Positions 1-36,854 of a stretch of DNA of 36,854 nt are shown one piece after another (position 1 is the first letter of the stretch; every line of letters begins with the position of its first letter). The stretch is taken from assembly GCA_017395635.1 (NCBI GenBank), contig JAFQOE010000017.1, positions 1 to 36,854 on the forward strand. The letters are read 5' to 3'. The notes under the pieces were generated by a model. That model made no database searches. It had not been told where the DNA came from and was given only the letters and a program-made list of their open reading frames with translations. Source of the DNA: Lachnospiraceae bacterium. Lineage in GTDB: Bacteria; Bacillota; Clostridia; Lachnospirales; Lachnospiraceae. Position numbers and translations under genes: made by a program.

Positions 1-164
1 AAGAAGGGGTATTACCACCTGATGAGCCAATGGCTTCTTAGGTTATTTACATTACTTATCTAACTTCAAAAAGTTGCCTATTTTTAGACAGCTTGCTGAA
101 GTGCGCCCTTTTATGGCTTTCCTCTACTTTCTTTCACACTACTTCTCCTCCTCTTATATATCAT

Positions 165-1523
165 TTATTGGTATTGTTCCATGTACGGACAATCTTCAAA
201 TGAATTACCACCAGACTGTAAGAATTCAATTAAATCCTGACTAATTTGATATTCACTTAATACATAACATTGTAAAAACATTGATCTTGCTTTATTCAGA
301 GATGAAATATCAAAATTACTAATATCAAGATTATTCAAGGAATGACAGGCAAAAAACATATAACTCATATCCGTTACATTACGCGTATCAAAACCTGATA
401 CATCTACATAGTCTAAACTTGTACACCAGAGAAATAATCCATCCATATCTGTGACATGGGTAGTATCCAATTCTGACAAGTCCACATCTACCAAGTTCTT
501 ACAATCAATAAACATATATTTCATAGATGTGATTCCCTTTACAGAAATAGATGCCGATGTAATTAAATCTGCATATTTATCCGAACACCATGGCGGTACA
601 TTGTAGTATTCCCATTGATTACTATAATCCTTGGCTTTATAATCACCTTCACCCCACACCTCTAAGTGTCCATTGATATCTAACGACCACATCAAATCAC
701 CACTTTGACAAGGTTCTACAATAAACTCATATACTTCTGTTTCTAATTTACTTGTATCTACAGGAAGTTTGCAATTTTGATACATAGTATCATCATACAC
801 ATAATAATTATAATCAAATCCACATACATCCTCTAAATTTTCACAATCCGAAAACATGTATGATGCCATCTGTACCATGCTCATATCAAATTTACTCATA
901 TCTATTTTTTTCAGATTAGTACATCCACCAAACATAAGTGACATATCTAATACTTTACTTGTATCAAAAGATTTCAAGTCTAGCTCTTGTAAAGTTTCAC
1001 AATAACAAAACATTCCACTCATATCTACAACATTGCTAGTATTGATATTACTTAAATCAATAGATTTAAGACTAATACATCCCGCAAACATACTCATCAT
1101 ATTAGTAACATCACTGGTGTCCAGTTCAGTCAAATCAATTTCTTGCATATTCTCGCAACAATTAAACATACTACTTGTTGTTGTTATACCCGATACGGAT
1201 ACTTTTACTATTTTAATATCATCCGCATATTGTAACCATCCAATATTTTCTAAATCATAATCACCCGTTCCCCATATTTTCAAAAAACCATTACTATCGA
1301 GTGACCATTCTAGCTCACCACATTTCTCATTCTCAACAATATAAGTAACTTCTTCTGCTAATTGGGCATCTTGCGTTGTTACTTCTGTATTTTGCGTGGT
1401 TGCCTCTAGATTCTCACTATTTTCATTATTATTTTGAACATCTGCACTTGTTGTCTTTTCATTCTCTGTATTACATCCTGTCAAAAACAATACCAATAGC
1501 ATCAATACTACTATTCTTTTCAT
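165..1523 (-). CDS. BspA-like/DUF285 repeat lipoprotein with duplicated halves
   Basis: A 452-residue secreted lipoprotein. A basic N-terminus and hydrophobic stretch end in the lipobox LTGC, so Cys17 should be lipidated and anchor the protein on the outer face of the membrane. A Thr/Glu/Asn-rich spacer (about 20-58) follows. Two homologous halves (about 58-250 and 265-450) each open with a WSLD-x-NG-x-L-x-x-WG-x-GDY module and continue into DUF285-type repeats of the form MSxMFxxCxxLxxLDLSxFDTSxVTDM, which fold as leucine-rich-like solenoids. Such repeats are usually adhesive or surface-exposed; the ligand is unknown. It is transcribed separately from the kinase operon: a terminator lies upstream at 1646-1676, and its own promoter carries direct repeats shared with the promoter at 11.1 kb. 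The start is supported by a strong AGGAGG a few bases upstream. Confidence 0.85.
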   Translation of the reverse strand: MKRIVVLMLLVLFLTGCNTENEKTTSADVQNNNENSENLEATTQNTEVTTQDAQLAEEVTYIVENEKCGELEWSLDSNGFLKIWGTGDYDLENIGWLQYADDIKIVKVSVSGITTTSSMFNCCENMQEIDLTELDTSDVTNMMSMFAGCISLKSIDLSNINTSNVVDMSGMFCYCETLQELDLKSFDTSKVLDMSLMFGGCTNLKKIDMSKFDMSMVQMASYMFSDCENLEDVCGFDYNYYVYDDTMYQNCKLPVDTSKLETEVYEFIVEPCQSGDLMWSLDINGHLEVWGEGDYKAKDYSNQWEYYNVPPWCSDKYADLITSASISVKGITSMKYMFIDCKNLVDVDLSELDTTHVTDMDGLFLWCTSLDYVDVSGFDTRNVTDMSYMFFACHSLNNLDISNFDISSLNKARSMFLQCYVLSEYQISQDLIEFLQSGGNSFEDCPYMEQYQ

Positions 1524-1563
1524 TTTGGGACCTCCTTGTAATTCTCCTTCATAATACCAATTT

Positions 1564-1628
1564 ATTTTCCTACAAACTTATTCCCATTTCAACAAAACAG
1601 CACCAATAGACAATATACGACACCAATA
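1564..1628 (-). promoter_or_regulatory. Promoter with 20-bp-period direct repeats (candidate LytTR site)
   Basis: Read on the minus strand, a TTGAAA -35 box (1587-1592) is followed after 17 bp by GAAAAT (1564-1569). Two copies of TATTGGTG (1601-1608 and 1621-1628, plus strand CACCAATA) lie just upstream, starting 20 bp apart, with the proximal copy 8 bp from the -35 box. The same layout is found at 11118-11158 with one base changed in each copy (TATTCGTG). Tandem direct repeats beside the -35 box are the usual architecture of LytTR activator sites, although the repeat is not a clear match to the published LytTR consensus. Confidence 0.65.
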
Positions 1629-1645
1629 CTTGGCTCAATGTATAC

Positions 1646-1676
1646 AAAAAAATAGCCACGCTAACACATGACTATT
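1646..1676 (-). terminator. Intrinsic terminator of the LytTR gene
   Basis: On the minus strand AATAGTCA (1669-1676) pairs with TGGCTATT (1651-1658), with one G-U pair, and is followed by a run of seven T. The hairpin overlaps the stop codon of the LytTR gene and separates it from the lipoprotein gene downstream. Confidence 0.75.
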
Positions 1677-2221
1677 TCATCCTTATTATTCTCTTTTTCC
1701 TCTTTTCCCTTCATATAATCTGAAAATTGCTTCCGCACATCCTCACTACGATACTTACTAAGGGGGATTGTTCTTCCGTCCTTCAATATAACAGAATGTT
1801 CATCTATACTGTGAACGTATTGGCAATTTACCAGATAACTGCGATGTACCTTGATAAAATCTCCAATACTCAGAATCTGCTCTACTCTACTAAAAGACAT
1901 ACGTACTAAAAGCTCTTTCCTTTCAAAACATATATGCACATTCTTCAAATCCGCCTCTGCATAGTAGACATCATTCACATTACAGGTTCTTACCTTCTTA
2001 CCCCACTCAAACATAACCTCATTGGCATAAGCTCCTGTAATTAAATCCACTGCATTCTCAGTCATACATACCGAATCATATCGCGACAACTGTTTAATCA
2101 TTAATTCTTGATTCGTATAAGTATCAATCTCTACCTTCTCATCAAATGTTTGAAAATATTTCTGAAGTTGTTTCTTTTGCTTACTAACCTCATCCATTTT
2201 TCCGTAAACTGCAATCTTCAT
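1661..2221 (-). CDS. LytTR-family DNA-binding regulator with short N-terminal domain
   Basis: A 186-residue transcription regulator. Residues about 73-170 form a LytTR DNA-binding domain with the hallmark FIKVHRSYLVN segment and a C-terminal IPLSKYR strand. The first 65-70 residues look like a shortened, unrecognisable receiver: there is no acidic pair, phospho-acceptor Asp or conserved Lys, so ordinary histidine-kinase phosphorylation is unlikely. The C-terminus is rich in Lys and Glu. The gene lies 112 bp downstream of the Ser/Thr kinase gene, on the same strand, and ends in its own terminator. Its 5' leader contains a hairpin abutting the ribosome binding site and a pair of direct repeats. 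It probably regulates the neighbouring surface-protein genes together with the REC-LytTR-FHA protein; this is inferred from the shared repeats, not shown. Confidence 0.85.
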   Translation of the reverse strand: MKIAVYGKMDEVSKQKKQLQKYFQTFDEKVEIDTYTNQELMIKQLSRYDSVCMTENAVDLITGAYANEVMFEWGKKVRTCNVNDVYYAEADLKNVHICFERKELLVRMSFSRVEQILSIGDFIKVHRSYLVNCQYVHSIDEHSVILKDGRTIPLSKYRSEDVRKQFSDYMKGKEEKENNKDEIVMC

Positions 2222-2230
2222 CTGATGTAA

Positions 2231-2316
2231 TCCTCCACAAATCTACTCTATAATTTCATGATATTCAGATTTGTAGAAAAATGGACAAAATGTAAAATTT
2301 AGCAAAGGAAATGTAA
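2231..2316 (-). promoter_or_regulatory. Leader of LytTR gene: direct repeats and RBS-proximal hairpin
   Basis: On the minus strand TTACATTT occurs twice (2309-2316 and 2288-2295) with a 21-bp period, which fits binding of two LytTR domains side by side. Further downstream ACAAATCT (2267-2274) and AGATTTGT (2237-2244) form a perfect 8-bp stem. The 3' arm of this stem directly touches the GGAGG ribosome binding site at 2232-2236, so folding could limit translation. I found no convincing -35/-10 pair, so read-through from the kinase gene is equally possible. Confidence 0.4.
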
Positions 2317-2333
2317 CGTTTGAATATATGACA

Positions 2334-3905
2334 CTACTCTAATGTCTTCCACTGAACACTAGAATCTTTCGCTTCATCATTCCGATTTTTTTTACTCTGT
2401 GCTTGTTTACCGGCAGAAAATGTTACTTTGGCTCCTTTGCTCACAACGATAGAAATTCCTGTTCCCCTTCTAACCTGTTTTCCTCCTTCTATATTCTGGT
2501 ATGAAACCGCACCTCTTACCACTTCATTATTATATTCATAGGATAATTCTACATCTTCTTCATGGTAACCGGCTGCCAACAACATTTGGAGTGCCTCAGA
2601 TTCTTCCTTACCTACAACCTGGGGCACTTGCATCCAGATACCGTGAAATGTCTGCTCAGCCATTATAAGTGTTTCTTCAACCATCTGAGAAACAGAATCA
2701 TTCAAATTATCTAACACAACACTTCCCTGATATATATTACAAATAGCATTGGTATTCTGCATTATTCTATTCCAATATCCTAATCCACAAACAATTAGCA
2801 TAATGCAGATAAGTAATGAAATACCAATCCTGAATTTCCATCTATGGTCTTTCTTAACACACGCATTTCCCTTTTTCTTCTTCTGTTTCACACTAAGTCT
2901 TCCCATCACATCTTGCAAATATAACGTTTTAGATGTATGTTCCTGACCATCAGTAGGTTCATTTACAAGAGAATATGCATCATCTGAATCAGATAACAAT
3001 CCTTCTAATGCCATTCTCATTTCTTTTGGTGTCTGATAACGTTCCTTGGGTATAAAATGACACGCTTTTTTTACAACAGCAGACAAAGCATCATCAGCAT
3101 TACATGGGTTAGGAAATTCTTCACCTGATAAACGCTTTTGCAAAGCCTTCTCTTTATCCTGTATGTGAATTTTCTCAGGATAAGCCGGCATAAACGGAGC
3201 TCGATTATTGTTCAACAGACGATATAACACCAAACCGAGCGAATAAATGTCAACTCTTGCATCATACTTCTCTCCCCGAAACATCTCCGGTGCCATATAT
3301 AATTTCGTTCCCTTTTGTGAAACTGCTAATTCACTTTTCTCTACCACCTTAGAAATTCCGAAGTCACCCAACTTATATTTACCTGTGCTCGACACAAATA
3401 TATTCTCTAGCTTAATATCTCGATGTACCACATTTTTTTGCTGACACACCTCCAACCCTTTACAAATGTCTACACCAATTCGAACAATCTGTTCTCTCTC
3501 TAGAAAACTGTCTTTATCCGTAATATATGAAACCAACGGTTTTAGAAGCTCCATGCGAATATAGATAATAAAGCGACGACCATTTTCTAATTCCTCAACA
3601 TAATGATCTTCAAAGGAAACAATATGGCTATCTCCTTTCATTTGCTCCATTACATCACATTCACGAATAATGTCTTCCACCAGACTTCTGTAATAAAAGA
3701 TTGTATTCTCCTCCGTCATTCCTTCTGTTGCAAGGAGAAAATGATCATTCGAGTCATCCGGAATTGTAATCACCTTGGCTGCTGCTTTATAGACATGTCC
3801 AAACTCTTCTCGTTCAATCTCATACACAGTTCCAAAGCTTCCTGAACCAATCACTCTATTCACTTTCCAGTTATGAAATATTGTATCATTTGTTTGTAAC
3901 TGCAT
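2334..3905 (-). CDS. Membrane Ser/Thr protein kinase with one PASTA domain (PrkC/Stk-like)
   Basis: A 523-residue Hanks-type kinase. The cytosolic catalytic domain (about 12-305) has the glycine loop GSGSFGTVYE (20-29), catalytic Lys44, HRDIKLEN (161-168, Asp163), DFG (181-183) and APE (205-207), so it should be active on Ser/Thr. A Lys-rich juxtamembrane stretch precedes one transmembrane helix (about 358-377). The outer part holds a single PASTA-like domain (about 426-490), whereas PrkC-type kinases usually carry three or more; PASTA domains bind cell-wall muropeptides. The gene follows the EssC/YukD chimera by 10 bp, with its ribosome binding site touching that gene's stop codon. Three FHA domains (phospho-Thr readers) are encoded just upstream, so these are the likely partners or substrates. 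Confidence 0.93.
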   Translation of the reverse strand: MQLQTNDTIFHNWKVNRVIGSGSFGTVYEIEREEFGHVYKAAAKVITIPDDSNDHFLLATEGMTEENTIFYYRSLVEDIIRECDVMEQMKGDSHIVSFEDHYVEELENGRRFIIYIRMELLKPLVSYITDKDSFLEREQIVRIGVDICKGLEVCQQKNVVHRDIKLENIFVSSTGKYKLGDFGISKVVEKSELAVSQKGTKLYMAPEMFRGEKYDARVDIYSLGLVLYRLLNNNRAPFMPAYPEKIHIQDKEKALQKRLSGEEFPNPCNADDALSAVVKKACHFIPKERYQTPKEMRMALEGLLSDSDDAYSLVNEPTDGQEHTSKTLYLQDVMGRLSVKQKKKKGNACVKKDHRWKFRIGISLLICIMLIVCGLGYWNRIMQNTNAICNIYQGSVVLDNLNDSVSQMVEETLIMAEQTFHGIWMQVPQVVGKEESEALQMLLAAGYHEEDVELSYEYNNEVVRGAVSYQNIEGGKQVRRGTGISIVVSKGAKVTFSAGKQAQSKKNRNDEAKDSSVQWKTLE

Positions 3906-3915
3906 CGTTTTTTCC

Positions 3916-5559
3916 TTATATCAACATTAATCTTGTTCCATTCAATATACCGGATTCTTCTGGCGTAAGCTCAGCATCCAAGACAATCCCAACTTCTCGC
4001 TCGCATAGAACAGCACTATCTCCTAATGGCATATATCCTGATTCCTTTTGTGCTAATTGCTTTTTGATTGATGATAACAACTCACCAATTCTCTCGTTAC
4101 GAGATACTGTTATGTCATAAGTTCCTTCAAATGCCGGAACATAGACCTCGACCTTATATATCTCCTCATTGATTCCACCATCCTCAAGATATGTATTTGC
4201 TAATTCCAAACATAAAATATCTATGTTTTCACAACACATATCCGGAATAAATGTATGACACACTCTTTTTGAATGCGTTTGTAAAGAAGCTTTATATGTG
4301 GTACACATATTTCCAGTCTCATTTTCTAGATTTATCACACAATCCCATAAAAAAACATCATCTATAGTAGTATCATAGAAGGATATGCGCTTAACGTTTT
4401 TACTACTAGACATCTCACATTCAGTCCAGATTTGTTCTAACTGCCGATTCCATCCTAACACAATATAAAACGGAGAATTCGTGACATTCTTTTTATTCTG
4501 TCGTTGCAACTGGTTTACAAGCTGCTTCATATCCGATGAATTTTTAATGAATAAACTTTGTCCTATACTTGCACCAACAAAATGCGGCAACCATCTAACA
4601 GTAGACCATGATTCTCCTATTCTATCATCAAGGAAAGCAATAACTTTGACATCTTTATAAGAATAACCGGTTATGATTCGAAGCAAAATTCCCTTTGCAA
4701 ACGCCTCCAGATTCGTCCTAGAACCCTTTACGCAAACACAAGAATTTTCTGTCAAGTCAATTATTGTATTTTTCCCTATTCTTATATTTAAATAATGTGG
4801 ATGCTCTCTTGTAAAACTCCACAACATATTTTTTTCCTTTTCAGTTATATCTACGCAATCTTGTAAGGCTTCATTCCCGGTTAGAACATTAACATCTGGC
4901 TTATAATACTCTACTATTGTTGATGCATCCTTTATATTGCGATTTCTCGGCTTATGGCGAATCGGAACAAAACATTGTGCATTCAATGTAACCATCCCTT
5001 TGGGATTATTAATTGCAAGAAAACCCTTCCCCATTATAATACGAATGCCCATAATATAGATAATATCCCCAGGCTCAACTGCCAAACAGCCTTTTACCCT
5101 TTGGTTATTGACGTATATTCCATTGGTACTGTCTTCATCCGACACAATCCATTTATCATCTTTTTTGCACAGACGAGCATGTACCAAAGATACCGCTATG
5201 CTATCAATGCATATATCGTTGCTCTTTGCTCTTCCAATTAATATATTATCCTTAGATACAATACGAACTCTCTTATATTGAATATCCGGTTCTGCCATAA
5301 CATGCGAAATAGTATCTTCACCGAAAATTTGTACCGTATACAGATGGAATGGGGTAAACATCACTTTATCACAATACTTATTATCATCGTCTAAAAACCA
5401 CATGGCAGATGCCGACTTAGCAAACCAATTTCCGCAACGTCCTTCAATCATGATACCCTTATCATCTGTTTTTTCATTTTTTATCCAAAACTTCCCTTTC
5501 TTCTTAGAGGGTAAATATAAATTCGTAATTCTTTCTTGTTGCAATAGCGTAACAATCAT
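3916..5559 (-). CDS. EssC N-terminal-like FHA protein fused to YukD/EsaB ubiquitin-like domain
   Basis: A 547-residue protein. Residues 1-95 resemble the first FHA-like domain of EssC/YukB, the type VIIb secretion ATPase. Residues 98-185 are a canonical FHA domain (GR at 109-110, S124/H127, STNG at 144-147) that continues into GDIIYIMG and FLAINNP, as in EssC. EssC would next have two membrane helices; none is visible here. Residues about 225-400 resemble the EssC segment just after the membrane helices (LNIRIG, then VRWLPHF). The FtsK/SpoIIIE ATPase domains are missing: no Walker A motif is seen. The last ~80 residues instead resemble YukD/EsaB, a ubiquitin-like type VII component (VEVYVPAFEGTYDITV through NGTRLMLI). 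It is probably a soluble phospho-Thr-reading scaffold. It starts 5 bp after the small FHA gene. Confidence 0.75.
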   Translation of the reverse strand: MIVTLLQQERITNLYLPSKKKGKFWIKNEKTDDKGIMIEGRCGNWFAKSASAMWFLDDDNKYCDKVMFTPFHLYTVQIFGEDTISHVMAEPDIQYKRVRIVSKDNILIGRAKSNDICIDSIAVSLVHARLCKKDDKWIVSDEDSTNGIYVNNQRVKGCLAVEPGDIIYIMGIRIIMGKGFLAINNPKGMVTLNAQCFVPIRHKPRNRNIKDASTIVEYYKPDVNVLTGNEALQDCVDITEKEKNMLWSFTREHPHYLNIRIGKNTIIDLTENSCVCVKGSRTNLEAFAKGILLRIITGYSYKDVKVIAFLDDRIGESWSTVRWLPHFVGASIGQSLFIKNSSDMKQLVNQLQRQNKKNVTNSPFYIVLGWNRQLEQIWTECEMSSSKNVKRISFYDTTIDDVFLWDCVINLENETGNMCTTYKASLQTHSKRVCHTFIPDMCCENIDILCLELANTYLEDGGINEEIYKVEVYVPAFEGTYDITVSRNERIGELLSSIKKQLAQKESGYMPLGDSAVLCEREVGIVLDAELTPEESGILNGTRLMLI

Positions 5560-5564
5560 GCTAA

Positions 5565-5876
5565 TTACCTCAATTTAATTTTCGTTCCTGCTTTCCCTAT
5601 ATATAAAACTGTATCAACTACACATTTTGTTTTTACCATTTTCTCTAATACATGTCCTGTTCCTGTTGTCACTCCACACTCCGAATAATCAGTCACATAA
5701 TAATCACCTTGTTCATCTAGTTCAATAACACAGTGTTTTCTACTGATGGTCATATCTCGAAACACCAGATTAGAAAAGCGTGGCTCTCTTCCCACAACGA
5801 TTTCCTCTCCTTGTCGAATCACAATTTCAGAATCTTTTAATTCTCCTTCTATACAAACAATTCTTCTTTCTTGCAT
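5565..5876 (-). CDS. Small single-domain FHA protein
   Basis: About 103 residues, almost entirely one FHA domain. It has the GRE/GR strand (VVGREPRFSN) and the SRKHC phosphopeptide-contact motif. The usual S/T-x-N-G motif reads SECG here, so the conserved Asn is replaced by Cys and phosphopeptide affinity may be altered. I place the start at the internal ATG at 5876 because GAGGTG lies 8 bases upstream; the longer form from 5900 has no ribosome binding site. It lies in the middle of the kinase/FHA operon, 5 bp ahead of the EssC/YukD chimera, and probably binds a phosphorylated partner made by the kinase gene of the same operon. Confidence 0.85.
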   Translation of the reverse strand: MQERRIVCIEGELKDSEIVIRQGEEIVVGREPRFSNLVFRDMTISRKHCVIELDEQGDYYVTDYSECGVTTGTGHVLEKMVKTKCVVDTVLYIGKAGTKIKLR

Positions 5877-5947
5877 ACATACATCACCTCTTTTTTTCAT
5901 TTAAGACCGTAGCAACCGATTAGATCTCATTCGATTATCAGAAGCCC

Positions 5948-6109
5948 CTACTCTGAACGCTCCATATCTTTTTCTGTCACATCTGTGGAATGTACATCAA
6001 ATGTATCCGTATCCTCTTCAATCCCACTTTTTTCCAAAGCACAATACGGACACTTTTTAAACTTCTCCCCATTATAAAAATGATTTTTATTGCACTTTTG
6101 TAATCGCAT
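5948..6109 (-). CDS. Tiny zinc-ribbon protein of the FHA/kinase operon
   Basis: A 53-residue protein beginning MRLQKC. Its N-terminal half is a knuckle-like metal site: Cys, then NHFY, then KKCPYC, giving three Cys and one His as possible Zn ligands. The C-terminal half is an acidic tail rich in Asp, Glu and Thr. A longer form could start at 6130 (its ATG overlaps the stop of the upstream gene as TAATG), but AGGAGG sits 4 bases before the ATG at 6109 and the motif begins right after it, so I prefer the short form. Similar N-terminal ribbons occur beside FHA and kinase genes in Clostridia. Its role is unknown; the Thr-containing tail could be a kinase substrate bound by an FHA domain (inference). 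Confidence 0.7.
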   Translation of the reverse strand: MRLQKCNKNHFYNGEKFKKCPYCALEKSGIEEDTDTFDVHSTDVTEKDMERSE

Positions 6110-6129
6110 ATTTCCTCCTGAAAACTCCA

Positions 6130-7176
6130 TTATCCCAATCGTATAATATTTTCGCTATGTCCCAACCGAATTTCTTCACCTACACTCATACAAATCTTAT
6201 CCTTTGCTTGAATACGTTCTCCATTGGAACGGAATATTCCATTTGTAGAATAATCAATCACCGAATAGTTATCTGTTTCACTATTGTAACGAATTCCACA
6301 ATGCAAGCGACTAATACGCGCTTCGTTTATAACAACATCTGCAGTTGCTCCATTGCGTCCTACCGTTATTTCCTTATCACATTGAATCCATAAAATCGTT
6401 CCAAGTAGTTTCCCCTTAACAAAAACAATTGCTCCACCACGTTTCCTATTCATGGCGAGACTTCGGTAAATTCGAATATTAGTTGAATCGTCTTCTCGAA
6501 TTTCCATATCCTCGTAATATTTCCTACTCACCGGAACAGATATCCCTTGTACAATAATTTCTGTACGCCCATATGAATCCACAAAATTACTGTTTACAAG
6601 ATAGCTTTGATGGCAACGAACAAAACCTCTGCCCTCTACCATCTTCTGAACTTCATCTAATTTTGCATAAAATGATTGTTCTCCAGTCAACATATATGCA
6701 GTTACTCTACGCTTTTCACTTTTAAAATAGATAATCTTATGAATCGGTATATGAAGTTCTTTACTCTTCGTGTTAATGGTCAAGACTTCTGCAATATAAT
6801 TACGCTCTTCCAGATACCTTATAACATCTTTTTTAAGAATCTCTTCCTTTATAGGTTTTACATAATACGCAAATGCCTTATACATATATCCTTCATACAC
6901 ATAATCCTTTGAATCGGACATAAAGATTATATCTACATCAATATTACGCTTGCGAATCCATTCAGCTATCCGGAACCTCTCCTTTTGATTCATATTAATT
7001 TCTACAAATAACAAATCAACCGCAAACTGCTCCTTTTGAATCGAGTCTATTACAGCTTCGCCATTTTCAAAATGACATATCTCTATATCACTGTAAGGAA
7101 ATGTTATCTTAACAAGCAAATCATGCAATCTCTTGACACTATTAATATCCTCGTCACATATCCCAATCTTTAACAT
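6130..7176 (-). CDS. REC-LytTR-FHA fusion regulator with Glu at the phospho-acceptor site
   Basis: A 348-residue three-domain protein. Residues 1-120 form a CheY-like receiver with the acidic cluster (D8, E9, D10), conserved Ser87 and Lys107 (YVKPI), but the phospho-acceptor position is Glu59 (LLFVEINM instead of LLFLDIxM). Residues about 130-225 form a LytTR DNA-binding domain (FVRCHQSYLVN, VPVSRKYYE). Residues about 255-348 form a complete FHA domain (VGRNGATADVVI, SRLHC, YSTNG). Glu at this position often mimics the phosphorylated state, so control may have moved from a histidine kinase to phospho-Thr binding through FHA. The ATG lies 3 bp after the stop of the upstream secreted-protein gene, with GAAGGAAAG inside that gene's end, which suggests coupled translation. 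Confidence 0.9.
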   Translation of the reverse strand: MLKIGICDEDINSVKRLHDLLVKITFPYSDIEICHFENGEAVIDSIQKEQFAVDLLFVEINMNQKERFRIAEWIRKRNIDVDIIFMSDSKDYVYEGYMYKAFAYYVKPIKEEILKKDVIRYLEERNYIAEVLTINTKSKELHIPIHKIIYFKSEKRRVTAYMLTGEQSFYAKLDEVQKMVEGRGFVRCHQSYLVNSNFVDSYGRTEIIVQGISVPVSRKYYEDMEIREDDSTNIRIYRSLAMNRKRGGAIVFVKGKLLGTILWIQCDKEITVGRNGATADVVINEARISRLHCGIRYNSETDNYSVIDYSTNGIFRSNGERIQAKDKICMSVGEEIRLGHSENIIRLG

Positions 7177-7179
7177 ATG

Positions 7180-9069
7180 TTATATCTTTCCTTCAAATAG
7201 CTTTTGATATTTTTTCATCTTCTTTTTTGGTGCATAGATAATTGGATTCTTATCAATCTTTTTAAATGCTTTACTTCCAATCTTCTTGAGTTTTGTAGAT
7301 TGAATCTTAATAACTTGTAATTTTCTACAATTATAGAATGCTGTTTTGCCAATAACAGCAACCTTCTTTCCAATTACCACATTCTTTAATTGCTTACATC
7401 CATAAAAAGCACTTTCCTGTATGGTCGCTACATTATTGCCAATCGTCACACTGTTAATTTTCTTATTATTCTTAAACGCTTTTTTTCCAATAGCCGTTAC
7501 TTTATAATGTATCCCTTTATATTTTACAGTTGCCGGAATCTTAATATGGGTTGTTTTTTTATTACTTGCACCTATGACTTTTACAGTTTTCTTCTTAACG
7601 CTTGTAATGATAAACCAACATTGTTTACCTTTTATTCTAATACCATTTTTTACAACTGTCTTTTTATTAGACACCGTAGTTTCAGTAGACGTCTCTTCTT
7701 CTTTAGTAGAAACATTCTCTGTTGTTGTTTCCTGTTTTTCAGTACTTGCAGCACCTTCTTGTATGTTTGATCCTTGCTCATCTGCAGTCGCTTCCTGTTC
7801 GGTTGGTTTTTCTCTCACCTGAATTGTGATTTTATCAGAAATAGTATTATCAAATGTGCTCTTACAAATGATTGTAACAATTCCGCTCTTCTTTGCTACT
7901 ACAATTCCGTCTTGATCAATTTCCACAACCGAATTATCGCTGCTCACCCACTCAACCATATTGCTACATGCATTATCCGGAACCAATTCATATTCTAGCA
8001 TTTGCTTGTCATTAACATACATGGTCTTATCATAACCAGAATCAATGGCAATTCCTGTAAGTCCAACATAATCAATTGCATACAATGAAAAATTCTGTGC
8101 ATTTTTATCATTATGCTGATGTATATTCAATTTGGTTCCATCTACGTTAGCCCCACCTACAATATTGAGCGAATAATTGGTAGCATGTTGTGGAATCAGC
8201 CGAACACCAGTATCATTTTGGCATACATACCACTTCTGATATTCGTTGTTTTCTGTCCTGATATCTGCCATGACAACCTCTGTATTTCTGATTGCACCAC
8301 CATCCTTCACTTCTAACACTCTTCCATCATACAAAGATTGGATTATGTAAGTACCATCTTCTTGTTTTTTGAACAACCATCGATAATCAGCCCGTTCCAC
8401 TTCCGTCCATAATACCGGATACCCAATATAATTTCTCAAAGGTTTCCTCGTATTTGTTCTTAATAGTATTGCACAATAATTATCACCCAAATACATTCCG
8501 ACCGGTTCATAGACATATTCATAATCAATCAAACCATATCCGTAGATATATTCATCATTCATATCTCGTGTTACTCTTGCAACCGCATCTGATATATTAC
8601 CCGCTATATAAGTAACCGTACCCTTTTCTTCATCAACACTTTCTACAATTCCACATTGTTCTCGGTCACCCAGAATAATATAGTCTCCTGGTTGTGGTAT
8701 ATATCCTACCGTTTCCCTGAACATCCCTCTTTCAACAAACCACTCACTTGTTACAGTTGTTCGTGCAGGATATACATCCCCCGGCACACCAACCGCGTCC
8801 ATCACCCACCAGAAAAAAGTGGCATTCCACGGTTGTCCATATTTCACCTCCAATGGAATAGCATAGTAGGTATAATTATTGCTGCCTGAATTCGCCGTAA
8901 AATCATATATATTGTCTGTCGAATTCTTTTCATGATAACCAACCTGACTCGCTGCAAGCTTTACGGCTTCTTCACGTAGATTCTCTGCATATACAACGGA
9001 CAAATCATTCAATTGCATTAGAACTGTACACAGAACAATACCTATAATACTAGCCAACACTCTTTTCAT
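7180..9069 (-). CDS. Secreted pseudo-CHAP / ricin-lectin / Ig-like / LRR_5 protein (paralogue 1)
   Basis: A 629-residue exported protein. A signal peptide (cleavage near VYA-EN, about residue 28) precedes a CHAP-like amidase fold (about 32-180; GYHEK, YGQPW, PQPGDY, CGIVESV, IAGN). Active relatives read PWCAxFVSWCA and HVGIVE. Here the Cys position is Asn82 and the His position Gln138, so hydrolase activity is doubtful. Next come a ricin-type beta-trefoil lectin (about 190-335; QSLYDGRVLEV, NIHQHN), a BIG2-type Ig-like domain (about 345-425; VEWVSSDNSVV), a Thr/Glu-rich linker (about 425-475) and LRR_5/BspA-like repeats with a very Lys-rich C-terminus. It probably binds cell wall or glycans. 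It lies downstream of its paralogue and directly upstream of the REC-LytTR-FHA gene. Confidence 0.8.
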   Translation of the reverse strand: MKRVLASIIGIVLCTVLMQLNDLSVVYAENLREEAVKLAASQVGYHEKNSTDNIYDFTANSGSNNYTYYAIPLEVKYGQPWNATFFWWVMDAVGVPGDVYPARTTVTSEWFVERGMFRETVGYIPQPGDYIILGDREQCGIVESVDEEKGTVTYIAGNISDAVARVTRDMNDEYIYGYGLIDYEYVYEPVGMYLGDNYCAILLRTNTRKPLRNYIGYPVLWTEVERADYRWLFKKQEDGTYIIQSLYDGRVLEVKDGGAIRNTEVVMADIRTENNEYQKWYVCQNDTGVRLIPQHATNYSLNIVGGANVDGTKLNIHQHNDKNAQNFSLYAIDYVGLTGIAIDSGYDKTMYVNDKQMLEYELVPDNACSNMVEWVSSDNSVVEIDQDGIVVAKKSGIVTIICKSTFDNTISDKITIQVREKPTEQEATADEQGSNIQEGAASTEKQETTTENVSTKEEETSTETTVSNKKTVVKNGIRIKGKQCWFIITSVKKKTVKVIGASNKKTTHIKIPATVKYKGIHYKVTAIGKKAFKNNKKINSVTIGNNVATIQESAFYGCKQLKNVVIGKKVAVIGKTAFYNCRKLQVIKIQSTKLKKIGSKAFKKIDKNPIIYAPKKKMKKYQKLFEGKI

Positions 9070-9128
9070 AAAAAATCTCTTTCCTCATAAGTAATGACAA
9101 ACATCAACAAGATTCCAATTATCTAATA

Positions 9129-11036
9129 TTAGATTTTATCTTGAAACAATTTTTGATATTTCTTTTTCACTTTTTTAGGAGTATAAATTATCGCTTTCTT
9201 GTGAATTTTTTTGAATGCTTTTTTTCCTACTTTTTTTAATTTAGTAGTTCTAATTTTAATTGTTTTTAATTTACTACAATCGTAAAAAGCATTCTTCCCG
9301 ATAGAAGTTACGTTTTTACCTATTATAACCGTTCTCAATTTCTTACAACCACGAAATGCATTATCCTCTATCGTAGTCACATTATTACCGATTGTTACAC
9401 TCTTAATCTTTTTATTATTCTTAAATGCATTCTTCCCAATAGAAGTTACTTTATATGTTTTCCCTTCGTATTTGACAGTTGCCGGAATCTTGATTGTGGT
9501 TGCCTTCTTGTCACTAACGCCTGTTACTTTAACCGTCTTTTTCTTCACATTTGTAACAACGAAACGACATTTTTTGCTCGAAATTACAGTTCCTTTTTTG
9601 ACAACCTTTATCTCTTCAGATTCTGTACTGTCATATGATTCTTCCTTTTCTTCCGTTGTACTATCCTGCTGTTCTGTAGTCTCTTCTTGCTTCTGCGTTG
9701 AATCTCCCTTTTCTTCTGTAGTTGAATCATTTTCTGTGTCTTTTGAGTCTTCTGTATTGTCTGTGTCATCTTCTGTTGAAGACTTCTTCACCTCAATCGT
9801 AATCTCATCAAATACACTACTGTCATATGTACTCTTACAAGTTATGGTAACTGTACCTTCCTTTTTCGCTGTTACAATTCCACTTTCATCTACTGTAGCC
9901 ACAGAATCATCACTGCTTACCCATGAAACCATATTAGCAGACGCGTCCTCAGGTGACAGTCTATACCCCAAAATCTGAGTTTCACCTACATCAATCTTCT
10001 CCTTATAGCTTAATTTGATATTAATTTCATCCAATTGAACATAATCAACAGGAGAAAATGTAGTCATTTGCGACATCCCTTCATGATGTTGCCATATCTG
10101 CATTGTTGTTCCATCATTTTCTCCATAAATATCTAAACAGAAATTGGTAGCATTTTTCGGAATCAAACGATGACCCACACCAAAACTCATAATGTACCAT
10201 TTCTGGTGGTCATTATTCTCTGTCTGAATCTCCCCCAATGTAACTACTGAAGCTCGGGTTGTTCCTGCATCTTTCACCTCCAACACTTTGCCATCGTACA
10301 AAGATTGAATCATGTAAGTTCCATCTGTCTGTTTCTTAAATAACCATTTATAATCTGCACGATTAAACTCAGACCATAAAACTGGCTCTCCCTGATAATT
10401 TCTATAGTATTTTCCTACCGATGTTTTAAATAACATTGCGCAATAATTATCATTAAAATCCAAACTAGTCGGCTGATATACATAATCATAATCAATTACG
10501 CCATATCCCTTTATATATTCATCATCTAACGACACTGTGAATCTTGTTACTGCATTGCTATCACCACGGTTACCTGCAATAACAGTAACCTCTGTTTCTG
10601 TCACAGATTCTACAATGCCGCAATTAGCTACATTGCCTAATACTGCATAATCTCCAGGTTGTGGTGTATAGGTCCCTCGGTCATAATAAGCATTTCTTTC
10701 ACGAAACCAATCAGTGGTGGCACTTACATAATTGGGAAATGCTTCTCTAGGTACTCCTGCCTGAGCCATCACCCACCAGAAAAATGTTGCACCCCAAGGC
10801 TGTCCATATGCAACACATAAATCCACAGCATATTTCGTATAATTCTTATCACCTGAATTAGCTGTATGATCATACAAATCATCCATCGTTTCCTTTTCAT
10901 GGTATCCTACTTCAGCAGCTGCAATTCTGACTGCCTCTTCTCGTAATCCCTCTGCCCGTACTTGTGACATGTCATTCCATTCCAATGTAATTAAAATCGC
11001 AAATGCACTCATCAAAGTAATCCATAACTTTTTCAT
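9129..11036 (-). CDS. Secreted pseudo-CHAP / ricin-lectin / Ig-like / LRR_5 protein (paralogue 2)
   Basis: A 635-residue exported protein with the same domain order as the gene downstream: signal peptide (cleavage near VRA-EG), CHAP-like fold (about 32-180), ricin-type lectin (about 190-335), BIG2 domain (about 345-420), Ser/Thr/Glu-rich linker and basic LRR_5 repeats. The catalytic positions are again lost, this time to Gly82 (YGQPWGAT) and Asn138 (NVANCGIVE). Losing both residues in two diverged copies argues for a binding role under selection. The start at 11036 is chosen because AAAGGGAG lies about 11 bases upstream and the signal peptide begins there; a longer reading from a TTG at 11093 adds a non-hydrophobic tail overlapping the promoter region. 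It is the first gene of the operon and carries the repeat-containing promoter. Confidence 0.8.
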   Translation of the reverse strand: MKKLWITLMSAFAILITLEWNDMSQVRAEGLREEAVRIAAAEVGYHEKETMDDLYDHTANSGDKNYTKYAVDLCVAYGQPWGATFFWWVMAQAGVPREAFPNYVSATTDWFRERNAYYDRGTYTPQPGDYAVLGNVANCGIVESVTETEVTVIAGNRGDSNAVTRFTVSLDDEYIKGYGVIDYDYVYQPTSLDFNDNYCAMLFKTSVGKYYRNYQGEPVLWSEFNRADYKWLFKKQTDGTYMIQSLYDGKVLEVKDAGTTRASVVTLGEIQTENNDHQKWYIMSFGVGHRLIPKNATNFCLDIYGENDGTTMQIWQHHEGMSQMTTFSPVDYVQLDEINIKLSYKEKIDVGETQILGYRLSPEDASANMVSWVSSDDSVATVDESGIVTAKKEGTVTITCKSTYDSSVFDEITIEVKKSSTEDDTDNTEDSKDTENDSTTEEKGDSTQKQEETTEQQDSTTEEKEESYDSTESEEIKVVKKGTVISSKKCRFVVTNVKKKTVKVTGVSDKKATTIKIPATVKYEGKTYKVTSIGKNAFKNNKKIKSVTIGNNVTTIEDNAFRGCKKLRTVIIGKNVTSIGKNAFYDCSKLKTIKIRTTKLKKVGKKAFKKIHKKAIIYTPKKVKKKYQKLFQDKI

Positions 11037-11094
11037 CTTCTGTTTATCTCCCTTTCTCGCAACCGACCATGAATGGTCCATATTTATCATCAAA

Positions 11095-11158
11095 ATTATA
11101 CTATTATTCTATTTCATTTTCAACAAACAGCACGAATAGGAAATATATAGCACGAATA
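11095..11158 (-). promoter_or_regulatory. Operon promoter with 20-bp-period direct repeats (candidate LytTR site)
   Basis: On the minus strand TTGAAA (11118-11123) and TATAAT (11095-11100) are separated by 17 bp, a near-consensus sigma-A promoter. TATTCGTG occurs at 11131-11138 and 11151-11158, a 20-bp period, with the proximal copy 7 bp upstream of the -35 box. The lipoprotein promoter at 1564-1628 has the same arrangement, and the bases between the repeat and the -35 box (CTGTTTG and CTGTTTTG) are also shared. Two promoters about 9.5 kb apart with this architecture point to one activator. Confidence 0.75.
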
Positions 11159-11177
11159 ACATTGTCCATATAAGCAA

Positions 11178-11205
11178 GTAAAGAGTAGCCTCTATAGCTA
11201 CTCTT
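11178..11205 (-). terminator. Terminator-like hairpin after the Cof-type phosphatase gene
   Basis: AAGAGTAGC (11181-11189) and GCTACTCTT (11197-11205) form a perfect 9-bp stem with a 7-base loop. On the minus strand it is followed by a short TTTACTT tract. It lies 16 bp after the end of the pantothenate/CoA operon and upstream of the surface-protein operon promoter. Confidence 0.5.
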
Positions 11206-11220
11206 AATAAGAAAACAACA

Positions 11221-12030
11221 TTACCCAAAATACGTTTCCACAATCTCCAACAACCCATCCTCGTCATTGGTTCTCGCTGTCACCACATCCGCAACTGCTT
11301 TTACCTCATCTTTTGCATTTGCCATAGCCACACCAACACCTGCATATTCTATCATGGACATATCGTTAAATCCGTCACCACAAGCGACCGTATCTTCCTT
11401 ATCGACACCAATAATGTCAAAGAGACGAGCCAAAGAAGCTGCTTTATCTACACCTAGCGGCATTGCTTCAACAAAAAAGCTTTCCGAACGATATACACTT
11501 AACACACCGTCATATTGTTGAGCCAGCTCTTTTTCGTAATCCGGTGCAACGTCTTCTTTTGCCGTAAACAAGCATTTGTTAATATCAAAATCAATATAAT
11601 TGACAAAATCATCTACTCTTTCTAATTCCATCAGATTAAGACGTGCTTCAAACTCCATATACTCATCAATTCTTGTACCTGTTAATACTTTATTGTCTTT
11701 GTATGTAACAAGTCCCATATCATGTGTAATCGCATACTCATAAAGAGGTGCAATACATTCTTTCGGAAAACACTGCTGATAGACCACTTCTTTTGTCTTC
11801 ACATTCATGATTCTGGCACCATTAAAGCAAAGCACATAACCACCGAATTTTTCTAATTGTAACAAGTCAGATACCTTCTTCATACCATGTGTTGGTCTAC
11901 CTGATGCCAGCACAATAATATGACCTTGTTCCTGTAATTTGATTAATGCTTCAAGTGTCTTTGGTGTAATATCCTTCTGACTGTTCGTAAGTGTTCCGTC
12001 TATATCCAGTATTAATACTTTCTTCTTCAT
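11221..12030 (-). CDS. Cof-type HAD-superfamily phosphatase
   Basis: A 269-residue cytosolic hydrolase of the Cof/YidA group (HAD type IIB). The N-terminal LDIDGTLT holds the nucleophile and general-acid Asp pair (D9, D11). The C-terminal GDGFNDMSMI is motif IV, and the intervening segment is the cap domain that sets substrate choice. Relatives dephosphorylate sugar phosphates, FMN or other small phosphates; the substrate cannot be read from the sequence. It is the last gene of the pan/coaBC operon, 46 bp after coaBC. A role in removing a CoA-pathway phosphate by-product is possible, but only by context. Confidence 0.9.
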   Translation of the reverse strand: MKKKVLILDIDGTLTNSQKDITPKTLEALIKLQEQGHIIVLASGRPTHGMKKVSDLLQLEKFGGYVLCFNGARIMNVKTKEVVYQQCFPKECIAPLYEYAITHDMGLVTYKDNKVLTGTRIDEYMEFEARLNLMELERVDDFVNYIDFDINKCLFTAKEDVAPDYEKELAQQYDGVLSVYRSESFFVEAMPLGVDKAASLARLFDIIGVDKEDTVACGDGFNDMSMIEYAGVGVAMANAKDEVKAVADVVTARTNDEDGLLEIVETYFG

Positions 12031-12076
12031 GTAAATACTCCTATCAAATATTTTCGTCGTCTAATCAGATAACAAA

Positions 12077-13273
12077 TTATGAATGCATCATTCCTATCAT
12101 CTCATCCAAAATTGCTTTTGCAACATCGTCCTTGGATAACAATGGCAATTCCTTAACCTCATCCTTCTTAATTAAGGTTACTACATTGGTATCTGTACCA
12201 AATCCTGCACCTTCTACTTTCAGATTATTTGCAACAATCATATCTGCATTCTTACCTGTAAGTTTTTTAGTTGCATTTTCTAGCAAATCCTTAGTCTCCA
12301 TGGCAAAACCACAGATAACCTGCTTATCCTTCTTATGCTCGCCTAAATATTTCAGGATATCCGTTGTGCGAACCAGCGAAATACTCATATCATCATCCGA
12401 CTTCTTAATTTTATCTGATGCAACCGTTGCCGGTGTATAGTCCGCAACCGCTGCTGCCTTGATAATAAAATCTGCATCCTCGCTTTGTTCTTTCACAGCC
12501 TCAAACATATCTTTTGCACTTACCACAGAAATTATCTTCACAAACGGTGGTTTCGGTGTAGACGTTTCACCGGTCACCAACACCACTTCTGCGCCTCTTT
12601 CCATTGCACATTTCGCAATGGCATAACCCATTTTGCCGGTTGAATGATTGGAAATGTAGCGCACGGGGTCAAGAGCTTCTCTTGTAGGTCCTGCCGTCAC
12701 CAATACTTTCTTGCCAACCATATCTTTTTCGTAATGAAGTTCTTTCATAATATAAGATAACAACACGTCTTCTGATGGTAATTTACCTGCTCCTGTATCA
12801 CCACACGCAAGATAACCTGTTGCCGGAGTAATAATTTCATATCCATAGCTTTCTAATTTTTTCAAATTATCCTGAACAATTGGATTCTCAAACATATTGG
12901 TATTCATCGCCGGTGCAATCAACTTTGGTGCTTTACATGCCATTATCGTTGTAGTTAACATATCATCTGCAATCCCACCTGCAATCTTTCCAATTACATT
13001 AGCAGACGCCGGAGCCACCATGAAAATGTCTGCTCTTTGCGCCAATGCCACATGCTCTACATTAAATTGAAAGTTGCGATCAAACGTATCCACCAAACAC
13101 TTATTGCTTGTCAAAGTTTCAAATGTAATCGGATTAATAAAATTCGTAGCATTCTGCGTCATAATCACATGTACATCCGCATGCAACTTTACAAGCATAC
13201 TTGCCAAATTCGCTATCTTATAGGCTGCAATCGAGCCTGTCACCCCTAATACAACTGTTTTTCCCTGTAACAT
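12077..13273 (-). CDS. coaBC: Bifunctional phosphopantothenoylcysteine decarboxylase / phosphopantothenate-cysteine ligase
   Basis: A 398-residue two-domain enzyme (Dfp). The N-terminal CoaC half (about 1-180) is a flavoprotein decarboxylase with GVTGSIAAYK, the active-site His in NVEHVALA, the PAMNxxM motif (APAMNTNMF) and the Cys-containing flap ACGDTGAGKLP. The C-terminal CoaB half (about 188-398) starts KVLVTAGPTRE and contains ISNHSTGKMGYAIA, joining cysteine to 4'-phosphopantothenate with nucleotide activation. It performs the second and third steps of CoA synthesis in the cytosol. It follows panGBCD and an unknown membrane protein on the same strand, so pantothenate synthesis and its first use are probably co-transcribed. 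Its length is normal for the family. Confidence 0.95.
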   Translation of the reverse strand: MLQGKTVVLGVTGSIAAYKIANLASMLVKLHADVHVIMTQNATNFINPITFETLTSNKCLVDTFDRNFQFNVEHVALAQRADIFMVAPASANVIGKIAGGIADDMLTTTIMACKAPKLIAPAMNTNMFENPIVQDNLKKLESYGYEIITPATGYLACGDTGAGKLPSEDVLLSYIMKELHYEKDMVGKKVLVTAGPTREALDPVRYISNHSTGKMGYAIAKCAMERGAEVVLVTGETSTPKPPFVKIISVVSAKDMFEAVKEQSEDADFIIKAAAVADYTPATVASDKIKKSDDDMSISLVRTTDILKYLGEHKKDKQVICGFAMETKDLLENATKKLTGKNADMIVANNLKVEGAGFGTDTNVVTLIKKDEVKELPLLSKDDVAKAILDEMIGMMHS

Positions 13274-13309
13274 TTCAACACCAAACCTTTCTCTTCTATC
13301 TACATGTGA

Positions 13310-14137
13310 TTAAAATCCAACCATATTTAATAGATAAATGATAAGCCCTGCTGCCACAAAGCCAATGACAAGCATCACGCCTCCAATGACAGTGGTAAGC
13401 ATTCCATTATCATTTTTCATATATTTTGCAATAATGCCAAAATATGTAATGCACAAAATAATCGCAATTCCTGCAATAATTTGAAGCACTCCCATCTTAT
13501 TTGCATTTAAATCGAGATAATATGTTTGCTCCATATGAATACCATCTTCAGCGAAGGCTGTGATAATATCAGACATCAACTCATTCTTCACTTTGTAATC
13601 CATCTCACGCACAATCGCTCTTTCCTGCAAGGATACATCAAACCACTCCATAGTCGCATATAGAGTATCCCATTCCTTTGATGCACGAATCGGAATCACT
13701 GTCGTCCCATCCTCTGAAATCATTAAGTAAAAATGCTCTGTGCCCGCCGGAATAAAATTAATAGTATGCTTTAACTCACCAATCTCCGGTGAAATGCAAG
13801 TGATGGTTCCTTCATACACATCCCCTTTTACAAGATTCGTAAATGCTTCTTCCATCGGATGTACTGGTGCAAAAAATAAAGCTTTTGCACCTGAGACAAG
13901 AGACCAAATAGCAATACCCAAAAATATAACAAGACCTAATGTGATTAACAAGATATCTTTTATGCTTTTTTTCTCAGGTTCTTTTATTTTTGATACATAA
14001 GGTGTATCATCAAACCGATTCATTGTGTCATTACTCTGTAATTCATCATACATACCAAATTCACTTTGTACATCATTGGTATTCCTATCATCATTTGTGT
14101 ACATATTCATATTGTTATCATCTGTTTTTAAGTTCAT
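13310..14137 (-). CDS. Unknown membrane protein in the pan-coaBC operon
   Basis: A 275-residue protein I do not recognise with certainty. The first 60 residues are polar and rich in Asp/Asn (DDNNMNMYTNDD). One transmembrane helix follows at about 63-87 (ILLITLGLVIFLGIAIW). A mixed extracytoplasmic or cytosolic domain of about 125 residues comes next, then two helices near the C-terminus (about 217-237 and 247-272). No catalytic motif or lipobox is visible. It lies 36 bp before coaBC and 67 bp after panD on the same strand. A link to vitamin B5 uptake is conceivable from position, but its topology does not resemble PanF, PanT or ECF S-components, so I assign no function. Confidence 0.75.
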   Translation of the reverse strand: MNLKTDDNNMNMYTNDDRNTNDVQSEFGMYDELQSNDTMNRFDDTPYVSKIKEPEKKSIKDILLITLGLVIFLGIAIWSLVSGAKALFFAPVHPMEEAFTNLVKGDVYEGTITCISPEIGELKHTINFIPAGTEHFYLMISEDGTTVIPIRASKEWDTLYATMEWFDVSLQERAIVREMDYKVKNELMSDIITAFAEDGIHMEQTYYLDLNANKMGVLQIIAGIAIILCITYFGIIAKYMKNDNGMLTTVIGGVMLVIGFVAAGLIIYLLNMVGF

Positions 14138-14204
14138 TTGTTTCTCCCTCGCACCTTTTATAATTCAAATTCTCACAGTTCACCATACACTACATTATAT
14201 ACCA

Positions 14205-14597
14205 TTAATATCTAGGACTCAACACACCATATTTCTCATAACGGGAAACCTCGCGAATCTTATTCTCATCATCCACGAAGACAACATGCGGTTTATGTTC
14301 CTTTGCTTCCTCTGGTGTCATCTGCGCATATGCCATAATGATTATATGGTCACCCACTGACACTTGACGGGCAGCCGCGCCATTTAGACAAATCATACCA
14401 CTATCCGGTTCTCCCGCAATAGTATAAGTTTCAAAACGATTACCATTCTCCACATCTACAATTTGCACATACTCATATTCCAAAATTCCGGCTGCTTCCA
14501 TCAAAACAGGGTCCACTGTAATACTTCCTACATAGTGAAGTTCTGCCTGTTTAACCGTTGCACGATGAATTTTACCCTTTAACATATTCACTAACAT
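14205..14597 (-). CDS. panD: Aspartate 1-decarboxylase (pyruvoyl-dependent)
   Basis: A 130-residue proenzyme that makes beta-alanine from L-aspartate. The self-cleavage site is Gly24-Ser25 in [10 protein letters not shown]; Ser25 becomes the pyruvoyl cofactor. KGKIHRATV at the N-terminus, the NG near NRFETYTI and the [13 protein letters not shown] segment fit the family, as does the length. The start at 14597 is supported by AAGGAG about 10 bases upstream; other PanD proteins begin at the MLKGK four residues later. Cytosolic tetramer. It is 21 bp downstream of panC in the pan operon and supplies the beta-alanine that PanC condenses with pantoate. Confidence 0.97.
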
Positions 14598-14618
14598 TTA
14601 TCTATTTCTCCTTCCAAC

Positions 14619-15461
14619 CTATAAGATAATACGATTATCAATCAAACGGGTGGTTCCAATATATACAGCAATTGCAATTAATACTGCACCTTCCACCTTT
14701 TCAATTGGCTGAATGGTATCAAAACTTGTCACTTCCACATAGTCAATCTTAGCAAGTGGACAGGTGTTAAGCGTATCTGTAATAATCTGCTTTACCTTCA
14801 TCGCATCCGTTTCGCCTGCATGAATTGCATCCATTGCTGCATCTAAAGATTGATTCAAAATAACAGCCTGCTTTCTCTCTTCGTCTGACAAATATGTATT
14901 TCTGGAACTCTTTGCAAGTCCATCCTCCTCACGAATAATCGGACATCCAATAATCTCAATATCAAAATCTAAGTCAATCACCATACGGCGGATAATTGCA
15001 AGCTGCTGTGCATCTTTTTGTCCAAAATATGCTCTATGCGCAGGAATAATATGAAACAGCTTAGTAACAACCGTCTGCACACCTCTGAAATGTACCGGGC
15101 GACTCGCACCACATAACTTTTCCGGTAATGTATGCATATCCACATATCCACAAAAATCCGGACCATACATCTCTTCTACTTCCGGATGGAAAATCCAATC
15201 CACGCCACCATCTTCACAAATCTTAGAATCTCTATCCAAATCTCTTGGATATGCATCCAAATCTTCATTTGGACCAAACTGCATTGGATTTACAAAAATA
15301 CTGACAACCACTTTGTCATTTTCTTTTCTTGCACGGTCAATTAAACTTCTATGTCCCTCATGCAAATATCCCATAGTTGGAACGAGTGCAACCGACAAAC
15401 CTTCTGCCTTCCACTCCTTCACCTTATCTCTCGTCTCCTTAATTGAACCTGATATTACCAT
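14619..15461 (-). CDS. panC: Pantothenate synthetase (pantoate-beta-alanine ligase)
   Basis: A 280-residue cytosolic enzyme that condenses pantoate with beta-alanine using ATP. It has the nucleotidyltransferase signature PTMGYLHEGHRSLI (HEGH motif), FVNPMQFGPNEDLDAYPR, the FGQKDAQQ loop and the KSSRNTYL motif (KMSKS-like). The length matches the family. It is followed by panD after 21 bp. Upstream, a 245-bp gap separates it from panB; this gap holds a palindromic GC-rich element, so panC expression may depend on read-through across a structured region. The start is preceded by AAGGATGATAATAAA, a weak to moderate ribosome binding site. Confidence 0.97.
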   Translation of the reverse strand: MVISGSIKETRDKVKEWKAEGLSVALVPTMGYLHEGHRSLIDRARKENDKVVVSIFVNPMQFGPNEDLDAYPRDLDRDSKICEDGGVDWIFHPEVEEMYGPDFCGYVDMHTLPEKLCGASRPVHFRGVQTVVTKLFHIIPAHRAYFGQKDAQQLAIIRRMVIDLDFDIEIIGCPIIREEDGLAKSSRNTYLSDEERKQAVILNQSLDAAMDAIHAGETDAMKVKQIITDTLNTCPLAKIDYVEVTSFDTIQPIEKVEGAVLIAIAVYIGTTRLIDNRIIL

Positions 15462-15495
15462 TTTATTATCATCCTTTCTTACATACGTTAATTAG

Positions 15496-15698
15496 GAATT
15501 GCAAAATTCGTAAACACACCGTCCCTGCTTGTGTGTATATAACAAGGGCCAACAAGCAGGTGCTACTAAGGCCGTCGGCACTTAGCGAGACAAAGTCGAG
15601 CTTAGTACCGCTACGAGCCGCGGGCAGCGAAAGCGTGCCTGCGTTAGCTTGTTATATATGCTCAAGCTACGCAACACAAATTCGAATTTTGCTAATTC
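15496..15698. mobile_element. MITE-like GC-rich palindromic element between panB and panC
   Basis: About 200 bp bounded by inverted ends: GAATTGCAAAATTCG at 15496-15510 and CGAATTTTGCTAATTC at 15683-15698, differing by one inserted base. A second nested inverted repeat, GTATATAACAAG (left, near 15534) against CTTGTTATATAT (right, near 15648), lies inside. The core is clearly richer in G+C than its surroundings and has further hairpins: CCTGCTTGT with ACAAGCAGG, TACTAAG with CTTAGTA, and a GCGAAAGC mini-hairpin. No ORF is convincing. The structure suggests a non-autonomous MITE-like insertion or a conserved structured RNA; copies elsewhere in the genome would decide. No clear target duplication is seen. 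Confidence 0.55.
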
Positions 15699-15706
15699 AT
15701 CGTTCA

Positions 15707-16534
15707 TTAATATAGCTTTTCGATTACTTCATCATCAATCGCATATGTATGTTCGCTACCAGGGAAACTTCCTTCCTTAACCTCAGCATCATACGCTCTA
15801 AATGCTTCCTTCATCACAGTCCCGATATCTGCAAACTTCTTTACAAACTTCGGTGTAAAATCACTGAACATTCCAAGCATATCCTGATATACCAGTACCT
15901 GACCATCGCACACATTACCGGCTCCAATTCCAATTGTTGGAATCGAAACCTTCTTCGTAACCAACTCTGCCAACGCAGCAGGCACACACTCTAATACCAC
16001 TGCAAATGCCCCAGCTTCTTCTACTGCTTTCGCATCTTCAATCAACTTCTTCGCCGCAGCTTCCGTTTTTCCCTGCACTTTAAAGCCACCAAATGCATTA
16101 ATCGATTGTGGTGTTAATCCCAAATGTGCACATACTGGAATCCCTGCATCTACAATCGCTTTAATCTGTGGACAAACCTCTTGACCACCTTCTAACTTAA
16201 CTGCCCCCGCTCTTCCTTCTTTCATGAGACGACCTGCATTAACTACCGCATCATATACGGAAGTCTGATAACTCATAAAAGGCATATCACAGACAACCAA
16301 CGCATTCTTTGCTCCCCTGGCAACTGCTGCAGAATGATGAATCATATCTTCCATCGTTACTGAAATTGTATCTTCATATCCTAGAATTACATTCCCCAAA
16401 GAATCTCCTACTAAAATAGAATTAATTCCTGCCTCATCGATTAATTTTGCAGTAGAATAATCATAGGCTGTTAACATTGTTAACTTCTCACCATTCTCTT
16501 TTGCCTGTTTAAATGTTAAAACTGTATTTTTCAT
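15707..16534 (-). CDS. panB: 3-methyl-2-oxobutanoate hydroxymethyltransferase (ketopantoate synthesis)
   Basis: A 275-residue TIM-barrel enzyme that transfers a hydroxymethyl group from 5,10-methylene-tetrahydrofolate to 2-oxoisovalerate. Family signatures are [32 protein letters not shown] (the metal-binding Asp lies in VGDSLG), [23 protein letters not shown] and PTIGIGAG. Its length matches the family. Its ATG overlaps the panG stop codon as ATGA (16531-16534), and AAGGAG is provided by the last panG codons, so the two are translationally coupled. Its product, ketopantoate, is the substrate expected for the PanG-like reductase encoded upstream. Confidence 0.97.
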
Positions 16535-17394
16535 ATTCTCTCCTTATCTAAAACCTCTTCTATCTCTACATAATTTCTGTTTGGATTTTTCATTTTTGCA
16601 ATTTTAACCAACTCTAATCCACAGGTGCGATACAAATCCTCTATATCCTTACCTATCACTTCCAGATGTTTTTTAACAGTCACAACATCTCCTCGTTCAA
16701 TCGGCCCTGTTAATGCATCAACGCAACCTGTATCCATTACATGTTCTATGTTATTAGATACCAACATTTTACTAAATTGCCTTGCCTCTTCATCACTAAA
16801 ACCACATTCAGCAAGTAAATGATAACCTGCATTTAACACTGCAACCACATGATTACTTAACATACTTGCAGCAGCGTGATACTTAGGCTTTACATCTTTG
16901 GAAATTTCAATCACTTCATTTCCTAATTTCACAAATACATTTTTCCAAAGAGAAACTGCATAACAATCGCCCTCTAATGTAAAACGAACATCTTTCAATT
17001 GTGTATAAACGGATTCTTTATCGCTGAATGCGAACATTGGATGAATAGATATCGAATACGCACCGTACTCTTCTATTCCTGAAAAAACATCGGATGATAA
17101 GGAGCCACTCAAATGGCAAAAGACCTTGCCTTTTATATTATCTTTCTTAATGGTTTCCCATACATTCTTAATCGCTCCATCCGGAGTCGACACAATGATG
17201 GTATCACTTGCTACAATCACCTCTTCGATGCTCTCAAAATACATAGAATTCGTAAATGCAGCCGCCCATCTGGCTTCTTCCTCTATTAAACTATAATAAC
17301 CTGACACCTGTATCTGTGCTTGTTTTGCTTTACCGGAAAAGTATTTTCCTAGACTACAACCTGCCTTACCTGCGCCAATAAAACCTATTTTCAT
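16531..17394 (-). CDS. panG: DUF2520 Rossmann-fold oxidoreductase, probable ketopantoate reductase PanG
   Basis: A 287-residue protein with an N-terminal dinucleotide-binding domain ([12 protein letters not shown], the GxGxxG motif) and a C-terminal helical DUF2520 domain containing [11 protein letters not shown] and [10 protein letters not shown]. This domain pair matches PanG, described as an alternative NADPH-dependent ketopantoate reductase in Francisella, with homologues in Clostridium and Enterococcus. No panE or ilvC is in the window. Position as the first gene of panG-panB-panC-panD, with an ATGA overlap to panB, strongly supports the role. The ATG at 17394 is preferred: GAGGTGGG lies about 7 bases upstream, whereas the longer form starts with GTG at 17406 inside that site. 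Confidence 0.85.
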
Positions 17395-17489
17395 GTTATC
17401 ACCCACCTCTCTCTATCAACCGGAAAAGTGTGACAACACTTATCATACGATGCAGTTTCTTTTGAATACCGCTCGAAGAGTAATGTAAC

Positions 17490-17522
17490 AAAAAAAAGCA
17501 AGAACGTCAATGACATTCTTGC
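17490..17522 (-). terminator. Intrinsic terminator after the YhfC-like gene
   Basis: GCAAGAACGTC and its near-perfect complement GACATTCTTGC (17498-17522) form an 11-bp stem with one mismatch and a 3-base loop. On the minus strand it is followed by eight T. It ends the zinc-binding lipoprotein/YhfC-like unit and insulates it from the pan operon. The remaining 83 bp before panG must hold the pan promoter; only a weak TATGAT -10 candidate is visible there. Confidence 0.88.
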
Positions 17523-17594
17523 TAAATTCTAACAAATTCATAAATTAATTCCTACATCCTTTAAACAAGCTTTATTCATAACTATTTGGTACTT

Positions 17595-18353
17595 TTATTC
17601 CTCATAGGACAAATTTCTACACACATTTATTATAATAATAGATGTAACTGCTGACGCTGTCAACACGGCATACACCATTGTTAATGTAGTAGAACGACTA
17701 AACACTTCTAAATACTCCGGTAGCGAAAATGCAATAAAGAATCCCGGTAAAAAAGAGATTATCATATACGACAATACAGCAATCAACATTCCTCGAATTA
17801 TCATCCCGTGCTGAAGAAAATACATCAACACTAACACAATCGCCATTTGAATGATTAAATACAACACTCGCTCATAACCAGACAAATATAGTTCCATAGC
17901 CGATGTATTTAATTCCAATTCTGTTCCTTTAAAAATCTCTACAAGAGTATTAATACTGCGCACACCTACTAACAAAATTGATTCTACCATACTATAACCT
18001 ATCGAAAAGGAAATCGCCTTATCAAAAGTCATTTTTTTACGAAATGGTACCATGGCTATAAAAAACTGTCCTAAAACAGTTAACATTGCACCTGCTAAAG
18101 CAACCAGAAACAAATACAAAACATAATGTTTTCCCATAAAATCCATAAGACTTGTATTGTTAAACAACCATGTCAATCCGTGTTCTTTCGCACCCCATTG
18201 CATGGCAATATACACCAATCCACCACACAGAAAAACAACAAATACACCTTTCCATTGTTCCTTATTCTGCTTAATTAAAACACCCAAAACAATTAACGGA
18301 ACTACAATACTAACAATTGCATTTATCAATAATGCAACGATTTCTAAAGTCAT
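17595..18353 (-). CDS. YhfC-like multi-pass membrane protein lacking the usual metal-site His
   Basis: A 252-residue polytopic protein with about six to seven hydrophobic helices. The overall pattern, including KAISFSIGYSMVESILLVG in the middle, resembles the YhfC family, putative intramembrane metalloproteases. In typical members this segment reads GxGHGGxEAxxxG; here His is replaced by Tyr and only the Glu (VES) remains, so protease activity is uncertain. It begins 12 bp after the zinc-binding lipoprotein gene with a good GAGGT ribosome binding site and ends before a strong terminator, so the two are co-transcribed. A role in metal homeostasis or membrane maintenance is possible but unproven. 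Confidence 0.6.
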   Translation of the reverse strand: MTLEIVALLINAIVSIVVPLIVLGVLIKQNKEQWKGVFVVFLCGGLVYIAMQWGAKEHGLTWLFNNTSLMDFMGKHYVLYLFLVALAGAMLTVLGQFFIAMVPFRKKMTFDKAISFSIGYSMVESILLVGVRSINTLVEIFKGTELELNTSAMELYLSGYERVLYLIIQMAIVLVLMYFLQHGMIIRGMLIAVLSYMIISFLPGFFIAFSLPEYLEVFSRSTTLTMVYAVLTASAVTSIIIINVCRNLSYEE

Positions 18354-18365
18354 ATCACTACCTCT

Positions 18366-19340
18366 TTATTTCAACGCCTTCTTAAGCGCTTCTAAGTTTT
18401 CTTTCATCAACCCAATATAATTGAGATTTTCTTCTTCCTGTTTTGCTGTTAATCCTTCAATCGGATTCAACACCATGGTTTCTGCTCCAATTTCTGCTGC
18501 AACTGTTTCTGCAACTTTCGGACTAACCAATTCTTCAAAGAAAATAACCTTCACTTCATTTTCTTTGCAATAATCGATAATTTCCTTCATTCTGGCAGAA
18601 TCCGGTTCGGAATCAGCCGTTAATCCCTCTATGCCTTCCTGTTTCAAACCATATTCCTCACACAAATAGCCAAACGCTTCGTGTGCAACTACAATCGTAT
18701 CTTTCGATAAATCAGACAACTCAGACACATATAAATCCTGTAACGCTTGCAATTGTTCTTTATAGGTCTCAAAATTGTTTTGATAATACTCTGCATTTGA
18801 CGAATCCATTTCAATCAAAGCATTCTTGATTGCTTCTGCTTCTAAGATGGCATTGGACACACTAAGCCATGTATGTGGATCTATCTTTCCCTCTTCATGA
18901 GCCTCTTCATTATTTGCTTTACTTTCATGTGAATCCTCTTCATGCGAGTGAGAATGTGACGCCTTAAGTAACTCAATATCTTTAGCACACTCCACAACAA
19001 TTAGGTCTTTATTTGAAACAGATGCTAACGTTTTATCAACAAAATGTTCCATTCCGGCACCATTATATATAAACACATCTGCCTGCTCAATCAACTGCAT
19101 ATCACCAGTAGATAATTCAAAATCATGTGGTTCCACACCAGCCGGTACTAAATTGATAATTTCCGCTTTATCACCTGCTATATTACTTGCAAAATCATAA
19201 ACCGGATATATAGTAGTAACAATCGATATTTTGCTATCATCCTGAAACCCTTGATTTCTCCCTGCAGTTCTAGAACAACCACTCACTACACAAAGCAAAA
19301 CGGTCAAAATAATGATTGCATTAATAATTTTAATCTTCAC
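18366..19340 (-). CDS. Zinc ABC transporter substrate-binding lipoprotein (ZnuA/AdcA type)
   Basis: A 324-residue cluster A-I solute-binding protein. The N-terminus is a lipoprotein signal with Cys near residue 22 (VVSGCSR). The first metal ligand His lies in PAGVEPHDFELS, and a flexible His/Glu-rich loop (SHSHSHEEDSHES and EEAHEEG) before DPHTWLS marks a zinc transporter. A further His lies in VVAHEAFGYL and a Glu in the C-terminal half (DSARMKEIID region). The start codon is GTG with AAGGAG upstream. No ZnuB permease or ZnuC ATPase gene is beside it; it pairs instead with a YhfC-like gene downstream and a 73-residue helical protein upstream, so the transporter must be encoded elsewhere. Confidence 0.9.
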   Translation of the reverse strand: MKIKIINAIIILTVLLCVVSGCSRTAGRNQGFQDDSKISIVTTIYPVYDFASNIAGDKAEIINLVPAGVEPHDFELSTGDMQLIEQADVFIYNGAGMEHFVDKTLASVSNKDLIVVECAKDIELLKASHSHSHEEDSHESKANNEEAHEEGKIDPHTWLSVSNAILEAEAIKNALIEMDSSNAEYYQNNFETYKEQLQALQDLYVSELSDLSKDTIVVAHEAFGYLCEEYGLKQEGIEGLTADSEPDSARMKEIIDYCKENEVKVIFFEELVSPKVAETVAAEIGAETMVLNPIEGLTAKQEEENLNYIGLMKENLEALKKALK

Positions 19341-19353
19341 AATTATCTCCTTA

Positions 19354-19575
19354 TCAATGATGATAATCTGCCATTTTCACAGAATAATCATCCGCTATTT
19401 TTTTATATTTGCTGTAATCCTTTTCTTTCATCATCCCGCTATTGTAATACGATTCCAATGTGGCATGCAGCTTCTTCAACGCATCATGCGCTAAATCTTT
19501 ATAGTTATTGGCCAAATTGACCTTAAGTTCATTCAAAATCGCATCCAATTCTAAGCGAACACTTCTTTTTAACAT
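19354..19575 (-). CDS. Small helical protein upstream of the zinc-binding lipoprotein
   Basis: A 73-residue protein I do not recognise. It is predicted to be nearly all helix, charged and amphipathic, with no signal peptide or membrane segment, and ends in ADYHH. The start is supported by GGGGTGATTAC directly upstream. It lies 13 bp before the zinc-binding lipoprotein gene, whose ribosome binding site follows its stop, so the two are probably co-transcribed. The His pair at the C-terminus and the context could hint at metal binding, but this is weak. Confidence 0.75.
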   Translation of the reverse strand: MLKRSVRLELDAILNELKVNLANNYKDLAHDALKKLHATLESYYNSGMMKEKDYSKYKKIADDYSVKMADYHH

Positions 19576-19656
19576 GTAATCACCCCATCCAGTTTTTCAT
19601 CATACTATATTACTATAATAGTAAAAAACACTTTTGTAAAGAGTTGAGGTGATACA
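19576..19656. promoter_or_regulatory. Divergent promoter region with imperfect palindrome
   Basis: This 81-bp gap separates two divergent genes. An AT-rich imperfect palindrome at 19603-19623 has half-sites TACTAT and ATAGTA and contains TATAAT on the plus strand, a likely -10 box for the subtilase gene. On the minus strand the same stretch could serve the zinc-binding unit. The placement would suit a metal-responsive repressor such as Zur, but the half-sites do not match a Zur box I know. Confidence 0.35.
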
Positions 19657-20544
19657 TTGTCCTCCACACATAAAATTCCATCTATTTCCTCAAAAGCAAT
19701 TGCATTGCATAAAAAAGGCATTACCGGAAAAAATGTAACTATCGCTATTCTAGATTCCGGCCTGGCGAAACATCCTGATATAGCTCCAAATCGCATTCTT
19801 GCATTTCGAGATTTTATCCAACTCTCTGACGAGCCATATGACGACTACAACCACGGCACACATGTAACCGGAATTGTCGCTTCTTCTCGCATCGGTATCG
19901 CACCTGAATGTAATATCATTGCGCTTAAAATTTTGGATTCAAAAGGTCAAGGTTCCACAGACATATTCATTGAAGCAATAAAATGGATTCTATATCACCA
20001 ACACGTCTATAATATCCAAATTGTTAACATTTCCATTGGTGGTAACACCACTGAATTAAAACGAGTAAAAAACCGTTTGAATCTATGGGTAAACAGAATG
20101 TGGGAAAACGGTATCATTGTATGTTGTTCCGCCGGAAACAACGGGCCAACTCCAAACTCTATTTCTGCTCCTGGGAACTGTAAAAAAGTTATAACAGTAG
20201 GGGCTTGCGATGGTAAACACTTTTCTTCTGCCGGTCCGCTATCCCCATCTGTCATGAAGCCTGAGATTTCTGCTCCAGGATACCACATTCTTAGTTTGAA
20301 ACCAAACATTGGTTATAGTATTAAAAATGGAACCTCCATGTCGGTTCCATTCATTAGTGGCGCATGCGCATTGCTTCTACAAAAACATCCAACTTTAACA
20401 AACGAACAAATAAAATACTATTTGATAAAGTCTGCAAACAGTGTACCTGGTATTCCTAGAAATATTCAAGGTGCAGGCATGGTAAACCTCGAAAAACTGT
20501 TATCACTTCCTTCACAGTATTCTTCACGCACCATCATTTCATAA
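19657..20544 (+). CDS. Cytosolic-type subtilisin-like serine protease (S8)
   Basis: A 295-residue peptidase with the full catalytic triad: Asp33 in ILDSG, His66 in NHGTHVTG and Ser227 in GTSMSVP, plus the oxyanion Asn161 (SAGNNG). There is no signal peptide and no obvious I9 propeptide: only about 24 residues precede the catalytic domain. This resembles intracellular subtilisins, which act in the cytosol on bulk protein turnover. The start is a TTG with GAGGTGAT just upstream; no in-frame ATG fits better. It is one of the few plus-strand genes here, transcribed away from the zinc-binding unit and towards the helicase gene with no clear terminator in the 32-bp gap. Confidence 0.9.
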   Translation: MSSTHKIPSISSKAIALHKKGITGKNVTIAILDSGLAKHPDIAPNRILAFRDFIQLSDEPYDDYNHGTHVTGIVASSRIGIAPECNIIALKILDSKGQGSTDIFIEAIKWILYHQHVYNIQIVNISIGGNTTELKRVKNRLNLWVNRMWENGIIVCCSAGNNGPTPNSISAPGNCKKVITVGACDGKHFSSAGPLSPSVMKPEISAPGYHILSLKPNIGYSIKNGTSMSVPFISGACALLLQKHPTLTNEQIKYYLIKSANSVPGIPRNIQGAGMVNLEKLLSLPSQYSSRTIIS

Positions 20545-20576
20545 TATGCTTCAAAATCAATTACTTACTACTTTGT

Positions 20577-22427
20577 CTATTTGTCATGTGTATCATTTTC
20601 ACATAGTTCCAACAAAAATCTGGATGGTTCTAATTCTTTATTGTAATAATCACAAACCTCATATATGTGTAAATGATTCCTTGCTCTTGTCATAGCCACA
20701 TAAAACATACGCCGTTCTTCCTCTATCTCTTCCGGCTTCACAGCCTTTTTGTACGGACTAATACCTTCGTTGACTTCTAAAATGAATACTACATCAAACT
20801 CCAGACCTTTGGCACTATGCATCGTAGTAACGACAATCCCAGGATTTTTATTCTTTGCTTTTATCTTCATATGTTCTTCGAACTCCACACGATACTGCTT
20901 AATGCCTTCAAACCATTCCGCAAAAGTTTTATATTTTTTTGCCATTTCCTGAAGCTCATCCAACGTCGTGTAAAAATCGTCTACATTTAAATGCCTGTAT
21001 TCCGCATATTCTGCAAGATACTCATCATATCCAATTGCCTTTCGGATAAAATTAACCGCAGCAAACGGTTTCAACCCAGCTAGAATTTTCAACTCGTATT
21101 CCATTTGATCAATGTTATCTAAGGCCCATTCTTTCCCTTCCACCATAGTGCGAAGTTCTTCAAAATCAACGATTGATTCCGTCAATAACTCTCTTGATAA
21201 ATATCGATTCGGCCGATTTAAAATACGCAAAAACAGAGCTCTTTCACGAATCCCCATCGCAGCCCTTATATAATCTAATATGTTTTTTACCGCAAAATGA
21301 TCATATATACATGGCATTTTATCCCGAATCTGAAACGGAATATTATACTCCATCAATTTATGTACAATACTTCTAGCTTGTACATTCGTTCTTAAAATAA
21401 TCGCCATTTCCGAATAGGGAATCCCTTCTGTTTGATATTCACGGATTCTCTCTAATACATGTTGATTTTCTTCCTGTCTTGTTTTCATATGATGGATACG
21501 AATTGGTTCTTCATAATCTCTTTCACTGACCAGCTTCTTTTCAAATCGAACCTTATTATTCGAAATCACGCGGTTAGCACCTTCTGTAATATTACGATTA
21601 CAGCGATAATTTACATCTAATAACGTAGTTACTGAATTCGGAAAATCCTCCGGAAAATGTAACATAATCTCCGGCCTTGCTCCTCGAAAACCGTAGATAC
21701 TCTGATCGTCATCTCCAACAATAAACAAATTGTTCTGTGGTGCGGCTAACATCTTTGTTATCTCATATTGAATTTTATTAATATCCTGAAATTCATCCAC
21801 CAAAATATGGGTATATCTTCTCTGCAGATTTCTCAAAATATCCGGTCTTCCTTTTAACAATTCGTAACAGTAAACCATCATATCGTCAAAATCCAGCTTT
21901 CCCATAGAAGTTACCTTCGACTCATATTCCATCACAACCTGTCGAAATATATCCTCACCAACACAAGTGGAATAAAAATGTTCTAATGAAATCATATCAC
22001 CTTTCATCATTCCCATTTCATGAATAATTTCCGATACAACTTCATCCTCATCATCATATTCCAATTGTTTTTTACGGATTATATCACGAATCATTGAAAA
22101 TTTTTCTTCCTCTAACAGAATATTGTTAGAACGATAGCCATAAGCCATCTTTAAGATATAAAAGAATATAGAATGAAAGGTTCCAAATGTACATTGACAT
22201 TCAGAACCTCCCATCAATTTGTAAAATCGTTCTTCCATTTCTCTGGCACTGGCTCTCGTAAATGTAATCACAAGTATTCCTGCCGGAGAAACGTTTGCTT
22301 CTTCTATGAGATATTGAATACGATGAACCATAGCTGTCGTCTTCCCTGAACCAGGACCCGCTAACGCCATCATCGCTCCATTCACATGGTGAATTGCCTT
22401 CTGTTGTCCTTCATTAAACTTCGGCAT
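20577..22427 (-). CDS. UvrD/PcrA-like superfamily 1 DNA helicase
   Basis: A 616-residue ATP-dependent 3'-5' helicase. It has Walker A in LAGPGSGKT near residue 25, motif Ia (VITFTRASAREM), Walker B (HILVDEFQDIN), motif III (VGDDDQSIYGFRGA), motif IV (LDVNYRCN), motif V (VTTMHSAKGLEF) and motif VI (MFYVAMTRAR). It is about 100 residues shorter than typical PcrA or UvrD and lacks the long C-terminal RNA-polymerase-interacting tail, so it may be a specialised paralogue rather than the housekeeping PcrA. It follows gltX by 11 bp on the same strand in a secC-gltX-helicase unit, and converges with the subtilase gene. Confidence 0.92.
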   Translation of the reverse strand: MPKFNEGQQKAIHHVNGAMMALAGPGSGKTTAMVHRIQYLIEEANVSPAGILVITFTRASAREMEERFYKLMGGSECQCTFGTFHSIFFYILKMAYGYRSNNILLEEEKFSMIRDIIRKKQLEYDDEDEVVSEIIHEMGMMKGDMISLEHFYSTCVGEDIFRQVVMEYESKVTSMGKLDFDDMMVYCYELLKGRPDILRNLQRRYTHILVDEFQDINKIQYEITKMLAAPQNNLFIVGDDDQSIYGFRGARPEIMLHFPEDFPNSVTTLLDVNYRCNRNITEGANRVISNNKVRFEKKLVSERDYEEPIRIHHMKTRQEENQHVLERIREYQTEGIPYSEMAIILRTNVQARSIVHKLMEYNIPFQIRDKMPCIYDHFAVKNILDYIRAAMGIRERALFLRILNRPNRYLSRELLTESIVDFEELRTMVEGKEWALDNIDQMEYELKILAGLKPFAAVNFIRKAIGYDEYLAEYAEYRHLNVDDFYTTLDELQEMAKKYKTFAEWFEGIKQYRVEFEEHMKIKAKNKNPGIVVTTMHSAKGLEFDVVFILEVNEGISPYKKAVKPEEIEEERRMFYVAMTRARNHLHIYEVCDYYNKELEPSRFLLELCENDTHDK

Positions 22428-22438
22428 TCTATCTCCTT

Positions 22439-23902
22439 CTATGCTTTTGCTGCTTCTAATTTCTGAATTCCTATTTCCATTCTTCGTAAAGATTCTTCTT
22501 TTCCGAGAATATCAAGAATTTCAAATGCTCCACCCGGAGTCATCTGTTTACCCGAAACTGCTGTACGAACCGGCCACAAACCAGTTCCGTTCTTAATTTC
22601 TTTCTTTGCAATATACTCCATCAATGTATCATGAAGATTATCAAAAGACCAATCTTCCACATTCTTTAATATTTCATACTCTTCACGGAGAATCTCTAAT
22701 GAATTCTCGGTATTCGTTTTCATTTTCTTATGCGTATACATTGCAATATCATAATCCGGTAATTCTTCAAAGAAGTCAATGTGGTCCTTAATATCCGGGA
22801 ACACCTCTATACGAGATTTTACGAGTTCTAAGATTGCATCAATCTTAACATTTCTTGTAATTACTTCCTTCAGATACGGAAGAGCCATCTCCTTAAAACG
22901 GTCAAATTCCATATTCTTAATATACTCGCCATTCATCCAACGAAGTTTGACCATATCAAACACTGCCGGTGATTTCGAAATATGCTTATAATCAAATGCC
23001 TTTACTAATTCTTCTAATGTAAAGATTTCCTGATTATCTTCCGGACTCCAGCCTAACAATGCAACAAAATTCACAATTGCTTCCGTTACAAATCCCTGCT
23101 CCAACAAATCTTCGTAAGAAGAATGTCCACTACGCTTTGAAAGTTTCTGATGCTCTTCATTGGTAATAGTCGGACAATGGATATATGCCGGAACCTCCCA
23201 TCCAAACGCATCATACAAACGATTGTACTTAGGAGAAGATGATAGATATTCCTGACCTCTTACCACATGAGTAATACCCATCAAATGGTCATCTACTACA
23301 TTGGCAAAATTATAAGTTGGATATCCATCTGATTTAATTAAAATCATATCATCTAATTCCGTATTCGGAACTGTGATTGTTCCATAAAGCTCATCTTCAA
23401 AGCTTGTTTCGCCTTCTTCCGGAACATTCTGACGGATTACAAAAGGTACGCCTTGTGCAAGCTTCTCTTCTACCTCTTCCTTAGATAAATGAAGACAATG
23501 CTTGTCATACTTGCGAACACTCTTACCATCCACAACTTCTTCCATTAAATTATCTAATCTTTCCTTATCACAGAAACAATAGTATGCTTCACCCTTCTCA
23601 ACCAACTGCTTTGCATACTCCATATAAATGCCCTGTGCCTGACGATCACTTTGAACATACGGACCCACACCACCATCTTTGTCCGGACCTTCGTCATGAA
23701 GTAATCCGGTACCTTGCATAGTACGATAAATGATGTCTACCGCACCTTCCTGCAAACGTTCCTGGTCAGTATCCTCTATTCTAAGTATAAAATCTCCATC
23801 CTGATGTTTTGCCACCAAATATGCATACAATGCAGTTCTAAGATTACCTACATGCATTCTTCCTGTCGGACTTGGTGCAAATCTTGTTCTAACTTTACTC
23901 AT
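22439..23902 (-). CDS. gltX: Glutamyl-tRNA synthetase
   Basis: A 487-residue class I aminoacyl-tRNA synthetase that charges tRNA-Glu. The HIGH-type motif is in [14 protein letters not shown], and the KMSKS-type motif is KLSKRSG. The GEAYYCFC region, the [13 protein letters not shown] segment and the C-terminal anticodon-binding helical cage ending in [13 protein letters not shown] fit the family. The start is placed at 23902 because [14 protein letters not shown] is the expected N-terminus and AGAGAGG lies just upstream; a longer frame from 23932 overlaps the secC stop. It follows the SEC-C gene by 11 bp and precedes the helicase gene, all presumably from the promoter at 24481-24509. Confidence 0.97.
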
Positions 23903-23913
23903 AAAAACCTCTC

Positions 23914-24417
23914 TTAGTTCTTGCCACAGCACTGCTTATACTTACGACCGCTTCCACATGGACATGGTTCATTACGACCAACCTTAGCAGGCTTAACAAC
24001 TGTTCTTGAACTCTTCTCAGTCTTATACAATTCTTTTCTTCTTTCTTCACTAAGTAAGTCATTCCACTCCGGTAATTCGTACAACCACTCCGCTTCACAA
24101 CCTACCATATTCATATATAATTTCTCTAAATCAAAATCCAAAGATACAACGGTATCCTCATCCATCTCTTCAATATTATTTGGAGTCTTAAGACTATCAT
24201 TAATACCATCTAAGAATCCTGTCATTAACTGAATGGTTGTCTCATACTTTTCAGCCAACTCTTTCACTGTTCCTGTAACAACCTCATCCGGATTTGCTAA
24301 AAGTTTTTTATAAATTCCCTGTTCTACTCCAAAATAATTAAGCCAGAACTGCTTTCCTTCTGGTGTTCTGTCATCCAAGCTATATGCGTATTCACGCCAA
24401 TCCTTTAATAAAGCCAT
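23914..24417 (-). CDS. SEC-C metal-binding motif protein
   Basis: A 167-residue soluble protein. The C-terminal 22 residues form a SEC-C zinc motif ([16 protein letters not shown]), as in the tail of SecA, where it binds SecB and ribosomes. The N-terminal part is helical and acidic, beginning [15 protein letters not shown], with no recognised enzyme motif. It is often annotated only as a SEC-C domain protein; a chaperone or translation-associated role is possible. It is first in a unit with gltX and the helicase gene, with AAGGAAGG before the ATG and a strong promoter about 65 bp upstream. Confidence 0.88.
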
Positions 24418-24480
24418 ATTGTTACCTTCCTTTTGTATAAAAATAAAATATTATCATACGAAAATGCGTACAACAGCTAG

Positions 24481-24509
24481 ATTATAGCAAACCGTTCGTT
24501 ATTTTTCAA
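24481..24509 (-). promoter_or_regulatory. Strong sigma-A promoter for secC-gltX-helicase
   Basis: On the minus strand TTGAAA (24504-24509) and TATAAT (24481-24486) are separated by exactly 17 bp. The start of transcription would lie about 55 bases before the SEC-C gene's ATG, leaving a short leader without an obvious riboswitch. Confidence 0.8.
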
Positions 24510-24602
24510 GGTATCTGTCCTTTAATATTATATAAAAAAATAATAACCTACTATGTTGCAAATAATCAAATATCAAAAAATACAAATCTTGTGTATAAAA
24601 AA

Positions 24603-24733
24603 AATAAGGGTGGATATAATGATAATATCACTTGATAAACAAGTGCTACTGATTCTCTAGTATTAGAGAATCCGATAATACTTTATCCTCCCCTATTACG
24701 GAGTCGGCTTTGTCGACTCCGTTCCCTTTTCAT
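24603..24733 (+). ncRNA. Candidate structured small RNA with terminator
   Basis: The 337-bp gap between the SEC-C gene and the small membrane protein gene holds an ordered series of palindromes on the plus strand. AATAAGGGTGGATA (24603-24616) pairs with TATCCTCCCCTATT (24684-24697) at 12 of 14 positions. It encloses two perfect hairpins: CACTTG/CAAGTG (24629-24645) and GATTCTCTA/TAGAGAATC (24651-24672). A third perfect 9-bp hairpin (24698-24722, ACGGAGTCG with CGACTCCGT) follows and ends in CCCTTTT, like an intrinsic terminator. A TATAAT at 24615-24620 or a weaker box near 24581 could drive it. No ORF is present and I do not recognise a known RNA family. Confidence 0.5.
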
Positions 24734-24754
24734 TCTGATTGTGTTGTCCAAAAA

Positions 24755-24985
24755 CTATTCTTCCGTTTCCCGGTGAATATCTTTCTCTATTGACAGTTCC
24801 GATTTATCATTCGCTAATTGGGTAAACCACATAAATACCCATAATACAATTGGAACGATAAAAGTTAAAGCCAACATTCCAAAAAAATACTGACTTCCGG
24901 TTATTGCACACACAAAAGTAGCAATCACTAACAATACAATTAATACAACCGTCAATAACGCTGTAATTCTTCTTATTTTATCCAT
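24755..24985 (-). CDS. Small two-helix membrane protein downstream of rarA
   Basis: A 76-residue protein with two hydrophobic helices (about 7-29 and 34-56), a short turn (TGSQYFF) and a charged C-terminal tail (SIEKDIHRETEE). There is no signal peptidase site or known motif. It lies 3 bp after rarA; its GAGGATAAATAGCGG ribosome binding region contains the rarA stop codon, so translation is probably coupled. Function unknown. Confidence 0.8.
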   Translation of the reverse strand: MDKIRRITALLTVVLIVLLVIATFVCAITGSQYFFGMLALTFIVPIVLWVFMWFTQLANDKSELSIEKDIHRETEE

Positions 24986-24988
24986 CCG

Positions 24989-26311
24989 CTATTTATCCTC
25001 TCCATATAGGTTTTTCAATCTGTCAAACACTATCTTTTCGTATCCATTTTCTGATGGATGATAGAATTTCATATCTTTAATCTCATCCGGCAAATACTGT
25101 TGCTTTACAAAATTACCAGGATAATCATGTGGATACAAATATCCTACATGTCCTAAATCCTGAGAACCCTTATAATGTGCATCTCGCAAATGAGGCGGAA
25201 CTGCTCCGGTCTTCTGATTACGAACCACATCCATCGCATTGCTAATTGCGTTCACTACAGAATTTGACTTTGGTGCTCCGGCTACATAAATTGCTGCATT
25301 TGCTAATATAATCTGTGCCTCCGGCATACCAACTCGTTCCACAGCCTGCGCACAAGCAACTGCAACTTGAATTGCCTGTGGGTCTGCAATTCCAACATCC
25401 TCACATGCATGTATCATAATTCTCCTTGCAATAAATGTTACACTTTCACCCGCCTGTAACATCTTTGCCAGATAGTACACTGCCGCATCCGGGCAGGAGC
25501 CTCTCATACTCTTAATAAAGGCGGAAATTGTATCATAATGATTATCCCCATCTTTATCATAGCGAATTGCTCTTCTCTGAATACATTCCTCAGCCACCTC
25601 TAATGTAATGTGTATCTTACCATCTTCTGAAGGCTCTGTCGTTAAAACACCTAACTCAATTGCATTTAAAGCGCTTCTCGCATCTCCTTCACTCACATCC
25701 GCCAAGAATTCCAAAGCTTCTTCATCAATGATAGCGTTATACGCTCCCATTCCTTTTTCCACATCATATACTGCACGTTTTAATAATATTTTGATATCGT
25801 CTTTATCCAACGGTTCTAACCGGAAAATATGCGATCTGGAAATCAACGCCCCATTCACTTCAAAGTAGGGATTCTCAGTAGTGGCTCCAATCAAAACAAT
25901 GGTTCCATCCTCCACAAACGGTAACAGATAGTCCTGTTGCGCCTTGTTAAAACGATGAATCTCATCCACAAAAAGAATAGTCTTCTTCTGATACATCCCG
26001 TAATTGTCCTTTGCCTGCTTAACAACTTCTTCCATATCTTTCTTACCTGCTGTCGTGGCATTCAAAGACGTAAAAATAGAACTGGTTGTATTGGCAATCA
26101 CCATTGCTAACGTTGTTTTACCAGTTCCCGGTGGTCCATAGAAAATAACAGAGCTTACCTTATCTGCTTGGATTGCACGGTAAAGTAATTTGTCCTTTCC
26201 CACAATATGTTTTTGACCAACAACCTCATCGATGGTTGTTGGTCGTAATCTTTTTGCTAGCGGGGATTCTTTTTCCATATTCGCTTCTCTCATAAAGTCA
26301 AATAAATCCAT
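24989..26311 (-). CDS. rarA: Replication-associated recombination protein A (AAA+ ATPase)
   Basis: A 440-residue clamp-loader-like AAA+ protein (RarA/MgsA/WRNIP1 family) acting at stalled replication forks. Walker A is FYGPPGTGKTTL, Walker B is ILFVDEIHRFNK, sensor 1 is LIGATTENPYF, and the arginine-finger region is ALISRSHIFRL. The C-terminal tetramerisation domain includes MHACEDVGIADPQA and the PPHLRDAHY segment typical of the family. Length is normal. A GAGGGTAG ribosome binding site lies upstream. It follows the orphan receiver gene by 23 bp on the same strand. Confidence 0.95.
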   Translation of the reverse strand: MDLFDFMREANMEKESPLAKRLRPTTIDEVVGQKHIVGKDKLLYRAIQADKVSSVIFYGPPGTGKTTLAMVIANTTSSIFTSLNATTAGKKDMEEVVKQAKDNYGMYQKKTILFVDEIHRFNKAQQDYLLPFVEDGTIVLIGATTENPYFEVNGALISRSHIFRLEPLDKDDIKILLKRAVYDVEKGMGAYNAIIDEEALEFLADVSEGDARSALNAIELGVLTTEPSEDGKIHITLEVAEECIQRRAIRYDKDGDNHYDTISAFIKSMRGSCPDAAVYYLAKMLQAGESVTFIARRIMIHACEDVGIADPQAIQVAVACAQAVERVGMPEAQIILANAAIYVAGAPKSNSVVNAISNAMDVVRNQKTGAVPPHLRDAHYKGSQDLGHVGYLYPHDYPGNFVKQQYLPDEIKDMKFYHPSENGYEKIVFDRLKNLYGEDK

Positions 26312-26334
26312 GAATTCTACCCTCTATTATGTTA

Positions 26335-26730
26335 TTATTTTGTTAATCCCATTTCCAACAATAATGCATTCAACTTATCCACCACAATTGGTTTACAAAT
26401 ATATGCATCATAGTCATCACATACCTGAATGCTTTCTGCAACAACTTCATCTAAAGCACTGATCATAATAACCTTTGCACAATCTTTCTTCGAAACCTCT
26501 AACTTACGTTCTGCTTCACGAATTGCTGCTAAAGTCTTATAACCGTCTAACTTCGTCATCATAATATCTAAACATATCAAATCAAATTCGTTATGTTCTT
26601 CAATAGCCTTAACCGCTTCATCTACTGCTTCCATGCCGTTATCAACGGTAACTACTTCACCATACTCGGCAAATAGTTTTCCCAAAAATTTTCTATTCAC
26701 AAAATCATCATCTGCAATCAAAACTCTCAT
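26335..26730 (-). CDS. Stand-alone CheY-like receiver protein
   Basis: A 131-residue single receiver domain. The acidic cluster is ADDD (7-9), the phospho-acceptor Asp55 lies in LICLDIMM, the conserved Ser is in MISALDE and Lys113 is in CKPI. All active-site residues are present, so it should accept phosphate from a histidine kinase. No output domain and no kinase gene adjoin it, so it probably acts by protein contact or within a phosphorelay. GGAGGATTCAG precedes the ATG. It lies between a TetR gene and rarA on the same strand. Confidence 0.93.
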   Translation of the reverse strand: MRVLIADDDFVNRKFLGKLFAEYGEVVTVDNGMEAVDEAVKAIEEHNEFDLICLDIMMTKLDGYKTLAAIREAERKLEVSKKDCAKVIMISALDEVVAESIQVCDDYDAYICKPIVVDKLNALLLEMGLTK

Positions 26731-26771
26731 CTGAATCCTCCATACTATTTACATATACTACATAACAGATC

Positions 26772-27371
26772 CTATATATTCTCCTTGCGCCGTAACATCA
26801 TCTCTAATTTTTCCAACAACGATGATGCCACTTGTTCATGACTTTTATTATCATTACAAATACGTCGTCTCAACAAATCTCTCTCCATGGCTCCAAAAAA
26901 GATACATGTTAATTCTTCAGCTGTATATGTATCAATAATCTCTTTTTCATCAATCGCAGCTTGTATTTCAGTTCTAAAAAAGTCTGTTCGCATTGAAATG
27001 CACTTTGCAATTGCCTCTCGTGTGTTCACATTATGTAACAAACCTTCATAATTCAACACTATTACAGACATTTCTTTGTAGCCCTCGTAATAAGTTGAAA
27101 GTGTTCGAAACAATTCTAGTGCTTTATTAAAGTGTGAAATCGATTTCGCTTCAATGGTAGCAAGCATAGCTTTATCAAATTTGGTATAAGTATCTACCAC
27201 TTCAACCAATACTTCATCAATACCTCCAAAGTACCGATAAAGCAATGACTCAGACATATTCTCTTTCATAGCTAACGTCTTCGTCGTAAGCGATGCTAGT
27301 CCTGCTTCATTAATAATCTCAATCGCAGATGCAATTATTCGGTCTTTTCTGTTGATAAAACTACTATTCAT
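26772..27371 (-). CDS. TetR/AcrR-family transcriptional regulator
   Basis: A protein of about 199 residues with an N-terminal TetR helix-turn-helix (about 8-55: RIIASAIEIINEAGLASLTT, then ESLLYRYFGGIDE) and a ligand-binding helical C-terminal domain. The start at 27371 is chosen because GGGGGTG lies just upstream; a longer frame from 27407 would begin inside a perfect 16-bp palindrome that looks like its operator. No transporter or enzyme gene is adjacent, so apart from autoregulation its targets are unknown. Confidence 0.88.
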   Translation of the reverse strand: MNSSFINRKDRIIASAIEIINEAGLASLTTKTLAMKENMSESLLYRYFGGIDEVLVEVVDTYTKFDKAMLATIEAKSISHFNKALELFRTLSTYYEGYKEMSVIVLNYEGLLHNVNTREAIAKCISMRTDFFRTEIQAAIDEKEIIDTYTAEELTCIFFGAMERDLLRRRICNDNKSHEQVASSLLEKLEMMLRRKENI

Positions 27372-27391
27372 ATACACCCCCACATAATATT

Positions 27392-27407
27392 GTGAATTTA
27401 AATTCAC
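27392..27407. promoter_or_regulatory. Perfect 16-bp palindrome, candidate TetR operator
   Basis: GTGAATTTAAATTCAC is an exact inverted repeat about 20 bp before the TetR start codon. Position and symmetry fit autorepression by a TetR dimer. Confidence 0.65.
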
Positions 27408-27530
27408 TCACACAATCATTTTATGGTATACGTCTAATTTTGTCAACCAAATTTACCAAATTTCAACCAGATATTTGTATTATATTCACAGAATTCATCA
27501 TAATAACAAAATGAAAATGTCTTTTTTTAC

Positions 27531-28547
27531 TCAATTAATCTCCTCACATATTAGAATCTGATCCGAATCCATATCATAATAGTAAATATGATCCGACAAT
27601 AAATCAATTAATCCAACCGCACTTTGATTGGCATCTACTACTAATTCTTTCAAAAATTCCGGTTCTGTATCTGCATTTTCCGGAACCAACATAACTTCAT
27701 GAACACTTGAAGGCAAAATATATATATTACAATCCTGAACTTTTGCAAAATTCTTTATCACATTGTCATATAGAATGCTTGTAGCACCATTGACTCCCAC
27801 ATCATTCGTTAATACAAACATATTAACACGACTTTCCACCTGTTCCAAGCTACGTACATCGTTCATAAAATCTTCTCGTAATTCTTCAGGCAGTCGCTCT
27901 CCAAAACATTCAGATACCACCTTTACCAAAGAATCCATTTGCCACGGAAACTCACGCATTGTATTAAATAAAGCTAATTGATATAAATCTTCTAGTTCTA
28001 TGTCCCATTGCTCAAATTCTTTATTAAAAACCAGCGAACTTGCAAGTCCCATTGCATCCTTACTGGCAAGATAACGAAATGTAATTGCCAAATCCAAAAA
28101 ACGTTTGTGTGGACAATTCTTCAATTGCTCTTCATTTTTCTCATAATTTACCAAACGCACAATAATCTTATTCTTTACCACCTCAAAATCCAAAATATCT
28201 ACCACTTCAATGGTAGTCTCTTCTTTTGCCCGAAAATGACAATCAATAATCTCATTCATGATACTATTCAATGGTTTTCCCATCTGATAGTTCTCAAAAA
28301 ATGAATTCAAATATATATTCGGACCGGCACTTTCACCTTTGTTAAGTAATGTAATACCATCTAATACAATACCGTTATTTTTAGTGATTGTGTGAAGATG
28401 TGCCTCATAACAAATTTCTGTTTCTTCTATCTCACAATCCTTCTCTTTTTCTTCCTCTGCCAATTTTTCTCTCTTCTCTAACTCTCTTATATTCATAAGT
28501 TCCGGCAAATTCTCTTCAATATATTTTAAAAACTCCTGATAATTCAT
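27531..28547 (-). CDS. DUF5688 family protein
   Basis: A 338-residue soluble, acidic protein. It opens with a Glu/Lys-rich helical stretch (about 1-45), followed by a mixed alpha/beta region with NGIVLDGITLL and IYLNSFFENYQMG, which I recall as DUF5688, common in Lachnospiraceae. No catalytic motif, signal peptide or membrane helix is seen. Function unknown; members are often found near plasmid or stress genes, but here it stands alone between the TetR gene and hisC. AAAGGAG lies before the ATG. Confidence 0.75.
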   Translation of the reverse strand: MNYQEFLKYIEENLPELMNIRELEKREKLAEEEKEKDCEIEETEICYEAHLHTITKNNGIVLDGITLLNKGESAGPNIYLNSFFENYQMGKPLNSIMNEIIDCHFRAKEETTIEVVDILDFEVVKNKIIVRLVNYEKNEEQLKNCPHKRFLDLAITFRYLASKDAMGLASSLVFNKEFEQWDIELEDLYQLALFNTMREFPWQMDSLVKVVSECFGERLPEELREDFMNDVRSLEQVESRVNMFVLTNDVGVNGATSILYDNVIKNFAKVQDCNIYILPSSVHEVMLVPENADTEPEFLKELVVDANQSAVGLIDLLSDHIYYYDMDSDQILICEEIN

Positions 28548-28683
28548 ATAATTTCTCCTTTATCTACATTGATGTTCAAATCTTCAACACATAACAATAA
28601 AACGAGAAATCTAAATCCAATACTATGACATTCCATGCTTATTCAATTGTATAAAATGAAAAATGATACGAAATGTATCCCTG

Positions 28684-28735
28684 AAAAAAAGCTTAATTCG
28701 ATATATGCATACACATCATAACGAATTAAGCTTTT
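28684..28735 (-). terminator. Intrinsic terminator after hisC
   Basis: AAAAGCTTAATTCG (28687-28700) and CGAATTAAGCTTTT (28722-28735) form a perfect 14-bp stem around a 21-base loop. On the minus strand it continues as a run of seven T, which fits termination of hisC, whose stop lies about 90 bp upstream. Confidence 0.8.
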
Positions 28736-28822
28736 GTAGTCAAGTGATTTTTTATCTCTTTATTCTATTCGTAACTATTCAGTACCTTCATAGTTACGAT
28801 TCGCAAATGCAAACTTTATTAA

Positions 28823-29884
28823 CTAGTTATCCTTAGTATTTAAGAATTCCTCTAAGAATTTCACTAATGTTTGCATTTCCTCATCTGTTCCAATCGAAAT
28901 ACGAAGGTGATTATCAATTCTAGGCTTATTAAAATAGCGGACATATATCTTTGCCTCTCTTGCAGCCTCAAATATTTCCTTCGCAGGTACTGTCTTATGA
29001 CTTGCAAAAACAAAGTTCGCGCCAGACTTTGGATAAGTAAATCCAAGTCTTGTAAGTTCAGTCTCAAACCATTCTCTTGTGGCAACCACCTTTGCTACCA
29101 TCTCTTTGAAATACACATCATCCTCAATGCTGGCAACACCCATAACAATGGATGGATAACTCATGGTATACGAATTAAAGCTGTATTTCACATCATTAAT
29201 TGCCTTAATCAAGGCAGGATTTCCCATTGCATAACCAATACGCATACCAGCCATAGAACGAGACTTAGAATAAGTTCGAACCACCAATAAATTCTCATAT
29301 TCATCAATCAGCGAAAGTGCAGATTCACCACCGAAATCAACATAGGCTTCATCCACAATCACAATCACATCTTGGTTATGATCTAATACATCTCTTACAA
29401 AATCAAGGTCTGCTGCCAAACCGGTTGGTGCATTCGGATTTGGGAAAATCACACCACCATTCGCTGCATAATAGTCACTAGCAACCAATTGGAAATCATC
29501 ATTCAATGCTTTAGTTTCATATGGGATACGGTAAAGGTCCGCCCACACGTCATAGAAACTATATGTAATATCCGGGAAAAATATCGGTTTTTCCGAATTA
29601 AAAAATGTCAAAAATGACATTGCCAATACATCATCTGAGCCAACACCCACAAACACCTGCTCACTCGAAATGCCATGATAATTTGCAATCGCATCCACCA
29701 AATCCTTTGCCACCGGATCCGGATAAAAACGAAGTCTTTCTAACTCCTGCTTTACTCCTAACACCTTCGGTGATGGTGGATATGGGTTTTCATTGGTATT
29801 TAACTTAATGATATCCTTTTCCTTTGGCTGTTCGCCCGGAACGTAAGGTACTACTTTTCGTATATTATTTTCCCATGGTTTCAT
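28823..29884 (-). CDS. hisC: Histidinol-phosphate aminotransferase
   Basis: A 353-residue PLP-dependent class II aminotransferase that converts imidazole-acetol phosphate and glutamate to histidinol phosphate. It has LNTNENPYPPSP, VGVGSDDVL, FPNPNAPTG, VIVDEAYVDFGG and the PLP-Lys motif RTYSKSRSMAGMRIGY. Length matches HisC. No other his gene is nearby, so it may also act on tyrosine or phenylalanine, as in some Clostridia. It is monocistronic: a promoter at 29971-29999 and a terminator at 28684-28735 bracket it. Confidence 0.9.
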   Translation of the reverse strand: MKPWENNIRKVVPYVPGEQPKEKDIIKLNTNENPYPPSPKVLGVKQELERLRFYPDPVAKDLVDAIANYHGISSEQVFVGVGSDDVLAMSFLTFFNSEKPIFFPDITYSFYDVWADLYRIPYETKALNDDFQLVASDYYAANGGVIFPNPNAPTGLAADLDFVRDVLDHNQDVIVIVDEAYVDFGGESALSLIDEYENLLVVRTYSKSRSMAGMRIGYAMGNPALIKAINDVKYSFNSYTMSYPSIVMGVASIEDDVYFKEMVAKVVATREWFETELTRLGFTYPKSGANFVFASHKTVPAKEIFEAAREAKIYVRYFNKPRIDNHLRISIGTDEEMQTLVKFLEEFLNTKDN

Positions 29885-29970
29885 GTTAATCGCCTCTCTA
29901 CTTCTTATTTATATATGTTTGAAAATAGAATCACTGTACATCTTATTTCAATACAATTATAACAGATTTT

Positions 29971-29999
29971 ATTATATCCTTATTTTCTGAAACAGACAA
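29971..29999 (-). promoter_or_regulatory. Probable hisC promoter
   Basis: On the minus strand TTGTCT (29994-29999) is followed after 17 bp by TATAAT (29971-29976), about 85 bp before hisC. A second TATAAT lies slightly downstream. No T-box or his-leader element is visible in the short leader. Confidence 0.5.
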
Positions 30000-30042
30000 G
30001 TATATTCATAATATAATGTATATTGACTCTGTAAATCATCAG

Positions 30043-30489
30043 TTACTCTTCCTGCTTTGTATCCTCTAAATATTCTATTGTTTCCGAGGCTTCAATTTCA
30101 TAACTACTATCTTGGGGCATCAATGCGCTATATCCCATTGCACCTAATATTACCAATAAAAGATTAAACACTAGTGTAACCAAGAGAATAATCCCGATGA
30201 TTTTCCAGATGCGGCTTGCACGTTTATTTTTAACAACCAACTGTTCATTAATTCTAGCCAGTTGTTGTGCAATTTCATTATTGTTTTCTTCTATAATTTC
30301 TGCTCCTAACAACTGGCTCACTTCAACATCTAACACCTGTGCCAATCTCTGTAATACATCTGCATCCGGAACTGAAAGTCCTTTTTCCCATTTTGAAATC
30401 GTCTGACGAACCACATTTACCTTTAACGCCAACTCATCCTGTGTAAATCCTTTTTGCTTTCTTAAGATTTTTAAATTTTCATTGAACAT
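30043..30489 (-). CDS. XRE-family regulator with C-terminal membrane helix
   Basis: A 148-residue protein. Residues 1-65 are a Cro/C1-type helix-turn-helix (LKILRKQKGFTQDELALKVN, then TISKWEKGLSVPD). A coiled, charged linker follows, then one transmembrane helix (about 102-125, IWKIIGIILLVTLVFNLLLV) and a short polar tail. Membrane-tethered XRE regulators of this type are common in Clostridia. The start at 30489 has AGGAGG about 10 bases upstream; a longer frame from 30579 has no such site. It is divergent from azlC and could regulate it. Confidence 0.88.
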   Translation of the reverse strand: MFNENLKILRKQKGFTQDELALKVNVVRQTISKWEKGLSVPDADVLQRLAQVLDVEVSQLLGAEIIEENNNEIAQQLARINEQLVVKNKRASRIWKIIGIILLVTLVFNLLLVILGAMGYSALMPQDSSYEIEASETIEYLEDTKQEE

Positions 30490-30590
30490 ATCCTTGTTCC
30501 TCCTTGTTTTTGATGACTTCATTCTATGCAAAAACCACCATTGCCTCAAGCAACGCAAATTAACATTACCTATTTTCAAGGCTTTTCTTA

Positions 30591-30632
30591 AAGATTTTCA
30601 TTCTTTCAAAATCTTAATTGCAATGTTATAAT
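30591..30632 (+). promoter_or_regulatory. azlC promoter region with inverted repeat
   Basis: AAGATTTT (30591-30598) and AAAATCTT (30608-30615) form a perfect 8-bp inverted repeat that covers the -35 zone of a TATAAT box at 30627-30632, ahead of azlC. The -35 itself is weak (TTTCAA), which suits an activator or repressor binding at the dyad; the divergent XRE protein is a candidate. Confidence 0.45.
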
Positions 30633-30679
30633 ACCATAGTTGTGAAATGAAAGAAACCATAAGGAGAACTTTAAGATAA

Positions 30680-31489
30680 ATGAACAAACAAGAATATTCT
30701 ATACATTCAGAAGAAAATCAATCCGCATTCCGTGTCGGAGTTAAAAACGGCATTCCAATCGGACTTGGATATCTGGCCGTTTCCTTTTCCTTGGGAATTG
30801 CGGCAAAAACTGCAGGACTTACTCCCATTCAGGGTTTCGTAGTAAGTCTGTTTTGTATGGCATCTGCCGGAGAATATGTAGGTTTCTTATCCATTGCAGC
30901 AGGTGCAGCCTATATTGAAATTGCCATTTCTACTTTGATTGCCAACGCACGTTACTTATTAATGAGTACCGCTATGAGTCAGCGAATGAAACCGGAACTA
31001 TCCATAAAGCACCGACTTCTGATGGCATTTGGTATCACTGATGAATTATTCGGAATCGCGATTGCAAGACCCGGATACTTAAACCCTTATTATAGCTATG
31101 GCGCATTCCTTACGTCCTCTATTCCGTGGGCTCTTGGAACATCCCTCGGAATCATCGCAGGTAATCTGCTACCGCTTCGTTTAGTTAGTGCATTTAGTGT
31201 AGCACTGTACGGAATGTTCCTTGCAGTTATCATTCCACCTGCAAGAAAGGATAAAATCATTGCAGGATTAGTAGTTCTTTCCTTTGCAGCTAATTATGCA
31301 AGTACATATCTTCCATTTATGAAGGATATGACAGACGGAACAAGAACCATTATTCTAACCGTTGTAATTTCAGCTGTTGCCGCTATCTTATTCCCAAAAC
31401 AAACAGCTAATAAAAATACCAATAAACAAAGCATCGTTACACAAAATTGCGATTCTTCCGCAACTAACAAAAAGGAGATACAACCATGA
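30680..31489 (+). CDS. azlC: AzlC-family branched-chain amino acid exporter, large subunit
   Basis: A 269-residue inner-membrane protein with about six to seven helices. FRVGVKNGIPIGLGYLAVSFSLGIAAKTAGL at the N-terminus and the NARYLLMSTAMSQRM segment with GITDELFGIA are family hallmarks. With AzlD it exports branched-chain amino acids or analogues such as azaleucine. The last 30 residues form a polar Asn/Lys/Ser-rich tail longer than usual. AAGGAG precedes the ATG, and the stop overlaps the azlD ATG as ATGA. Confidence 0.93.
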   Translation: MNKQEYSIHSEENQSAFRVGVKNGIPIGLGYLAVSFSLGIAAKTAGLTPIQGFVVSLFCMASAGEYVGFLSIAAGAAYIEIAISTLIANARYLLMSTAMSQRMKPELSIKHRLLMAFGITDELFGIAIARPGYLNPYYSYGAFLTSSIPWALGTSLGIIAGNLLPLRLVSAFSVALYGMFLAVIIPPARKDKIIAGLVVLSFAANYASTYLPFMKDMTDGTRTIILTVVISAVAAILFPKQTANKNTNKQSIVTQNCDSSATNKKEIQP

Positions 31490-31791
31490 CACAAAACGTC
31501 TATATATACATATTTATTATGGCAGCAGTAACTTATGCGATACGCGTTCTGCCATTAACCTTAATCCGAAAACCAATTGAAAATCAATTCATCCAGTCAT
31601 TTCTGTACTATGTCCCTTATGTTACATTAGCAGTTATGACATTCCCTGCTATTATCCACGCAACCCAAAGTCCGATTTCAGGCGCAATTGCACTCATTAT
31701 CGGAATTCTTGTTGCATGGTTTGGTTTTGATTTATTCAAGGTTGCGATCACATGTTGTGCTACGGTATTTATTATCGAGATGTTTTTGTAG
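31486..31791 (+). CDS. azlD: AzlD-family branched-chain amino acid exporter, small subunit
   Basis: A 101-residue membrane protein with three to four helices, beginning YIYIFIMAAVTYAIRVLPL and including the YVPYVTLAVMTFPAI stretch typical of AzlD. It forms a two-component exporter with AzlC. The 4-bp overlap with azlC implies coupled translation. Length is normal. Confidence 0.93.
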   Translation: MTQNVYIYIFIMAAVTYAIRVLPLTLIRKPIENQFIQSFLYYVPYVTLAVMTFPAIIHATQSPISGAIALIIGILVAWFGFDLFKVAITCCATVFIIEMFL

Positions 31792-31806
31792 AGTCAATCG
31801 CCTACT

Positions 31807-31899
31807 CTACACATATCCCTTACTACCACTTTCGAAAATCAATCCTAATATACCTGAAAAAAAGGTGAGGAAAAATCCCATACTAATTGCTGAATCCAT
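31807..31899 (-). CDS. Putative single-helix microprotein
   Basis: A 30-codon frame (MDSAISMGFFLTFFSGILGL...) with one hydrophobic helix and a short polar tail ending SKGYV. AAGGAGG lies about 12 bases upstream. A longer form from 31935 (42 residues, beginning MKPKKNKEAS) has less support. It lies about 65 bp after the TPM-like gene on the same strand and converges with azlD. Good ribosome binding and a clean membrane helix favour a real gene, but the size leaves doubt. Confidence 0.45.
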   Translation of the reverse strand: MDSAISMGFFLTFFSGILGLIFESGSKGYV

Positions 31900-31965
31900 A
31901 TATATTGATGCCTCCTTATTCTTCTTCGGTTTCATAATTCAACCTATAATATGAACCCAACATTC

Positions 31966-32967
31966 TTATTCAGGGTCTACAAACTTGACATTACTATCTC
32001 CAACCTTCAACAAAGTACCGCAATAAGCACAGGTTTCTCTTTGCTCTATATTTGATGCTCCACAGGATGGACATTCACTATATAAAGTCATAGGCTGAGA
32101 TTCGTATTTGTCCGGATTTTCCTTAAAATATCGATATGCATCATTATTTTTCTTACTACTTCCAAGTATAGACACATAGAATATTGCATAAAATGCAATC
32201 ACAAAAATAAGAATTGGAGCTTTTGACCAGTCCACAGATGTTTTGCCCAATTCATCCATAACGGAATTCCATGAATAATCCAAAGCCTTATATAAGTTCT
32301 GCGATGCCATTCCTTTTTGAAAATTCTCTAATAACTTATCAAATGTTTTATCGGAAAGACATGCGGTTGTATCGTCACCACAATACATATCATACTCCCA
32401 GTCATAGAATTCACCATTATTATCTGTGGTAAATAGAATAATCATTGCATCTTCATCAAAGCCCATCCGATAATATAATTCTTCCGAATATACTTCAAGA
32501 TAATCATAATGTTGTTTCCATTCAAAAGTATCTGTATACACCGTAACCGGCATTCCCGATTCCTGATATACTTCCGTAAGCAATGTCATTGTCTTTTCTT
32601 CCTCTTCTTCAGAAAGAACATTTGCCGTATCCTCAATCTTGATACGACTTACATCTCCATCAACCTTACGTCCAAAATTAATAAAAAACATTGACATTCC
32701 GCCTACCATAAAAAACATATGGAATGTAATAAACACCAGCGAAAATATGGTAACAATATTCAAGCCTCTCTTTTTTCCAAAATTAGAATCACTCGTATAA
32801 TAGCTGTGATAACGTCCTCTTCTATCATAATAAGAACGATTATAACATCCTCTGAACGGTGTTTTTGATGTTCTTACACTAGAGCCTCCTCCTCGTGAAC
32901 CGCCTCCACTTCTCGAACCTCCACGACTGCTTCCTCCGCTTCTTGATCCTCCACCATGTCTTCCCAT
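31966..32967 (-). CDS. Membrane protein with TPM-like domain, RGS-rich N-terminus and zinc ribbon
   Basis: A 333-residue protein. Residues 1-32 are low-complexity Gly/Ser/Arg. One helix lies at about 70-95 (NIVTIFSLVFITFHMFFMVGG). Residues about 108-240 resemble a TPM domain (DTANVLSEEEE, then GMPVTVYTDTF and DAMIILFTTDN). A second helix lies at about 250-270 (APILIFVIAFYAIFYVSIL), and the C-terminus is a zinc ribbon (CPSCGASNIEQ, CAYCGT). TPM domains sit on the outer side in bacteria. Arg/Gly-rich ends are usual for YgcG-type relatives, but at the C-terminus rather than the N-terminus. AAAGGAG lies before the ATG. Function unknown. Confidence 0.75.
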   Translation of the reverse strand: MGRHGGGSRSGGSSRGGSRSGGGSRGGGSSVRTSKTPFRGCYNRSYYDRRGRYHSYYTSDSNFGKKRGLNIVTIFSLVFITFHMFFMVGGMSMFFINFGRKVDGDVSRIKIEDTANVLSEEEEEKTMTLLTEVYQESGMPVTVYTDTFEWKQHYDYLEVYSEELYYRMGFDEDAMIILFTTDNNGEFYDWEYDMYCGDDTTACLSDKTFDKLLENFQKGMASQNLYKALDYSWNSVMDELGKTSVDWSKAPILIFVIAFYAIFYVSILGSSKKNNDAYRYFKENPDKYESQPMTLYSECPSCGASNIEQRETCAYCGTLLKVGDSNVKFVDPE

Positions 32968-32994
32968 ATATGTATTCTCCTTTGAATTTTTACT

Positions 32995-33026
32995 CTAAAA
33001 TCCCCCCTCATATTTGAGGGGGGATT
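32995..33026 (-). terminator. Intrinsic terminator after galE
   Basis: AATCCCCCCTCA (32999-33010) and TGAGGGGGGATT (33015-33026) form a perfect 12-bp stem with a 4-base loop, 14 bp after galE. The minus-strand exit is a short TTTT tract, so read-through into the TPM-like gene is possible. Confidence 0.8.
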
Positions 33027-33040
33027 GATTATCAATTCTA

Positions 33041-34057
33041 TTACTCTTCATATCCATTCGGATTGTTCTTCTGCCATCTCCATGAATCTGCACACATTTC
33101 CTTAATTCCATACTGTGCTTCCCAACCAAGCTCTTTCTTTGCCTTGGATGGGTCACAGTAACAGGTTGCGATATCTCCCGGACGACGCTCTTTAATGCTA
33201 TAAGGAATCTCGATATCATTTGCTTCCTGGAAATTCTTCACAATATCCAATACACTGTATCCATGACCAGTACCTAAATTATAAATACACAGACCTGCTT
33301 TTTCTTCAATCTTTTTCAATGCTTTTACATGCCCCATTGCAAGATCAAGTACATGGATATAATCTCTTACGCCTGTTCCATCCGGTGTATCATAATCATC
33401 CCCAAATACACCAAGCTCTTTTAATTTACCAACTGCCACCTGTGTAATATAAGGCATCAAATTGTTCGGTATTCCATTCGGATTCTCACCCATTGTACCA
33501 GACTGATGTGCACCAATCGGATTGAAATAGCGAAGCAAAATCACATTCCACTCATTATCCGCCTTCTGTATATCCGAAAGCATCTGCTCTAACATAGACT
33601 TCGTCCATCCATAAGGATTGGTACACTGTCCCTTCGGACAATTCTCTGTAATCGGAATCTCCACCGGATCACCATACACCGTTGCAGAGGATGAGAAAAT
33701 GATATTTTTACATCCATTTTGACGCATCACATCTACCAAAGTCAATGTACCTACTATATTGTTGTTGTAATATTCCCAAGGCATTGCAACAGACTCACCA
33801 ACTGCCTTCAAACCCGCAAAATGAATACAACTGTCAATGCTTTCCTTTGCAAATATCTCATTTAAAATATCTCTGTCTAATATGTCACCCTTATAAAAAG
33901 TAACTTTCTTTCCGGTTAATGCCTCCACTCGCTCAAGAGATTTCTCGCTTGAATTAGAAAGATTATCAAGGACAACCACTTCATAGCCTGCCTCCAATAA
34001 TTCCACACATGTATGACTACCGATATAACCTGCTCCACCTGTTACTAAAATTGCCAT
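33041..34057 (-). CDS. galE: UDP-glucose 4-epimerase
   Basis: A 338-residue short-chain dehydrogenase/reductase that interconverts UDP-glucose and UDP-galactose using bound NAD. It has [11 protein letters not shown] (NAD motif), [19 protein letters not shown] and the catalytic YxxxK as [12 protein letters not shown], then RYFNPIGAH and [11 protein letters not shown]. The length equals E. coli GalE. AAGGAGAG lies upstream. It stands alone between a terminator and a 418-bp gap; its products feed the Leloir pathway and cell-surface sugars. Confidence 0.97.
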
Positions 34058-34322
34058 AATACGCTCTCCTTTGGGTCAATATTATTGTTATTATTATTAT
34101 TACAAACAGTCATTCAAACTTCGACTGAAAGCATCCGTCTAAATTGTTACGATTCTTGTTACATACATTATCAACAAGACACACACTATTATAATACAAA
34201 TATCGAAAAATACAAGAAAGACACCTATGATTGAATAGAATATTCATTATTCCTTTTTATTTGCACAATCATACCATTCATCCATCAATAATTCAATGTT
34301 AATTCGGTCGTTGTCATAATAT
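34058..34322. other. Non-coding part of the galE-trmH divergent region
   Basis: This AT-rich stretch carries a short ATT trinucleotide run (about 34080-34102), two TTGTTAC copies (near 34145 and 34156) and an inverted pair CTTGTT/AACAAG around 34155-34178. A TATAAT on the minus strand (34188-34193) is a possible galE -10 box, but its -35 is poor. I see no ORF with a ribosome binding site. Confidence 0.4.
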
Positions 34323-34351
34323 TTGACACACCTTTCTTCGCAATCTATAAT
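34323..34351 (+). promoter_or_regulatory. Perfect consensus sigma-A promoter for the RNA methyltransferase gene
   Basis: TTGACA (34323-34328) and TATAAT (34346-34351) are separated by exactly 17 bp. Transcription would start near 34358, giving a leader of about 118 bases. Confidence 0.88.
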
Positions 34352-34388
34352 GATTAATTAGTACAACATTTTATATAGTAATAAGCAA

Positions 34389-34441
34389 TTGCGAAACTCT
34401 GATTGAACAAAACCATATAATAGATTTCATGAGTTGCGCAA
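34389..34441 (+). promoter_or_regulatory. Imperfect hairpin in the trmH-family mRNA leader
   Basis: TTGCGAAACTC (34389-34399) pairs with GAGTTGCGCAA (34431-34441) at 10 of 11 positions around a 31-base loop. It lies between the consensus promoter and the ribosome binding site, without a T tract, so it could affect mRNA stability or translation. It may also be a decayed inverted repeat. Confidence 0.35.
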
Positions 34442-34475
34442 AATTCAAATATAATTAGGAAAATGAGGAAAAAAC

Positions 34476-35321
34476 ATGTCAAACATTATAGAAATAAATG
34501 ACTTCAATGCACCGGAATTAGACGTCTACGCACGTCTTACGGAGAATCAATTACTTAATCGTCACGAACCGGAAAAAGGAATGTTTATCGCAGAAAGTCC
34601 CAAAGTGATTGAACGCGCATTAGATGCAGGATGTATTCCTGTTTCATTATTGTTAGAGAAGAAACATATCGAAGGACAAGCAAAAGACATTATTGAGCGA
34701 TGTGGCAATATTCCGGTGTACACCGCAGAATTCGATCTGCTTACCAAACTTACCGGATTCGAATTGACTCGTGGTGCGCTGTGTGCCATGTATCGACCAC
34801 AGCTACCTTCCATAGAAGATGTATGCAACAATGCAAAACGCATTGCAATCTTAGAAAATGTTATGAATCCTACCAATGTGGGTGCAATTTTTCGCTCCGC
34901 TGCCGCATTGAATATGGATGCCGTTTTACTCACACCTGCATGTAGTAATCCTTTGTATCGTCGTGCAATCCGGGTTAGCATGGGAACTGTGTTTCAAATT
35001 CCTTGGACATTTATCGGCAACAAGTCTGAAGACCGGGCTACACAAGGTATCAACAAGCTTCATGAATTAGGATTCAAAACCGCTGCTATGGCGCTGTGTG
35101 AAGAATCTGTCAGCATAGATGATCCGGAGCTTATGTCTGAGGACAAGCTTGCTATTATTCTCGGAACCGAGGGTGACGGACTTGCAACTTCCACTATTGC
35201 AGATTGCGATTATACCGTCTGCATTCCAATGTCTCATGGTGTAGATTCCTTAAATGTAGCCGCAGCCAGTGCAGTTGCTTTTTGGCAATTAGGAAACAAA
35301 AAAACCTTCCCTTTACTTTAA
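34476..35321 (+). CDS. TrmH/SpoU-family RNA 2'-O-methyltransferase
   Basis: A 281-residue protein. An N-terminal substrate-binding region (about 1-110, with FIAESPKVIERALDAG) is followed by the SPOUT knot. Motif 1 is LENVMNPTNVGAIFRSAAAL, motif 2 is AIILGTEGDGL and motif 3 is CIPMSHGVDSLNVAAASAVAFW. It methylates a ribose in rRNA or tRNA using S-adenosylmethionine; the target cannot be read from the sequence. GAGG precedes the ATG. It has a perfect consensus promoter and a strong terminator overlapping the last codons, so it is monocistronic. Confidence 0.93.
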   Translation: MSNIIEINDFNAPELDVYARLTENQLLNRHEPEKGMFIAESPKVIERALDAGCIPVSLLLEKKHIEGQAKDIIERCGNIPVYTAEFDLLTKLTGFELTRGALCAMYRPQLPSIEDVCNNAKRIAILENVMNPTNVGAIFRSAAALNMDAVLLTPACSNPLYRRAIRVSMGTVFQIPWTFIGNKSEDRATQGINKLHELGFKTAAMALCEESVSIDDPELMSEDKLAIILGTEGDGLATSTIADCDYTVCIPMSHGVDSLNVAAASAVAFWQLGNKKTFPLL

Positions 35322-35346
35322 TGAGTAAGGGAAGGATTTCCTTTTT
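35305..35346. terminator. Bidirectional intrinsic terminator after the RNA methyltransferase gene
   Basis: CCTTCCCTTTACT (35305-35317) pairs with AGTAAGGGAAGG (35324-35335) with one bulged T; the loop holds the stop codon. A T-rich tract follows on the plus strand and a run of seven T on the minus strand, so it can stop transcripts from both sides. Confidence 0.85.
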
Positions 35347-35351
35347 CATCC

Positions 35352-35379
35352 AGGGCAACCACGCCGTGGCGATTGCCCT
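35352..35379. repeat. GC-rich hairpin next to the terminator
   Basis: AGGGCAA (35352-35358) and TTGCCCT (35373-35379) form a 7-bp stem that encloses a second small hairpin, CCAC/GTGG. Neither strand has a T tract. It may be an additional processing or protection hairpin, or a trace of the insertion that left the integrase fragment next door. Confidence 0.4.
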
Positions 35380-35407
35380 ATATATTCGTTCATCTTTCTT
35401 TTTATAC

Positions 35408-35665
35408 TCAATTTCTTTTCTTATTTACGCATATTATGATTGCCACAATAATCATCGGAATCATACTAATGATACCGATGTATGCCGGTCCTAGTATTGA
35501 CATATGAGAGTATTCCGGTTTTATCAAATATGCAAAGATAGTAAAAGCATTGGTAGCACCATGCATAAGGGATGGCAACCAGATGGTTTCTGTCTTTTCA
35601 TACACATAGTCAAATAAAATACCCATCATAACTGTACAAACACAGAATACAATAAGCCCCAACAC
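35408..35665 (-). pseudogene. C-terminal fragment of a CPBP-family intramembrane protease
   Basis: An 85-codon frame (GTG start) with two to three hydrophobic helices. GILFDYVYEKTETIWLPSLM followed by HGATNAF matches the last conserved motif of CPBP (CAAX protease and bacteriocin-processing) proteins. The earlier motifs with the catalytic EE and the first His are absent, because the frame runs backwards directly into the integrase fragment. No ribosome binding site precedes the GTG. A full-length protein would be about 220-280 residues, so this is a broken gene. Confidence 0.75.
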
Positions 35666-35684
35666 CGGTGCGCCAATATATTCT

Positions 35685-35894
35685 TTACTGCTGTTCTTCC
35701 AGATTCACATCGCTCCAAGAAAGTCCTGCCACCTCTCCAATTCGCAATCCTGCATAATAAGATATCTGAATTGCCAAGAGTGAGGCACTTTTCTTTTTCT
35801 TAAGATACTCTGTTATCTTCTGAAACTGTTCATGGGTAATGGTCTTTGTCTGTGACACACTTGCAAGGCTTACCAAGAAAAAGTTGACAGACAA
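35685..35894 (-). pseudogene. Truncated tyrosine recombinase (phage/transposon integrase)
   Basis: A 69-codon frame from TTG. KTITHEQFQKITEYLK followed by ISYYAGLRIGEVAGLSWSDV is the start of the catalytic domain of a tyrosine recombinase and holds the first catalytic Arg (GLRIGE). The rest (His-x-x-Arg and the Tyr nucleophile) and the N-terminal DNA-binding domain are missing. It breaks off a few codons later at a stop and abuts the CPBP fragment, so the pair marks an old insertion or deletion. Confidence 0.8.
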
Positions 35895-35925
35895 TATGCA
35901 ACCAACCTTACCGAAGCAGAGATAA

Positions 35926-35946
35926 AGGGGCGAGATAATCGCCCCT
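35926..35946 (-). terminator. Hairpin terminator after the YbjQ-family gene
   Basis: AGGGGCGA (35926-35933) and TCGCCCCT (35939-35946) form a perfect 8-bp stem with loop GATAA, about 43 bp after the YbjQ gene on the minus strand. The following tract is only TTTATC, so termination may be partial. Confidence 0.55.
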
Positions 35947-35988
35947 AGTATCGGATTCGTTTAAGTTTTATTTGAGCTAAAATTCGCT

Positions 35989-36306
35989 TTACTGAGTGGC
36001 AAATTTTACTGCCGTACCATATGAAATCACCTCTGCGGCACCCTGCATAATAGCAGAAGATGCATATCGAATATTCACAATAGCATCTGCACCAAGTGCC
36101 TCAGCTTCCGCAACCATTCTTTTGGTGGCGATTGCTCTTGCTTCGTTCATCATCTCATTATAGGCAGTCAATTCTCCACCTACCAGAGTTTTAAAACTTT
36201 GCGTAATGTCCTTTCCAACATGCTTTGATTGGATTGTACTACCTTTTACAAGTCCCAACATTTCCAGTTCTTTTCCGCTAATGTAATCAGTATTTACTAA
36301 TATCAT
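35989..36306 (-). CDS. YbjQ/UPF0145 family protein
   Basis: A 105-residue soluble protein of the YbjQ (PF01906, putative heavy-metal-binding) family. GLVKGSTIQSKHVGKDI, then ELTAYNEMMNEAR and GADAIVNIRY with the C-terminal SYGTAVKF are typical. Members form pentamers; the biochemical role is not established. It overlaps the 3' end of the upstream membrane-protein gene by 20 bp in a different frame, with its GAGG site inside that gene. Confidence 0.92.
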   Translation of the reverse strand: MILVNTDYISGKELEMLGLVKGSTIQSKHVGKDITQSFKTLVGGELTAYNEMMNEARAIATKRMVAEAEALGADAIVNIRYASSAIMQGAAEVISYGTAVKFATQ

Positions 36307-36511
36307 CCTCTTCGCCCTCCTTAATTTCTTTTATTCGTTCTATGCAAACCTTGAGCATTACTGCCGAAAAAATAAGAGGAATAATACCTAAAACATATTT
36401 CCATATACCCTCAAGCAGTGTTATTAAAATGCCAAAGTAAACAACATAGTAAAGTATGATAACGACCGACACCACAATCGGTGGAAGCATTTTCTTTCTA
36501 TGTGAGTTCAT
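36287..36511 (-). CDS. Small two-helix membrane protein upstream of the YbjQ gene
   Basis: About 74 residues with two hydrophobic helices (about 10-32 and 36-55) and an acidic tail (EIKEGEEDDISKY). GAGGTGATT precedes two adjacent ATG codons (36514 and 36511); I use the second because the spacing is better, while a GTG at 36520 would lie within the ribosome binding site. Its end overlaps the YbjQ gene by 20 bp, implying coupled translation. Function unknown. Confidence 0.75.
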   Translation of the reverse strand: MNSHRKKMLPPIVVSVVIILYYVVYFGILITLLEGIWKYVLGIIPLIFSAVMLKVCIERIKEIKEGEEDDISKY

Positions 36512-36544
36512 CATAATCACCTCACTAAAATCTCAATTATCTAA

Positions 36545-36688
36545 CTAATCATCCTTAACACCACTAAATACAACAACTAAACCACTAATTCCCAATGTAA
36601 CACCAATCCACCAGAAAAAGGGCATTGGAGCAAGCGCAAAAATCACTCCCAACAAAAGAAATGCAAATCCAACATTCTGTTTTTTCAT
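36545..36688 (-). CDS. Small two-helix membrane protein (47 residues)
   Basis: A 47-codon frame, MKKQNVGFAFLLLGVIFALA, then PMPFFWWIGVTLGISGLVVV and FSGVKDD, with GAGGGTG about 5 bases before the ATG. It has two hydrophobic helices with a Pro-x-Pro-Phe-Phe-Trp-Trp turn. It lies 23 bp after the TrkA-C gene and ahead of the 74-residue membrane protein, all on one strand. Function unknown. Confidence 0.65.
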   Translation of the reverse strand: MKKQNVGFAFLLLGVIFALAPMPFFWWIGVTLGISGLVVVFSGVKDD

Positions 36689-36711
36689 CTGTTCACCCTC
36701 CAAAATAGCCA

Positions 36712-36854
36712 TCATTTTAATTTACTCAGTCTTGTTGTATTTGCAATCACAATGAGTTTCATATTCTTTTTCAAAGGCTTCTCCGGATCAATATTAACAC
36801 AGATATTTTTGTCCTGAATAACGGCTACAACATTAATCGAATACTTCTTTCTCA
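36712..36854 (-). CDS. 3' end of a TrkA-C (RCK-C) domain protein, cut by the window edge
   Basis: An open frame enters from the right edge and ends at 36712. The visible 47 codons (YSINVVAVIQDKNICVNIDP, then LKKNMKLIVIANTTRLSKLK) match the end of a TrkA-C domain, where an I-x-V-N-P-x-x-x-L-x-x-G-x-x-L-x-V-x-G pattern is usual. This suggests the cytosolic regulatory subunit of a potassium transporter (KtrA/TrkA) or another RCK-gated protein; the NAD-binding half would lie outside the window. Confidence 0.6.
   Translation of the reverse strand, partial: RKKYSINVVAVIQDKNICVNIDPEKPLKKNMKLIVIANTTRLSKLK

Follow-up and report, generated by a model that had tools for sequence, protein, structure and literature searches.

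In a Lachnospiraceae bacterium, the control module of a type VII secretion system (T7SS) has probably been exapted into a stand-alone circuit of kinase, FHA and LytTR proteins that would govern surface proteins. We put this reading at roughly 55%. In the stretch of DNA analysed here (the window; 36,854 nucleotides, contig JAFQOE010000017.1 of assembly GCA_017395635.1), sequence comparison shows that the locus shares its descent with T7SS loci that still bear a motor. At the locus, the motor and the membrane parts have been lost and two components fused, and two sister lineages are alike in this.

T7SS variants with kinases and FHA proteins are known. With the motor naturally deleted and the kinase, FHA, YukD and LytTR components retained, the locus sets signalling apart from secretion.

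Genes of the locus

The kinase, FHA, zinc-ribbon, LytTR, pseudo-amidase and BspA genes named in the initial annotation are all present and, as it held, all on one strand, here the minus strand (ORF and Pfam checks; Table 1). Its account of short gaps is borne out as well; the core intergenic gaps are 3-59 bp, with 112 and 137 bp ahead of the last two genes. The BspA lipoprotein gene exists, but not within positions 1564-11158, where it had been placed.

The source genome is a MAG, 91.7% complete, with the contig edge falling at base 1. An Rfam scan of the window gave no match at the gathering score. Horizontal transfer, considered from composition, was dropped; the GC of the island (0.353 vs 0.371) is not telling.

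Table 1. Genes and predicted promoters of the locus, by position in the window
Feature	Position	Strand	Basis
BspA/DUF285 (PARCEL-repeat) surface lipoprotein, putative output gene	165..1523	-	Pfam DUF285 4.4e-45; NCBIfam TIGR02167 6.6e-42
BspA promoter: predicted LytTR box TTGGTG-N14-TTGGTG, -35 TTGAAA at 1592, -10-like GAAAAT at 1569	1564..1626	-	
LytTR DNA-binding protein	1661..2221	-	Pfam LytTR 1.2e-18; 33% identity to G310 gene
Ser/Thr kinase, one hydrophobic segment (355-373), one PASTA domain	2334..3905	-	Pfam, hydropathy scan, motifs
EssC(FHA1-FHA2-DUF)-YukD fusion, without membrane or ATPase domains	3916..5559	-	Pfam, NCBIfam, profile and alignment comparisons
Small FHA protein	5565..5900	-	Pfam FHA 4.7e-9; aligned with three relatives
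53-aa zinc-ribbon-like mini-protein, C..H/CPYC	5948..6109	-	ORF, homologues in relatives
REC-LytTR-FHA regulator, receiver Asp59 -> Glu	6130..7176	-	Pfam, alignment
Secreted degenerate-CHAP-like/ricin-lectin/Big2/LRR_5 protein	7180..9069	-	Pfam, alignment
Secreted degenerate-CHAP-like/ricin-lectin/Big2/LRR_5 protein	9129..11093	-	ORF, Pfam, alignment
Operon promoter: predicted LytTR box TTCGTG-N14-TTCGTG, -35 TTGAAA at 11123, spacer 17, -10 TATAAT at 11100	11095..11156	-	

The kinase (Pfam Pkinase 4.3e-42, PASTA 9.9e-10) has intact Hanks motifs, one membrane pass and a PASTA repeat, the features by which a PASTA Ser/Thr kinase would be recognized. Against NCBIfam PknB_PASTA it reaches 165.9 bits where the cut-off is 450, and it is therefore no PknB/Stk1 equivalog by that model. 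The earlier idea that it senses wall fragments had the single PASTA repeat as its sole basis and is unsupported as stated. The linker of 3 of 5 kinases contains a TL...VG motif, which was considered as a phospho-bait and dropped as too thin.

A phosphothreonine-binding FHA domain carries the signature Gly-Arg, Ser, His, Asn-Gly. All three of the FHA proteins that had been claimed were found (Pfam E-values 7.6e-16 for the EssC-YukD chimera and 5.4e-12 for the regulator, with the third in Table 1). The signature is retained in the second FHA domain of the chimera (G109 R110 S124 H127 N146 G147), both here and in the sister genome G310, and an alignment finds its residues intact in the regulator; these two domains may bind phosphothreonine. 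The Asn-Gly is absent, however, from the small FHA protein in all 4 species aligned. The proposal that FHA domains read phospho-Thr thus keeps its basis in the chimera and the regulator, but is left with an incomplete signature in the small protein.

The regulator has its LytTR domain (1.9e-17), but its receiver carries Glu where the regulators of G310, G299 and G322 carry the phospho-acceptor Asp. With that Asp lost, the FHA domain is more likely than the receiver to be its input. The 53-aa mini-protein has no Pfam match; in G322 and G299, but not in the window, the tail of the zinc-ribbon protein holds a TETV(I/V)GK motif, which was likewise judged too thin for a phospho-bait and dropped.

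The two secreted proteins had been called pseudo-amidases, and the label is apt. One gives a CHAP match just under the cut-off (2.8e-5), and the catalytic Cys and His of a CHAP amidase are lost in both as well as in G310. The window proteins read WNA and WGA at the site and lack the His; the G040 homologue has both residues, in WCATFVWW and downstream. For the ORF at 9129-11093, an internal Met near 11036 is the more likely start, as read from the sequence.

Descent from a T7SS cluster

A search with the regulator alignment returned nine loci, three of which (L095-L097) were analysed beyond scanning. In two genomes of the same genus, G299 and G322, the kinase, FHA, zinc-ribbon, LytTR and REC-LytTR-FHA genes sit in a T7SS cluster that also holds a 1519-aa EssC (TIGR03928, 1091 and 1083 bits; cut-off 778), a separate YukD, WXG100 genes and PP2C. 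The window kinase is 59% and 58% identical to the kinases of these two clusters. The locus, which had looked self-contained, is no unrelated invention; it is the control portion of a T7SS whose motor is still present in two relatives. A complete T7SS holding these genes in the same genome had been named as grounds for abandoning the earlier view; searches for WXG100 and EssC showed no T7SS in the window's own genome, but those relatives have one.

The co-occurrence that had been suggested as a check was found: G299 and G322 share the regulatory subset, and G310 matches the window in core gene order, flanks and domain losses. Trees pair the window with G310 (kinase 100/99, regulator 93/98, EssC N-terminus 85/86).

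In both of these genomes the chimera has the same form, an EssC shortened to FHA1-FHA2-DUF with YukD fused to it, and its losses fall at matching domain borders. The YukD/EsaB ubiquitin-like component is thus present as a fused domain; this part stays under the Pfam cut-off (E 0.013) and is 42% and 46% identical to the YukD genes of G299 and G322. The best profile match of the chimera is 9qks_G, named YukB. Two 9qks chains are also the top Foldseek matches of its AlphaFold model; since that model is of low confidence (mean pLDDT 53, 5-row alignment), they are taken as no more than consistent with what the sequences show.

The initial annotation had reported no WXG100 protein, EssA/EssB or motor ATPase at the locus, and Pfam scans of the eight window proteins agree: none matched WXG100, a motor ATPase, EssA, EssB or EsaA. 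Within the 91.7% complete genome, a WXG100 search (PF06013) scored 22 candidates and found none (0 of 1 genome), and searches with two EssC types returned only the chimera and one 897-aa frame matched over a single ATPase stretch, probably FtsK/SpoIIIE; no EssC motor with FtsK/SpoIIIE ATPase domains was found there.

The lack of a WXG100 or PP2C gene among the eight proteins scanned would also be expected of a decaying T7SS remnant, whose leftovers, an accidental EssC-YukD fusion among them, drift without function after deletion of the motor. Such decay would account for the receiver Asp lost from the window regulator, for the narrow distribution of the chimera, and for the pace of change in the EssC-derived parts, several times faster than in the T7SS pair (G299 and G322). 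Between the two chimeras, FHA1 is 32% and the DUF 31% identical, vs 62% and 75% in that pair, and the EssC N-terminal end branches are 2.02/1.26 for the chimeras vs 0.23/0.39. This drift counts against exaptation, and fits slow decay as well.

The kinase, however, evolves at about the same rate in both pairs. Its domain is 73% identical between the window and G310 (64% and 60% to G322 and G299; 54% over the full length with G310), close to the 70% of the T7SS pair, with terminal branches of 0.32/0.25 vs 0.19/0.30. The frames of the module are open in both chimera genomes, the losses are identical in both, the FHA2 signature is kept, and a promoter element (below) precedes the genes in both. 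Because sister lineages share the module with open frames, an ordinary kinase rate and a retained FHA2 signature, decay fits less well than exaptation, and we consider it unlikely.

The narrow distribution, of course, also counts against exaptation. Of 26 genomes of the genus, 2 have the chimera (window and G310); in sets of 299 genomes from the family, 392 from the order and 391 from the class, it turned up in the window genome only. A contig search that used just the chimera as query retrieved no relative. The module is also absent from the site in G301, the closest genome by coaBC. A 427-aa EssC-type frame in G943 was tried as a second motorless case and rejected; it keeps the membrane part, stops inside the DUF and has no in-frame YukD, and so looks like an interrupted ordinary EssC.

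The fusion might instead serve as an adaptor or brake for a second T7SS in the cell, competing for kinase, FHA or YukD contacts. G310 does carry another T7SS elsewhere, with an EssC of 1672 aa, and the fusion retains the FHA part that, in the available text on B. subtilis, binds a kinase-like partner (PMC9600267). The window genome, however, yielded neither WXG100 nor a second EssC to the searches described (one WXG100 family, two EssC types, 91.7% complete). This role is somewhat less probable than decay.

The window genome itself (G000:C163), G301 and G302 each have a REC-LytTR-FHA paralogue whose neighbours are a zinc-ribbon protein, a distinct kinase and LRR proteins. In G321, the same site is occupied by a kinase/FHA/LytTR cluster that lacks EssC. 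Such cassettes would be expected if the locus were an envelope-stress regulator, unrelated to secretion even ancestrally, a LytTR-FHA-kinase cassette common in Lachnospiraceae that happens to lie beside T7SS genes. The chimera, however, derives from EssC and YukD, the nearest kinases to that of the module belong to the T7SS clusters, and three of four regulator paralogues group apart from the module regulators (that of G305 falls on the module side, on a long branch). This is the least probable of the alternatives.

A predicted promoter element and the proposed circuit

Both the window operon and the BspA gene are preceded by a sigma-A-like -35 with a direct repeat upstream of it, and this predicted LytTR-type element recurs across the module loci, in G310, G299 and G322. 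The repeats start 20 bp apart. They were spotted by eye in intergenic sequences and scored afterwards, on the compared loci only. In leave-species-out matrix scans of the window (73658 positions), the BspA site comes first and the operon site second; in the three relatives the site comes first each time, among 39758, 39280 and 38888 positions. Scans with an AgrA-type consensus found no match in four window intergenic stretches, and one match each in G310 and G322.

In S. mutans, the available text describes LytTR sites as 9-bp repeats that lie 4-11 bp ahead of the -35, with a spacing that is mostly 12 bp but in some cases 11 or 13 (PMC6193735). The predicted layout in the window fits this description.

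The circuit that exaptation suggests would run as follows. The membrane PASTA kinase would phosphorylate Thr on itself and/or on partner proteins. The soluble EssC-YukD fusion would act through FHA2 as a phospho-dependent scaffold, having in its ancestor coupled the kinase to the motor. The REC-LytTR-FHA regulator would be recruited or released via its own FHA domain, and would activate promoters with the direct repeat upstream of the -35. Its targets would be its own operon, headed by the two wall-/sugar-binding surface proteins, and the BspA lipoprotein gene. We infer the targets of the kinase, the ligand, the FHA binding, the direction of regulation and the choice of LytTR protein at the box.

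A circuit of this kind had been proposed before. Co-travel of the genes, the kinase, the FHA2 and regulator signatures and the predicted promoter speak for it, the last also for its surface-protein output; its self-contained origin, the small FHA protein and the receiver do not.

More broadly, and more tentatively, the T7SS control core (kinase, EssC FHA-DUF platform and YukD) may work without a motor as a transcriptional signalling device. If so, the FHA-DUF platform and YukD are a signalling scaffold in their own right, which in motor-bearing relatives would couple the state of the motor to LytTR-driven transcription. The module offers small, probably soluble proteins for study of the FHA-kinase-YukD contacts, together with a predicted promoter element. 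Here, parts of a secretion machine have apparently been turned into a regulator of surface-protein genes.

Comparison with known systems

Literature searches found no paper joining T7SS, FHA and LytTR, none joining LytTR with an FHA domain, and none joining T7SS, Lachnospiraceae and WXG100. T7SS, Lachnospiraceae and EssC together matched a study of macaque gut genomes, in the part of it available; among the matches listed, LytTR (once) and FHA (five times) meet only in the available text of a Cronobacter genome paper.

No described counterpart of the gene set had been named. Kinases, phosphatases and FHA proteins have, however, been reported from T7SS loci. As far as the available text goes, clusters T7SSc-T7SSj have an EssC-type ATPase (FHA-bearing in 5 of 8) and a YukD-like TsxB, often accompanied by a membrane kinase, PPM phosphatase and separate FHA protein, and phospho-regulation has been proposed for them (Garrett et al., 2024, PMC11217815). 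The window shares the EssC-derived FHA, YukD, the membrane kinase and the separate FHA protein. In those clusters, however, the ATPase is always present and WXG100 is nameable in all but T7SSi, whereas neither was found in the window, where EssC and YukD are fused. The same text names a LytR-like regulator, TsiN, for T7SSi only, and has no match to PASTA, LytTR or Lachnospir.

In B. subtilis, the FHA region of EssC (YukB) copurifies with a pseudokinase partner, according to the available text (PMC9600267). The chimera resembles this T7SSb pair of YukB (9qks) and the pseudokinase YukC through profile matches and the low-confidence model, but the window version lacks the membrane segment and the ATPases, and has an active-looking kinase in place of the pseudokinase, and the FHA signature.

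A precedent for the kinase step exists in pneumococcus, where the PASTA kinase StkP phosphorylates the LytTR regulator ComE, as the accessible part of the paper states (PMC6010298). A PASTA kinase and a LytTR regulator are common to both cases. To our knowledge, StkP-ComE involves neither an FHA domain nor a T7SS scaffold.

The LytTR Regulatory Systems, as far as their available description goes, share with the window direct repeats just upstream of the -35, and autoregulation is predicted here as well. There, however, it is a membrane inhibitor protein that restrains the regulator; the window has a kinase and FHA proteins instead (PMC6193735).

Gene order and make-up of the fusion protein

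The window is an entire contig of 36,854 bases, and the genome that holds it (3.34 Mb in 197 contigs, 91.7% complete, 3.3% contaminated) carries every gene that the initial annotation had placed together on one strand. From 5' to 3', these are two secreted proteins (degenerate CHAP-like, ricin-lectin, Big2 and LRR_5 domains), a REC-LytTR-FHA regulator, a 53-aa zinc-ribbon-like protein, a small FHA protein, a 547-aa protein running from FHA domains to YukD (the chimera), a PASTA kinase, a LytTR protein and a BspA lipoprotein. The core genes fall inside the range first assigned to the locus, 1564..11158; the BspA gene falls outside it. The core gaps, annotated as short or overlapping, measure 3-59 bp, and the next two 112 and 137 bp.

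The first ~200 residues of the chimera are 40% identical to the N-termini of long frames (1519 and 1524 aa) in two genomes of the same genus, G299 and G322 (5.0e-44 and 1.1e-41). Residues 266-459 align with the DUF in these long proteins at 30% and 27% identity; the last part, 462-547, aligns at 42% and 46% with YukD, which has a gene of its own in both loci. The long proteins are EssC, scoring 1091 and 1083 bits against TIGR03928 (cut-off 778). Aligned with EssC, the chimera lacks the segment between FHA2 and the DUF, including the membrane part, and everything C-terminal of the DUF. A hydropathy scan detected no membrane segment in this chimera or in that of a relative, G310; the same scan overlooked the segment of G299 EssC itself, so the loss is judged from the alignment. 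With the two chimeras alone as query, the best PDB profile match is a chain named YukB (9qks_G, 6.5e-9), and a weak predicted model of the chimera points to chains 9qks_H and 9qks_G as its top Foldseek matches. Read from sequence, the module derives from a type VII secretion system (T7SS) and is most likely an exapted control circuit; it is classed as T7SS-derived rather than as a T7SS.

Coordinates of the module and of related features
Feature	Location	Coordinates	Strand	Remark
Module and neighbours	window	11093 down to 165	minus
Contig end	window	1-164		164 bases past BspA gene; break at same site in several relatives too
DUF3990 gene	L069 (G310:C48)	6996-7472		Between kinase and LytTR, opposite strand; further genes follow
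Short flagellin-N-terminal protein	L069	5188-5859		Immediately 3' of LytTR gene; Flagellin_N 2e-42
Candidate T7SS substrate	L070	2835-4175		Between WXG100 genes; no clear family
Candidate T7SS substrate	L071	4738-6036		Between WXG100 genes; weak C39-like peptidase match, 1.4e-4, just below cut-off
EssC-type frame, rejected	L168 (G943:C33)	1492-2763		Stops after 423 residues inside DUF; probably interrupted ordinary EssC
Second REC-LytTR-FHA gene (34-36%)	L073 (G000:C163:44500-64000)	9386-12739		Window genome
Kinase/PP2C/FHA/LytTR cluster	L140/L141	G321:C6:15001-40000		coaBC/HAD site

Relatives and the chromosomal site

The G310 locus keeps the core order of the window, and the HAD, coaBC and panD flank is also the same. 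Identities are 55% for the regulator, 62% for FHA, 53% for the zinc ribbon, 54% for the kinase, and 33% each for the chimera and LytTR; a single lectin/LRR protein (47%) stands where the window has two. In G299 and G322, zinc ribbon, FHA, LytTR, kinase and PP2C genes lie alongside full EssC and YukD, with regulators 50% and 52% and kinases 59% and 58% identical to those of the window. Each of these clusters has four WXG100 matches, one of the four below the Pfam cut-off.

EssC with motor domains (E <= 1e-30) was found in 10 of 26 genus genomes; an eleventh, that of the window, matched in the chimera only. G310 is among the ten through a second EssC type of 1672 aa. Action of the module on another T7SS is a less likely alternative. 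The initial annotation had proposed a self-contained circuit whose genes would occur together in relatives, and this holds in part: the set is together in G310 and its regulatory genes recur in G299 and G322. Full-length chimera matches occur in two of the 26 genomes. In wider, overlapping samples of 299 genomes from the family, 392 from the order and 391 from the class, searched at unequal thresholds, the full-length chimera was seen only in its own genome among the matches listed.

Elsewhere in the window genome, the second REC-LytTR-FHA gene is followed by a zinc-ribbon protein that weakly resembles FHA and by a distinct Ser/Thr kinase; LRR secreted proteins adjoin this cluster. Similar clusters exist in G301 and G302.

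coaBC is present in 24 of the 26 genomes, and its neighbourhood was compared in 22 besides the window and G310; HAD lies near it on one contig in 15 of 24, these two included. In the closest relative by coaBC, G301 (coaBC 95%, HAD 98%), the site has no module, and HAD is followed directly by an opposite-strand gene that we take to be a PHP-type phosphatase; G311 has the same arrangement, also with no module. In G321, the site holds a cluster that encodes several kinase-like proteins, two phosphatases of the PP2C family and two LytTR proteins, together with FHA and zinc-ribbon proteins and a regulator of the REC-LytTR-FHA type (41%); EssC is absent from this cluster. The G322 T7SS cluster adjoins HAD and another gene, presumably an acylphosphatase, at a contig end, and coaBC begins a separate contig; that the two contigs join is plausible. 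In G299, the T7SS is on a different contig from the coaBC site. Several other sites run into contig breaks, and the rest carry other genes. The module is therefore an accessory feature, and the site where it lies varies within the genus.

Descent, rates of change and signalling parts

Trees from hand-picked rows (5, 9 and 7) group the window with G310, with supports of 100/99 for the kinase, 93/98 for the regulator and 85/86 for the EssC N-terminus, the last with long branches. Since the two also have their architecture in common, a single loss and fusion event would be the simplest reading.

End branches of the EssC N-terminus are 2.02 and 1.26 in the window and G310, versus 0.23 and 0.39 for the T7SS pair, G299 and G322; those of the kinase are 0.32 and 0.25 versus 0.19 and 0.30. 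Pairwise identity (window-G310 versus G299-G322) is 32 versus 62% for FHA1, 49 versus 72% for FHA2, 31 versus 75% for the DUF and 51 versus 67% for YukD. The kinase (73 versus 70%), regulator (55 versus 60%) and small FHA protein (58 versus 44%) have no comparable gap. With one pair of each kind, this is suggestive only of a change in constraint that affected the EssC-derived parts but spared the kinase. A decaying T7SS remnant would be a less likely reading of the module.

Among the signalling parts, the window kinase has its glycine loop, Lys, HRD, DFG and APE motifs. The FHA signature is complete in FHA2 of the chimera and in the regulator; in the small FHA protein, each of the four aligned species lacks part of it. 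The receiver Asp is Glu in the window regulator and in one of nine other aligned regulators (G305). The secreted proteins, labelled pseudo-amidases at first, deserve that name: both Cys and His are gone from their CHAP-like domains, so they are more likely binders than enzymes.

A predicted promoter element and described systems

A repeat, TTSGTK-N14-TTSGTK, lies 7-8 bases upstream of TTGAA, with a -10-like box ~17 bases on. It was first spotted by eye in intergenic sequences and scored afterwards. Its sites are upstream of the operon and of the BspA gene in the window, of the LytTR gene in G310 and, in both G299 and G322, of the regulator gene. When one mismatch is allowed, the combined pattern has 9 matches in 805,996 bases of collected loci (L095-L097 duplicate three contigs): these 5 sites, 3 duplicates and a single further match. 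In shuffled sequence, the counts were 0.1 for exact and 0.5 for one-mismatch matches.

Scored with leave-species-out matrices, the two window sites come first and second among 73,658 positions, at 28.7 and 19.4 bits against 10.3 for the next best; the remaining sites each rank 1, of 39,758, 39,280 and 38,888. The five-site matrix gives 54 matches above 9 bits in 759,277 bases, versus 42 per shuffle. The best matches outside the training set lie upstream of the G321 regulator (21.5, lacking the -35 match), a G310 gene pair of transglutaminase-like/MBOAT type (18.9), a kinase-like gene in G305 (17.1) and, again in G310, a gene for an LRR protein (16.0). Shuffles scored up to 20.1; by score alone, only the G321 site is above chance among these. 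The layout agrees with the LytTR sites described in PMC6193735; taken as 9-bp repeats, its spacing would be 11 bp, the less common one there.

T7SSb EssC FHA domains bind their partner without phosphorylation (PMC11217815), and YukD made no two-hybrid contact with YukB (PMC9600267). Both published statements cut against the idea of a scaffold. The claim that this gene set is new is based on literature searches only; in the available part of the T7SSc-j account, neither a motorless case nor a LytTR-FHA regulator appears (PMC11217815). T7SSc-j already hold kinases, phosphatases and FHA proteins, and phospho-control has been proposed for them (PMC11217815).
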